A stretch of DNA of 64,000 nucleotides from Phytophthora colocasiae. Taxonomy: Eukaryota > Oomycota > Peronosporomycetes > Peronosporales > Peronosporaceae. Where the stretch lies: NCBI GenBank assembly GCA_018806915.1, contig JAGKQI010000089.1:372001-436000 (forward strand), read 5' to 3'. Shown one piece after another: positions 1 through 64,000 of the stretch (the stretch's first letter is position 1; the number at the start of each line of letters is the position of its first letter). The position numbers were made by a program, and so were the translations under genes. Below the pieces are notes generated by a model, which saw nothing but the letters and a program-made list of their open reading frames with translations, made no database searches and was not told the DNA's origin.

Positions 1-903
1 TTAGGTTTAGATGTCCCGCTCACCTGTAGGCTCATTTGCTTACCCGCGCTGCCAGACATAGCCCAATGTCACGGACCACAACGCACTCAGCTTAGGGGCT
101 CGAATGCGCCCCATGCACCGTGTTGGGGTTGGTGGAAGTGGCTGGGACGGCAAAGGGTTGCGTGGTGATGGGTGTAATCAATGTAAATGTTTTGTTGTTC
201 TTAGCCACCGTAATGTCACTAAGGTGGCTAAAACATTGTGATACTTCTGATTCTTCTTACCATTTATACTGGATATAACCAGAAGTACTGTGCACGACTA
301 CATTGATGATGAAAAGCATCCGTAATGGTGGCCGCTAGATGGCGTACCTCGTAGGTGAGATGACGAAAATCTTGATACTGGAGCAAACTAGACCCACTTG
401 ACATCTAAACAAACACATCAATGATGGCCAACTATTTCCCAGTCAACCCACTATAAATTTTGTCAGTATACATTTTAGTGGGATAATAATTGTGCCACGA
501 CAAAATAAAAACAAATGATTGCTTCTGGACCAATAGTCTTGAATTAAGTATACAATGTAAACACAGCACTAATAATGGGTGCACTTCAGCTCTGTTCGCC
601 AATACTTCCGAAACAACGATCCAGGGACCTGGCCGCACAAGACTTTTCTTTCCGCAGCTTTCTCTCCGCAACTATCAGAGGTTCTTTGAGCTTGTACAAG
701 GTTGAAACTAATCGTAGGTTTCCTTTGCCAGAAAACAGCGAGAGAAAACCGGGCACGAATTTGATCTAGACGATTTATCTCGTAGTTCAACGATGACATG
801 GTGGTGGTCTTTTTGTCAGAGGATATGACGGAATGCAACTACTAAATCGTTTGCTACCTACGATCACTCTGCGCGCTTCAATACGCTACTGCCATTGCTC
901 GTG
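1..903. other. No recognisable gene
   Basis: Only short overlapping frames on both strands, none resembling a known family. No RNA gene was seen. Probably intergenic or eroded repeat sequence. Confidence 0.5.
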
Positions 904-2052
904 TCAAGATCCTTTTCTTGGACCTTTGCGCGGGACCTTGGTTACCCGTTCCACACGACGGATGAAGTTGCAACGCCGTAGCCACACCAAGTTGGATAGT
1001 GGTTCTTCGTAAAACTCATCATCTTCTCCGCCTTCGTACCATCGATCAAAGATGCGCCGCTCCTCAGTGGCTTTGCCCATTTGCAACACAAAGCAATGTT
1101 TCAGTCCTTTCCTGCATGTAGCACCTACCACGTAGACACCAGGGAGAAGCGGATACTTGGCGACATCTTCGATGCTATTGAGTGAGTGCTTGACTTTGTT
1201 TTGTCTGAAAACATTGCACGCTAACGAGGCCCGATTTTCCCGTAAGAACTCCAAAAACTTCTTTATACCCTCACTTGAAATGCCTTCTTTACCATTGTCC
1301 CCATTATCATTATGGTCTTGAAACGTTTTTATTTGCTCCAAAGTGACAAGATCCAGCTCACCTTTCACGTGACATTCAATTCGAATTGCACGGAAGAAAC
1401 ACTGATTGTCTTCCGAAGCTGTGTACGTTGAAGGGAAACGCTGGTTAAACTGAGTATAAGTCAACTCCGCGAAGTGGTCTTTCCACTTGTCGATCCTTAC
1501 CATTTCCTTTCCAAAGCCGTCTTCCAACAACGATCTGGCCCAAACCCATGTTGCACAATATTGATGTCTATCATCACACCACTGAACTAGATAAGCTTCG
1601 TTAGGCCTACCGTAGTTAGTCCGGTCGAGTATAGCATAAACCTCCCAAGCCTTATTGAGGTCCCAAACGACACCAGCCTTCGCAATGTTTTGAGCCTTCG
1701 AATCTGGGTGGAAGCGCGGTGGCTTTGGAAGTGGGTTTGGCTTTGCTTGTGGAGTTCTACGGCATGTATCGGGCTCACTATCTTCTGACTCACTGTCGGC
1801 CTCGTCCACCTGTAAACGCCGGCGGGGGTGAAAAGGTGCATCATCGTCTTCAACTGCATCAATCCGTCCAGTATTACGAACTACGTCGATTGAAAGACCA
1901 CAGCTTGCAATCTCCTGCTCTTCGGTGGTTTCTTCTGACTCCAGTCCCGCCGTGTTCACGAGGTCTATGGCCGGATTTGTATTGCTTCGGATATTCAAGA
2001 ACGAATGTCGAGACTGGAAAGTGCTTGATTTTTGCCGTTGTGGTTTTTTCAT
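904..2052 (-). CDS. Chromo-like / cysteine-protease-like protein, probably transposon-associated
   Basis: The open frame extends to 2349, but its first 99 residues read through a tandem repeat and look non-coding, so the Met at 2052 (MKKPQRQKSS) is preferred, giving about 382 residues. The first 130 residues are acidic and low-complexity. A chromo-like segment follows (LVQWCDDRHQYCATWVWA, with the preceding WDLNKAWEVYAIL). The C-terminal half has a possible Cys-His protease arrangement: DNQCFFRAIRI for the Cys and LKHCFVLQ for the His. This combination resembles proteins repeated many times in oomycete genomes next to retrotransposons; that likeness is from memory, not a search. No introns are needed. 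The function is unknown; a deubiquitinase-like or structural role is speculation. Confidence 0.5.
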   Translation of the reverse strand: MKKPQRQKSSTFQSRHSFLNIRSNTNPAIDLVNTAGLESEETTEEQEIASCGLSIDVVRNTGRIDAVEDDDAPFHPRRRLQVDEADSESEDSEPDTCRRTPQAKPNPLPKPPRFHPDSKAQNIAKAGVVWDLNKAWEVYAILDRTNYGRPNEAYLVQWCDDRHQYCATWVWARSLLEDGFGKEMVRIDKWKDHFAELTYTQFNQRFPSTYTASEDNQCFFRAIRIECHVKGELDLVTLEQIKTFQDHNDNGDNGKEGISSEGIKKFLEFLRENRASLACNVFRQNKVKHSLNSIEDVAKYPLLPGVYVVGATCRKGLKHCFVLQMGKATEERRIFDRWYEGGEDDEFYEEPLSNLVWLRRCNFIRRVERVTKVPRKGPRKGS

Positions 2053-2211
2053 CCTGTAAACTATACCCACATTGACATTACCATGCTTTACATTGCCATC
2101 CCGCAGCCGCTTCACTGACCCCGAAACGTTGCGGAGGGCGCATGTGAGCCCCGAAGCTGAAGGCCTTGGGGTCAGCAACATTGGGCTGCGTCCGACCACG
2201 CAGGTTTTGAA

Positions 2212-2402
2212 GTGAGGAAGTTGAAAGAAGAACCGAACCGTTAACAGCATTGGACAATGATTACATGGTGGGTGAGTGGAGAAAGAGAAGAAATATCTGC
2301 TGGCAAGTAGGTGAGGAAGTTGAAAGAAGAAGTGCAGTGCGTTGGACAATGGTTAAATGGTGGGTGAGTGGAGAAAGAGAAGAAATACCTGCTGGTAAGT
2401 AG
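2212..2402. repeat. Tandem duplication, about 1.9 copies of a 99-bp unit
   Basis: The block starting GTGAGGAAGTTGAAAGAAGA occurs at 2212 and again at 2311. Both copies share GTGGGTGAGTGGAGAAAGAG and end in CTGG(C/T)AAGTAG. It lies immediately upstream of the preferred start of the minus-strand gene and makes its frame artificially long. Confidence 0.85.
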
Positions 2403-2854
2403 ATACGTCTTTCGCACTTCGTCGAGTCGGATGCAGTCTTTGGTGATACAAGTGGAGCTCGTAAAGATAGTGTTCTGTAGTGAGTACTCCGATGACATGG
2501 TGATGACATAATGAGCTGCAAACACTTGCATGTATAACCAGAAGCTCCGGGTTCTCAACACGTTGAACAATGTGCACGCTACAGTCATCACATCGACTCA
2601 GTTCCCCAGAAAGATGCAATCCAGATGCACCCAGATGCACCCAGGATTCACACAAGAAAAGGTTTCGAGTCATCAACAAACCTCCGATGAACGCCAGACG
2701 CCATATAGCAAGAGCGATTGTCTTCGGCCACGAATCTACGCCTACCCAGTTCGCCTCAATAGCTGGAACAGCATTCGAGTCCATTGTCAAGCAGGAACTC
2801 GCCATCAGTCTCAAACATTAGAAGTTGCCACATCGCTCGACTCTGCATCAATCT
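2403..2854. other. No recognisable gene
   Basis: Frames on both strands overlap here but none shows a family signature. It separates the tandem repeat from a transporter remnant. Confidence 0.4.
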
Positions 2855-3720
2855 TCAAATGAGCTGAAAGCGCTCTCCAAAGTCCAGTGGTGGGTCGAAA
2901 GGCGCTGTATATGGCTGGTGTTGTCGATTACTGGCCACGTTGGAGAAGGCGAACACTGGGACAGTCTGGGCCGTTGGATCTACGTGTAACAGCAAAATGA
3001 AGCCCAGTAGCGGTATCACGGAGCAACCAGCTAGCACCAATAGTACCTGGTTCAAGTCCAACGACCAAGAGAAGCTGCCTCCATACGATGGTCCGTTCAA
3101 CGTTCCACCTACGAATAAGTCCATAATGATCGCCCCAGTCATTCTCGCAGCGTAAATGGACACTTGAGTATCTCCTCTCGTCGTCAGTGGATCCCTCTGA
3201 GCAATTTCAAGCATCCGCTGCGACAATCGACAATAAGTATCCGATCGTTCCGACCGTCATAACAACAAATAACTCCTGCTGATTCGGTCCTGCAATCGGC
3301 ATGTCGGATGCTCCCAGATACAATAAAGGCGCGAAACAGAGCAGCAGCAACTGCGTTACGTTTCCTGGTTTAGCTGTTTCCGATTGTAGAGATCGCTCCG
3401 AATTGAGGGCACTACGTACGGATTGGTGATCACTTTTCGAAACATGGCAATTCCACTGGGAACGACAGCGAACAAGGCGATTAACTCGTACTTCTCGGTT
3501 TCAGACGAAAACTTACATCAAGATTCCGACTTACATCAAAATTCCGACCCCGTATAGCTGCAAGTAGCTTATACGTATCTCATTGCGTGGGTTTTCCAGT
3601 TCCTGAGTATGGCGTTCATTGGACTGTTTCCTCGACAATAACTGGAAGTAGAACAACTCCGTTACTATGAAGGTTACAGTACCTCAGGGATTTCAAAATA
3701 CCACCCAGACATGGCGTAGG
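2855..3720 (-). pseudogene. Decayed multi-spanning membrane transporter (MFS-like)
   Basis: The clearest part is 3226-2855: SQRMLEIAQRDPLTTRGDTQ followed by a region with NGPSYGG and two hydrophobic stretches (QVLLVLAGCSVIPLLGFILL). This matches the pattern of an oomycete membrane-transporter family with a conserved AQR-P-TRG-TQ motif and a GPEYGG-like loop. Further upstream on the same strand (3240-3720) other frames contain pieces such as EKYELIALFAVVPSGIAMF, so the gene is broken by several frameshifts and has no intact start. Assignment to MFS is from general resemblance. It cannot encode a full transporter. Confidence 0.45.
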
Positions 3721-3735
3721 TCTCACATGTGTAGT

Positions 3736-5356
3736 TCATGTAGCTGATAATGAAAACATCTTTCGCACTCCTTCGGTTTTATGATAGCAACTTCCAACGA
3801 ATGTCACCATGATCTTCTTGTCTTGTTCAAGAGATTCTTGCAGCAAGTTGTGAAATTTAGCGACTGTTGGATCCGTGTTGAAAGAAATGTTGAACTGCAT
3901 AGGCACTTGTTGTACACAAACCTCAGCTGGAAGGAGCGCTGTCGAGCCTGTCGATGCAGTTGAAGTGCTGCTATCCGAAGAGTTGAGGGCTGAAGCAGCG
4001 CTGCTTTCACTGTTAGTTGGACGAATTTTGTCTCCAACCTTCGTCTTTGAAGCAACATGATCGTACGCGTTGGCTTTCTTGCCCTTGCACACTGGTTGCG
4101 CCACCGAGCACTCCAAAACAGGCACTACACACGATAGTATTGTGACAATTTGTTAGATGCATTTCATACCAGCAATTTCATAATGGTTTTGTAAGTTTAC
4201 CTTCGGGGGTTGTCGGCAGCTCGATCGACATGTTCTTATGACAGCTCAGGATCGCATCTCGCGATGGACTGTAGCTGGAGTGCTCTAGAGTTGAGTTTTT
4301 GGTAGTCGAGTACGCTTTCTTGAGGTTGTCGAACTCTGGATATGGCGTGAACACGCACTCAATCTTGATATTGTCACAGTCGTCCGGCAGGAAGTAGCCA
4401 ACACCATATTTGCCAGCATCCACCGTCTTCGTTAGAGCTATTGAGAATATTGTTAGCACAGGAAAGTCATTTTTCACTACAATACTTGCAACACAATACC
4501 TGCACTATCCAGCAAATTCGCCACCTCAGTGGAAAACTCAAAAACATTTCCACCCACAATTTCGTCCGTCATGTCCTTCTCTTCGTTCATCCACTTCGCC
4601 TGAACACAAAGAGCGTGTCAATTATCCGATAGAATACAGTAGAAACTCTAACTTACGTCGTAGAACGAACGCTGGCTTTCGTAACCCTCAATAGTATTCT
4701 TGCCCTTGTTGCATCCAAACTCTCCGAACATCAAAGGATGAGCGTAACCAACTTCCTTGTACTCCGACATGAGTTTCTTCAAGCCTGCAGACTGCGAGTA
4801 TTCCAGGTGAGGAGCTGGATCGCACTCAACGTAAGGGTTAAATCCCATCCACTCGGCTCTAGAGTTCTCATCATCGTCCACTGCACAGTCATAGTACGAG
4901 ATCCACTGCTGTCGAGGTGGAATATCTGCGATATCCAGTCCAATCGGAACTTGGTGGACTGATCCCGAACAACTCGCAGCGTAACTTCTCATATCTCGCA
5001 GAAAAGCCTTGACACACGGAGCAGTTGTGGTGCCGTCAGCTCCGTTTTTCACCTGCAAATTGTTTTCATTGCCAACACTGAAACCCAAAGTGTTATCGTA
5101 CACTGCAAAAGCGTTGTAAACCATTTGCCCTCGAGTGAAAAGATCATCCGGGTAGCACTTGGGCGGTTTATAGTCCAGGATGGAACAATTCTCGCATCTG
5201 AAAAAGCAACGATCATCACAGTTAAACACTTTTCAAGCACAATATTATCCTAAAGTCGAACACTTACGGAGCTGGAATACCAAGAAGAACGTAGATACCG
5301 GCATTCGAGCAAGCACACAAGTACAGTCGAATTGTGTTGACGCTTAGATTCTTCAT
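3736..5356 (-). CDS. GH72-type 1,3-beta-glucanosyltransferase-like, five exons, N-terminus missing
   Basis: Exons 5356-5268, 5197-4657, 4599-4500, 4437-4201 and 4124-3736 join through GT-AG introns of 57-76 bp into one 451-residue frame (1356 nt including stop). GH72 enzymes cut and re-ligate cell-wall beta-1,3-glucan. Visible hallmarks are [20 protein letters not shown] near the start, the acid/base Glu in [38 protein letters not shown], and the nucleophile Glu in MFGEFGC. A Cys-rich stretch and a Ser/Thr-rich linker follow. The family normally has a signal peptide and about 50-60 more residues before NTIRLY; here the upstream sequence is instead a fragment of an unrelated M96-like gene. The ATG at 5356 is simply the first available. 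Most likely a 5'-truncated copy that would not be secreted, though its exons are intact. The last ~60 residues look atypical. Confidence 0.75.
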
Positions 5357-5369
5357 GACCTGTTGGTGT

Positions 5370-5910
5370 TGGTCGCAAAATCACCCATGCCGTTTCCTCC
5401 GCATGCAGACCACTGAAAGCTCCTTCACCCTCATATTTTCCAGACGAGAATCAGCCGATCCTTCTCCTTGTAGAAGCGAAAGAAAATTCTCTGCACTAAT
5501 TGTCCGACATTCAGCGACCAAAGAACTTGCGATTTGATGAAAACGTCTTCGTCTGGTGCTATCTCGTAGCCTCTGAATGCAGGCTCTTCCTGCTTGTGAT
5601 TGACAACCCACAAGGCCTCGCATGATTGGTCAAAGCTGTAGGATAGCGCTACCTTGTTCGGATGGAGGAAAAAAGCCACTTCTCCGTCGTATTGGCGCCG
5701 CCGAATCGAGTTGTATGTCGTTACTGGTATACTCTGCATGTTGTAGTCGTTCAAGACTCGGTCTACGCGAGCATAGCAGCTTCCTAGCTGCTGCAAGTAC
5801 GTCATATAGAGCGCACACGTCATTAACTCCTTGGTCGAGGTGTCAACGAAGCATGGGACGTTTCCAGCAACCCGCCGGACACTATCTTTAAATCGAACAA
5901 AACCAAACAA
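5370..5910 (-). pseudogene. M96 mating-specific-like protein fragment fused to the 5' end of GH72
   Basis: The frame at 5910-5431 contains YLQQLGSCYARVDRVLND, ARVDRVL..SIPVTTYNSIRRR, a block with FDQSCEALWVV, the YEIAPDEDVFIKSQ segment and FRFYKEKDRLILVWK. This order fits the oomycete M96 mating-specific family as I remember it (a search should confirm). A stop follows VWK. A second frame then continues with FSGLHAEETAWVILRPT, typical of the downstream part of that family. The N-terminal half is absent. The fragment ends directly at the truncated start of the GH72 gene, so a deletion or rearrangement joined two unrelated genes here. Confidence 0.5.
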
Positions 5911-8135
5911 ACATAGTATTTTTGCACTGGATCAAATATCTTGAGTTCACTAAGATTTAACAATAACAATGTAACAAACGACAGCACTGACATGTATGTA
6001 TGTACGTGAACTTTCGTCTTGTCACCTGAGTGACAGCACTGACAGCATAATGGTATTGAATTGGTTCGGATTAATCTCGCGATACTGCGGTAACTGCACT
6101 GCATAAAGTGACCCAGACCGCCATCTCATGTCTCTCTCATCTTTTGTTCAGCTCCTTCACATGACATAACAGCGTCGTGATCATGTTTATTTAGAGCCAC
6201 GTTCTGAAGTCGAGACTTGAACGCTGTCGACCATGTCGAAAAGGTGCTCCAGCTTGTCGTGACGGACCCAGCAGCTTTCGTCAGGAAGGCAATCCTGTTA
6301 TAGAATGACCACCAGGGGTGCATTGAATGAATTCAGTACATAGTCGTACTACGAGCGAACACACTTCAAGGACTGGCTTTTGAGAGATCTCGTGTCGCTG
6401 CTAACTTCAACCTGAGCATCCCCCGAATCAGTCATTTATTGGTAAGTTTCAACAGATTCTGGAGGGATTGATCGCTTTAAAAAATACGCCTACCCCTTCA
6501 TTTTCCTCTGCCATCTAATTGGATGATATTATAGTGCCAAAACAAGATATCCATGTACCAAAACACGGTAGAGTTTACGCGACCCTTCGACTCGATGGTA
6601 GCATTTTGCTACCTTCGAGTGGGTCCAAACATCACCCACTTTTGCAAATGCTGTCGTTGGCAGCAGAATGCATCCATGTTCGCGATAGGGTTAAATTTTC
6701 CGTTTGATATGCTAACTCCAATCCATTATGGCGAGAACCCGTAGGAAATACACCAAGCATAGCGACAGACCCAGAATACAGCTGCGCCCCTAGCAAATGC
6801 TTCTTTACAATGTTTTGCCACACATCACTCAGCAAATGATCGCGAAGTCGGTGAAACTTTGGTCGCGGAGCAGGTGGAGTATAGTGAACCCTGGTTATAT
6901 GACTACTGAAAGTGGTTTTCAGAGTCGTACAACGTAGGTGGGCGTGTGGTACCTTGCGGTATCCGCGTGGGTTCGTTGTCTTGGGAATGGGATCCACGCC
7001 GGAGTCTGAGAGTTGTGGGTGAAGAGAAGTTGGGGCTTCCTTGGGTGTCTGGTGTTAAAATTCAGAAAATGTTTCCAGGAGCGATCGGGAGTCGGAATCT
7101 CTGGAAACTAAGTTGGTTTCCAGGAAGTCGTCGGTCGAAAAGAGATTAAAATACCAGAGAAAAATCTGAAATCAGTGTCTGAATATCACAAATCCAGAAC
7201 CGAGACACTTGACTTTCAGAGATAAACAACAAATATACAGAGTTCAGGAATACACAAATATATACAGCCGTTCTTATTCTTTCTGGGCCCTCGAAAGGTG
7301 GGCTAATACTCCAGGTCAACTAAGGACTTGTTACCAGATACCTGGTCTGTCTGGTATCCCTTTACGTTCGCGCACCACCCTCTAATATAGAGGGAAAACA
7401 TAAACCAATACAATCGGCTATATACATGTTTACCTTGCACTCTGAAACGACTGTCTAGTTTCCAGATCCTATCCAAACGAGCCTTATGAAATGGGTTACC
7501 GCTAGAGACAAAACAAACTACCCAGATTGACCTTAGGATATGGAATAGGCGGGTCCTCTCAGGTCTCTACGTTACCTGATCTCCGCCTAAGGGGATTGGA
7601 AAGGCGAGAGATCACACGGCACCAAACCTTGACGTGGCCAGAAATACAGTGACTTCTGGGCTACACGGAGAATTGAACTCTGTTTATCGTTTATCTTTCT
7701 GATAACTATCATATCTCTCTGGTAACTCTCTTCTTCTTGTCGTCCTTAGCGTCCTTTATGCAGTCAGTCTTCGTATCTCAGGTACTCTTGGTCTTTGCAT
7801 GCATCGGCTATTCTTGACTTGGTCTCAGTATGCAGTCAGCGCAGCAGATCTCAATGGGTTGGCAGGTAGAGACGTCGTTATGGGGGATGTGCAGGTCAGT
7901 CATCACTTGAATGCGTGACTTGAACTTGAGTTTACTTGGTTTCAGTATGGTCATGGATCTTCGTTGATTTCAGAGGCTGGTATCCTGGTTTTCAGAGTCT
8001 CCACAGATGTCACACGGGTGCGGCCGCGTCCCATTCCCCCCCCCCCCCCCCCCTGAAACCCATAATACATCCAACCACATCGTAACGGAATATCCACCTG
8101 TCGCTCGAAAATCAGAAATAGCATCATGTCAAAAT
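5911..8135. other. Gene-poor stretch with an 18-C run
   Basis: No frame with a recognisable family was found. 7030-7470 is AT-rich with TCTAATATAGAGGG-type motifs that could belong to an old LTR, but no partner copy is in the window. An 18-base poly-C run lies at 8036-8053 and may be a site of sequencing error. Confidence 0.4.
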
Positions 8136-8600
8136 TCATGCGTTCTCCTGATTTGTGCTGAAGATCCATAATCTTTCAGCATCGATAGCCTTCGCAGCAT
8201 AGAAGGGCCCACCAAACGTCCGTCGTGACGGCAAGTGGTCATGAAGTCGGGGCTCAAAGTTTTTTATAGTAGAGCCGTTCTCAATAAATGAATCCGCAAT
8301 ATAGTTTTCAGCTTGAAGCTCAAGGAGCAGTCTCAGCTTGCGGTCAATTTCCGATCGCGTCAACGGGTGTTCAGGGTGAGCCGAGGAAGCCGTTTGAGAT
8401 GTTTGAAAGTTCTCGTCTGGAGCAACCGAAGCAATTCGTGTCATGTGTGGTTGTGGGGTAAATGGGCAACTTGCAATATGCTTTTGCAATACGTCAACAT
8501 TACCGTAAATCTTCTTGAGCGCAAAAGCGGCACCTGCCTTCGCATCTCTCTTCGTTAGAATTTCTTTCTCGTGGACGCAGTGTCACTGATGATAGCACGA
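8136..8600 (-). pseudogene. BED-type zinc-finger remnant, probably from a DNA transposon
   Basis: On the minus strand RCRFCAQ occurs in one frame and YGNVDVLQKHIASCPF in the next. Together they give the C-x2-C ... H-x4-C spacing of a BED finger, the DNA-binding head of hAT-like transposases. About 100 residues with no clear domain follow to 8136. One frameshift near 8510 separates the two halves and no catalytic domain follows. Probably a relic. Confidence 0.35.
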
Positions 8601-8829
8601 CCCGTGCTGGTTGCATAGCTCTCTTGTATGCCGGAAGTTTGCGCGCACTGGATCTCGCTGTCTTCCCATATTGAAATCCTGGAACTAGCCGAGGGGATCT
8701 ACACAATATGACTGAATAGAGCGCTGTGCCTTGTAATACGACTGTTTTTTGGCAATACAAATTTACAGATACGTAAAATCGCACTTAATTAAAAAAAGAA
8801 TAAAAACTTTTAAAAGGTTTTATTGCCAT

Positions 8830-8866
8830 CACTGGGTGTCCAACAACTGTCATAAAAGGTTTTATC
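8830..8866. repeat. Dispersed repeat, copy A (inverted relative to 21741-21779)
   Basis: CTGTCATAAAAGGTTTTAT and the flanking CACTGGGTGTCC reappear as the reverse complement at 21741-21779. Both lie in AT-rich surroundings full of AAAAGG/CCTTTT, as expected for the ends of an old DNA transposon or MITE family. Confidence 0.5.
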
Positions 8867-9217
8867 ACCTGACATCTGTCGCATTAAAGGGTGCATAAAA
8901 CCACGTGATAAAAACCGAATTATTTGGGTCCATCAAAAAGATGTCGGACCAAACAATTATTTAATCACCTTTTTATAGCCCCTCAACTTGCAACTGCATT
9001 AAACAAAGCACTTAGTTTTATTATTTGCATTAAACTACCTCAAAGTAGAAATGTCTGGTTGAAATTGCCAGTACATTGGAGCGGTAGCATGCGTGCGCGT
9101 GAATTCAGCTCTCCTCACTCTGAGATTTTCTGTCATCCACGACAACCACAGTAGAGAACGTGTGAGGATCCTCAGGTTGGTTGTCTGCTGTACATTTAGC
9201 ATTTCATTTGTCTTAAT

Positions 9218-9974
9218 CTACTTGCAGTTTTGATGTTGCGTTTCAGGGCAGCCAAGAAACGCAGTTCTTGACCACCTTCTCCTGCTGTTGGAGCTCGGAC
9301 GAAGCTCCTGAGAAGTACTCTTTTCCCTCGTGTCATCCAAGCGGCGACAATTCAAATTAAACCTAAGCCGACTTCTCTCTTGCTTCTCTAGTTCATGTCT
9401 CCCAAGTTTCGCAGGAATCATGTGATTCAATACTGTGGCGGCTCAATGCGGACAACATACGATCCTCCCCGTGTTCGGACGTTTCCAAGGCTTCAATCGT
9501 AGCTATTTGGTCTCCTGAAAAGCGGTTACAATGTACTGTCATTGTTCCTTCTCCCCAGTCCACTTCGTCAGGGCTATGGTCACGGCCAGACCCGCCTCGT
9601 CACAGCGGGTGGGATCGCAGTCTGCAGCTTTGTCTCCACACCCTACTACCCCTACGCTCAAAATGCGGATTGCAACACCGCGCACTCTAGACGGCGAGAT
9701 TTATGCCTGGTTCGCTGACGCGTATGAATCAGATGGATATGATACCGAGGCGTTAAGCCTCATATCTGGTCTTCGGTCTCCGGGATCTACTTCGAGGTCC
9801 CTACCGCCACCTCCTCGAAAAGCGACAAGATCCCGGCTATCGCTTACTCCATATCCGCGGCAAAACGAGCATTCGCCACATCGAACTTCGCCGATCAAGA
9901 CGTGCACCCCACGAAAACTGCAGACTGCGTTGGTATTACCGCGAGGTCGGGAAGAATGGGTCGAAGAGCAGTGA
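9218..9974. other. Unassigned open frames upstream of the SET remnant
   Basis: A plus-strand frame at 9531-9974 (147 codons) has a Ser/Pro/Arg-rich C-terminal half and the segment LDGEIYAWFADAYESDGYDT. I do not recognise it. It may be a further part of the broken gene whose SET piece lies at 10130-10296. Confidence 0.25.
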
Positions 9975-10129
9975 CAGGACGACGTGAAGTTTCTGACAGA
10001 GGAGTGGATACACTGCAATTGGCGTTTCCCTTACGTAAACGTTGATGTCAATGGAGGGGCAGGTTGTGGTGCTTCAGTCGTTGCACTGCCTTCGCATTTT
10101 TGAATGCAAGTGAGAAACGACGCTTTCTA

Positions 10130-10296
10130 AATCACGCCTGCAATCCAAGCGCACGCTTCTAGGAGGTTCAGACTGGAGAGCGTCTCACGGTGGTTGCCGT
10201 AACGATTCGATCTGTCACTGCTGGTGAACAGGTCACCGTATCTTATGGTGATCGCCTCTGGTTCCAATGCCGGTGTGGGTGGAGTGGTTGCGTGTT
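10130..10296 (+). pseudogene. SET-domain (lysine methyltransferase) C-terminal remnant
   Basis: In one frame: NHACNPSARF, a stop (TAG at 10160), then EVQTGERLTVVAVTIRSVTA, GEQVTVSYGDRLWF and QCRCG. This is the order of the end of a SET domain: the NHxCxPN-like motif, the GE-(L/V)-T-x-(S/N)-YG motif, and a post-SET-like CxCG. SET enzymes methylate lysines, usually on histones. The N-terminal SET portion is not readable in a continuous frame and at least one nonsense codon is present. Confidence 0.6.
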
Positions 10297-10449
10297 CTCT
10301 AGCATCTCCCAGATGAGTGATTTGCTGCGGACTTTGGTTTCGATCTCCCGGGTTAAAGTGTAGTTTGTCGATTTGCTGTATATTTCATAACGAACTATGG
10401 CTGTACTCAACTATCGTTCAGGTCTTTAAGCTGATCAGTTCCTGGTGGG

Positions 10450-10990
10450 TATCCTGCTTCGCGATCTTGCCAACCACTCACTACGCAAATCTTGTCTCTC
10501 TTACGTCGACAACCGATGAGCAATGATAATGGTAGAAAACAATCCATAACTGCGGCTGCAATGATACCAACGATGAATGCAGGCCGTTCCTGATGGGAAA
10601 ACACCATCGCGTCGAAGATCGTGAAGGATTTCGTGCTTTCTTCGATGTTCAGAATCGCCAGATTCTCTTCTTCCAAGTGTTCACTGATCACCGATTGACT
10701 GCTGTGGGTTCTCAAGCGTCCGGACTGTGGCTGTCCAATTTCAGCTTCCCCAATGGCGGTAGCAGCAGCTTGTGCTTCTTCTAGAGTATTTTCTTCCTGA
10801 ATCGTGTACAATTTCCTGTAAATGCCATCTTCAATCACCACAAGCTCGTCGTGGTTACCTTCTTCGACAACGTGTCCTCCATTCACCACCACGATCTTAC
10901 CAGCACGACGAATAGAGCTCAACCGGTGAGCAATTACCAGGGTCGCCATCCGAGTCTTGTCCATCAGATCGTTCAGAACTCTTGTGGGCA
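10450..10990 (-). pseudogene. ABCB (P-glycoprotein-type) transporter fragment
   Basis: The frame 10964-10407 begins with LMDKTRMATLVIAHRLSSIR, containing the H-loop histidine (VIAHRL) of an ABC ATPase domain, then VVNGGHVVEEGNHDELV. A linker follows, then a hydrophobic segment (RPAFIVGIIAAAVMDCFLP) fitting the start of the second membrane domain. Walker A, the signature motif and Walker B are absent, so this is only the junction between the first nucleotide-binding domain and the second membrane domain of an exporter. The frame degenerates after about 150 residues. Confidence 0.65.
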
Positions 10991-11474
10991 GACGTAGCCC
11001 ACCTATCCAACGTCAATCGCGACACGAACACGCCTGAACACGCCCGAACACGACGAGGACTCGCTACGCCGGAAGAACAAGATGTTACGCCTTACGGCTA
11101 AGTCAACAGGATCTCGACTCAAATAAATCAAGTATTTCTTCTGAGCGGTCGAGGTTTTATTCGGGAGTATCTCCCAATAATGAAAACGAGTGATTTGCAA
11201 CGTTAAAACGAGTTTTTGTTTTGCTGAAAGCTCGAATCAATTGCCATTTCTTCTTCGCTCTTCTCCCATTCGTTCTCAGACAGAGGTAAGAAGAGTTGAT
11301 ATCTAATATTCATTCTCAGTTCTGATACTGTTGATCTAGAGAGGCCGTCGCGTTGGATACGTCAACTACAGTCTTCAGGATCAAATGCTCTTTTGTTCAC
11401 TGGTTGCGAAATCGTCCCTCTAGGGCGAAATATGTGGGAGCAGATGGCAGTCCGATTCAATGCTAACCACGCCG
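10991..11474. other. Intergenic flank of Gypsy element 1
   Basis: No gene seen. Short stretches (for example ACTCGCTACGCCGGAAG) resemble the right flank of element 1 near 18690, suggesting that the element landed inside an older repeat. Confidence 0.35.
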
Positions 11475-11479
11475 GGGGA

Positions 11480-11941
11480 TGTAATGGGTCTACTTATACC
11501 TATTAGGTGGCGTACACGTGCGCATACGTGTATGAGGAAGCGTCCAATTAGGTTAGACTTAATTTAAATATACTTATTTAAATAAGTATAATTAAATCAA
11601 ATATAAACGAATTAATACTGCAAATACCGTAAAATGAGAACTGTTATTGAATTCGGCACGGAGCCAATTATGGAACCTCCTAAAACTGTTTGTTATCTAT
11701 TTCTAAAGGATCTACCAACGTGTGGTTGGCAGAGTCTCTGCTATGTGATTAGTAGAAATCCATTACTTTCTACCAATAACATGCACAAATGCACACGAAC
11801 CACCCAATGATGTGGTTCGCCCATGTAGCCATTGGTGTGTACAGCACACCAAGGTCTAAGGCCCATTTCCAACCTCTAGCAGTTATCGCAACTGTTAGAC
11901 TTACAAGTGGTGTATCCTCTTGTATGTATAACCCCGTTACG
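11480..11941 (-). repeat. 3' LTR of Gypsy element 1
   Basis: 462 bp, nearly identical to 18204-18665. It starts TGTAATGGGT and ends near CCCGTTACG. It contains a perfect 20-bp palindrome, ATACTTATTT followed by its complement, near 11569-11588, and the hairpin TTGGTGTG-TACAG-CACACCAA near 11833. Confidence 0.9.
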
Positions 11942-12034
11942 CCGTTAAGATTCGACGTATCGGTCTCGACACGTCAATCGACAGAACTTAACAAAACCGT
12001 CAAGTTCCCGAGAGAAATACGAGTTCATTCTGCA

Positions 12035-13439
12035 ATGAACTGGCCAACGCCCTCGTCTTCGTCCGCTTCTGCGGACGCGCAAGCCTCTCCTGCTGCCTCT
12101 GCAGCACGAACAACAACCTCTGCAGTGCCCACTAGCACTGCTGTTTCCAGCGGCTCCACAGAGAAGCTCTCTGTCACCGAATACCATGCTCTCCACAAGG
12201 GGAAACATGAGAAAGATTTATACGAGAGACAGCAGGGTTTTTGATCCCTGCTAGAGAAGAAGACTTCTTCTTCTTCTCTAGCAGGGATCAAAAACCCTGC
12301 TGTCTCTCGTAGAAATCTTTGGAGACGACTACGAAGACATCGTCGACTACTACTACGACGATGTCGAGGAGGGAGCCCTTGACGACAAAGCTACCGCTCC
12401 CGTGACTTCTTCCGAAGACACGCCAGACCCACCCGTGGGGTCTCGACGCCCTCGTGATGAGGCCTCGGACGCTTCAAGCTCGAAGCGCCCCGCTTGCCCG
12501 CGCAGTGATGACAAAGCGCCCTTATGTCGAGGGCGCTCACTGCCCCGCGCACTGATCCGTCAGTTCGCGCACCAAGCAGCGAAGAAGACTTCGCGCAAGA
12601 GCAAAGTGCCAGAGTGGCAGGCACTTTGTCAGTCGTGGAACGCCTTTGTTGAGAACTTCAACAAAGTTTCGAAAGCGTACCGCGAGCGTGTTGCCGCGAC
12701 TCGCGATCGCTACTACACTTACACCACTCGTGGTTAGTGTGAACGCCTCCATGATCAGTCCATGGAAGCGGGGATCCCATGTGCCGTTCTCTTCGGCACA
12801 CCCTGCCCGTGTTGCCAACCCTTGGCAACACGTCTCTCAGAAAGTGATCTCCTGGGGTACACGCTTGTCCGTGTACCCGATCACATCAAGGAGCTTCGTG
12901 GTCGTTTCGAGCCACGCGGAGCTCCAGGTGCTGTGGCTGACCGCAGCACTCTTCGTGCAGGGCTTACCCCTGCAAGTTATGGTGGTCTTCGTACGCCATC
13001 ACCATTTCCGGAACGTCCTCCATCAGGACGTTCCGCGGCTCCCATGTATCTCGCTGGGGAGGAAATCCTCTCCAACGAATACGAAAACGAACTCCTTGAG
13101 AGTTCGTTCTCTTATGAGCCACGATCCGCTCCACAATCCAGCGGATCGCTCCACGCGCGTCGCGCAACGGCGGCGGAGGAGGCGGGAACACTCCCTCCGT
13201 ATGGTCAACGCTATGACCATGACGATTGTGCCCTGCACGATTGAGTTGCTACACTGGAGCAGCCCCAGAGCGCTGAGATAGCAGCTCTGAAGCAGGAGGT
13301 TCGTGTCCTCCGTGCTGAGGTTTGCGAGGCAGCTCAGACTGCCTCGAACCTCTCGTCCGGTCTTGGGACGAGAGTGAACCTGTTGATCGACCGTTTTGAC
13401 GGTCTCGAGAAAGCCTTCCAGGCCTCTCGCACTCCTTAG
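12035..13439 (+). CDS. Antisense ORF (aORF1) of Gypsy element 1, disrupted
   Basis: It begins 93 bp inside the 3' LTR, on the strand opposite pol. The ATG at 12035 gives MNWPTPSSSS, a Ser/Ala/Thr-rich head, then TEKLSVTEYHALHKGKHEKD. Other frames continue protein-like sequence: FGDDYEDIVDYYYDDVEEGA, WQALCQSWNAFVENFNKVSK, PCAVLFGTPCPCCQPLATRL, GYTLVRVPDHIKELRGRF, and a final coiled coil (AEIAALKQEVRVLRAEV ... VNLLIDRFDGLEKAF), stopping at 13437-13439. The repaired length would be about 450 residues. Breaks: a large palindrome at 12212-12320, a stop at about 12735 and frame changes near 13240. From 12964 on it overlaps the chromodomain end of pol tail to tail. I recognise no domain apart from the coiled coil. 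It could be a regulatory antisense protein, or a chance frame enforced by codon bias, though the composition argues for the former. Confidence 0.5.
12212..12320. repeat. Large near-perfect palindrome
   Basis: A 42-nt arm (12221-12262, beginning TACGAGAGACAGCAGGG) is followed after 7 nt by its exact reverse complement (12270-12311). Outside it the match continues about 9 nt with one mismatch (AAAGATTTA versus AAAGATTTC). It interrupts aORF1 between LIPAREED and EIFGDDYED. It looks like a snap-back inverted duplication of existing sequence, not a foreign insertion. Confidence 0.9.
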
Positions 13440-16400
13440 TCGGACTATCAACCGTAGGTTGTCCGTGCAGCACGTATGGCTTTCACCACCCGACGTAAAA
13501 TATCGGGTGTAGCCTCATGCTGGACGGTATGTCCAACCGGTACGCGTTGCCGTGCCGTTCAAGTACTTTGAACGGCCCAATGAATCTTGGAGCAAGCTTG
13601 GTTGCCCCAAAGTCAGACACTGTATGTTTAGGCAGGTTTTGTGTAGCTATCAAAACTAATGAACCCGTTTTGAATTCATTTATGTTGCCCCGACCAACAT
13701 TATCAGCGTTCAGCTTCTACAGAAGCTTCGATAGCATCCTCGACAAACCGTATTACGGCTTGTCAACGCTGGACAAAGTCTAGCGCACCAGAACAGACTC
13801 CTATCAGCTTGTCGCCTTTGTCAGCAGCAGGCCTTGCCTGCTCGCTATCTCTGTGCCCGGCACAGACATCGCGCGCTCGTTCCTGCTCGAACGAGACGTC
13901 GCACGCGTCACCGCAGCTGATAGTGTGCTGCTATCAGATGCATTCTGCGGTTGTTCGGACGCAACCGTAGATCCTCCCCCACTTAAGGAGGAAGCTACCC
14001 CACCGAGCATGCTCGGCAATCGTGGATGCCTCATGGCGTTCACGTAGAACGGTGTATGCCCTGTCGAGGCATGCACCGAGTTGTTGATGGCAAACTCTGC
14101 CATCGGCAAGCACTCGCTCCAGTGCGGGAACGAGTGAGCGTAGCTCTTCAGCGTGTCACCCAGTACGCGATTGACACGTTCGGTTTGTCCGTCCGTCTGC
14201 GGATGATCCGCAGTCGACATTGATAATTGTGAACCAAGAAGTGTAAACATTTCTTGCCAGAACCGCGCTGTGAAGCGTGGATCACGGTCCGACACAATAT
14301 CGAGCGGCATGCCATGGTGTTTGAACACCATGTCAACAAACAGTCGCGCAGTCTGCGCGGCTGTAACAGTTGTCGGGACGGCAGCAAGATGAACCATCTT
14401 GCTGAATCGGTCCACAAAGACAACAATGCCTGTCCTCAGGCGGAAGACCGAAGACAAAGTCCATGGACATGGACCTTGAAGAGGACCCTGCGAGAACCGC
14501 GCAGGCTTCACGCGTTGACAAACCTCGCAGGCACGTACGTACCTGCGCACCCTGGTGCCAGTAGAAGTCACGCGTGAGAAGAGTGTATGTCTTCTCACGA
14601 TCCGGATGCCCTGCCGTGGGGGTATCGGGATACTCGAACATGATCCTCAACCGGAGGTCATGATCATTCGGAACGACAATGCGATCCGCATTGTGGTCTA
14701 CTGCACTGTACAACAGTAGGCCTTCGTGTACACGATAGCGGTGTACACGAGCTCGAAGATGAGGGGTTAGCTTCCGACGTGCCACGTCGGAAGGTGCTGC
14801 GAGGAACTCCAGCAGCCCCTTCGCGTCTGCATCCCTTGCATACGCGTTCTTCACGTCGTCAATCAACGTTGACGACGGCACACTTGTCCTCACGACGCCA
14901 ACAGCGTTGGCGTCGACCGTCTCGGCATAGTCAGGTGGACGCGATAACGCGTCGGCCACTACATTGAGTCTTCCGGGTTTGTACTCCACCCGGAAGTTGT
15001 ACTCCGCGAAGAAGGACAACCATCTCGCCATACGTTGCGAGATGTGCGGCGACTTAATCGCCGTTCGCAATGATGCGTGGTCTGTATAGACCACGAACGG
15101 TCTACTCCCAAGTAGATACACTCGGAACTTTGCGAGTGCATACTTCATGGCAAGGAGCACCTTGTCATGTACGGGATAATTACGCTCAGCTGGCTTCAGC
15201 TGACGCGATTGATAATAGACTACACGATCACGCCCTTCGTGATCGTGTTGCAGCAATGCACATCCGATTGCAAAGTCGGATGCATCGCACTCTACGTGGA
15301 ATGGACAATCTTGGTCCGCCACGGCCAAGATCGGCGCTTCAGTCAAGCCCTGCTTGACTGCACCGAATGCCTCCTCGCACTCGGTCGTCCAAATCCACTC
15401 AGCTTCTTTCTTAAGAAGCTGTGACAACGGGCGAATCTTGGCCGCATAGTTGTCCACGTGCTTGCACAAGTACGTGGCAAGCCCAAGGAACTGCCTCAGT
15501 TCCTTCACATTGGATGGCGTGGGCCATTCATTGATCACTCTGACCTTCTCTGGGTCAGGGCGCACGCCGTCTTTCCCCACGAGACACCCCAGCACGGATA
15601 TCTCGCTCGCCCCGAAGATACACTTCTTCAGGTTCGCATAGAGCTTATGTTTCCTCATAAGCTCTAGCAGCTTCCGGAGATGCACCTTGTGCATCTCAAT
15701 GTCCGTCTACCCGTTCACAGCCCGGCTGTGGACGAACACGTCGTCGATGTAGCTCGGTGCGAAGTCACGGACCGAGTGCAATAGATGCGTCACGCAGCTA
15801 TTGAACGTCGCAGGGGCGTTCTTAAGCCCCTGAGGCATGAGGAACCACTCCCATAGCATACCGCTTGGCGTGCTAACCGTTGTGAGAGGGATATCCCTCT
15901 CGCGGATGAGGATCTGATAGAATCCATCACGCAGATCTAGAGCACTGAAGATAGTACTCAAGGCCATCGAATCGATGATAACATCTTTTTGCGGCATCGG
16001 CGTCTGCGCCGGTATCGTCGCATCGTTTAACTTGTTGTACGCATGAACGATGCGCCAGCCGCCCTGTGGTTTCTTCACACAGAACGTTGGGGCACTGTGC
16101 GGGGACTTCGATTCCCGCACTTGACCTGCAAGACGACGACTTTCAAAGAAGTCGTCGATCGCTTGTACTTGATCACGCGGCAGTGGCCACTGCCGTGTAA
16201 CACAGTACTTCGTGCCCCGCACGAGATCAATCTCGTGCTGTACGCCCTTATCCTTCGGAAGCTCCGAAGGAATCTCGTCCGGGAGTACATCCTTGTACTC
16301 CCGCAGAACTTCGTAGTAGGGACTCGACCTCAACGAGTTCCAACTCTACTCTTCGAAGCGCTGCTTCTTAGTCTTTGCACTGAGGGAGTCATCACCCTCA

Positions 16401-16460
16401 GTGATCCCATCGACGACGAGCTGCTTCAGCTCTTCGGCCTCACGCTCCACTCTCTCGACA
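12964..16460 (-). pseudogene. Pol of Gypsy element 1: RT, RNase H, integrase, chromodomain
   Basis: Order on the minus strand: a pre-RT helix (VEREAEELKQLVVDGI), then RT (16333-15710) with RQWPLPRDQVQAIDDFF, APTFCVKKPQGGWRIVHAYN and the catalytic APSYIDDVFVHS. An in-frame TAG at 15707-15709 is followed without a gap by MHKVHLRKLLELMRKHKLY. RNase H and its connection follow (VVYTDHASLRTAIKSPHISQ), then the integrase zinc region and core (FVDRFSKMVHL, DIVSDRDPRFTARFW, HPQTDGQTERVNRVL: the D, D and E residues). A GPY/F-like region (APRFIGPFKVLERHGNAY) lies near 13540-13640, and the chromodomain (WIVERIVAHK, FRIRWRGFPPQRDTWEPR) ends at 12964. Frameshifts lie near 14545, 14400 and after 13804. It was once a full chromovirus-type polyprotein. 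Confidence 0.85.
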
Positions 16461-16465
16461 TCCCA

Positions 16466-18130
16466 ATGGATCAGGGATCCACTGGGACCCCATACGTGTC
16501 CGTGACGCGCACGGACTGTGCCCACCAGGCAGACCCAGAGTGGGAAGCTCTCCAAAGACTTTCGCAAGTCATTGGAGAGACAGCGGTAGCGACGATGCTT
16601 CGTACGCTATCGCCGACAGAGCAGCACGGTGTTGCTCTGGGGTACATTGTTTAGGAGCAACGTGCTGTTGCTGCCTCGGTGGCTTCCCCAAAGCCACGCG
16701 TGGAGTCGTTGAAACTCCACGTGAGTACCTACACGGGGAAGGAGGACGAGATCCTCCTTCGTTGGCTTGTCGAACTCGACACAGTCGTTGCGGCTCGACA
16801 CGTTGTCGAAGGTCGCGTTCGCCATGTCATGTCTTGGCGGACGTGCGAGAAGTTAGGCCTATGGGCGCCTACTCTCGGATCCTACGTGCTTCAGCACGTA
16901 CGAGGAGTTCAAGGAGGAACTCAAGCTTGCGTTTGAGCCTCTGACGAACGAGTTCAGATCGAGAGCGGAGTTTCTCGATCTGCAGCAAGGCAAGGCTGAT
17001 GTTCACACCTTTGCCCAGCGTGCTCGATACTTGGTATCGAACATAGTAGCCAACCCGGTCGACGAGGCGACGAAGGTCGTCGCATGACCCGGTGATCAAC
17101 TGGGAGAAGCGTACGCTCGTACGCTTCAACAACACATGCGCGACAGAGAGCGATTGCCCTATCAGTGCTCCACAGTTGAGGCCACAGCGGCAACCGCCGG
17201 CGACCATCAACGACTCCGAGAGTCGTTGTGAGGAAATGTGTGTCAACTCAGAAATTTGTGCCGAAGGGTCGCGGTCACATGAGTGATGGTCAGATGAATG
17301 TGAATCACCTGAAGCGTAAACATCTGAATGATGTTTGTCACATGATTGATGGTCAGGTGAATGCGATTCACCTGAGAGAAGGTAAAATACCGGTATTACC
17401 GGTATCCTTGGAGGTACTTCAAGCCTCCAAGGGTCGCGCCGACGACGTCGCGTCAAATCTGGGAGTTGACGAAGCAAATAAAATTCGGAAAACCGAAAGA
17501 CGTTCGTCAGCCCCGGGAGCTGACGCCACTGGCGCGTCGCTGCTAGTTCCGGGAACTAGCGATCGTGCATCAGCCCCGGGAGCTGATGATACGTGTACAG
17601 GCAAACACTCGCTAGCGCTGGAAGCTAGCGAGAGCACGTCGACTCCGGGAGTCGACTGCGCGGCAGGAGGTGCTGGCGGTTGCAAACGCCCAGCACCCGA
17701 AGAACCTGCGTGTTCACGTGCTGCAGCGCTGCACGCGGTGTGCGGCACTCAAGCAGGGCTTGATAGTGCGAGTCAGCGGAATGAATCCGCTGACGATTGC
17801 GATAACGCACCGTCCAAGGTGAGACACCTTGGACGTGGAACACCTGGAGCTAGGCTCCAGGGAAGACCTTCGCGGCGCCAGCTCAGTGAGCTGTGCAAGT
17901 CTCAGTCCGGGACTGAGGAGGGCGTGTCTGCAGTGCAGATACCGAGTGTCGAGACGTTGAACGTCTTGCCACGGACTGGTACTGGGTTATAGTACCAGAG
18001 GATGCGGTTGGAGAATCCGCCGACGTGTGCGTCGGCGTTGACCGCACTTCCAACGATGAGTTGGAAGCGCTTCGCGCGAGACTTGTATGATGGACGCATC
18101 GAACAAATTCGCATTCTCTTGGGAGTTCTC
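16466..18130 (+). pseudogene. Gag to pre-RT block of Gypsy element 1, inverted relative to pol
   Basis: The plus-strand ATG at 16466 starts MDQGSTGTPYVSVTRTDC, which stops at 16654. The next frame has VESLKLHVSTYTGKEDEILL and RWLVELDTVVAARHVVE, the usual oomycete Gypsy gag core. It continues after a frameshift with YEEFKEELKLAFEPL and LDLQQGKADVHTFAQRARYL. A Ser/Ala/Gly-rich stretch (17228-17992) follows, then LYDGRIEQIRILL, the piece that normally lies just before RT. No CCHC knuckle is seen. Flipping this block restores the order LTR, primer site, gag, pre-RT, RT on the minus strand. Breakpoints are near 16465 and 18130. Confidence 0.7.
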
Positions 18131-18183
18131 TACTCCGCGTTCGTATGACTCCATACAAACAAATAGCAGTTGGTCGTGGGACG

Positions 18184-18201
18184 GACTACAAAGTGCTACC
18201 A
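18184..18201 (-). promoter_or_regulatory. Primer-binding-site-like sequence of Gypsy element 1
   Basis: On the minus strand TGGTAGCACTTTGTAGTC starts 2 nt after the LTR end. It begins with TGG, the complement of a tRNA CCA end. No equivalent TGG lies at the other LTR, which supports the minus orientation. The tRNA is not identified. Confidence 0.5.
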
Positions 18202-18203
18202 GG

Positions 18204-18665
18204 TGTAATGGGTCTACTTAAACCTATTAGGTGGCGTACACGTGCGCATACGTGTATGAGGAAGCGTCCAATTAGGTTAGACTTAATTTAAATATACTTA
18301 TTTAAATAAGTATAATTAAATCAAATATAAACGAATTAATACTGCAAATACCGTAAAATGAGAACTGTTATTGAATTCGGCACGGAGCCAATTATGGAAC
18401 CTCCTAAAACTGTTTGTTATCTATTTCTAAAGGATCTACCAACGTGTGGTTGGCAGAGTCTCTGCTATGTGATTGATAGAAATCCATTACTGTCTACCAA
18501 TAACATGCACAAATGCATACGAACCACCCAATGATGTTGTTCGCCCATGTAGCCATTGGTGTGTACAGCACACCAAGGTTTGAGGCCCATTTCCAACCTC
18601 TAGCAGTTATCGCAACTGTTAGACTTACAAGTGGTGTATCCTCTTCTGCGTGTAATCCCGTTATA
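18204..18665 (-). repeat. 5' LTR of Gypsy element 1
   Basis: 462 bp, starting TGTAATGGGT and ending TTATA before the GGGGA duplication. It differs from the 3' LTR at scattered single positions (for example ACTTAAACC versus ACTTATACC). Confidence 0.9.
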
Positions 18666-18699
18666 GGGGACACCGGAGCGAGACGTCGAGTCACTACGC

Positions 18700-19776
18700 C
18701 GCAAGTTCACGAATCTATACGCTAAGCCGAAGCCGTCAAGGACACGGCGAAGTTCCTGCTCGCTTAAGGCCTATTGTAATAGCAACGGCTGCCCAGTAGA
18801 AAATAGAGGACGTGTGTGCTCCACACGTCTCATGACAGCCTGGACAACGGGGAAGCCGACGAAGAACTCGATAGAGATGTACTTGAGGCATCTGAGGTCC
18901 TACTCTAATGGATGTTCTCAACACCAGCATCAGCTGCTCTTGACGCTGGCGTGACTCGATGCGTTCGAGTTCTAGTCTCTCTTCGAAACGGCGACGACTC
19001 TCTTCGTGCTCCTGGGCTAAGTTCTGTTATCTCAGGGCTTCCTGACGATGCAGCTCATCACGTTCTTCTCGATCGAGGACAGTATCCTGCTGTCGACGTC
19101 ACTCGGCTTCTTCCGTCTCTTGTCGACGTAGCGTACCCCTTTCAGCTCGCTCAACTCTCTCGGCTTCGGCTCGTTCCTCTCGCTCGTCTCGACGCCTACG
19201 TTCTTCAGCTTCGGCACGACGATCGCTGTCTTTCTAGAATAACAAGAGCATTTGCAATTATGTCATCGCCTGAGGATGACAGCTTGTCGCCGATGTCGTC
19301 GACGTCACGTTGGGTCTCTTCCATGCGCTGTTTTGCCTTACTTCGCCTGGCCTTCGAGTACGACGACGATTCTAGTCGGGCAATGTCCGATACCGGCCTT
19401 TTCCTGTTGTCGTTGGTTTGGCTTCGAGTGAATAGGTCGGTGTTGTCTCTCATTACTCTCAAATCTTCGCCTCCAAGTCGGCCACTCGAAACGCTAAGGC
19501 GACGATGTGCGTTGGCTTCTTCTACATCCGATGTAGCTCGGACAGTGGCGGTCAATCGGGCGTGGCCACTGTGGGCACTGGCTCTCGTCTCGCGCGCCTC
19601 AGTCTTCCTGGTGTCCGCGTTTTGGGCGTAATAGATGTCATACTTTGCGATGGGGCCGATGATCGGGGGTTGTCTTGGTCCGACTGTGTCAGTGCTTCGA
19701 GGGGGCTATCATTCTCAGCACGTTCATTGTTTGCTACCAAATTGACCGAGTTATTTGCTGCTTCGTCACTAACCAT
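18700..19776 (-). pseudogene. Broken coiled-coil protein of unknown family
   Basis: Consecutive minus-strand frames fit end to end with frameshifts: EAANNSVNLVANNERAEND (19776-19552), RKRPVSDIARLESSSYSKA and SGDDIIANALVILERQR (19555-19205), then an unframed Arg/Glu-rich coiled coil of the type RRRRDEREERAEAERVER with later stops. The head-then-coil layout resembles gag-like or antisense proteins of oomycete LTR elements, but I cannot name a family. It lies just right of Gypsy element 1. Confidence 0.35.
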
Positions 19777-19845
19777 GGCATCCCGTTGGTACCTTTTTCA
19801 CCACTGAGGTCGTACTCGTCGGCTAGTGTGGCATCGATGACACCT

Positions 19846-20116
19846 TAGCGATCGGTCATAATTGCAGCATGACTCCTGAAAATCATAGAGTGCTGGTGAC
19901 CAGACACTTCGTCTAATCGATCTCCGTCAGGAAGTACATCGATCCTCGACTCGGATTGCACTGTGGACTCGTGTAAGGGTGTTGAAGGGGTCTCTTTATC
20001 TTCAGTTCGCCGGTGATAGGACCTGCGATTCACGCCGATATGCAGAAGAAGTAAGATCTCTAACAACGGGTCTCTACGAACACATTTACTTAAGAGTCTC
20101 CATGTATATCTACATG
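19846..20116. other. Short gap without a clear gene
   Basis: A minus-strand frame (20066-19845) has no recognisable motif. It could be the upstream end of the broken coiled-coil gene. Confidence 0.3.
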
Positions 20117-21376
20117 TTATCTACCCTGCCGTACATCCAAGTTGTTCATATGTGAAATAAGTTGTCTAAACGCATTTACGCTTCTCCTTATCGTGTGGAA
20201 GAGGGTGATGGAGACGTGGTAGACCTTCTCCACCGACCTCATTCCCCACTCTGAGGCTTGTCGAATTAACGTTAAAGCGGCCGTCTTCATCTGTGCGGTT
20301 TTTCGAAGGGAAGGTAAGACACCGCCCAAATTGCCTTCTTTGAGAGGCGTTAAGATACGGCCTACTATGCCGCCGGAGCATGGAAATGCACTGTCGGCGA
20401 CCACGCCATACCTTTTGTCCGGATTCAGTTGCGGATCCCGAAGCCTCTCACAAAAAAGCAAAGCGCGTGTCCGCGTCGTTCCAGCTCCCGGAACAGTTGT
20501 GCAACACCAGACGAGCCCATCAGCACTAAAGCACAAGGTGCCAGTCAAAAAAACGTTGTGAAGCCACCCGTTATAGTGCGCGTTCTGAACGTCGCGCTGG
20601 GATGGCTCCTGGACCTGCGATAGTAAACGTAATGTCAGACACGTAAGCATCGTAGAGAACATCACTCACCTTGTAGTTCTTGCCACCGATAAAACCCCAT
20701 GTGAACTGGAGCATTGGCTCACGGTGAGTCGAGCAAGGGCCTGCTGACGTACAAGGGTCGACCAGACAATCCGAGCAGGGGGGAAGCCAGCGAGCGCGTC
20801 TCTCATTGTGATATCTGCCTCAGATAACACACGGCTAAAAGTAGAATGAGGAGCCCCAAACATCGCACACAACAACTTATGCTCTATCGACCCAACGTAG
20901 AAGGCTAAGAGAAGTCCCATAACTTTGTGGTGGTGCTGTAACTTCCGCGGCCTCCCGCCTTTTGGTCTGTACTGTGGAATACTGTAGTAAAGAGCGAAGC
21001 GTTCGAGAAGTCTACCGAACGAATGTCTAGTAGATTGAATGAGGTTATTTGAATGCTTTAAGATCGAACAAAACAGTTTAACACGTACCTGCCCAAGCTC
21101 GTGATGTTCATTACGTTCGTATCCGTTCCGTGAGCCCAGAGGAGCATCCAGAGTGCGACGTCGGGTCTAGGAAGGCATTGGACGGTTAGGTAGTGGCGTA
21201 TCCTGATGATCCGGGCATGCTCTCTTCTCATCAGCTCCTCTTTTAAGCGCACATGAAGGTCTTTTAGTGTAGAGATCGTTCGACGCCTTGATCTGGACAG
21301 CATTACGACGGCGAACAACATTCGATGGTCTTCCATGACGCCACCCTACTGCTGGAGAACAGTTAGCGGCCTTCAA
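20117..21376 (-). pseudogene. PIF/Harbinger-like (DDE_4) transposase, decayed
   Basis: Upstream frames at 21376-21058 and 20920-20666 supply N-terminal pieces, including VGSIEHKLLCAMFGAPHSTF, a helix-turn-helix-like region. The catalytic part (20665-20117) contains VQEPSQRDVQNAHYNGWLH, LTGTLCFSADGLVWC, GVVADSAFPCSGG (second Asp) and ASEWGMRSVEKVY (Glu region), the usual order of DDE_4 transposases. At least two frameshifts and missing segments make it inactive. It is not closely similar to the intact Harbinger element at 41.8-44.5 kb. Confidence 0.65.
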
Positions 21377-21689
21377 ATGCGCTCTCCGCTAACACATTGC
21401 AGGCGGAGAGAGCCGGTATCTCAACGAGGGGACGCGCATTTCAAGGAGGGAGTGCTGCAAGGTCAAGGAGGGAACCCTTGAAGTTTAATAACACTACTGC
21501 TAAAAGTTCAATGCGTTGCGGGTTGATAACCTTCGGATCTTGAAATATAGAGATATATTTTGATATGTTGTCCTTTTTGAATCTGTCCTTTTTCAATCAT
21601 CATATATTGTGCTATATTAATTTTAATCCCAGGGCAATAAACGCGATTAGATTAAAAGGTTTCGGGCGTCGGTTTTTTGGAACGGGTTT

Positions 21690-22110
21690 TTATACCAGAT
21701 AAAAGCTGATTTCAATGTGATAAAAGATGTCATTAAAAAAATAAAACCTTTTATGACAGTTTTGGAAGGCACCCAATGGAACAAATGCTGGGTTTCCCGA
21801 ACCAAACTTTTCGCCTTGATCATTTGTTACTACTATCCACGTGTCAGGTCCAGCAGTGTCACAGCGTTCGTAGCTACCGTAGTAATTTGCAACAGCGGCT
21901 CTTATCTTCTCAGCGGTTTGATTCGAAACAGCGTTAGATGAAGAGACGCTCTCCAAAAATGCAACAAACAGCGAAAGAAGTTCAAGGTGTCGCACAATAG
22001 TCGGATCCGGGGATATACAGAAGTCGCAAAACTTCTTAAAGTATGACGTGTAAACATCCCGTGTCCTTCTTTACCACATGTGTATTGTACTGGCAAGATG
22101 AAATGCTCTA
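21690..22110 (-). other. Unassigned minus-strand ORF beside dispersed repeat copy B
   Basis: The frame 21995-21690 includes ELLSLFVAFLESVSSSNAVS and TWIVVTNDQGEKFGSGNPAF. I do not recognise a family. An upstream frame to 22114 may belong to it. Its left end lies in the repeat shared with 8.8 kb, so it is probably part of the same transposon family. Confidence 0.3.
21741..21779. repeat. Dispersed repeat, copy B (inverted relative to 8830-8866)
   Basis: ATAAAACCTTTTATGACAGT and the following CACCCAATGG are the reverse complement of the 8.8-kb copy with a few changes. Confidence 0.5.
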
Positions 22111-22176
22111 ACATTTTTGATGGGACGTGTTACATTCCCCCCCCATATTGCTCGTTTTTTGTTATAAAGCTGTGGC

Positions 22177-22650
22177 GAATTTGCTCTGAACCACTCAAGT
22201 GCCTTCGCCACCGGAAACTACATTAGCCGTACAAGCGTCTGGCCAGCTTTGCCCTATCTAGTGAACTATCCTTCAAGTGCAAACCCCGGATCGGAATGAA
22301 TTGGTTGTTTGGCCTGACGATCTCATCGAATCTCACCCTCTCATAACTTCTGCTAACGGAAGCGGGACATGAAGGGACTGGATTCCCTATTGAAACACCT
22401 GGATCAAAAACCAGGCTCCGGATCAAGGCTTGAAAACTCGCCTACGAGGATCAAGTACCTCGAGTAGTGAAGTGTAACCACGCTACCTCAAACCCCTGCG
22501 TCACACAAGAATTTCTTCTCGCCTGCAAGACCTCTTCAGAAGTATCCTGGAAGAGCGTAACCCACCTACCGACGGGTACACAAGGTGAACACTACACAGA
22601 GATCACGGATGATCGGGGGACCCCTGGCGATCGGGACCTGCCTACACCTA
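22177..22650 (+). repeat. Diverged LTR fragment related to Gypsy element 2
   Basis: Colinear with the 3' part of the element 2 LTR (27555-28140): CTGAACCACTCAAGTG, GCCAGCTTTGCCCTATCTAG, TGGAAGAGCGTAACCC, CTACCGACGGGTACACAAGG and GATCGGGACCTGCC occur in the same order. The upstream LTR half and the internal region are missing. Either a truncated solo LTR of an older relative or a fragment. Confidence 0.8.
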
Positions 22651-22783
22651 ATTAAAAAATGTTTTCTTTTAAAAAAAATATTGAGGTTTAACACCCTCCA
22701 TATGGTCACCGAATTGTTTCCACATAAAACATTATTGCACCAACTTCAATTATGATCCCTAGTGGGGTATAGAGAAGTACCGG

Positions 22784-23607
22784 GTGTTAGGAATCGGTAT
22801 ATCAGTTTTTTTGTTCCTTTGGCGGAGTGTGGTGTTCACACCAGATCTCGGCATAACGAGCAAGCAGAACGCGGTCGTTATCGGGTTTGCGGGATTTTTG
22901 TGTGGCGACACGGCGGCTCGCGAATGGCAGGGAGTGCAAAGGAACTCCGAGAAGTCGGTGGTGGTGAAAAACACCCGAGACAAGGCATGGAAAGAAAATG
23001 AAGTCCAGGTTCTTATCTCTTCGTGGAAGGCAGCGTCCTTAGAACCGAAGCCAGTTGTCTTTACAGCTAAAATAGTGAATGAAGCCATTGACAACAAATA
23101 TTTAGACCGGCTTGCGAACCGTAGGGCGGAGGAGGCAGACACGGTCCCATTATCGCACGAGGAGCTGAAGCAGATGTGCGCGAAGGAAGGGCCTGAGGGT
23201 GGTCTAGACGTAACTGCTTCGACATTTCAGCTAAGAACATTGCGCGCTGTAGAGGATAAGGTGGCTTGACTGCAGCTGTCTTTCTCGCTTATCTCAGACC
23301 ACAGCAATGGGACACTTGTTGGTAGCACTGGACGCCCGTCATGGTTCGAAATGAGCAAGGAAGACCGCTCTGCTGCTCTTAAAAGATAGAAGCGTGTTGC
23401 ACTCTGCCAGACAAGCTATACACTTCTCGGTGACATCTTTTTAGACGGGCCTTCAATTCTTCCAGTTGCTGGAGGAATTTCTGTAGGAACAGACAAGCGA
23501 TCGCGCGGCAAGGGAAGTTCCTCAGTTGGATCGGCAAAGAAGAATGCCAAGCAAATGGACCTGGGTGAAGCTACACAACCGGGAAGCAGATGCAGAAATG
23601 ACAGTTA
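22784..23607 (+). pseudogene. Myb/SANT-like DNA-binding partner of a DNA transposon, decayed
   Basis: The frame reads AWKENEVQVLISSWKAASLE, a SANT/trihelix-like start, then VNEAIDNKYLDRLANRR. TGA at 23268 interrupts it, and the same frame continues with LQLSFSLISDHSNGTLVG, STGRPSWFEMSKEDRSAAL, TAG at 23388, and a Lys/Ser-rich tail. Two in-frame nonsense codons with otherwise continuous sequence mark a recent pseudogene. Such proteins usually accompany a transposase in two-gene DNA transposons; the transposase may be one of the neighbouring wrecks. Confidence 0.45.
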
Positions 23608-24548
23608 GCAAATAATGACGAAAAGCAGATAAACAGCAGCATATTGAACGTACGCCGAACGCTGATTTGTGTCGGGTGAGACTGCCGGTGTGCTACTGGC
23701 GCTGATATTGCTGCTAATGCGATTTCTATGAATCGAGGCAGCATTGTCAGCAGTCCGCAGTGTGCAGCTAGACAGGAGTCTTAAGCCGCTTGATATGGTG
23801 CTGCCACTTCCTTCACTTTTCCCATTAGTTGCTTCTGTACCAGCCAAATTGCTGGTACTATGAGCCAGCACGTCGCTAGCTCTGACACCCGCACCATGTT
23901 CAAAGTCTTCAGTCAGTGCAGGAACTGACATCTCTCTAGCTGAGCGGCCACACGTCCTGATGATGGACCTAGGGGATGCACGGGCATTTGCGCTTGGCTT
24001 CCTAGCTGCAGCTATTGCTGATACGTTGGTGTGCGTTTGCTCTTTTTGTTACCATACTAAGTACGTTCTATCTGGAAGTGCTGAGCATAATCATGGGGGA
24101 GAAACAGGGTTAACGAGTGCGGAGTGTAGACAGCAACAACATCCTTACCAGTGCGGCTCCCGTCGGGAAATGAACGGTGGCGGCGTTTTTCGTGAAACAC
24201 CCTCTGGCCAGGACCAGGGGGTATTTGCGTTGGGTTTATGTGCAACTTCCAGCATAGCAAAGTATCGGTATGACGGAGGCGGACGCAGTGTGGTTCCGGC
24301 ATTGCTATGCCGGAAGCCCCCTGTGTGACCCCCCCAGTAAACTGTTAATTTTGACATTCTGTAAGACAACATATTTATAATGCAACGCTGTACTCAACTT
24401 CCATGTTGAAATTGTCATTGTATAGCGACTCGGCAGCAAAAGCAGCACGTTCTTCGAGTGAAAGTGCTGGAATCGTTACTGAAATTGCAGTTTGAGCGTC
24501 GTTAATTTATTATATTTCTTGCATCTGCACCTTTTTATAATCCCCGAT
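23608..24548. other. No recognisable gene
   Basis: Short frames on both strands without motifs. A perfect hairpin CCGGCATTGCTATGCCGG lies near 24296-24313. Nothing else is supported. Confidence 0.4.
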
Positions 24549-25500
24549 TCATTCTTTCTTGTTAATAGTGTCAAGGCCTTCTTTAATCTTGATACCAAGG
24601 TCATATAGCGCGGCAGGATCACAAGCGATGCGATTCTTCAACACACCCCATATCATCTCGATTGGTTGGAGCTCGGTATGATATGGGGGGGGAGTGTAGA
24701 GCACTTCATGTTTGAATTTGCGCGCAATATCCGATTCGTAAAAAGGAGGCGGCCGAATTTTATAAAAATATTTGTAGTTATGTAAAGCAAAAAAGCGAAA
24801 CGGTTTAAGTACCTGTGTGACGACAGCCCGAAGCTGTTTGCGTGTATAGCGAGAAGGAGTATTGCAGCCTTGACCTTTCAACCACACGGTCATCTCGTTT
24901 CGGAGCAAATTGCTGGGTGGGTCTGGCCCTTGTGGTAGGAATCGCCGTTCATGTGGATTCGGCAGTTCCCATAGAGTGTCTGCAGGACACCGCACGCTCT
25001 CTCAAGCCAAAAGTTGAACAGTGACCCAGTAAAAATACCGTGATAGTCAGAATTTGAGAGGTGTAGTGAGACGGCCAATATTCCAACGAATCTGGTACCT
25101 ACTCTTCATCCAATTTGCCGTTCTTGACGTAGACAATTCCAGCACCAACGATGCAATAACATTTTTCTTTTTCGGTTGCAGTATATCATTGCAACCCTTT
25201 GCGCAACGCGTCGATCCAGCCACATGGTTGACATTACAGTAAACCTCTGGAAGTTTATGATATCTGCGTGCATTTAAGTTAGAAACGTAGTTTTGTGAAT
25301 GTACTTGTCGAAATGCAACATCCCCCTCTGAATCAGCTCAGGGATCACGTGCTTGACCTCGAATAAAACTGCAGTGCATCCTGTTCAATTCCAATCGCAT
25401 TGTTCTGGCCGGTATGGTTGTACCTGTTTTTACTTGTATTTCGGAAATCAAAATGTTGGACGTAATCGGCTTCTCCGAATGATTACGTTCATCAATAATT
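24549..25500 (-). pseudogene. IS630/Tc1-mariner-type transposase, decayed
   Basis: Minus-strand pieces in order: HGIFTGSLFNFWLERACGVL, YGNCRIHMNGDSYHKGQTHP (the second catalytic Asp region, here NGDSYHK), PSRYTRKQLRAVV, and HEVLYTPPPYHTELQPIEMI followed by WGVLKNR (the final catalytic Glu in QPIEMIWG). The spacing fits a DDE_3 transposase. Several frameshifts and stops divide it. The N-terminal DNA-binding part is unreadable beyond about 25500. Confidence 0.65.
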
Positions 25501-26470
25501 CAGAAATCATCTGATGAAGTTGGATTGTCTCTGGTCGTGGAGGTTTCCCTCGAGGAGCGGTGGTGGCGGTAAACGTTTCGTCATGGTGCTTGTTCCAGTG
25601 TGCCAACGCGCGCTTGACCATATCCGTCGCTATCGCAAGACAGTCAGCTATACACTGACGTACAGGTCGTCAATCGAGGTCCTTTTGTTTGCGTTCTTCT
25701 TATACAAAATACTCGCGTGCTCGCATCTTTTCGTAGGCCGTTAGATGCCGCGTAGCAAAGGAAAACTGGAAATGAGACTGCGGTATGCAACCAGCAATGC
25801 TGTCTTTGTGTTGATGCTTTTCCCGCTTTTCTTAGATTTTCATGTATTTTCTAGTTTTAATATTATGAGCAAAAGCACTTTTTTGTACGGAGTATTTCCT
25901 CTTGTCAGTACAATAGCGGTGATGTAAGAGTTGCTAGAAAGTACGTCGTTGCTGCGCCATTTGCGGTGTCGAATACTCGGTTTCCTTTTCCCTAGGCAAT
26001 TATAACTGCGAGCCACACCACCAATCAATTTTGAATTAGTAATTTAGGTCTTGTCATACTATTAGGTCTTTTAAAAAATATCACGATATCGTACCTTACC
26101 TTAATCCGTACATACTCATCTTCACTATCCGAGTCCACCCAAAAAGTCTCCCTAAATCAACGTTCACCATCACGTTCAACTTGCGTAGTCTTCATTTTGG
26201 CCTCAGCCAACATGTCCTTTTCAACGAAACTAGCCTTCTAGGTTGCTTCAAATTCGGATAGGGAGCTGCACGATTTTCCTTCACCAAAGCCATTGGTCTT
26301 CTCCTGAATGGGTATCTTTCTCTTTGCGTTCAACTTATCGATGTTCTCACATTTTCCCTTCCAACCGTCAGCGATACAGCAATACAGCAACCGATAATTG
26401 GAGCTTGGCATAGCGTGTTTTAGGTAAACACGGTATTTTCCAGTCGATTGCGGTCCCTTTTTATTTTAGT
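25501..26470. other. No recognisable gene
   Basis: Plus-strand frames at 25514-25744 and 25745-25927 have hydrophobic stretches but no family signature. The rest is AT-rich. Confidence 0.4.
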
Positions 26471-26797
26471 CTAATCTGATTCGAGCAGTTCCTCCTTGTA
26501 CTCGTGCAATTTCTTCCTTGTTTCCTGAAGAGCGCTCTCCATCAGACTAGTTATAAAGTCAGATCGCATGTGGTGGCGCTTGTCAGGATGTAGCAGAAGG
26601 TATCTTTTCTTGAACCGTATCTTTGACAGCAAGTCCAAATGGTCCACGTAACAGCAACGATAGTTATTGGATTCAATATTGAAATTGCAATAAAATAAAT
26701 AAAAATATTAGCATACCTTCTCTAAAACGTACTCAAATAGAGCGGCATTGCAGCTAAGATCTTGAAGCTGATGGCCCTTCAGACCCGTCGGTTCGGG
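26471..26797 (-). pseudogene. J-domain-like gene fragment cut by Gypsy element 2
   Basis: The minus strand has LLSKIRFKKRYLLLHPDKRH followed by SDFITSLMESALQETRKKL and a stop at 26471. HPD after a basic helix is the hallmark of a DnaJ J-domain. Upstream, separated by a possible intron starting GTATGCTAAT, is QLQDLSCNAALFEYVLEK. Removing element 2 (between 26801 and 40833) continues this upstream frame into the right flank (QYPYPQKPEPTGLKGH spans the target site). A host or repeat-borne gene may therefore be interrupted. The J-domain call rests on one short motif. Confidence 0.35.
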
Positions 26798-26801
26798 CTT
26801 C

Positions 26802-28174
26802 TGTGGTGAAGCGGACGAAAATTTTTCCCGGAGAGGCGATGTCAGCCACGAACCCGAATAGAGTCGGAACGAGCGACAGGGGGGACCTGTGATCCCCAGA
26901 TCTGGGTCGAATCAGACGAAGGTACGATGGGTCCCGCCGGGAACAGGCAACGGAGACACCGGCGAAGAAGCAAGTGGAGCGGTGTTCGTGGGTGATCCGA
27001 ATCCTGCCGTGGTGTTCGTGGGTGATCCGAATCCTGCCGGAGGAAGAATGGGGAAATCAAGGATGTTCTCGCGCGATCAACGATGACGGGGCCCCAAGCG
27101 AGTACGATCAGCTTACCCTGGCGCCCCGAAGCCTCTAACAGCACGATCCAACTTCCCCGGGCGGCGACGAAGCGAGATCACGCAGGATCGCGCAATGATC
27201 CTCTCCCGTATAAGTACGAGATCAGCTCCGGATCAAGGTCAACCCCAGGCGCGACGTAGACTCTTCTGGTGGCCTGATCCGGATTCTTTGAAGGATCACC
27301 AAGCGGGATCAGGCAGTGATCAAGTCCCGGTTAAGTGCGAGATCAAGCTTCGGTTAAGTGCGAGATCAAGCTCCGGTTAAGTGCGAGATCAAGCGTCGGT
27401 TAAGTGCGAGATCAAGCTTCGGTTAAGTACGAGATCAAGCTCAAGATCAGGGTTAGGGGAACCAAGCTAGGGATCAGCTCTGTAGCCAGTGTCATGTGGT
27501 CGTAGGATAGTAAATCAGGATGGGATTAGTAGGCATAGGAATAACCATAAACAGAATCGAATTTGCCCTGAACCACTCAAGTGTCTTCGCTACGCCTGGA
27601 ACCGGGAACTACATTGGCCCTACAAGCATCAGGAAGGTAAGGATACGTGACCTAGTATAGCGGTTAAGTCTGGATAATATATTGGCCAGCTTTGCCCTAT
27701 CTAGTGAACTATCCTTTAAGTGCATACATCGGATCGGAAGAACTTGGTTGTTTAGCCTAAGGATCCCGTCGAATCTCGCCCTCTCAAGACCCCCGCTATA
27801 GGAAGCGGAAAACAACGGAAAGGAAGGGACTGAATCCCGAACATTGGACCATTGGAAGACCTGGATCAAGGACCAGGCACCCGGATCAAGGCTCGAGAAC
27901 TCGCCTACGACCGGGATCACGTACTCAGATGTGGAGTGAAGAACTCCCACGCTACCTCAGACCCCTGCGTCACGCAAGACTTTCTTCCGACCTACAAGAC
28001 ACCTTCAGAAGTCACCTGGAAGAGCGTAACCCGCCTACCGACGGGTACACAAGGTGAAACTACACACAGCTAGATCACGGATCATCGGGGGACCCCCTCC
28101 GTTAGTCGGTGTCTGGGCGCAAGTGGTGATCGGGACCTGCCCTAACGAGATTTTGGCGGATCCGCTCCACCACA
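26802..28174 (+). repeat. 5' LTR of Gypsy element 2
   Basis: 1373 bp. It contains two adjacent copies of a 30-bp unit (GTGTTCGTGGGTGATCCGAA..., 26981-27038) and five copies of a 23-bp unit (CGGTTAAGTGCGAGATCAAG) at 27328-27440. It ends directly before the gag ATG. Confidence 0.93.
27328..27440. repeat. 23-bp tandem repeat in the 5' LTR, five copies
   Basis: Unit CGGTTAAGTGCGAGATCAAG plus 3 nt. The 3' LTR carries eight copies (39917-40098), which accounts for the 69-bp length difference. Every unit contains GATC. Confidence 0.9.
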
Positions 28175-30502
28175 ATGGTGCGCGTGCCCGGATCTTCTGG
28201 TGACTTCGGATATCACCGTGAGTCCCAAGAAGATGTCAAGATTAAAGAAGAACAAGGGGAAGAAGTGCCTACGAAGGTTGGATCGACGGAGGCATCGCTT
28301 AAAGCGGAAAGATCCACAGATCAGCAGAGTTCTGGGAGGATCTCTACTGACAGGCACGAGGCAGACCTGGATCGCAATCCAGATCTCGAAGAAAAACCTC
28401 GAATTCCTCCCAAGGCCCCGTCGAGGGCCATTGCGGATCTCGATGAGAATCGAGATCCGCACACGAGCGATAAGGAATCAGTAAAGCTGAAACCTAATCT
28501 GCTCACCAAGTCCACTGTTGCCTCAAGATCGACCAAAAAAAAGAAGATCAAGAGCACCCGGACGAAATTGAAGGCTCCAGACTCAGAGCCAGAAGATGTG
28601 ATCAACCCAGGATCAACGATCACCAAGGACGCGATCGAACAGGCCTACTACAGGAAGAGGCTAAGCGAGACCTTGCTTAATGATCCTGTTCTTACGATCA
28701 TACAAGTCCGCCAGATCGGTAACCTCACCGGCCCAGTGTCGAAGCCCCGGACTAGCTCTGACCGCCTAAACGCGGTGAAGATCCTACTTGATTTGCTCCA
28801 AGAAGCTGGTTTGGTGGCTGGAGAGTTCGACCCAAACTCTCTATTTGACTTGGAACTGCAAGCGATTCAATCTGCGACCCAGGATCTATTCGATTCCCTC
28901 AAGATCTTGGTCGGCGAGCGCCCACTGACGCCCGACCCAGGCTATCAGACTGGGTCGTCATGCTACGCGTCGGCGACCTCGGAACCAGACTCAGATAGCC
29001 CGAGAAGGCTGCAACGCATGTCGTTAGGGCCCTCCGGCGCCAAGTTCCTGAAATCGCGTATGAAGAAACAGGATACGCGATCGGTGGCTGCGAAGCTGGA
29101 GGTCAAGATGCCCGATCAGCAAGAAAATCGCCGGATCCGGACGGACCAGACCGCGCTGACGAATAATTCCACTGGATCGAGCAACAAGTTGGACGACTAC
29201 TTTCAAATGGCGATGGATCGTTTCTTGAAAGAACGGAATCTCGCGACACCCCGATCGCCGATCAAAGGGGAGTTGGATGTTGAAATGGAGTCCGTCACGG
29301 CCTCGGATCCGGATGCATGGGAATACGATCCGGACGATCTGGGCATACCAAGTTCCGGGGGACAGATGTCGACCCGAGCCACGATCGCATCCGCGGCGAT
29401 CGGTCAAGGAGGATCGTCGATGATCCAACGGGTCCGGATATCAGCAATCTCGGATCTGAAAGATTTTGCGGGTAAAGATCTGGACGAAGATCGCGCTCGG
29501 GCCTGGATCAGTAAAGTCAAGTCGGCGTTCCAGCGCGATCAGGCTACGGAAGAAGAGAAATGCCTCACGTTTGCAGATCTGATGGTGGGACCGGCAAAGA
29601 ACTGGTACAGGCAGCTCAGTCGAACGACGAAAACCAAGTGGGCGGATCTGTTGGACAGTTTCCAGACCCAATATTGTGGGTTGGGTATGTCGGTCGCGTG
29701 GCAATACTATCACGCTCGCAAGCGATCGGAAGAAACCCCTCTCGATTATCTCTACCGGCTCAACGTGGCGGCTTTACGTGCTAGACTGAAGATCAAGGAC
29801 GGGAGCCCTAAGGCCCGCCGAGAACATGTGGACCACTACATAGAGACATTGGGAGATCCGGAGTTAGCTGATCGGCTGACCCTACTCCGACTGAGTGACG
29901 TCGAGGAGCTGGAGGAGGTACTCCGTGCCCGGGAACGGGCGAAAAGCAGACAGCGTAAATCTGCGTTCGGATCGAAGTACAGACAAAAGGCACCGGCCAG
30001 TGCCCCGGCAGCACCTACCCGAGCGGTGGTACGGGCGATCCAAACTCAAGATCCGAGCTCAGAATCAGAAGAAATATCCGGATCGGATGGATCCGATTCT
30101 GAAGGCGATCTCCGGAGGATATATCTTGCCGCGTCAGAAGACAAGTCGATCGGTACTGGGGGCGCTCCCCACCAACAGGATCAGTCGCGATCGCACACGA
30201 ACGTGCAGGACCGAGGCCGGACCACGGATCGCAGACAATCAGATCACGATCGAGGTCGCTGTTCGCATTGTGGATCGCGGAAGCACACGGATCTGGACTG
30301 CTGGAGACGTCTAACCTGTGACAAGTGCGGAAAGAGGGGCCACCCAACGGATCGCTGTCTATATACATGCCGTGGTTGTGGGGAGATCCATGAAGCTGGA
30401 GAATGCCCCATGGAAGAATTCTACAACCAGATCCGCAAGTGGTACGATCCGACCCGACATGCCGGACTGTTTCCCGAGAAGGTGGAAAAGATGTTAAACT
30501 AG
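28175..30502 (+). CDS. Gag polyprotein of Gypsy element 2
   Basis: 775 residues. The ATG at 28175 is the base after the LTR, and the primer-binding-like TGGTGCGCGTGCCCGGATC starts one base later, so either the start overlaps the primer site or translation begins further in. Residues 1-400 are charged and low-complexity. The capsid-like gag region (about residues 420-600) contains RAWISKVKSAFQRDQA, GPAKNWYRQLSRTTKTKWAD and ETPLDYLYRLNVAALRARLK. Three zinc knuckles near the C-terminus: CSHCGSRKHTDLDC, CDKCGKRGHPTDRC and CRGCGEIHEAGEC. Gag packages the RNA into virus-like particles. It ends TAA/TAG-type at 30502, overlapping the pol frame by about 100 nt. Confidence 0.92.
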   Translation: MVRVPGSSGDFGYHRESQEDVKIKEEQGEEVPTKVGSTEASLKAERSTDQQSSGRISTDRHEADLDRNPDLEEKPRIPPKAPSRAIADLDENRDPHTSDKESVKLKPNLLTKSTVASRSTKKKKIKSTRTKLKAPDSEPEDVINPGSTITKDAIEQAYYRKRLSETLLNDPVLTIIQVRQIGNLTGPVSKPRTSSDRLNAVKILLDLLQEAGLVAGEFDPNSLFDLELQAIQSATQDLFDSLKILVGERPLTPDPGYQTGSSCYASATSEPDSDSPRRLQRMSLGPSGAKFLKSRMKKQDTRSVAAKLEVKMPDQQENRRIRTDQTALTNNSTGSSNKLDDYFQMAMDRFLKERNLATPRSPIKGELDVEMESVTASDPDAWEYDPDDLGIPSSGGQMSTRATIASAAIGQGGSSMIQRVRISAISDLKDFAGKDLDEDRARAWISKVKSAFQRDQATEEEKCLTFADLMVGPAKNWYRQLSRTTKTKWADLLDSFQTQYCGLGMSVAWQYYHARKRSEETPLDYLYRLNVAALRARLKIKDGSPKARREHVDHYIETLGDPELADRLTLLRLSDVEELEEVLRARERAKSRQRKSAFGSKYRQKAPASAPAAPTRAVVRAIQTQDPSSESEEISGSDGSDSEGDLRRIYLAASEDKSIGTGGAPHQQDQSRSHTNVQDRGRTTDRRQSDHDRGRCSHCGSRKHTDLDCWRRLTCDKCGKRGHPTDRCLYTCRGCGEIHEAGECPMEEFYNQIRKWYDPTRHAGLFPEKVEKMLN

Positions 30503-33500
30503 GACGCTCGCCGGTTTGGAAACCGGTACGAGCCGAGCGTTCTGAGTACTGCATCTATGCATATGTGAACAAGAAATCGAGAGATCAAGATAGGGAGAAT
30601 TCGGATCTGCGCGGTAATACATGTAAGTTGCATTCGTATACTGCTAAGATCGCGAGTCTTCCCTGGATCGATGAGTTCTCGCGATCTGGTGCGGAAGTGG
30701 CCTTGGATCTCAAGGAAGGAGAATCCAGGGGGTACTGGAAATACCACGCACCAGGAAAATGGTTCCGCCAAGCCAAGATCTCAGGCAAGATTAATCATGA
30801 AAGAGCGATCTTGCTCCTGGACACTGGCGCCGAGGTATCCATCCTGGATACCACCTTTGCTCGTAAGGTTGGGTGCCACTTTGACACTAGTCAGAGACAG
30901 GAGTGTGTTGGGATCGGTGATAATGTGTACACCACCGAGGGAAGAACGAGGATCAAAATCACGCTTGCGGGATACTTGGTCTACTTTTTCGATATTTGGA
31001 TCGGGGATCTATCCGGGCAGGATGCGATCCTGGGTATGGATTTCATGATCCCGGCTGGGGTCCGGATGGATCTTGCGAAGGGATCGATGTGCTTACCTAA
31101 TGAAGTGGGGATCCCACTTAGTGGTCGCAAGAGATTATACGGGGAGAAGGTAAGATCGGTAAAATTGGAGGAAGATCTACATATCCCAGTTGGGGGATCT
31201 GAAGAGACCGCATCGAGAGTGAAATTATCGGCGACGGAGAGATTGTGGGTGACTAGAGGCGACCGATGGGTACCTACCGTGGTAAATGGACCCGGCCGAA
31301 CTCGGTACTTAGTGATCACGAATTTGAGCGAGAAGATTTTACGACTGGATCACAGATTACATGTCGGAATGGTACTTGATCAAGAAAAAGTTCCTCGATA
31401 CCCCGGGTTTGTGTCGGTCGGATCCCGGCGTTACATGGAGTGGCAGAATCTAGCTCTAGAAGCGACGGTGGACGCAAGACCAGAACCTCAGGAAACCGTA
31501 GAGATCCCCTTACCGTCGGTCGAACGGCCGACCTACGTTACGCCGCGATCTATACTCCGTCGAGGTGGGACGGCCAAGACCGATCTTGATCCTGCACCGA
31601 TATCGACATTGGAATCTCGATTATCAACCCGATCGACCGACGCAGCCGAAGTCAAGGTCACTTTCCTTGAACCCAAACAGGATCCCATGAATACCCCACC
31701 GATCACGATCATTTCCGATAGGACCCCGAGTGGCGAAGCTGGGGGCGGTGAGACTGAGACGAATGAGAGCTTGCCAGATCAGGCCCCAGATCGGACAGAC
31801 CGGACATGCGAAGAAGAGATCGGGGTAAAAACAGAAAAACCAGATTTTAAAATCGAGATCCAACATGTATCCGACGCCGATGCCGTCCCCATGGTTAAAG
31901 ACACCCCGATCTTGACAGCCAAGGACGATAGGCTGCGCGATCAATCAACGGATGAACCCGATCCGACATCTCCGGAAGGGATCGAGAACGCCGATCAGAC
32001 CCACTTACACGAAAGTGGCGATTTTTCGGCCGAAGATCTAGTCGATAATCTCGCAGTAGTACCAGAAATCCAGATCTCCACCACTGAAGAAGTCAAGATC
32101 GAAGATCTGCAAGTAGGAAATCCGGGATCGGCTACCCCGGAGGAGATCGAGAAACTTCGACAGATTATTTGGAAGAAGCGACATCTCCTGATCGGAAAGG
32201 GAAACGCACTTCCTCCAGCGGCCAAGGGTGTTATATGCGATATCGACGTGGGTGATGCAAAGTCGATCGCACAACGAGTCCGAAAGGTGGCGCCACAGTT
32301 CCGCGAGAAAGTATCGGATCTCATCAAAGGACTCCTAGCTGCCAAGATCATCCGACCATCGACCTCGCCATGGGCATCGCCGATCGTGGTGATCATCAAG
32401 AAGAACGGCGTGGACATCCGACTATGTATCGATTATCGGCTGGTGAACGGTCTCACGAGGCTGATGATCTACCCAATGCCTCTGATCAATGACCTGTTAG
32501 AAGATCTTGACAAGGTTCTGTGGTATTGTTCATTAGACATGGCGAGTGGGTTCTGGGTCGTGTCAATGACCGATCGAGCTCGCGCGATCTCAGCTTTCAT
32601 CACCCCGTTCGGCCTCTTCGAGTGGAATCGCATGCCGTTCGGGCTGAAGAACGCCCCTCAGATCTATCAGCGTCTTGTGGACAACGCCCTATATGGATTT
32701 TTGAAGATCTCCCAGTTAGGGAATACGGAAGACTCTACAGATGTGTTTGAATCAGGGGTCCCGGAAGATCCTGGTCGCCCGTCGGTTCTAGGACGGAGAT
32801 CCTACATCGACGATATCTTGATCACGGCTGGAACATGGGATCAAATGTGCGATCGGGTGGAAGACCTATTGGAGGCCTGTGATAAGTGGAATCTCTCGAT
32901 CAGTGTGGCGAAGAGCTTCTGGGGCATGGATAAGGTGGAATATCTCGGACACAAAGTGTCGATCGACGGATTGAAGGCAAACCCGAAAGACCTGAAGTCT
33001 CTGACGGATCTGCCATTCCCTGGGTCGCTCCGATCCATGCAATCGTTCCTGGGAAGTTTGAATTACTATAGTCGGTTCATCGAGGATTATGCGATCTATG
33101 CATCGGTCCTATATGAACTACGTGAAGTGGAGTTCGCAGAACTGAAGAAGCGACCAGATCTTCGAAAGATCATGGATAGTACGGACCCGATCAATCGAGA
33201 TCCCGTTGCGCTTAAGGCGAATCAGGATGGATCACCCGACACCTTGACTCAAAAGGGGAATAGTACGCCGGATCCTGACTTGGGGGCGACGCCTCCCCCC
33301 TGTTCAAGCAAGGTCGAAGCCAATCTGGCCCAAAGAGCTGGCGACGAAAGGTGGGGTAGGGCACACAGGGCGTTTACAGCCCTGAAAACCAAGATCGCGT
33401 CGACCCCGATCCTTCGCCACTTCGACATGACGAAGTTACCCGTGGTGATCGGGTATGCCAGTGACTGGGCGATTTCCGCCGCACTAATGCAGGAACACGA

Positions 33501-33801
33501 CCAGATTTACCACCCGGTCGCGTTTGCCAGCCGAACCTTGAAGACGAACGAGTTAAACTATAATGTTGCCGAAAAGGAGGTGTTGGCTCTACTTCGGATC
33601 TTGGATCTACACTACACCCTGTTGGTGGGACGTCGGATCAAGGTCCTAACCAGACACTCCACGCTTGCCTGGCTGTTCAAGTCTGCCGGCCTCCAAGGGC
33701 GTCTGGGACAATGGTCTGCTCTCCTGTCCCCATGGACACTCGAGATCACAAGTGTACAGAAGGGAGAGGATGAGATACTGGGGCGATCGCAGCTAATATA
33801 A
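30403..33801 (+). CDS. Pol part 1 of Gypsy element 2: protease, RT, degenerate RNase H
   Basis: It overlaps gag in the -1 frame, consistent with frameshifting or separate initiation. Protease: AILLLDTGAEVSILD (active Asp) and AILGMDFM. A long acidic linker follows. RT has KIIRPSTSPWASPIVVIIKK, MPFGLKNAPQIYQRLVDNA and the catalytic RRSYIDDILITAG, with an insert of about 35 residues before YIDD. The following RNase H-like domain keeps the fold-level sequence (AFASRTLKTNELNYNVAEKE) but reads GYASDW where the family has TDAS and TRHSTLAWL where it has TDH, so two catalytic Asp residues are gone: a tether-like domain. It ends at 33801 because one base is missing near 33780; the next ORF continues the same protein. 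Confidence 0.92.
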   Translation: MPHGRILQPDPQVVRSDPTCRTVSREGGKDVKLGRSPVWKPVRAERSEYCIYAYVNKKSRDQDRENSDLRGNTCKLHSYTAKIASLPWIDEFSRSGAEVALDLKEGESRGYWKYHAPGKWFRQAKISGKINHERAILLLDTGAEVSILDTTFARKVGCHFDTSQRQECVGIGDNVYTTEGRTRIKITLAGYLVYFFDIWIGDLSGQDAILGMDFMIPAGVRMDLAKGSMCLPNEVGIPLSGRKRLYGEKVRSVKLEEDLHIPVGGSEETASRVKLSATERLWVTRGDRWVPTVVNGPGRTRYLVITNLSEKILRLDHRLHVGMVLDQEKVPRYPGFVSVGSRRYMEWQNLALEATVDARPEPQETVEIPLPSVERPTYVTPRSILRRGGTAKTDLDPAPISTLESRLSTRSTDAAEVKVTFLEPKQDPMNTPPITIISDRTPSGEAGGGETETNESLPDQAPDRTDRTCEEEIGVKTEKPDFKIEIQHVSDADAVPMVKDTPILTAKDDRLRDQSTDEPDPTSPEGIENADQTHLHESGDFSAEDLVDNLAVVPEIQISTTEEVKIEDLQVGNPGSATPEEIEKLRQIIWKKRHLLIGKGNALPPAAKGVICDIDVGDAKSIAQRVRKVAPQFREKVSDLIKGLLAAKIIRPSTSPWASPIVVIIKKNGVDIRLCIDYRLVNGLTRLMIYPMPLINDLLEDLDKVLWYCSLDMASGFWVVSMTDRARAISAFITPFGLFEWNRMPFGLKNAPQIYQRLVDNALYGFLKISQLGNTEDSTDVFESGVPEDPGRPSVLGRRSYIDDILITAGTWDQMCDRVEDLLEACDKWNLSISVAKSFWGMDKVEYLGHKVSIDGLKANPKDLKSLTDLPFPGSLRSMQSFLGSLNYYSRFIEDYAIYASVLYELREVEFAELKKRPDLRKIMDSTDPINRDPVALKANQDGSPDTLTQKGNSTPDPDLGATPPPCSSKVEANLAQRAGDERWGRAHRAFTALKTKIASTPILRHFDMTKLPVVIGYASDWAISAALMQEHDQIYHPVAFASRTLKTNELNYNVAEKEVLALLRILDLHYTLLVGRRIKVLTRHSTLAWLFKSAGLQGRLGQWSALLSPWTLEITSVQKGEDEILGRSQLI

Positions 33802-36101
33802 CGCCTAGATCGGAGATCGACGAAGCCCTGATCGCGATCGCGCCACAGAAGGAACCAAGACGTAAGATCCAGATGCCGATTCCCACCGTAGATCCAGGTG
33901 AGGAGCTATGGGTAGTAAGTTTCGACGGTTCGGCACGCGTGAAACGAGGAGGAGGCGCTTTCAGCGCGATCGTGTGGAGTTTGCCGGAGTGGAAGGTGAT
34001 CAAAGCTAGATCAGACTATGCGGAGAGTCTTACTGTCAATGAAGCGGAATACCGTGGACTCTTGCTAGGTCTTGGCATGATCGCACAGTTAGAACGCCGC
34101 CGTTTGGTCATTTGTGGCGATTCGAACCTAGTGATCCGACAAGTCCGGGGCGAGATCGACTGCAAGGCGCCAGGATTGACGTTACTGAAACAGAAGGTGC
34201 TAGATCACTTGCGGAATTGGGGAGATCATGAGCTAGTCCATGTGAAGAGAGACTGGAATGGGAGCGCAGACAGCTTGGCGAGTGCCGCGCTGCAGCGAGG
34301 AAGCGGGATCGAGGTCCACGATGAAGCAGATCGGTGCGATCTGGTCACCCTAAATCGGCTTGATGAGGTGTTGATCCCTCGAGTTGAAGATCGAACGGTG
34401 CAAGTGTCGGCCGTAGCCACGGGTGCAGCCCGAGCGCGACCCGATGCCGCCGTCCTGCGAGAGGAACTGATCCGGGAGATGCGAGTGGATCGGATCAGGC
34501 GAGCCCAGGACGAGGAGGTCTGGATCGCCGGACTAAAGAAGTACCTGGCTGGGCAGATCGCGGATCTTACTCGAGCCGAGTCTGGATCCTACGCCAAGAT
34601 CGCTTCCGAGTACGAGGTAGATGAACAGGATCTGTTGTTTTACTGCCCACCATGGCCGAGATCAAGTGGTGATCGCGACCGCCTGATGAGACTCGTGGTT
34701 CCAGAAACGCTACAGCAGGATGTCCTCCACCACTACCATACGACTCTGGAAGGGGGACATCAAGGAATCGGACGCACTTATCAGCGGATCCGAGATCATT
34801 TCCACTGGAGGGGATTATATCGGAGTGTGCAGCGATACGTAGGCGAGTGTGTAGACTGTGAGACCGGAAAGGGGAGACCCACGATCCGGGGCGAGTCACC
34901 TGGGAATCTGCAAGCGACATACCCATTCCAGATCATAGCGATGGACCACATACCCTCTCTGCCCAGATCCAACAAAGGCAATACTGAACTGCTGATCTGG
35001 GTAGATCTGTTCACGGGATATGTGATCGCAAAGGCTAGTTCCTCCCGATCGGCCCAGACCGTCGCGGAATCTTATGAAGAATGCGTGTTCCGCAGATTTG
35101 GCGCTAGCGAGATGATCAGGCACGATCGAGAACCGGGCTTCATGTCCGACTTCTTCAGATCGTTCAATAGGATCCTGGGGCAGCGACAACGGGCGACGAT
35201 GGCCTACCGACCACAGGCCAATGGGACTGCGGAACGGATGGTGCAAACGGCCACTAGGGCAATCAAGATGTATGTTCAAGATCTCGATCAAAAGGACTGG
35301 GATGAATACGCGGAGAGATTGACTTTCGCCATTAACACGGCTCACGATCGGGTCCGGGGAGATACCCCTCACTATTTGGTACACGGATGGGATCCAAGAT
35401 CGACGTTGGAAGCAACGATCCCGATCGGGTCGACCAGACGCCACGATCGCGATCCAAGACGGTGGAGATATCGCGTTCAGAGATACTACCAGCAGTCGAG
35501 AGAACAGGTCAACGCTAAGCTGCGAGAGGCGATCGCGGACCGAGCTGACCGGCACAATGAGGATGTCGATCCGCATCAGATCGAAGCTGGATCACGAGTT
35601 TGGCTATACCTAGATCGTGTGAAGGAAGGGTATGCCCGTAAACTCGCCCACCTTTGGCACGGCCCGTTCCGTGTTGCAGAGAAGCTCAATGAATTCACGA
35701 TCAAGCTGGAGATCGCGGGCTCTGACTACCATATCTTTCCGGTGGTTCATGTTTCTAAGCTAAAGCTGGTACGGAATTTCCCAGATCGACCGCGGATCGA
35801 GTTGACGGTAGATGAAGCAGATCGGCTCGATTTCGATGAGATCCTCCTTCCGGAGGACAGTTGGGTTCCAGATCTGGATGCCGACGAGTACGAAGTCGAA
35901 CGGATCTCGGACATGCGAAGTGGGAAACGAACTCGCTACGGCCGGATCTATCGTGAATTCCTGGTGCACTGGGTCGGTTATGATGAGCCAACGTGGGTCG
36001 ACGAAGCTGATCTTAACTGTGGGGCCATATTGGGCGCGTTCCTACGTGACCACGCTAATCGGAACCGGTTCGGCGTGATGCAGTCGCATGAAGAAGTGTA
36101 A
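33802..36101 (+). CDS. Pol part 2 of Gypsy element 2: archaeal-type RNase H, integrase, chromodomain
   Basis: The frame is open upstream of the ATG at 33873 (ITPRSEIDEALIAIAPQKEP), consistent with an original continuous pol. First comes a second RNase H with all four acidic residues visible: SFDGSARVKRGGGAF, TVNEAEYRGLLLGL, VICGDSNLVIRQV and WNGSADSLASAAL. Integrase follows: a zinc region (HHYHTTLEGGHQGIGRT, CVDCETGKG), then core residues in IIAMDHIPSLP, MIRHDREPGFMSDF and RPQANGTAERMVQ. A GPF motif (LWHGPFRVAEKLNEF) and HVSKLKL come next. The C-terminus is a chromodomain (YEVERISDMR, FLVHWVGYDEPTWVDEADL), which probably steers integration to marked chromatin. Confidence 0.92.
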
Positions 36102-36109
36102 GGGAAGCC

Positions 36110-36134
36110 AGGCGAGGTGACAGGGTTACCTCGC
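36110..36134. terminator. Hairpin just after pol of Gypsy element 2
   Basis: Arms GGCGAGGT and ACCTCGCC (8 bp, 9-nt loop) lie about 10 nt after the pol stop, in the 350-bp gap between the convergent pol and antisense ORFs. It may mark RNA ends; its function is inferred only from position. Confidence 0.4.
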
Positions 36135-36453
36135 CGTGATCGAAGAAGCTGATGTGGAGGAGAATCCAGATCAGAGCGAGAGTTTTATATTTGTGTATAT
36201 GCATGTGCGTAGGAAATTTGACGTTGGAAGATGGTGATCCGGGATGTCGAGATGGAGATGAAAGGGGATCACATTTTTAAAATGATAGAGTACGATGGAA
36301 TGACTGTGGTAATGGAGATTACGGATCACGAGTGGAGATTATGAGAATTACGAATGGAGATGGAAGAATGTAGAACGGCCCTGGGAGGGGTTCCGAATCC
36401 GAACTCGGGGAGAAGCCCCGAGCCTTGCTGCAGGTGATCGGAGTTCGCACGAC

Positions 36454-39287
36454 TTACGGAGAAGCGGCCCCAGCGGGAGGAGGATTGAACTTGCCGATAA
36501 GACGGGGAATCCTGGTAGCGGGATGGTTGACCGGGTCTTGCCGATACTGGTTACGCCACGGATCCGCCTCGTCACACTCCTCCAGAGCCTCGATCAGGTT
36601 CGCCGGCTCTGGGACGTTCGCGTTGGGATCCGCCAGGTTGGCACGCCGAGAGACCACGCCGGGATACCAACGAACCACATCCACCGACGGAATGGGGAGG
36701 TGAAGGAAGAACGGATCCAGCAGGATGTCGAGATCGAACCACTGGTCGCGCATTATGGCGGGGAAGGAGGCGAGGAATTGGCGCCAAGCAGACCCAGCCC
36801 GACTCCGCCGGGCCTTGCGAGCAACGTAATACCGCTGCAGTTCAAGATCCGCATCCTGCATGGCAGAGGTGATCTCGAAGTTGTGGGTGGCCTCCCAAAA
36901 TGCCTGACGGTGCCGTTCCTCCAGAACGCGATAGGTGGCGGCCACGGCCGCGAGGGGTGTTCCCTCCCTCTCATGCAGATCGAGGTCGAACGTAAGGGGA
37001 CCCGGGTTCGCGAAGTCGTTCCACGGCTCCAGAGCCAGCAGATCAAGCACGTTCACGCCCGTGATCAACTCGTGGAGGTATTCGGTGCCAGGGGTCGGTG
37101 CAGGCCCGGCCTGTATCTGGGAAGGGAACAGCCAACCCGAAGGGATCAACAACCGTTTGCCCAGAGAACTGGCGATCAGACCCACGATCGAATACTGCCC
37201 GATCACCTGCGGATCCCACGGCACGATGTCGGCGGCCGCGAAGGTACGCTGCCGATCGTACCCTGGAATGAAAGAAGCGACCGGGAACATGGGTGGTCGG
37301 AGCCCGAGGGGCGGGGAACCGCCGGGAGGAGGTGGCGGCGGTGACGGGGAACCCGGAGATGATCCTGGAGACGGCGGGCCTGATCCATCCGGAGATGGGC
37401 TTGAGCCGCCCGGAGACCCCGATCCACGAGTGCCGGAAGGTCCGGCTCTCGGAACCTGACCGGACTCGCGCCGGTGCGTCGAGATAGACCGTTGGCGGCC
37501 CATGTGTAGAGTCTCGTCCTCCTCGGAGTCCTCCGCCTCGTTGGAACGTTCCGATTCGGCCTCAGAACTAGTTCCATTGCTGGGTTCTGGACTCTCGTCA
37601 TCTTCGGACGGCGATGAGAATGGGTGCTGGGGATCGTAGTCGGAGTCTTCCTCGTCCTCATCCGGCGAATCACCCTCGGCGGGGAGCGATCCGGACTGAT
37701 CCGTAGGTGCTGGGGTCGGATCAGGGGCTGGAGTGTCGGTTTCCTCCCCTCCGGCTTGCCCAGAAGCTTGATCCGCCAACAGATCCAGCGGACTCGCCGT
37801 TGATCCTGCCGGGGTCGGGACCACCGTGGGTGTGACAGGCTGGGTTGACCCGGGAGCTTCGGTAGCTGCAGGTTTTAGATCACGGGGAGCTGAGGAGCTC
37901 CGAGCCGGACGCTTGCGTGAGGAAGGAGGAACGGCCGGGGAAGCGGAGGCGCTTCGAGATCTTTTGGTGGCACGAGCCGCCCGTCGATCCGCGATCCACG
38001 AGGACAACCGAGCAGAGGAATCCTCGGCGTGGTGCAGCTGTTGTTCGGCTTCGGCATAATCAGCGTCCAGCTCTTGATGAGCCTGTCGAAGCTCCGCGTT
38101 CTGTCGCTGGAGTTGGTCGAGGTCAGCGAGGGCCGACGCGTTCTGTCGCTGGAGTTGGTCGAGTTCCTGTGTCGCCGCATCCCGGGCGGAACGGGCCACG
38201 TCAGGGTCTGCGAGGACCGATAAACGATCTTGGGTGGCGTCGTCCAGGTCGACCTGGATTCGATCACGATCCACCGTGACTCGATTGAGATCTTGCACCG
38301 CCTGATCCCGGTCGAGGCGGGCCTGATCCAGGTCTACGACGGCCTGATCCCGCTCGGCAATGGCGGCACGATGCTGGACGGAGAGCTGGTCCCGGTCGTG
38401 CTGGATTATTTCCAGATTTCCCAAGGCGTCTGCCAGATCTTGCTCCAGGCTGGATACGGCGGCGGCATCGGCGGTTGCACCCAAAGGCGGGGCGCGAGAA
38501 TCCGGTGCGGATACGTCCTCCAAGGCGAGGTGTGCCCGAGCCAGTTCAGCCTGGTGATCCTCTGCCTCGCGTTCCAGGTACGCGACTTCGGCTCGAGCGG
38601 CGAGCAACTCCGCTTGGGTCCCAACCTCAACCGAGCTTCCTCTGCCGTCGGGCGAGTCTGATCAGCGGGCATGGCCATGGCCATAGGACCTTGGGAGGAA
38701 TCGTTCCTCTGCCAGCGATCAAGGCTACGCTGAGTGAGGGTCAGGTCATGACGCACGGCGGCGAGCTCCCGTTCGCGATCCTGAAGCTCATCCCGGAGTT
38801 CAATCTCCGTCTCCCCGGCTATGCGAAGTTCGGCCAACCGGAAGTCGAGATCCTCGAGCGCAGAGTCTAGCCGCGCCTGGATCCGGGCCAGTCGCTGCTC
38901 AGACTCCCGTCGTTCGGCGTCGTGCTGGGCCCGCTGATCCTGCAAGGCGGCGATCGCGTCCCCACCGATAGCATCTCCGGTTCCCGATCGCAGATGAGCG
39001 ATTTCGGCGTTCAGCCGCAAAATCTCCTCAGCTTGGTCGTCCCGGAAGCGCTCCATATCCTCCATGTCGGACCGCAACCGGCGAACGGTGTCGTCCAGGT
39101 GGTCCCGATCGCGACTCAAGGTTTCGCGCATCCGTTGGCTGTGGGCCAGCCTCGCTTGCAAGGTGACCAACTCAGGGTTTACCCCGGGGGTTGAGAAGCG
39201 GGAGGCCGTGGATCGGGCGGATCGGATCGAGTGCTCGCTCGAGGGCGTTCTCGGCGTCAAGGGGGGCGAGGAAGGCGGATCGGACAT
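36454..39287 (-). CDS. Antisense ORF (aORF2) of Gypsy element 2, coiled-coil protein
   Basis: About 940 codons on the strand opposite pol, starting at ATG 39287 (MSDPPSSPPLTPRTPSSEH), 103 bp inside the 3' LTR, and ending at 36454. An upstream in-frame Met at 39371 is also possible. One single-base frameshift near 38630 divides it: RPTAEEARL in one frame, VGTQAELLAARAEVAYLERE in the next. Layout: Ser/Pro head; a long coiled coil of about 400 residues (DRDHLDDTVRRLRSDMEDME ... DLDQLQRQNAELRQAHQELD); a basic patch (ATKRSRSASASPAVPPSSRK); acidic, Ser/Gly/Pro-rich linkers with PPPPPPGGSPP; and a globular C-terminal part with FPVASFIPGYDRQRTFAAAD, REGTPLAAVAATYRVLEERH and RIPRLIGKFNPPPAG. I know no matching domain. 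The layout resembles a gag or structural protein. Confidence 0.7.
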
Positions 39288-39379
39288 TGTGAGGGAGTGG
39301 TGGCACTTGAACAACTTGTGTTCCAGGTGGTGAATGTGGAAATAAACCCGAAGTGAGCTGCGGCAGCTCAACTTACGTG

Positions 39380-39390
39380 CTGGGGGCGGA
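39380..39390 (+). promoter_or_regulatory. Polypurine tract of Gypsy element 2
   Basis: CTGGGGGCGGA sits directly before TGTGG of the 3' LTR, the expected place for the plus-strand primer. Confidence 0.7.
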
Positions 39391-40832
39391 TGTGGTGAAG
39401 CGGACGAAAATTTTTCCCGGAGAGGCGATGTCAGCCACGAACCCGAATAGAGTCGGAACGAGCGACAGGGGGGACCTGTGATCCCCAGATCTGGGTCGAA
39501 TCAGACGAAGGTACGATGGGTCCCGCCGGGAACAGGCAACGGAGACACCGGCGAAGAAGCAAGTGGAGCGGTGTTCGTGGGTGATCCGAATCCTGCCGTG
39601 GTGTTCGTGGGTGATCCGAATCCTGCCGGAGGAAGAATGGGGAAATCAAGGATGTTCTCGCGCGATCAACGATGACGGGGCCCCAAGCGAGCACGATCAG
39701 CTTACCCTGGCGCCCCGAAGCCTCTAACAGCACGATCCAACTTCCCCGGGCGGCAACGAAGCGAGATCACGCAGGATCGCGCAATGATCCTCTCCCGTAT
39801 AAGTACGAGATCAGCTCCGGATCAAGGTCAACCCCAGGCGCGACGCAGACTCTTCTGGTGGCCTGATCCGGATTCTTTGAAGGATCACCAAGCGGGATCA
39901 GGCAGTGATCAAGTCCCGGTTAAGTGCGAGATCAAGTCCCGGTTAAGTGCGAGATCAAGCTTCGGTTAAGTGCGAGATCAAGCTCCGGTTAAGTGCGAGA
40001 TCAAGCGTCGGTTAAGTGCGAGATCAAGCTTCGGTTAAGTGCGAGATCAAGCGTCGGTTAAGTGCGAGATCAAGCTTCGGTTAAGTACGAGATCAAGCTC
40101 AAGATCAGGGTTAGGGGAACCAAGCTAGGGATCAGCTCTGTAGCCAGTGTCATGTGGTCGTAGGATAGTAAATTAGGATGGGATTAGTAGGCATAGGAAT
40201 AACCATAAACAGAATCGAATTTGCCCTGAACCACTCAAGTGTCTTCGCTACGCCTGGAACCGGGAACTACATTGGCCCTACAAGCATCAGGAAGGTAAGG
40301 ATACGTGACCTAGTATAGCGGTTAAGTCTGGAAATTATATTGGCCAGCTTTGCCCTATCTAGTGAACTATCCTTTAAGTGCATACATCGGATCGGAAGGA
40401 CTTGGTTGTTTAGCCTAAGGATCCCGTCGAATCTCGCCCTCTCAAGACCCCCGCTATAGGAAGCGGAAAACAACGGAAAGGAAGGGACTGAATCCCGAAC
40501 ATTGGACCATTGGAAGACCTGGATCAAGGACCAGGCACCCGGATCAAGGCTCGAGAACTCGCCTACGACCGGGATCACGTACTCAGAGGTGGAGTGAAGA
40601 ACTCCCACGCTACCTCAGACCCCTGCGTCACGCAAGACTTTCTTCCGACCTACAAGACACCTTCAGAAGTCACCTGGAAGAGCGTAACCCGCCTACCGAC
40701 GGGTACACAAGGTGAAACTACACACAGCTAGATCACGGATCATCAGGGGACCCCCTCCGTTAGTCGGTGTCTGGGCGCAAGTGGTGATCGGGACCTGCCC
40801 TAACGAGATTTTGGCGGATCCGCTCCACCACA
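39391..40832 (+). repeat. 3' LTR of Gypsy element 2
   Basis: 1442 bp, over 99% identical to the 5' LTR apart from three extra 23-bp units in the tandem array (eight copies at 39917-40098). Confidence 0.93.
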
Positions 40833-40836
40833 CTTC

Positions 40837-41770
40837 TGTGGATACTGGTATTGATCTAACCTGTGCAGTTCTCCTCGTAGTTCTTGGCATAGATGGTGAT
40901 AGACTATGGTGCAATTACAATACATTTACTTAAGCTGTGCCTTCCGATTTTTGAAATGGCTGGGCCGCTCGGCGGCTGCGCTGGGAGCCGGTGCGCTTGG
41001 ATCGGTGCTTGGTCCAACATCGTTTGCGGATCTATTTGCGTGAGTCCCCACTTTAATGCCTTTGCATACCTTCTTGTGTTTGAAGAAGTTTGTTCGCGAT
41101 ATCGACCGCTCACTTATCGCAGGCGACATTCGTGGCGCTGCCGTTGGGAGCTTTAGCAATTTTTGGGGATGTGAATTTGATAAATTGTTCTAGGTTTTTA
41201 CCGGTGCCTCCGATTGGCTCAAAAAATGTTGCATGAGATATCCGTCCATCTCCGGCATTTGTGATCGTTTTGTGATTTGCGGGCTTGATTTGTGATCACA
41301 AACAATCACAAGTGCGTGAAATCTTGGTTGAATGTAGGGGATTAGACTTGGGTTTAGTAAAGTCAAAATAAACTTGCCACATTTACGGCATTTGTGATTG
41401 AAGCGCCAGCTAACAATGAGTGGGTTTGAACTAGTATCGTTAAAGATGATGTCCCTGGAACCGAAAACAAAGGGCCAGGCTTGGTCTACCATAGTTTGGC
41501 TGGCGTTTTCTTGTATTGATGTGGAACCTGATTCGTCGGGCAGACTCTATTGACACTATCATGCTACAACACATGGAATGGGTGGACAGTTGCCTTGTCA
41601 TCGAGGAACAAGGACACAAACGTGAACAGACAGAATTCAAAAAGGTAGCTAAGACTTGTCTTGCGTATTACAGACTTTACCAGTATCGTAAAAACAGTAC
41701 CGTCGAATGACAAAATACTTGCATACCAACGACAAAACAAATACAAACCCGAAACAAAATTCATCCATTC
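40837..41770. other. No clear gene between Gypsy element 2 and the Harbinger element
   Basis: A minus-strand frame at 41159-40926 contains TNFFKHKKVCKGIKVG, a possible end of a BED-like finger. A plus-strand hairpin TTTGTGATCACAAA lies near 41289. Nothing else is supported. Confidence 0.3.
41698..41743. repeat. Dispersed 45-bp repeat, inverted partner of 46875-46918
   Basis: ACTTGCATACCAACGACAAA and flanks match the reverse complement of 46875-46918 with one or two differences. The two copies lie inverted on either side of the 41.8-46.9 kb transposon cluster. Confidence 0.6.
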
Positions 41771-41934
41771 TATGGGCCGTTCCGAACCCGGGTCGAATCG
41801 GCGCTCAGGTCGCGTGGTTTAGGGGTTTTCGGTGAAGCCACTTGGGGTCGCGACCCGCGCGTTCCGAGCGCGGATCGGATCGCCGGCGCAGATTGGCATT
41901 TGCAGCTTTGCAAAGGAAAACCAGCTCGCACGTG

Positions 41935-43058
41935 ATGGCTTCCGCAACGAGCTCTAAGTGGACAGTGTCAGCCGCGCTGTTTGCCAAGCGCAAGGAGCCT
42001 ATTGTGCCTCCCGTCTCGGACGTATATGGGGACTGGAGCCTACCTCAGCTCCGTCTCGAGTGCACTTCTCGCAAGCTAAATGTGAAGAAGAACACCAATA
42101 AAAACGATCGTGTGAAGCTCCTAGCAGCGTATGACGAGAACAAGGACGGAGTGGCTCTTCTGGTGCAGCGGCAACGCAGCAGGTCGAGGCTAGCGAATGA
42201 AGAAGAAGATCGTCGCACGAGGAACTGCATATTCCGACTCCTCAATGTGCTGTTCTCCGACCGCTTCTTCCAGAGTTTTCTCTCGAGTGGAAATCAACTG
42301 AACCGGAGTGAGCTGGACCAAGGCGGCTCGACGTTCTGGACGGACGTGGCTGTGGCGTTTGATGGGTTGGATATCGAGTTCGACGTGATGATCTCGGACG
42401 ACGCTGTTTTTGAGGGCGTCGATCCCTCGCAGTGCATGACGCACTCAGCTGCGAAGCTGCAGAGGATGTGGAAAGAGGTTGCACGCAACTTCGCTCGAGC
42501 TGAAGCTGGCTCAAAGAAGTCCGGAGACCACAGCGATGACTTTTGGGACTTTTGCCTGGGACGTGTGCTGACGTCTACTACCTGCACAAGTGGTGCGAGC
42601 ACCGTAGATCAGGCCGTGAGTTTTGCTCCGCCAACTTGCACCATGAAAATGAAGATGATTCGCAAAAAGAAGGCATGGTTCAAGTCGAGGCACGTAACCG
42701 GAAGCGCCGCAAAACCTCCCAAGCAGATGTGATGGCTTCACTGGCAGAAACTGTGGCTTTGATCGTCGCTAACGATGTGGGGGACGTGCATGAAGAGACC
42801 TGGAAGGAGCAAGATCGTCTGCTTCAACAGCAAAGGATCTCGCAACGTCTGACGATACTGACGTCCATGCTGGAGCGCACGAAGGTCGAAGTGAGGCGCC
42901 TCGTTCAGATAATTCGCGGTCGAATTGACGAGAGCAACGAGGAGCTTGATGACATGGCTTATGAGGCAGCTCTAGAAGAGATGATTAACAAACGCAATAC
43001 TCTAACCACAAAGGTTCTAGAGCTGGAAGACGCGTTGCTTTACGGAAAATACGAATGA
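41935..43058 (+). pseudogene. Harbinger partner protein (SAP/SANT-like), one frameshift
   Basis: ATG 41935 (MASATSSKWTVSAALFAKRK). Residues about 40-75 (DWSLPQLRLECTSRKLNVKK) look like a SAP-type helix pair. A trihelix/SANT-like part follows (FWTDVAVAFDGLDIEFDV, KLQRMWKEVARNFARAEA). Near 42562 one base shifts the frame from DDFWDFCLG to ADVYYLHKWCEHRRSGREF. The tail is coiled-coil (RISQRLTILTSMLERTKVEV, RGRIDESNEELDDMAYEA) and ends at 43058. Partner proteins of this superfamily bind the terminal repeats and bring the transposase to them; that role is inferred from context. Confidence 0.7.
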
Positions 43059-44325
43059 GCTGAACCGAGACGACGTGGCTACAGCTCGGACTCGCGGGCG
43101 CCGAAGGTTATGGTTTTGGATGTGATTTCCAAGAAGTTGGCGCAATATGCGTCCTTTTATTTCATCGGGAAGCTCTGCTGCTGTGGAAGTGGCCGAGTCT
43201 TGGATGCTGTTATGAGTGGGTAGGTACGAGCTCTCTGATAAGCTGTGATACGCAGCAGACACCTCGTCGTACCGTGCATTTAAGGTTTTCACTAGCGGCC
43301 GCTCGTTAATGCAGAAGTTATGAAGCTTCATGCACGTCTCGACCACCTTGCCCACGTTTTTGAAGTCGACAACAAGAGGCCTTTTGAAGATCTGCCACTT
43401 GTTTACAAGCAACCCAAACGACATCTCAATTCGAATGCGCAGTTGGCTGAGATAAAAGTTGAAGTCAGAGTCGTGGCTTGTCTTGCATTCGAGCTTGTTG
43501 TAGGGCACTAGCAGCGAGTCTGAAAGCGGATAGGCATTATCACCAATGCAATAATATCCCGGCGGTAGCGCCAAGATCGAGTCACTCAGCGTCCACTTCT
43601 TGAACGCGATTGAGTCCCCTACTTTGCCGGGCGAGTCGAAGCAATATCCCGTGAAGCGGCACAGAGAGTCACAGATTGCTTGAACGTTGAGCTCGTACAT
43701 TTGGTAGTGCCCGGAAAAGAATGCCGCTACGTCAGGAACCTCCTCCGCCGTTGGAGCTCGAATTTGACAGAGCCAACCGTCCAGACAGCCGACACATCCT
43801 GTTAAAATACCGTCCGTGCTGATCTGCGTGAATCCATCAGCCAGATTCTGCCATCGCTCTTTTGACTCCGTCGGGGATCGTATTGCGAAGCTCCTCACAG
43901 ATACATAGCGCATTTATCACGTCCTTCACAATATCGTAGAAGGCTGAAGGTGATACACCAGCAAGGCAACGCGTGGTATGGTAGTTGCTACCTGCCAGCC
44001 ACGATAGCGTCATCTGAAGCATATTTTCAGGCGTAATGGGGTCTGCGTGCGTGCGTCGCTCGGACTGGACCTCGTCACGACTCAGCGTAGGCCGAACCAG
44101 CGCCAACAGCTTCTCGAATGAGTGCGCGTCCATCCGGTAGCACTGCTTGAACTGTCCATCGAGCAGCAGCGTCTGCTTGTGCAGGCTCCAGTTCAAGCGC
44201 TTGCGAGGCACACAGCTAGACACCTCCCCAGGCAGCAGGTGCGCTGCAGTCACGAGTGCCACAAGCATCTTGCGGCGCCGCTGTCGCGCTTTGTAGGCCT
44301 TGCTCATCCACTGCGGTACGTCCAT
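43017..44325 (-). pseudogene. Harbinger DDE_4 transposase, one frameshift
   Basis: ATG 44325 (MDVPQWMSKAYKARQRRRK). The helix-turn-helix region contains FEKLLALVRPTLSRDEV and MTLSWLAGSNYHTTRCLAGV. A one-base shift near 43863 in a C-rich codon moves the frame to WQNLADGFTQIS. Catalytic core: GCVGCLDGWLCQIRAP (first Asp), YYCIGDNAYPLSDSLLVPYN (second Asp) and LSQLRIRIEMSFGLLVNKWQ (Glu). The tail runs to 43017 and overlaps the convergent partner gene. It cuts and pastes the element at 3-bp targets. Confidence 0.85.
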
Positions 44326-44700
44326 TGCTCGTTCATTCAATGTTTTTATTGGCAAAGTGCCCGCGATCCTGCTCGGGTCGCGATCCCAACCTCGGAGCTC
44401 GACGTTTACTAATCACGCATGTATCCCTACCACTCGCCCCTTCGCCAGCCAATCCGAGCGCACGATTCGGGAGTCGAGCCGGGTTCGGAATGGCCCTATG
44501 ATTGACAAAATAATTGGGTGTGTGTTAGCGAAAGGTAGCATGCTGTAGAAATGCAAAGGAACAGGTACATCCGGGTTTTAGCCCATTTCTCAAGATGGCA
44601 AGAGGAAGACCTCGCACGTTGCTGACATCGGTGTCTCGACTGTCGCCTGAAGTTGTCGTAGATCCTGATTTGCAGCATGTCGCCATCCAGTCTCCCTAGG

Positions 44701-46175
44701 CGATGGCGCAAGAGGACACAGCTCGTCGTCAGGTTCAGCACCTAGAACGGGTTCGAACAGCATTTTCGCTAGCGGGCCAAACGCCAAATCAAGGATCTCG
44801 CGATGGCATACCAGCATGCTCAACTTGCTGCCGAGAAGACTCAAAAGCAAATAGAGCTGCTGAATCGTAAGAGATTGGAACAGCAGCGCCAACTTGACCA
44901 GCTTCGTCTAGCTGTGGAAGTTGCGGAGCATATGATGACAGCTTCGAAAAAGCGACAGTTGAAAAGGTTTGCCGGCTACGGTCAGAAAAAGCCCGCGCCT
45001 TACCGAGGGAGATCACGAGATTATTTTGGAACTAACTGAAACCGAGTCTCAGACAGCAATCGGGAAGCGTGTCGGCTCTTCCCAGAGCACAGGGGCTCGT
45101 CACCTGAATCAATCACCGAGCCGCACGCACAGGAAAACAGACCGCCGGGTCAAATTAACGCTGGAGATGCTGTTTGCAGTTGCGCGTTTTCAATTTGTCT
45201 TCAACACTGCTTCTCTTCAACGTACTTTCGCCTGTATAAATATCACCTACAAAATTAAGGTGCATCCACGAACGATATCTCGGCATCTCAAACGTACAGC
45301 AGGGTTCAGGCTGGGCGATTTTCGCCGTTTTTCCCGTGACCGAAACTCCGAGGGCGCCATTGACGAGCGCTACCTCTATGCTACAGAAATGCCTCAAAAA
45401 TTTGGACAAAACACGTTGTACGAGGCGATAAATTTTGATGAAATGAAGTTGTCTCGCTGTATGAAGCGCAAGGCGTGGTCAATTTGTGGGTGGATTCCAA
45501 CTGTTGCCGATATGCCATACAGCACCAACCCCGAGCACATCACTCTGCTTTATGCTGCGTCGCCGGCTTTTGGAACGCTATACAACGAGATAGTTGAGGG
45601 AATCATCACGGAGGAAATTTGCCTGGACTTAATGAAGGGGATGATGACTAAATACATGGCGCGAAGTTTAGCCAACCGAAAGCGCGCGTTCATCATGGAT
45701 AATGCACCAATCCATCATCGCGATCCCGTCAGAGATTATATGACGGGAAGCGTCGTTGCGGAAAAGATTGGTCTTGAGTTCCTGCTGATATACTCATCAT
45801 TCTTAAACTCAGTAGAAGGAATTTTCGGTCTGCACAAGTCCCGTTTGTGGTGACTCGGATGCCTCAGTTAGGGATGAAAGCAAAACTATATTGAAGCGCA
45901 ATTTAACTTATCAAGTAATGCGTAACACGAATGACGATGTCCGCCAGTACTATTTCCATGTCGAACACTTTCTAAAGTATGCTAAAGATCGCGCTCCGTG
46001 TTCACGCAGCAGTTTTACGAAACAAGCCACAGTGGGTCTGTGCCCGATGATCCCCTATACGATTGAGCACCTGCTTGATAGCTATCTTCCTGACCGCTAC
46101 AATGAGTTCACACCAGAGCACCAAGCCGATGTAGAGCACTCAAACGGTCAAGAGGCTGATGATGACGGAGGCTGA
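44701..46175 (+). pseudogene. Tc1/mariner-like transposase with N-terminal coiled coil
   Basis: ATG 44703 begins MAQEDTARRQVQHLERV. After a shift the sequence continues in the frame of AYQHAQLAAEKTQKQIELLN, a coiled coil. Another shift leads to PRLTEGDHEIILELTETESQ, a helix-turn-helix start. The catalytic core (44969-45853) has YEAINFDEMKLSRCMKRKAW (first Asp), KRAFIMDNAPIHHRDPVRDY (second Asp) and YSSFLNSVEGIFGLHKSRLW (Glu). After a stop at 45851-45853 a C-terminal frame follows (TILKRNLTYQVMRNTNDDV, to 46175). The triad is intact, but two frameshifts and a stop make this copy defective. Terminal repeats were not found. Confidence 0.75.
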
Positions 46176-46263
46176 CGATGACGATGATCGAGAAAATGGT
46201 AGTTAGATACTGCGGTGTATCACACCACATTTGAGTCAGTTCCTTGTACTTTTCTCTTTAAAC

Positions 46264-46721
46264 ATGGCACGCTACAACAAAAGCCGCCGCGAAGATCGCC
46301 TTGACGAGGCTGATGTGATGCAGTCATTGCTGTCGAAGAGGACTAAGACCAGTACTAAGAAAACCTACTCGACGAGAATCACCACATTGATCTCGTGGCT
46401 CAAGGCCCATCGCTCAAACACTTTTGACGAATCTTCAAATGCAATGTGTCTGCCACTCCCAAAGGACGTTATTATGGCGTTCTTCGGTCATTTTGTAGCG
46501 CTGCCGAGGCTAGTGATCAAGATAACATGGCTAACAGCTTTGCCTCAAGTCCACCTTTAGCAGTTTCCACCGTTTGGGGGGTCCGTAGCGCCTTAATTGA
46601 CGTGTATCGCAATCAAAATGTTCTATGGGATTCGAAGATCGATGATACATTGTGCAGCGCATTGGAGGGGTACGAAAAGACTTTCAACGACTCAAAAACG
46701 CGGGCTCATGAAGTTCTATGA
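46264..46721 (+). pseudogene. Crypton-type tyrosine recombinase, N-terminal fragment
   Basis: MARYNKSRREDRLDEADVMQ, then KKTYSTRITTLISWLKAHRS (core-binding helix) and PLPKDVIMAFFGHF; a frameshift near 46495 leads to STVWGVRSALIDVYRNQNVL and LCSALEGYEKTFNDSKTRAH. This is the layout of the DNA-binding half of Crypton recombinases. It ends at 46721 before any catalytic residue. It is a different family from the Crypton at 48-49.8 kb. Confidence 0.6.
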
Positions 46722-46874
46722 GGGATAGCGCAGATGACTCCAACACCGGTGTTGCTGCAGGCAACGCCACTAGTAGGGAAGAGCACCAGTTCTGAATACC
46801 ATATGTCACAGATCGATGACAAAACTATCCATCCCAGCATTTTTGAAGTGGATGCGTTTTGTCCCGAGTATGCA

Positions 46875-46918
46875 TTTGTTTTGTCGTTGGTATGCAAGTA
46901 TTTTGACATTCGACGGTA
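46875..46918. repeat. Dispersed 45-bp repeat, inverted partner of 41698-41743
   Basis: Contains TTTGTCGTTGGTATGCAAGT and ends CGACGGTA, the reverse complement of the copy at 41.7 kb. Confidence 0.6.
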
Positions 46919-47419
46919 GTAACAAGTAGTAAAAGCAATGTTGCAAGTAGAACTAGAGTTAAAAAAAAACTCGACCAACCAAAATTGATGAAAAACTGTG
47001 TTGTGATCTATAGATAATCACAACAGCCGTACATTTTGCCTCCTAGAATTTGTGACATGGTCCATCACACCATAGCGTAACGACTCCGACCGTCAGTGCA
47101 ATTCCGACTTGCATCCGACGCATCAACATCTCGCAAGAATAAAAATTTGTAGAGGTTCAGTAAAAATTTATGATTGGTCTATATGTGTATGTGACAGGAG
47201 TAATTACGAGGTTAAATGAATGGTACACATGCAGTTCAACTGCGCCATTTTGCCCTGCGAGCTCTGTGCTCGATTGACCACCCAGGATGGTGAATTGAGG
47301 GGGTGACACCAAGCATCAGTGTCCCTAAGAGCTTGTCCTGGCCGCGAAGTTACTGAGGCTTGTAAATCCCCGTCGAGCACCCAGATGAGTATCCCTGCGA
47401 TGTTGTTGTACTAACCTCC
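46919..47419. other. No recognisable gene
   Basis: AT-rich, with no frame of note. A short hairpin CACC-CAGGA-TGGTG lies near 47280-47293. It leads into the tRNA-like structure. Confidence 0.4.
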
Positions 47420-47483
47420 ATCGATGTAGCTCAACGGAAGAGCTCCCGAAAGGGAAGGTGGTGGTTCGATTCCACCCATCGAT
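47420..47483 (+). ncRNA. tRNA-like structure lacking an anticodon arm
   Basis: 64 nt. A 7-bp acceptor stem pairs perfectly (ATCGATG with CATCGAT). The D arm is GCTC-AACGGAA-GAGC and the T arm GGTGG-TTCGATT-CCACC. Internal pol III boxes are good: TAGCTCAACGG for A and GGTTCGATTCC for B. Only 16 nt lie between the D and T arms, folding as TCCC-GAAA-GGGA, a 4-bp stem with a GNRA tetraloop, so there is no anticodon loop and it cannot decode. This resembles mascRNA-type tRNA-like RNAs or the head of a tRNA-derived SINE. No T-run terminator follows closely. The pairing is certain from the sequence; expression is not. Confidence 0.6.
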
Positions 47484-47567
47484 ATTCAAGCTCGATTGCC
47501 TGTTGCCGATGTATATTCTAACAGAGATAAAAATTGCAAGCTCCATTACAATGGACGCCGGACTGTG

Positions 47568-47960
47568 TTACAACCGCACCTTGCAGTGACTTGGTGCAGG
47601 ATCTGCGAGGCGGCCGACCGCGAGGCGCTGTTGGTCCTCGCGATGCAGTTGACGAAGCACTTTGAGTACCGCGTTGGACCCCTTTGACGGTATACCTTGT
47701 GCACTCAGGAACGCTGTGATTTCTTGTGATGCTCGCTCTCCAAGCTGACGGACATTGTCTTTATAGGTGGGTGATGATTCGTCGAGCACTTACCCGTCGT
47801 CGATAAACAGCCGCATGAAGGCCACCAGTTGCTTGGAGTCGTACTTCTTGGGCTTGTTCGTGCTCATTCATCCACGCGGAACCGCAGTATACCACGCGAA
47901 CCAGGTGTCCACAAGTGGCGTCGTCTTTGATCGGCGCTGGCGCTTCACTTTCATCTTCGT
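47568..47960 (-). pseudogene. Transposon-associated small protein remnant next to the Crypton
   Basis: Minus-strand frames in order: KVKRQRRSKTTPLVDTWFAW and YTAVPRG then stop; MSTNKPKKYDSKQLVAFMRL and FIDDG then TAA; and in the same frame VLDESSPTYKDNVRQLGERA, QEITAFLSAQGIPSKGSNAV, LKVLRQLHR, ending at 47568. Two in-frame stops break an otherwise continuous sequence. It starts a few bases after the Crypton stop. It resembles a short DNA-binding-like protein repeated in oomycete genomes (from memory); no function can be assigned. Confidence 0.4.
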
Positions 47961-47967
47961 CTCTTGA

Positions 47968-49812
47968 TCACTTCTTTTGATTCTCACATGCCGATGTTTT
48001 ACCAGGCGCGTATGAATTTGTAGACTCTAGCAAGTTGACTCGAGCCTCAAGGTTCCGATTGACCTCGATTAACCGTTCAATTAAGGCACTTTGGTGATCG
48101 AACACAACTTTGGCCTTTGCGTTCCCTCCCATTAGATCATCTGCTGTGGCTTTCGTGTGAGCAGTTGACCTCGCGAGTTGCTGTGACCATGCCAACAAGC
48201 TTGTCTTTGTCACTCCAGACGCTTCGGTACAGCGCTGGATCGTCTTCATCGCGGGAGCGCCTTCATTGATCTTCATCAACGCCAGGTAATGTTGGATGAT
48301 GGTTGCTATCAGCACATCAATCACACCACTGCTCAGGTTGAAGGACTTGTTGGCAAGTCCATGGTTGGCATTGAAGAGTTTGAAGCTAACCGCTCTGATT
48401 TCCTCTTGTGTGACCGAGTCGAAGATACCCAACGACGGAAGAACAGAGGCTTGTCGTGGAGACATCCCGCTCAGAACCTTCGCGACCTGGTGATCTTCTT
48501 TTGGAGTGTTGAAGACGTATGCAAAAGCTTTGTTCGTCGTGGCCAAGTTTCAAGCTCCACGATCAAATATCGTCAGCTCGGACCAAGCGTTCGCATGCTG
48601 TGCACCACCTTTCCGAAATGAGTGAGATGTCAGCACGTCTTCAACTCCAGCTGGACCAGCAACACGATCCAGTAAGCGATTGACGAGAGCGTGGATACCA
48701 GCTACCAGTTTGATGCGTGTGGTGCAGCTTGTTGTTGGAGCCTGCGAGAAACCCGGCGTGCTACTGTCATCAAGCAAGTCCAGAAGCGGAATGGACTCAG
48801 TCAGCTCGACAGGGACGTCCTTCGACTTGACTGGCAAGTGGTTGAGCAGAGCGGCGCACGGAGACTCCTGCACGATCAAGGCCAGTGCCAGTGCAAGCAG
48901 CGGGCAGGTAGCGGGATCTCCATCAGAGAAGAGTGACAGCGCTTGCTCATCGGATGTCTTTACGCGGATGAAGCAAATGAAGAACACTTCGCCAGCTCCG
49001 ATGGAGAGTTGCTGCTTCCGAACGAAAGTTAAATCCGACACACGTCCAAACAGATACCAAAGAAGACATAACAGCGCGGCATCTTGGTAGTCCGATGCAC
49101 AGCTAGCCGTTGAATACAGATAACTTGTCATCTTCTTGAGACTCTCCTTCGTGCACGCAACTGCCTTCTTGACAAAACCACCACTTTCACACTTGATGCA
49201 GTGCTGCTCAAGTGTGCGCCCCAAACTGAGCAGCTGCCGTTTCACAGACCCACCTTGAACAGGATACTCGTCCAGAAGCCAGCACTTCACTTGGCGGAAA
49301 TATTGAGCAGCGGAGTGGCGCGATAGAAGTTGGCCCCTAGCTCCTGCGTGGAAGGCCAAGTACACACCAAACTTATCTATTAGCGTCACGAGAATACTTC
49401 CTGCGCGTCTTGGGTCCATGGCGATGAGAGCCCTGACATCCTCCATGTTAGTGCTCTCAACAGTAAGGAAACGCTCGAAAGCCTTCACCGCTGTCGCGCG
49501 CGCCCGCTTGGTGTTGGCAGGCTTGAGGTCGTTTCGACTCATTGTTCTTGAACTTTCTTTGGCGTTTGTTGTCGGAGATGCAGCAAATAGAGGCGCGTTT
49601 GACCCACAATTATCTAAGTCCATCAGATCAACGTAGTCTGCTCCCCTCCACGCAGTCACGCGCTGTATCTGTGTCTGGCCTGTTTTCTGGTGTGCGTGGA
49701 TGATATCCTGTGTGTTGGCTTTCATTTTGGTATTGAAGCTGGATCTCGTCTGAGCGTGAGAATACTTGACCGAGTGTTGTTGACTGTGTAAGTGAGAGTT
49801 CCGCGTAGGCAT
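47968..49812 (-). pseudogene. Crypton tyrosine recombinase, one nonsense codon from intact
   Basis: A 614-codon frame broken only by TGA at 48550-48552, where the family would have Trp (FDRGA-stop-NLATTNKAFAYVF). The likely start is the internal MSRNDLKPANTKRARATAVK. Catalytic residues of the tyrosine recombinase fold: Arg in LLWYLFGRVSDLTFV, Lys in IRVKTSDEQ, His/Arg in TSHSFRKGGAQHANAW, and Tyr in NKAFAYVFNTPKED. The N-terminal part is the core-binding domain. Cryptons move as circles through recombinase-mediated strand exchange and need no terminal inverted repeats; none were seen. The tail (ALIERLIEVNRNLEARVNLL) is a short coiled coil. Confidence 0.88.
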
Positions 49813-50110
49813 CGCCTGTACGGATCGTGCTAGACTGCTGTGGCGGTAATCGCATGGAATTAGAACTGGCAGGCATACTGTGAGGTGTAGGAGGTATTTA
49901 TCCGCTCTCGAACCTGTTGACTTGCGTAGTTTGCGCTGGTGAGAATAGAGACCGCCTGGCCGATGAGTTTTCTCGATGGCGTTGCCCGCGCGAGATACTG
50001 TTGAGACACCGGCTGGATAGGATTGACATCCCAGCGACAGCAGTGAGTGAGTTGCTGATTATCGCGGTGGTGACTTCGTCCATGCATATTTCTGGAGAGA
50101 GTTCTAGATG

Positions 50111-51922
50111 CTATTGGCGTATCGTTTTCACCGAATTCGGAGCTGCTATCGCTGTCACCGCCACTGAAGCTCGCAATGAGCCATCGTCTCTGTAGTGTAC
50201 TGGACGTGTGGTCATTTTGTTTCCCACGTTCCAATACAGGAACGCCAGCTTTTCCACGCGAGCGGGTTTCAATCTATTTCGACGTTTGCTGTGAATAAAA
50301 GCATGATCACTCCACGAGCGCTTACTAGCAGCTGAAGACGTGGGTATACGGAGCACGCGTGTTGCGAATTCCTTCAAAACGGCAAAGTCAGCGCTTTTGA
50401 GTCTCCACCAGTCGAGTGGTGCTTTACTTGAAGCTTCTGCCCATTTCTCCGGCGACCATCCATCTTCGAGCGTACCAAGCCATCACGGCATCGTAAAAAG
50501 CTTGTTCAGTCATATCATCGTTTAGACCAACCCGGACAGCTAAGGTGACGCATGCATTGACGGCTTTACCCAAGTCATTACCATGGAAATTGTCGGGGGA
50601 CTTTGACGGATCAAGTAAGTACGCTGCAAGTACCGAGTCTCGATTGATAGACTTCCAGAGCTTCTGAATGATTTCTTGGATTTCGGGAAAACCAGTCTCT
50701 TCAATATCGTTCGTTGGCTGTCGAAAGATCCGTTGATGGCTCAACTCGCGGAAATAATGGTAGATCATGGAGAGACAGCAAGTGTCCCTTTCAAGCGCAC
50801 CCATGGCCTTAACAACTGGATCTATCAACCGTCGAGCTTGCGTCCAGAAGGTGCTGTGATCTAGTGTCGCCTTCACACGAATTATATTTTGCTCAGCGGA
50901 TTTGTAGCGCTCAAGCAAGGCATCCATCGCGAAAATTTCCCGGATAACTTCTTCATTTCGAACAATACTGGAGATGCAATTTGTACTAGAGTACCAACGT
51001 GTGGAGATTGGTATCACCAAAGTGCGACGTCGTTGACGCGGCCCCAGCCTCAGCCATTGCACATCCCGAAAACGGTAAAGCAGGGCTGGGCGCTTCCGAA
51101 CAAACTTCGAGATAATTACAGCTTTCTTTAGCACGTCACGAAGATACGGAATGGAAAAAATTTCCTTCAGCACTAAGTTCAAAGTGTGTGCTGCGCAGCC
51201 ATGACTAGCGACCCCAGGTATTTTTTTCCATCAGTATCTCCCAGGACTTGCACATGTTTGCCGCGTTGTCTGTAACAGCGCCACACACCGTCCCTTTTCC
51301 AACGACGCCTTCGACTTCGCACACCACTTTAGCCAATGCATCTGCGACATACTTACCAGTATGTCGATCGTCAACCGTGCGAATAGAATTCCAAAAAATC
51401 GGTCGGATAAATGGTGATACAACCATAAAATTCACGATGCTTGCGCTGTTCGGATCCGACCAGCCATCGTGGACCACTGCAACAAACTTTTGCCCTTCTA
51501 GAACAAGTTTAACGTTTTCCCACTCATCAATGTACGCTTTGCCAAGCAGTACCGTGACGAGCTCTTGTCGCGTTGGGAGAGGCATTCCAAAGCGGTATCG
51601 TGTCAAGATATAGTGGGTTCTCGATAACTCGAAAGAAAAGCCCAGCCGAATAGAAAGCTGCTACAATGGCTTGGTGAAACGCCTCCTTCTCAGCTTTAGA
51701 TACAGGTTTGTGAACTATAGATGGGCTCAAGCATCCAATTCGGTTTGCGGGTTCGGATCCATGGGTCTCTTTGTTCATGAAGCGAAAAGGTCTGAGCCTG
51801 CGCCCCGTCGCACCAATCTCACCACACTGACCGATGACGTGCTTGTGGCAGTGGCGGCTTGGACGCGCTCGGTGAGATCTGCATCCATGAGTAGCTCTCG
51901 AAGAACATAACACTAAATCCAT
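50111..51922 (-). pseudogene. hAT-superfamily transposase, decayed
   Basis: N-terminal frames around 51922-51600 are broken. 51606-51205 has VAVVHDGWSDPNSASIVNFM and GAVTDNAANMCKSWEILM (DUF659-type catalytic core with Asp residues). 51182-50424 has VIPISTRWYSSTNCISSIVR, SVLAAYLLDPSKSPDNFHG and FYDAVMAWYARRWMVAGEMG. 50377-50111 has the dimerisation region FATRVLRIPTSSAASKRSWS and RRNRLKPARVEKLAFLYWN. Three frameshifts separate the pieces. hAT elements move by cut and paste with 8-bp duplications; the ends were not located. Confidence 0.8.
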
Positions 51923-52057
51923 TTGCTGGCTTTGATGGAAAATTCATTGTTCGTTGTTTTTATTGTACTCAACCATGCGGAATCAAATAGAGCTCCCTAC
52001 GAATTGAACGCCCATCAAATACAACCTAGTTGGTTGAAGAGGGCGTATAATAACAAT

Positions 52058-52874
52058 AGGGGGTCTCAGAATTACGAAAGGTCGCGCCGAAATCGCATGT
52101 GATTTCGCCTCAAAACGGCATGCGGTTTGGCGTCCAAATCTCATGCGATTTCGACAAAGAGTCGTCAAAATCGCACGGGGGTCTCAGAATTGAACGCTAT
52201 CCGAGCTGCAGTCCGTAGTATCACAATTGGAAAAACACAAAGCGATCATCCAACGCGTCGTCTACTCACCCCTGCGCGTCGATCGCTCATCTCTGCGTGT
52301 CAACGGCATTGCGGTCTCTGGTATGACATGCTCATCGCCGAGGTCCTTGATCTTCTTGCAGTCGCTATCCTCGAGGAAGAGTTGGACGAGGAACTTGGCG
52401 GTACCTCCCCCTTTGAGAGCTGATCCCTGTCGATTCAAGCGTCGATGAACTCTTCGGTCTATTCTTTTGCGGAGATACTTGTCGACAAAAGCAACGTGCA
52501 GCGCAGCCATGAGTTGGTAGAACAGTATTTATATGTAGTATATTCCTAAGGTTAGAGATGATTTACGTCATGATATGCACGAGAGCGTTACCAGACACGA
52601 TGCGTGCAAATGCTGTTGGCCAATTCGATGCTCTGAAGGTTGGTGTCGCAGTGCTACCTAGTGCTACCTAGCTGGCAGTGGTGCTTGAGCCCTACGAGGC
52701 CAAAATGGCGACTGAGCCGAGTTTGTGTTTGTCGGCTTGCAATCTGTGATTTTCTTCACAAAACCCATGTTGCAAATCAACCGCCTCCGGAGGTTGTCGA
52801 TTTCGTTTTGGCGCGAAATCGCGCCATTTTGGAATGCGATTTAGGCGCGAATTTTCGTAATTCTGATACCCCCT
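52058..52874. mobile_element. MITE-like non-autonomous DNA transposon, 817 bp
   Basis: The left end AGGGGGTCTCAGAATTACGA and the right end (read inward) AGGGGGTATCAGAATTACGA form inverted repeats of about 40 bp, flanked by the 3-bp duplication AAT (52055-52057 and 52875-52877). Subterminal copies of the core ATCGCATG/CGCGCCGAAATCGCA lie inside both ends. The middle (52262-52510, minus) reads KYLRKRIDRRVHRRLNRQGS, possibly a relic of a transposase N-terminus. The 3-bp duplication fits a Harbinger-type mobiliser. Confidence 0.85.
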
Positions 52875-52961
52875 AATAGTACACCGCGTACTATTCTACG
52901 TTAGTTACTACGCGTTGTAAGGAAATTACAATTATGACCACTTCACAAAACGCTGTGGACG

Positions 52962-55064
52962 ATGTGGAACCAGGCGTTGCGGCGCGTTGTGCACGCCGAA
53001 GAGCAGCAACAGGCAGATCGACGACAGCAGCAACTAACACAGGCCTCTTCCACAGTGTCAAGCGCGTCGAATACCGCTGATACGAGCTCTGAAACCCCCG
53101 TAGAAGCTCCGCAATCTGCGTCTGAACGTGGAGATACCACAAATGTATCGGAGGTTAATGGTAACGGAGCACTGGAAGCTGCTAATGAAGCTGCATATGC
53201 CGAAGAAATGGAAGACGACGATGACTACCTGCAGAAGCACTTACTATCGCGACCCACATCGTCCTGGAGCTGCCTCGAAGACACACAACAAGCGAATTGT
53301 CTGGCGCTGAATCCTCCTATGACGCTCATTGCTGTGGGCGAGCGCGATGGCCGCGTGACTATTTGGGACAACACTAGTATCCGTGTGATCACACGAGAGC
53401 TGGACCCCACACTCATAGCTATTGAGTCTCCGGAGGAGAAGGTTGATGGGCTGGATATATCCACTACTAAAACTAATGATGCAGCCAAGAATTCTAAGCC
53501 AGATGCAGATGAATCAGTGGAGAATGATGACGCATCTGCAGAAGAAGAGGAAGATGGTGGATCAGTGGAAGAAAACGAAGCAACAGAGGAGGATGACGAG
53601 GCAGACGCTGAAGAGGACACTACAGTTAATGGCAGTGATGTGACCAAAACGGAGGATGAAGAAGATACCTCAGGAGGCGGAGCTGTGTTGACGCTATCAG
53701 ATCTTAGAGTGGTGAAGACAGCACTAAAGGTGGTCTCCCAGTGTGCGTGGTCCTGCAATTCACGATGGATTTTTGCAGGATGTGAGGAGAAGTCCACGCG
53801 AAGAGCAAGACTCTGTGTATGGGATGTTGAGGCAGCTACGCTCGTGTCGGCATTTCGATTTGACGGTACGATCACCGCCTTGAGCCCACACCCTTGTGAC
53901 CCAAATCTACTTGTTGTAAGCTATTGGAACTCTCCCCCGGTACTGCTAGATGTCGTATCTGGAGAACGTAAGGAGCTCGGAAGTGTTCCACTAGAGAACT
54001 TGGAGGTTGCTCAGCCCACGCCACAGAGCAACTCAAGACATCCTGTTCTTGCCTCCTGTGCAAGATATGGACGTTCTGGAAAGCGGATTTACTGCGCTAC
54101 GTCCAAATCAACGTTGGCTATACTTGATGCTTCGACTTTGCAGTGTCTCGACAGCCTCAAGCTCACCGTGATCATACAGTTTGTGGATCTATGCGTAAAC
54201 TTGCGTGAAACGGCAATGTTGGTAACCAGCTCGAAGGGAATTCATGAGTTTGTTATGGCCTCCGCCATTGAACCTGCAACTCCAGGAGACAGCTCTGTTG
54301 GAGTACCTGCAACTGCGACTGAGGAGTATCCACTAGGTCTGCGCGAGGTGGCACTACATTCAACCGGTGCAGTACGTGCACCCTGGGCTGTTTGCTGCTT
54401 CAGTGGTGGGGAAGAGTTCGTGGTCGGCACGCCAGTAGTGCGTCATCGACACGTAGGTGAAAACGGTTTATTTACGTGGCACCGCGCCTCTGCTCATCGA
54501 CGGACAACAGCTCAGCACAACGTAGGAGTGAAAGATGGCGTGTTAGCGTTGGTTTGGGACCGCATGAGGCAAAGCGTCTTGGCGGTTTCTACAAGCGGAG
54601 CTTTCCACGTGATTGAGGAGCAATTTACGACAACATGGCCAGGAGCAATGTATCCAGCAGGCTTCCGTCTTATCACTGATAACGAGCTACATCTGGACGT
54701 GTTTGACCGCGACGCAGAAGAGCGAAAACTCGAGAGGGAGAAGCTCACCGAAGCTGCGAAGCATGTCCCCGTGGACGTGTTCAGTGTACAGGGACCGTCA
54801 GTGGAATTTCCTAGTGAAGGTGACGATGCTGGTACCTCACTTCCCACAAATGAATTTGAGAAGCCTTGCTACACCCCAGCCATCCCGATTGCGTACTACC
54901 ACAGACGGCATCTCCACCAGCTCCACGGGTCGCCCTACAACGAAGACAAGCACTTTGGTCTCGGTCAAAGCGTTTTTGAGCCGCTTAAAGGCGCTCTGGG
55001 CAAGCAAAAGCCAAGCAATTCGCGAAAGTCCAAGAGCAGCAGCAAGAAACGGCGACGCAGATAG
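52962..55064 (+). CDS. RbBP5/Swd1-like WD40 subunit of a COMPASS H3K4 methyltransferase complex
   Basis: 700 residues, one exon. RbBP5 scaffolds MLL/SET1 complexes that methylate histone H3 Lys4 in the nucleus. After a Gln/Ala-rich head (residues 1-90), WD repeats begin: CLALNPPMTLIAVGERDGRV, VTIWDNTSIRVITREL. An acidic Asp/Glu-rich insert of about 90 residues follows (EEEDGGSVEENEATEEDD). Later repeats: QCAWSCNSRWIFAGCEEKST, RLCVWDVEAATLVSAFRFDG, LSPHPCDPNLLVVSYW, RIYCATSKSTLAILDASTLQ, GVLALVWDRMRQSVLAVSTS. The C-terminus has VFDRDAEERKLEREKLTEAA, NEFEKPCYTPAIPIAYYHRR and a basic Lys/Arg/Ser tail. The acidic insert inside the first blades is unusual. The next in-frame ATG is much later, so 52962 is taken as the start. 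A MITE ends 87 bp upstream. Confidence 0.85.
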   Translation: MWNQALRRVVHAEEQQQADRRQQQLTQASSTVSSASNTADTSSETPVEAPQSASERGDTTNVSEVNGNGALEAANEAAYAEEMEDDDDYLQKHLLSRPTSSWSCLEDTQQANCLALNPPMTLIAVGERDGRVTIWDNTSIRVITRELDPTLIAIESPEEKVDGLDISTTKTNDAAKNSKPDADESVENDDASAEEEEDGGSVEENEATEEDDEADAEEDTTVNGSDVTKTEDEEDTSGGGAVLTLSDLRVVKTALKVVSQCAWSCNSRWIFAGCEEKSTRRARLCVWDVEAATLVSAFRFDGTITALSPHPCDPNLLVVSYWNSPPVLLDVVSGERKELGSVPLENLEVAQPTPQSNSRHPVLASCARYGRSGKRIYCATSKSTLAILDASTLQCLDSLKLTVIIQFVDLCVNLRETAMLVTSSKGIHEFVMASAIEPATPGDSSVGVPATATEEYPLGLREVALHSTGAVRAPWAVCCFSGGEEFVVGTPVVRHRHVGENGLFTWHRASAHRRTTAQHNVGVKDGVLALVWDRMRQSVLAVSTSGAFHVIEEQFTTTWPGAMYPAGFRLITDNELHLDVFDRDAEERKLEREKLTEAAKHVPVDVFSVQGPSVEFPSEGDDAGTSLPTNEFEKPCYTPAIPIAYYHRRHLHQLHGSPYNEDKHFGLGQSVFEPLKGALGKQKPSNSRKSKSSSKKRRRR

Positions 55065-55144
55065 ACGTGATGTACATGCAATTGCACGCGTTTTCGCTGA
55101 GAGCTGGCAGGTAATTCATCAACCGATGTGAAATAACTTGCAAA

Positions 55145-56455
55145 TTATCGGTGTTGCTGTACTGGCAACGTTTGTTTGTACTGTAGCGCAATCTCCAGCC
55201 GTCGGAGCGATTGTGTCAGTGCACAACTGCGTAAGGCGTCCTCCTTACTGCTACATGTAGTAGCTCTCACGCTTGTATGCTGTTCTTCCTCAGTGTGCGT
55301 TTCACGGCTTGTAGGTATGTCGGATTGACGATGCTCCATCATGGAAATTCGAGATATCTGCAACCCTCGGAGGACTATCGAATCGACCTGGAAACGACGG
55401 TGTGCCGGCGTTTTTCGTGGACTAACTGGGCTGACACTGAAAGAAAACTGTTGCTGTTGAGCAGGTGTGATATCAGTTTCTGAAATATCGGTGGAGCGCA
55501 GACGTTCGGACTTTCGTGCTTGCTCCCTCGCAGCTCGACTTCCTTCTCGTGATTGTCTTTTATCGAGTTGCAACATCGGTAAAACTGGAGATTCGCTGAC
55601 TGGGATATCCACCCTTACACAGGACGATGAAGTCGACACATGCCCTGTCCAGCCGCAGCGAGAGCAGGTCAGTTTACTGCGTCGCTGAGTTGCCAATGTT
55701 AGTCGGACAACGTGCTCGGGACCTTCGGCAGTAGATCGTTTCCGTTGGGCCAAAGCTGTGGCTCTCCTCAGCTCGTACCAAGATTTGCGGTGAGCGATCC
55801 ACTCGTGAATGAGCTTCCGTGTTGATGATTCCTGTGCCAATACCATGAGCAGCACCGTTGGTGGTAACGCGTAGGCTCGTGCACCGTTTACTGAAGTCAC
55901 CGCGCAGTATCTGTCAAATGACGTCTCCAGGTGTAAAGTCTCCGCCAAGCCAACAGAATCATGAGCCTGCAGAAGTTCCAGCTCCAAATCTGCTTCTGTC
56001 CGCCCATGACGGTCTTCTCGAGGAGAACCGAGTGTAAGTTGTCCAGATTTTACGATGAAGACTCGCACAGGTTGGCCAGGGGTGAAAAGGTACTCTCTTT
56101 GGGCTTTCATAACCAGAGTCATGTGTGCTGCTAGAAAGCGTCGAGACGAGTCTGTCATTGCCCGGAAGAGAAAGATGTTGCGTAGAAGCACTTCAGCTTC
56201 TGGTGCATAGGAGAACGGAAAGGTTGGTGGCAAACAAACAGTACTATCTTGATGCTGGTGTTGGAGCTGCTGAACTACAACATAAGGCAGGCACAGCACG
56301 TTGGTATGAGCCACCTCGCGGAGACCCAGAAAATTACGCTGTCGTGCACTTTCCGCCGCCACAGTAGACAGAGAATACTCAAACCCGAACGCCGCAGCAT
56401 CGAGACCGAAGGAATCGCCCGCTACAAGCTCTCGTATTACTGAGGGCACTGACAA
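55145..56455 (-). pseudogene. Cyclic-nucleotide-binding-domain protein, C-terminal part
   Basis: The frame opens with SVPSVIRELVAGDSFGLDAA, the phosphate-binding-cassette side of a CNB domain, preceded in another frame by QKDVDIVSV, so the true gene extends upstream. A second CNB-like domain follows (about residues 85-225): LLRNIFLFRAMTDSSRRFLA, REYLFTPGQPVRVFIVKSGQ, LTLGSPRED. Next come a basic helix, a Cys pair (LTCSRCGWTGHVS) and a Ser-rich tail. The missing N-terminal part is at 59104-60024, beyond the Fanzor gene. The frameshift at the start and the insertion mark it as broken. It is convergent with the RbBP5-like gene, 80 bp apart. Confidence 0.7.
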
Positions 56456-56564
56456 TGTCTACATCTTTCTGTGCCTACCGAGTGAGGAGAAAAACTCCCC
56501 CCAACTCTCTTCTAATATATGCATTTTCGCATGAGGTCTGGCTATGGTTCGCTTGTCAAGCTAC

Positions 56565-56596
56565 CTGAGGTTCCTTCAGTTGCTGAAGTACCTCAG
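56565..56596 (-). ncRNA. Perfect two-tier hairpin downstream of the Fanzor ORF, candidate guide-RNA scaffold
   Basis: 32 nt, 22 nt after the Fanzor stop on its own strand. The outer stem CTGAGGT/ACCTCAG is 7 bp and the inner stem CTTCAG/CTGAAG 6 bp, with loop CAA and a small A/GA bulge between. A smaller stem GCTTG-A-CAAGC follows. In TnpB and Fanzor systems the guide RNA scaffold comes from the end of the ORF and the DNA just after it, so the position fits. It could instead be only the transposon end or a termination hairpin. Confidence 0.5.
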
Positions 56597-56618
56597 ACCC
56601 TCTCCATCCTCCTTGTCG

Positions 56619-59030
56619 CTACCCGCCTCGCACGAACGCTGTCATCCGTCCCAGGTTCAGAAAGTACCCCTTCATCAGTTCCAGCATGTTGCGTGCGGCG
56701 TTAACGTCCCGGTTCCAGAAATTGGCCTCGCATCGACTGTTTTCACAGCGCAAGACGTTCCGGTTGCTCTTCAGGACGATCTTGAAGTCCTTGAGCTTTG
56801 GGTTCTTGAATCGCTCCATCTCCTTTTTCTCCTTGGCCTCTTTCTTCGCCTTCTTCTTCAATTCCTTTTCCGACAAATTGACTGGTTTCTTGACGACCTT
56901 CTTCTTTCCTCCGTCCTTCTCTTGCCGAACTTTCGTAAACAAAGAGGTCTGGCTGAGTTTTTTGTGACAGCAAGAACAAAGCTTGCTCGTACGGAATTCG
57001 TCCATCGGGAGCACTGTAGCCCTCTTCTTCAACGCCTTGACGAACCCCTTTACCGGTCCCGTGGCGTGACCCTTGATACCATCCCGGCGACTCCAGTCTC
57101 CGTATCCAATGCAAACCTGCGAACTCGGTTTCGGCACGATACGTTTGGCTAACGCATCCAACGCCTTCGCTTTCAATCGATCTTGAGTAAACCGCCATTT
57201 CAGAAATGGATTCTCAGCGTAAAAAGCCAGCAGGAACCGAAGATGCATCCAGAAAAACGAGAGCCCGATCACGTACTGCTCGTAACTCGCGGTCTTGAAT
57301 GACGGCATCGCATGAATGATACCTGCGTACCACGGCTCTCGTTTTTTCAAACTCTCGTTCCAGGCTCGAAAGCGGTTCATCTTCGACATGTGTCGGTACT
57401 GACCAGTACTGATTTCGATGATCTTTTGGCCACGGCGATACTGACGATTGAGACGCTTTCTCTTTCTCTTCTTGCGTTCCTTTAGCCACTTACGTCGAAC
57501 ACGCCGTCGAGGCAAGCGACCTACACTGACTGCAGTGCATAGCGTTCGCATTCCGGGATCAATGCCTATCATCACGTCTGGAGAGTAGCCAGCCGGCAGA
57601 CATTTGCGCGCTTTCTCAAACGGATCTCGACTGTCCATAAATGCTTTGTCACCTGATTCTTCAGGAAACTCGTTCACGCCTTTAGGGTGAGTGAGTAAAA
57701 TGCTGGCCCCGTAACCATTTGTAGTGACTTGGTCAGCGAAGTATCGACTAGCGTACGTCTTCTTTGCCTCGTAATCCATGGCGTCGAACTCTGCCCTCGT
57801 TATCGAGCAGTCAGGCACTCTCGTCTCGAACTGCGCCACGTTGAATATCTCTCTCAGCAGCCTGGAATGATTTTGTTGGAAAAAAAACGTAGGAACTAGT
57901 CCGCCTCGTGGCGCAAGAGGAATCGAATCCAACTTCCATCCGGTACGCTTGAAAATCCGTGCACAGATACCGTGGAGAGTAGACCCGTTGACTGTGATGT
58001 AGCTGCTCGAATATGAGTTGCCGTAGGGTAACAAGGAGTACAGCCGCGTTCCCTTTGTTTTCGGGTGCTTTTTCGCAAACGTTTCCATCCAGGTCAACAT
58101 ATCGTAGAGTTTGTGGACAAAGTGTCCCAAGTGCTTGCGAATGTTCCAATCCCACGGCACTTCGACCAACCATTCACGCAGCTCACATTCGATTGGATCT
58201 TCGGTGTCATCCCACGTATCCCAAACTTTTACCATCTTGGGATTCTTGGACTTCGAAGACTTCTTTGGACTGATTGATGTCGGCTCGACTCCTTCGGTTT
58301 TCTTTGGTTCTTTCGGCTGAGCAGGAGCCTCCTTCACTCGATAACAACTCTCGACAAGTCTTTTCGTGTCCTTCGCATCCAGCTGAAGTTCTCCTTTCTT
58401 AGCGTACCGGAAACGGATGTATTGGTACAGCCGTCGACGGAAATGAAGAGCGATCATGTTGTGGGAGTTCTCCATTAGCAGTCTTGCAACCTCTCCACGA
58501 ATCTCAGAGCTGAACTCTAGTGATGGCGGTTCATATGCTGGATTACTTGCACGCTTCTCCCAAAACAAACAAAATGTCTTGATCAGTTCTTCATCCTTCG
58601 GCTGCGCCTTTGCTTTCTTTCGTTGAGTATCGTCATGACTGTTTTCTTCTTCCCCGTTCTTCCTAGTATCATGTACCGATTGCGTAGCCTTGGTTTTCTG
58701 TCGCTTCCGCGGTGTAGTTGTTTGCTTTGATTCTTGCATCTTACGATTTTCGTCTTCGGCTTCCTTCATTACGCCCGCGCAGCATCGATTGAAGAATGTC
58801 TGGTCAAAACTAGGCAGTGGTAGATTCTCTTTCAGACAACGCAGCACGTGGACGTTCGCGAGATGCCAGGCTTCCAGCTGACACTGTTTGAGCTCTTTCG
58901 CCGAGCGCTCAATTTCGTCTACAATCTGCTCATGTTTGCAGATGCGAGACAGCTTGCAGATCACGCTTCGCTGGACCCGATTCTTGAGGAACGCCTTCTC
59001 CTCGTCAGTCTTCTTGCGCTTGGGAGCCAT
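56619..59030 (-). CDS. Fanzor (eukaryotic TnpB-like) RNA-guided nuclease
   Basis: 803 residues, one uninterrupted exon. The N-terminal half is Lys/Glu-rich with helical DNA/RNA-binding character. RuvC-I: SPDVMIGIDPGMRTLCTAVS (Asp near residue 491). An Arg/Lys-rich bridge follows (RRKWLKERKKRKRKRLNRQY). The place of the usual RuvC-II Glu reads QVCIGYGDWSRRDGIKG without it, while a Glu lies in VLPMDEFRTSKLCSCCHKKL (near residue 678), the rearranged active site known in eukaryotic Fanzors. The zinc ribbon pairs CSCC with NVLRCENSRCEANF. RuvC-III: WNRDVNAARNMLELM (Asp near residue 775). All catalytic residues and zinc ligands are present, so the nuclease may be active. It lies between two halves of a CNB gene on the same strand. 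Confidence 0.9.
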   Translation of the reverse strand: MAPKRKKTDEEKAFLKNRVQRSVICKLSRICKHEQIVDEIERSAKELKQCQLEAWHLANVHVLRCLKENLPLPSFDQTFFNRCCAGVMKEAEDENRKMQESKQTTTPRKRQKTKATQSVHDTRKNGEEENSHDDTQRKKAKAQPKDEELIKTFCLFWEKRASNPAYEPPSLEFSSEIRGEVARLLMENSHNMIALHFRRRLYQYIRFRYAKKGELQLDAKDTKRLVESCYRVKEAPAQPKEPKKTEGVEPTSISPKKSSKSKNPKMVKVWDTWDDTEDPIECELREWLVEVPWDWNIRKHLGHFVHKLYDMLTWMETFAKKHPKTKGTRLYSLLPYGNSYSSSYITVNGSTLHGICARIFKRTGWKLDSIPLAPRGGLVPTFFFQQNHSRLLREIFNVAQFETRVPDCSITRAEFDAMDYEAKKTYASRYFADQVTTNGYGASILLTHPKGVNEFPEESGDKAFMDSRDPFEKARKCLPAGYSPDVMIGIDPGMRTLCTAVSVGRLPRRRVRRKWLKERKKRKRKRLNRQYRRGQKIIEISTGQYRHMSKMNRFRAWNESLKKREPWYAGIIHAMPSFKTASYEQYVIGLSFFWMHLRFLLAFYAENPFLKWRFTQDRLKAKALDALAKRIVPKPSSQVCIGYGDWSRRDGIKGHATGPVKGFVKALKKRATVLPMDEFRTSKLCSCCHKKLSQTSLFTKVRQEKDGGKKKVVKKPVNLSEKELKKKAKKEAKEKKEMERFKNPKLKDFKIVLKSNRNVLRCENSRCEANFWNRDVNAARNMLELMKGYFLNLGRMTAFVRGG

Positions 59031-59103
59031 CCGGCAAAAGTTGGAATGAAGAGGATTTCTCTAACTGCTCACAAAAATCACTCGCACCCATACATCTTTT
59101 CCA

Positions 59104-60024
59104 TTAAAGTTTTGTATGATAAAGTGCAACATTCAGCCATATTCTGTCAGCGACGCTCGAACTCTCAGTCCAAAAGCCTCTCGCAGCTGCTACGTCCACA
59201 TCGGCTTCCTTCAACTTCAACCAGCTCTCGTAATTTGATGACAGGATGCTCGATGAATCCATGCACTCCTGTGGAGATCCTGGTCGTGGTTGATGGAGTT
59301 GAGTGTGTCTTGCTATCTGGTAGAAGAAGAGGTCGGAACGAGAGCCGACAGTGGCCATTAAGCAGGAAGTACATCGGGTGATACCCTCGGTCGCGATCGT
59401 CTCTCCTGGCGTCGCTGAAATCACTGTCGCGTATTGGAGAATGAGCCCCCACGCTTCTTCGCAGTCTGCAGATTTCTCTTCAACTTTACTGCTGTCAAGT
59501 GCGTCTTTGATGTCACCAAGGTCGATACAAGCTTGTTCCTGGACAATGGCATCTGACGAAATATCTTCCTTGTGCTCTGCACCGATCATACGCAAAGCTC
59601 GGAACGTGTGTAAGAGCTGCGGGAAATGGCGCGACTGCCATTGTCGGAATTCCGCGACAGCTTTTGGGTCTTTTCTTCTTTCACGACTATCGTCTGGGTC
59701 TTGCTGCAGAAGGTTGAAACTTTCCGAGTCGCTGAAAGGGTCAAATGCTATGGACTCGAGTACTGCGCGGCCTCCATGTGGAGTAGCAACTCTAGCAATT
59801 GATCCCTGTGGTCTAACTGGCGGGACCGCATGGATCGTTTCTCGATTGGTACTGATCAGCGAAGTGGAAGCAGCTCGCGAACGCGGTTGAATCACGGGCG
59901 TTAACTCATGTGTTCTCAAACGATACCTACCCGAAGGCACTATCGGTGCCGTATCACCTCGGACATCTTCCATACCGTCAAGAAGAATACACTTTAAGCT
60001 AAATCCAGCAATGAGTTGTTTCAT
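59104..60024 (-). pseudogene. Cyclic-nucleotide-binding-domain protein, N-terminal part
   Basis: MKQLIAGFSLKCILLDGMED starts the frame (an alternative Met is 16 residues on). The region FRALRMIGAEHKEDISSDAI and EEAWGLILQYATVISATPGE leads into the first CNB domain: GETIATEG, then, after a frameshift near 59390, YHPMYFLLNGHCRLSFRP in the other frame (the usual YFLLxG beta strand). That frame continues with TGVHGFIEHPVIKLRELVEV and stops at 59165. The rest of the domain resumes at about 56470, after the Fanzor gene. Confidence 0.65.
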
Positions 60025-60201
60025 GTTTACAGACTCGAAAGCCTAAATACAGATAGAGATTGCTAACAAGTCGATGCTTTCGAGAAAATCATATTTTATT
60101 CGAGTGGGTTATGGCTGTAAGACCTCGTCCACCCGGCACTTCTTAACTAAAGTGTCTCTCATGCAGCTAGTAGATGCGGACTTGGAGCGTAAGTACTGTA
60201 G

Positions 60202-60379
60202 TTACTTCTTGCCTCCTTTCTTGCCGCCCTTCTTGCCACCCTTCTCCTCCTTAGGAGCTGTACAAAAAGTATCAGAGATCTGCATACTCACATTTATCAG
60301 CAAACAACGATAACTCACCGTCCTTGGCGGCGGTCTTCTCCTCCTTCTTATCCTTGTCCTTGCCCTTGCCCTTGCCCAT
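60202..60379 (-). CDS. Tiny Lys/Gly-rich protein, two exons
   Basis: Exon 1 is 60379-60319 and exon 2 is 60257-60202, joined by a 61-bp intron (GTGAGTTATC ... TTTTGTACAG). The product has 38 residues: MGKGKGKDKDKKEEKTAAKD, then APKEEKGGKKGGKKGGKK. It is highly basic with a repeated GGKK end. It resembles the tails of ribosomal proteins such as eS25 or nucleic-acid-binding tails, but no folded domain is possible. Because both splice sites are good and the frame is kept, I think it is real. It lies between the CNB gene and the VPS35L-like gene on the same strand. Confidence 0.5.
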
Positions 60380-60725
60380 AATTGACGAGTTTTTGAAGCT
60401 TCTTGGAGATGAACTTGAGCTCGAGGCCGGAAATTCGGGAATGAGCACTAGCAACAGCCAGCAGTAAGAGAAAGCGGCGGTTGCTGACCGCTTCCATTTT
60501 ATAAGAGCCGTCCGTTATCAGTTTTTGGGGTAACGGTCCAATTTCGAAACGGTCGAAATCACTTGATTTTTGTATGGTCCTTTTCGATCTTGAAGCGTTC
60601 GCCAGTTGAAGTGACTCATTTTGTGCCGTAAACTGACCAATCACAATCGTAGTCGGTGGTGCTAGCCATCTTGCACCATCCAAAGGTAACCGCTATACTA
60701 CTTGTGCACTCCAAGCTTGCTGCCA

Positions 60726-63700
60726 CTAGAGCTGAAGGTTGTTGAGTGCCTCTCCAAGAGCTTGAACAGCCTCTTGGCTGCTCGAGTTTAGGCGAAGACC
60801 AACAGGACGCTTCGGCATTCCCTTCATGAACTCAGCGACATATGTGCGCGTGCTGTCAAAGTAGCGGCAGGTCCAAGTGGCCATTTGCATCTGACTCGTC
60901 GACATTTCCCTCGGTTTCGTCTGCTTCAACGCCTCCGCTTTCTTGTGACTGTACACCATACACTTGCGGATCAACGCGACTCCAGTCCGAGGCTTTTTAT
61001 GACGTCGACTGACTATAGATTCCTCTGTCAAACCAGTTAACACTCCTGGTCCAGAGTCATCGTACTCGAGCAAAGGAGCCACCAGGTTGACAAAGTCCAG
61101 CATCAGCTCCGTCTGAGCTGCCACGACTCCCTCAGTAGCGTTTCCATCAATTTCCTCACTTAAAGCCTTGATCTCTCCAGCTAATTCCTCCACTGTGGAG
61201 CTGAAACGCGTCTGCACTTCATTGGAGAATGCGTCGTCACCGCCGTAAAGTACGTCATTTGAGTCCACTCCATTCAGACGACCAGGAAGCGACCTCTGTC
61301 CCCACAAGCCATACAACTGGACCAGCATCAGCAGTACACGCACTTTGGCAACTCCAGCTTCGAGGCGAAGTGAGATTGAGGACGAGCTCTGTGGTATCCA
61401 CACCATCCGCTCCAGTACAGCCTTGCGTAGTGCAGTCACAAAGTAGAATGCGTCATCGTCGTTAAGTGAGGGAGCGTACACCAACACGCTCATCATATGA
61501 GCGATTACTTGAACGATCTGGTCGGTTGCAGAACTAGAACTAGTGATACCCACAGCTCCAAACAGTCCGACAGTAGCACGGTTTCCACTGTGATAAGCTG
61601 AACGTTCACTTCGACTAGCAGGTTGAATCGCGGTTGGATCGAGATCTGCAAGTAAAACGACAGCAGCTTTCACCAGTGCATCCATCTGCGGGATACAGTT
61701 CGTCACCAGAGCTACGTTCGCCGCGGACACCAGGAGCTGCAGCTTTTCCAGTGTAGCTTCAATCGACGGAATTGTAATGTGTGCGAACGCCAAGCACGAC
61801 TGAATGAAGTTGCGTCGAGCATGAACACGTTTCTTGCCTCCGATCACCGACGCGGCACTGCTAATACGTTTGTGAACGTGCATTGCTAGTCGCAGCACCA
61901 TCGTAGACAGCAGAACTTGGATCGGCTCCAGTTTGTAAAACGCGCGACGGCATTCCGTGTACAGCATCAACAGCGCCTCCTGTTCTTCATCTTGCGCACG
62001 TTCAGATCCAGTGTCATTGACGTATCCGAGACGTGTGATAAATGCTGATATATCCCGGTTGGCTTCAGCACGCTCAGATGCAGTACTGAGAGAGTCGAGA
62101 GCATCATGTACGCGACAGCAAACAACCAGAAGGGTGTGAGCCACTGCAGCTTCTGGGCCAATGACATGAAGTCGCAAGGAGCCAGACCGGTTGGATGACT
62201 TTTTCATACTCCCGCTAACGAACGCCCGCAACACTTTCTTCGCAACATCTACGCTCGACTCCCGCTTAAACATACCCATTAGCGCCAGGAACGCATTAGA
62301 CGGGATGAGCTTCGACAGGAACTCGTAGTGCTGTTTGGCACCGAAAACCACGTTTTCAATGAGCGCACCAAGCAAATTGTACGTCTTTGCAGTAAGTTCG
62401 TCGGGTGTTGCAGCATTCAGATGACGAACTATATCCTTCAGTAGAATGAGAGCTTCTCGATGCTGTCAAAAGCAACAAAAAAATCACCTCGTTAGCATCA
62501 ATACTGTCAGCGTGAATCGATACAAGGCCTACCGAAAAATGAGCGACAATGAGCTTCATGTAAGCTGCTGAGCATTCCATGTACTGCGTGATATCTTCTT
62601 GAGACGTAATGGACGACCAGGAATTATTCAAGAACTGCAATTTGCCGCCTGGTTCGTTTTCCGCAATCATCGGCGCGTTGCTCAGCTGAACCGCTACGAG
62701 ACTGTACAGGTGACACTTGGAAACCAAAGAAGGTGACGCGGTGCGGATCAATTCCAACATCTCACTAGGTGTCGACGCGTAAAATGGACCAAAACACTCA
62801 CATAAATGTTTGAGAACCATGGAGCTGTTGGAATATTCTTGATAATGCGCCACCAGAGTGTCGAAAGTGACTTGGGAGGCCCCAGGGGCAGCACATTTAA
62901 CGAGCCACTCGACGGCCGGTGAATGCAGCGCCAGATACTCATCATAATCCATTTTGTGAGTCAGTAACCATTGCTCCAATTTGTTTTGTCGGAACCAGTT
63001 GAACGCGTAAAAGTAGTCAAACAAACTGCTGCTTACGACGACCGTCTGCTCTGCCGGAGAGGTGGCACCAAGAAGCTCGGAGCTGGTTAGCGCCAAGTAC
63101 AATCGCGCGTACAACGCAACCATCGGCTCCCCGACACCTCTACAATGGCCACAACGCAATGTTAGAAGCACATTTTCGATAACAATCAATACAAAAACCC
63201 CGTACTTGATCATGTTTGACAGTCGTGCTACGATCTGCGGATATTCGCCATCGCAAAGAAATCGATAGCATCCAAACAACGCTATCTCGATATAGCTGGG
63301 GTAAACAACACACACAATTGTTAGTTAAACCAAATGGGGCACCAATTTTACTACCAAGCACGAACATTCGGGGAAGAAGTTCGCGGATACAAGCTGTCTT
63401 GTAAAACCAATTGCGACACGTTTCGGTGGCTTGGATATTGATGTCGGAGCTCATGAAATTTTCACCAAGTGGTTCAGGAAGAGGCTGGTTGTTCTCATCT
63501 TCCGATGCTCTTGTGTGAATACGTTCAAATACGAGTCTTCCAAAGACATCCAGCACTTCACTCACCAGCACAAACACGCAAGGGTACAATTGTGGTGAAG
63601 TATCCGTGTCTGCGAGTAACTTCACGCACTTAATCGCAATACGGAGCGCCTCTACCTTATGGTTTTGTTCCCAATTCGAGATCAGCCGCTTCTCCATCTC

Positions 63701-64000
63701 CTTCACTTTGGCCACATACTGACTTTGGGAGATCTCAATAGTCTGCTCGTCTTGTGTAGATGACAAACTGTTATTATCCTGGTCTCTTTCCAATTGTTCC
63801 AGTCGAGCACGCGTCTTCTTAACGACTGACGCCTCAGCAGAATCTTCCGCCTTTTGGTATTCACTCTTAGAGACAAACGATATCTCGTTCTCGAGGTCAT
63901 TCACTTCAAGCATGCTCGCTTTGATCTTGAACGTGTGGTCTGCATACTTCGCCAATAGTCGATCTGTGTGTTGCTTCCACTTAAAGTTCACTGTATTGGG
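60726..64000 (-). CDS. VPS35L-like endosomal sorting subunit, 5' end outside the window
   Basis: VPS35L (C16orf62 in people) is the alpha-solenoid core of retriever in the Commander complex, which recycles cargo from endosomes. Exons: beyond 64000-63366, 63295-63206, 63139-62533 and 62462-60726, with GT-AG introns of 66-71 bp and a kept frame (RELLPR|IYIEIALFGCYRFL; LSNMIK|GVGEPMVALYARLYL; AYMKLIVAHFS|HREALILLKDIVRHL). Conserved points are CRNWFYKTACIRELLPR, the MIKGVGEP turn, KLIPSNAFLALMGMFKRESS, CRRAFYKLEPIQVLLSTMVL, SCLAFAHITIPSIEATLEKL and NGVDSNDVLYGGDDAF. Its all-helical repeats match the family. No Met lies at the visible start, so the gene runs off the window. Expected near full length apart from the N-terminal piece. 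Confidence 0.85.

Follow-up and report, generated by a model that had tools for sequence, protein, structure and literature searches.

A chromodomain-bearing Ty3/Gypsy retrotransposon, present in high copy number in the genome of Phytophthora colocasiae, carries short perfect hairpins over its whole length. We lean towards the view that this array is kept by selection on a folded nucleic acid and that template switching plays a secondary role, a reading made from sequence comparisons and for which the case rests on one genome. The element lies at positions 11480-18665 (7186 bp) of the window, the whole stretch of 64,000 bases, without any N, that was analysed on contig 18 of this 92.5-Mb genome (105 contigs).

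The element, its copies and its hairpins

The LTRs of the element flank gag, protease, reverse transcriptase, RNase H and integrase in the standard Ty3/Gypsy order, which was read from other copies. Pfam scans detected RVT_1, RT_RNaseH, H2C2 and rve in the window copy and Retrotrans_gag, zf-CCHC and RVP_2 in copy L080. In copy L034 the integrase is followed by SH3_Tf2-1 and by Chromo (E 9e-12), which places the element in the chromodomain-bearing branch. The domain order assembled from pieces of other copies is gag with a zinc knuckle, aspartyl protease, reverse transcriptase, RNase H, integrase, a Tf2-like SH3 domain and the chromodomain. An antisense open reading frame of 551 amino acids overlaps the chromodomain end of pol in L034; it returned 468 protein matches, with Phytophthora names on 117 of the 120 listed, and its product matched no Pfam family above the cut-off. 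Among the matches listed, the nearest relatives of the element's proteins are from Phytophthora species; related proteins occur in P. citrophthora, P. oleae and P. cactorum, among others. No relatives were confirmed in two scans of IMG/VR. A 401-base piece of pol found 388 candidate places in the genome; of these, 40 were scored and all 40 match at 99-100%.

The reading frames of the window copy are interrupted (Table 1). In comparison with 12 of 12 other copies, its gag-protease block is inverted and shorter by about 0.74 kb; by eye, the junction of this inversion sits at a small hairpin of the other copies. A plus-strand frame at 17180-17992 was rejected as an antisense gene because it belongs to the inverted block; the antisense frame lies near the other end of the element.

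Table 1. Coordinates of the element's parts and of selected perfect hairpins in the window (arms in bp, loops in nt).
Feature	Positions	Strand	Details
3' LTR	11480-11940	-	97.2% identical to 18204-18663; 4 hairpins with arms of at least 8
Antisense ORF region	11934-13244	+	Start placed by homology, approximate; interrupted in window copy
Perfect fold-back	12221-12311		43-bp arms, 5-nt loop
Perfect hairpin	12808-12832		Arm 11, loop 3
Integrase frame (rve, H2C2)	13804-14646	-	ORF list and Pfam
RT end, RNase H, integrase zinc-binding frame	14333-15706	-	ORF list and Pfam; 16 hairpins with arms of at least 8
Perfect hairpin	14724-14750		Arm 10, loop 7
Perfect hairpin	14771-14793		Arm 10, loop 3
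Perfect hairpin	14854-14877		Arm 9, loop 6
Perfect hairpin	14893-14915		Arm 10, loop 3
Perfect hairpin	14970-14996		Arm 9, loop 9
Perfect hairpin	15021-15044		Arm 8, loop 8
Perfect hairpin	15076-15095		Arm 8, loop 4
Perfect hairpin	15222-15248		Arm 11, loop 5
Perfect hairpin	15400-15421		Arm 9, loop 4
Perfect hairpin	15639-15666		Arm 11, loop 6
Reverse transcriptase frame (RVT_1)	15707-16345	-	ORF list and Pfam
Gag-protease block	16463-18122	+	Inverted in window copy; 17 hairpins
Perfect hairpin, gag-protease block	17811-17835		Arm 11, loop 3
5' LTR	18204-18663	-	Pair of 11480-11940; 3 hairpins with arms of at least 8
Perfect hairpin, 5' LTR	18286-18307		Arm 9, loop 4

Our main count was based on perfect hairpins with arms of at least 8 bp and loops of 3-10 nt. 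The element contains 61 of them, compared with 13 in the remaining 56,814 bp of the window, and 30 dinucleotide shuffles of the element yielded a mean of 0.67 and a maximum of 3. We also used the codon-shuffled controls suggested by a first-pass annotation of this DNA, which preserve the protein and the codon usage (100 shuffles per pol frame and 50 per other open frame). The excess persisted: 16 hairpins vs 0.48 in the RT-RNase H frame, 4 vs 0.15 in the reverse transcriptase frame and 3 vs 0.25 in the integrase frame. The nine other open frames of the window present 2-11 hairpins (arms of at least 6 bp) against 1.7-7.3 in codon shuffles, all within about two standard deviations of the shuffled mean, the largest excess being that of 28175-30502 (10 vs 5.0, sd 2.3).

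The first-pass annotation had described hairpins across the LTRs, gag, antisense frame and pol, and they are indeed present in all of these parts. Their density is about equal in the gag-protease block, RT-RNase H, the LTRs and the antisense region (15 hairpins in the stretch 11942-13803). The seven hairpins for which it gave full coordinates are exact; an eighth, placed near 15402-15423, exists but sits two bases away from there (Table 1). Its figure of at least six hairpins in about 375 bp agrees with the seven that we find in 14725-15100. A hairpin every 25-40 bp is too dense an estimate, since arms of at least 8 bp occur once per 118 bp and arms of at least 6 bp (loops of 3-12 nt) once per 50 bp. 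Regular spacing was also considered and rejected, the gaps fitting random placement.

The same annotation had proposed a comparison with other copies and other families, and this comparison sets the family apart. Hairpin density was counted in 20 of the 50 family loci (L001-L008 and L077-L088, 14 distinct insertions) and all 20 are dense, at a median of 13.8 hairpins per kb (range 7.4-16.7). Density is lowest in the window copy, partly because of small deletions, some of which remove all or part of a hairpin. In the other 30 loci (L009-L038), which carry foreign flanks, stretches of about 3.2 kb contain 13-43 hairpins each. Family copies have their hairpins at conserved positions, and in ten loci inspected the hairpins almost cease at the edge of the element. 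In contrast, 30 loci of other Gypsy elements, chosen as the top matches to an RNase H profile, yielded 0 hairpins in 99,357 bp; as these loci cluster into groups of 22, 5 and 3, they represent three families rather than thirty tests. The sister family X, with 67% amino acid identity in RT-RNase H (ungapped over 465 codons), has 3-5 hairpins per 3.9 kb in five copies, which is near background. Copy L074 of family X is frame-shifted, which makes its codon-shuffle result unsafe.

Stem geometry, folding energy and coding constraint

The stems are perfect and sharply bounded; most measure 8-11 bp, 9 bp being the commonest length, and they enclose loops of about 3-10 nt. Arms of 9 bp account for 48 of the 165 hairpins with arms of at least 6 bp and for 52 of the 112 with arms of at least 8 bp. 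Searching from 6 bp upwards, we found arm lengths of 6-12 bp in these 165 hairpins, with single-copy exceptions of 43 bp and 14 bp. The numbers of arms of 9 to 13 bp (48, 21, 7, 1 and 0) are close to those given by stems of exactly 9 bp with chance extension (43, 22, 8, 3 and 1), and pairing beyond the arm is at background (0.31, 0.24 and 0.23 at +2 to +4 in 112 stems). Longer arms have a lower G+C content (rho -0.24, p=0.005), as a stability requirement would give. The outermost pair is C-G in 55 and G-C in 25 of 104 stems; this bias was left out of the argument because the 116 chance stems found in the window show it too, in weaker form (34 to 23).

Folding energy exceeded that of dinucleotide shuffles by 32.6-35.8% in the three pieces folded, which come from three copies, and by 12.2% in family X. 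Relative to codon shuffles, family X again had an excess of 12.2%, and three other Gypsy copies, folded in their open frames, stood at -2.5, -6.0 and -4.7%. All 56 arm-8 hairpins of four folded pieces (1.05-1.2 kb) are present in the minimum-energy structure. The element thus has folding energy beyond its order-shuffled controls, as does genome-scale ordered RNA structure.

It had been proposed that the pairing is accommodated within codons, and the comparison with family X supports this: amino acid identity is 0.67 in stem codons and 0.66 outside, and identities by codon position are similar inside and outside stems. In 91 Phytophthora homologues stem codons showed no significant difference (0.033, p=0.11). 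We also considered that one arm might have been copied onto the other. This was rejected, as the arms have diverged about equally from family X (0.72 and 0.62, with a mean absolute difference of 0.169 for a null of 0.183). Wobble positions face each other in 1 of 20 stems in RT-RNase H of the window copy, a strong bias where one third would be expected, and in 7 of 37, 4 of 18 and 7 of 28 in the longer frames of three other copies, none of them significant. The direction of this slight deficit fits protein constraint, although its size is not significant. Since amino acids are kept in stems and no arm appears copied, gradual building by tolerated changes fits better than the overwriting of one arm.

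Selection on stems and alternative explanations

To count variation between copies, we took the stems of each segment from one genomic copy, and a variant was considered shared when its frequency among the other copies was above one fifth and no higher than one half. The counts omit the near-identical copies L012 and L071 and, in pol, the window copy (L001); a simple-repeat stretch of segment r1 was omitted from the counts of commonest-base variants, stem edges and arm lengths. Shared variants occur at 6 of 1954 stem sites (0.31%), against 104 of 5693 sites between hairpins (1.8%) and 29 of 554 loop sites (5.2%). Per site, shared variants are therefore 6 times rarer in stems than between hairpins, where the rate would predict about 36 for the stems, and 17 times rarer than in loops. 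Rarer variants number 186 in stems, 621 between hairpins and 111 in loops, and the ratio of shared to rare variants differs between stems and the sequence outside (p=4e-7). With stems taken by the commonest base, variants above a frequency of 0.2 represent 10 of 223 in stems and 172 of 880 outside. The deficit of all variants in stems is clear in segments r1, pol and gag; in r2 it is not significant relative to inter-hairpin sites (p=0.2). It seems likely that rare variants mostly reflect decay after insertion and that shared variants have passed through replication.

The main alternative is that the array is mutational in origin: in an element whose polymerase or mode of replication is unusually prone to it, template switching (quasipalindrome correction), at reverse transcription or at replication, would repeatedly make imperfect palindromes perfect, and the hairpins would have no function. 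Template switching does occur at these hairpins, with traces that match the known signatures described in PMC8794818, where the process is reported to create and repair hairpins and to invert their loops. Exact loop inversions between related copies, the mark of a template-switch hotspot, were found in 10 rows of 149 stems, each in 1-4 copies, against 6 of 4793 randomly placed control segments; the 10 rows represent about 8 distinct hairpins, of which one lies in a simple repeat. For instance, the hairpin at 12808-12832, read in the pol sense, has the loop GGG in 12 of 17 other copies and its exact inversion, CCC, in 2; both this comparison and the inversion scan retained the window copy in pol. 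The 43-bp fold-back of the window copy is absent from the other 39 places scored and has apparently expanded from a short hairpin, which is the sole form in three copies compared directly. Copy L007 has lost 6 bases, closing an 11-bp stem, and copy L086 has a 14-bp stem where others show an interrupted one. The inverted gag-protease block and the perfect Watson-Crick stems, which show no general liking for G-U pairs, are also what this explanation would lead us to expect.

Several results nevertheless count against template switching as the sole origin, and we regard that explanation as a substantial but doubtful one. Correction should spread a change to the second arm about as often as it reverts it, and concerted mutation of the arms had been named as its prediction. 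Few paired changes were seen. One is shared, from G-C to A-T in 7 of 23 copies; another, from G-C to C-G in 9 of 23 copies, lies in a simple-repeat hairpin; one case is confined to a single copy; and in one gag hairpin two pairs differ between 3 and 7 copies. Arm conversion alone predicts that roughly half of the lost stem changes would return as pairs, so that selection on the stems is the better account of the six shared variants, and paired changes are too few, given the number of missing stem variants, for arm correction to be the main keeper of the stems. Some arm conversion alongside selection is possible. The uncopied arms and the preserved amino acids of stem codons also argue against a purely mutational origin, and neither the 9-bp mode nor the sharp stem edge is an obvious product of correction.

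It could also be proposed that stems are protected from mutation rather than selected, with damage or copying errors striking unpaired bases. The order of variability, highest in loops and lowest in stems, is as this would predict. However, rare variants, most of them private, are found at 9.5% of stem sites, little below the 10.9% of sites between hairpins, and stem transversions are as depleted as transitions, unlike what deamination damage would leave. Protection would in addition leave the existence of the hairpins and their clustering around 9 bp unexplained, and we consider it improbable. Less probable still is a by-product of coding on two strands, in which the antisense frame would force protein on both strands and thereby create local palindromes. 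That frame does overlap the end of pol and has relatives in other Phytophthora, but the gag-protease block, RT-RNase H and the LTRs, where antisense genes were sought with ORF lists and Pfam, have roughly the hairpin density of its region. Chance, base composition or codon usage can be dismissed, being refuted by the dinucleotide and codon shuffles, the rest of the window and the other Gypsy families.

The first-pass annotation had offered template switching, selection for a folded genomic RNA, or both. Both processes have left traces; on the part of the proposal that makes the sense genomic RNA the folded molecule the evidence is divided, as tests based on G-U pairs conflict. Fixed mismatches in pol stems comprise 28 A-C and 7 G-U (p=5e-4), the reverse of what selection on sense RNA predicts, which favours the antisense strand. 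Elsewhere they amount to 13 and 13 in gag, 2 and 2 in r1, and 5 A-C and 3 G-U in r2. The shared single stem variants (5 G-U, 1 A-C and 2 other; 3, 1 and 2 in a second count) lean towards the sense strand and are too few to decide. Given this disagreement between pol, gag and shared variants, we dropped the reading of sense-RNA selection from G-U pairs. Hairpin energy revealed no strand preference, sense and antisense being equal. The absence of preference would be explained if both strands had to pair, and such a requirement would fit an element with a conserved antisense gene.

If the array is indeed selected, the folded form under selection would most likely be that of the element's transcripts. 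The array would have been built chiefly by small, tolerated and largely synonymous changes, with template switching, secondary to this, inverting loops and perhaps contributing to the repair of arms. Among possible benefits, shielding would be the most likely: with many short stems closed on themselves, sense and antisense transcripts would anneal less readily to one another or to small RNAs. A stem of about 9 bp is expected to be too short a substrate for Dicer. In its fullest form, the idea is that the array, which covers coding and non-coding parts as well as the overlap of sense and antisense genes, acts as armour against RNA silencing. Stems made only of Watson-Crick pairs would form in transcripts of both strands, impeding their annealing and concealing them from small RNAs, while remaining shorter than Dicer can cut; the price would be template switching, with its flipped loops, fold-backs and inverted gag block. 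We consider this fullest form rather unlikely. Phytophthora produces small RNAs of 21 nt and of 25/26 nt, the larger class mainly from transposons (PMC3804510), which makes shielding plausible. The same study finds that small RNA per megabase is highest for inverted and tandem repeats (PMC3804510), and in maize the presence of local hairpins is associated with more small RNAs (PMC10760457). These two reports speak against shielding, unless short stems escape Dicer.

Comparison with known systems

Our literature searches returned no report of such a hairpin array in a retrotransposon, which is no proof of absence. Among oomycete Ty3/Gypsy elements, the Chronos group also has a chromodomain at the end of pol (PMC5348765). 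Chronos is described there with an added archaeal-type RNase H, whereas Pfam scans of pieces of our element reported none; the words "hairpin" and "antisense" do not occur in the text of that paper available to us. Maize transposable elements with miRNA-like hairpins share local secondary structure and a link to small RNAs, but what is described in PMC10760457 are low-energy regions or hairpins with a median length of 25 nt in some elements rather than a saturating array.

The palindromes in the mitochondrial coding sequences of Nematomorpha (PMC6649704) are similar in that perfect repeats lie in protein genes, amino acids are kept and imperfect repeats are not in excess. Those repeats are mitochondrial and reach 284 bp, whereas the stems described here are of 8-12 bp, at about 14 per kb, in a nuclear retrotransposon; we did not find long perfect repeats with arms changing in concert. 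The authors of that study raise arm conversion, whereas the rarity of paired changes in the element favours selection. The bias in codon register, clear in Nematomorpha, is merely hinted at in the element. The template-switch mutations at RNA hairpins reported in PMC8794818 provide another parallel, in which the loops of perfect stems are exactly inverted and a single event creates a new inverted repeat. The hairpins of that report sit in rRNA and microRNA genes, unlike an array that spans a whole mobile element. The question of selection versus template-switch mutation has been left open for RNA genes and nematomorph mitochondria. With at least 40 near-identical copies scored, 388 candidates and an almost hairpin-free sister family, this retrotransposon offers a natural experiment to separate the two.

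A further likeness is to the genome-scale ordered RNA structure of pegivirus, HCV and coronaviruses (PMC7642675), in which consecutive stem-loops extend genome-wide within codon constraints and folding energy goes far past that of shuffled sequences. The energy excesses given there are 7.5-10.7% for HCV, 12.5% for HPgV and about 15% for SARS-CoV-2, with a highest whole-genome value of 23.4% and local peaks above 50% in one coronavirus gene. The 33-36% excess measured in three pieces of the element, with fragments of 350 as in that work and with steps and shuffling that differ in detail, lies above the whole-genome figures quoted there for RNA viruses. The element differs from these viruses in being a retrotransposon, and its hairpin positions are conserved and its stems perfect and near-uniform, whereas the viral structure as described is agnostic on which bases pair. 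It illustrates how much nucleotide-level structure can be laid over coding sequence without visible cost to the protein. If it is true that the array shields transcripts, it would constitute a transposon defence against RNA interference that is made of sequence only. By analogy, the element would be best described as resembling the ordered RNA structure of viruses, to which discrete perfect stems and the scars of template switching are added.

Antisense ORF and mapped features

The long antisense ORF of the hairpin family retrieved 468 matches at E<=0.001 in a protein similarity search, and among the matches listed 117 of 120 carried Phytophthora names. A match from P. citrophthora presented 84% identity and covered 83% of the ORF length. 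When the ORF was compared to Pfam, no family was found above the cut-off. Its position is given below together with those of the rearrangements of the window copy and of a second stretch of the window.

Features located by coordinates in the window and in one other copy of the family (L034)
Feature	Position	Strand	Observation
Long antisense ORF	L034:1216-2871, ~ window 11934-13244	+	Overlaps the chromodomain end of pol
Gag-protease block	window 16463-18122		Inverted and shortened relative to 12/12 other copies (copy comparison)
Fold-back with 43-bp perfect arms	window 12221-12311		Absent from the other 39 places scored
Unannotated long-ORF stretch	window 28175-31500	+	Folding 7-8% more stable than shuffles
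Single hairpin with 13-bp arms	window 28432-28461		Inside the long-ORF stretch 28175-31500

Palindromes, inversions and substitutions among copies

Other copies were also rearranged. Two 3' parts of the element lie head to head in a large imperfect palindrome (L014:227-1816), and in L010 short internal segments (~1019-1205 in coordinates of the element) run in the opposite orientation to their counterparts in the window copy. At axis 121.5 of the gag alignment, L086 possesses a perfect 14-bp stem that is interrupted in others; this is a case of palindrome perfection. Singleton substitutions in the pol segment of L002-L008 were strand-biased, with 40 G>A vs 18 C>T in the pol sense, an excess that looks like minus-strand cDNA deamination or biased copying.

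Related Gypsy families

We found no perfect stem with arms of 8 or more and a loop of 3-10 in 99 kb of other Gypsy families (loci L039-L068), and three of these loci (L040, L042 and L056) folded slightly less stably than their codon shuffles (-2.5 to -6.0%). Together, these observations hint at avoidance of structure. In the sister family X (67% amino acid identity), one copy (L072) folded ~12-13% more stably than shuffles. The array of perfect hairpins of the main family was absent from family X (L072-L076), which perhaps represents an earlier state.
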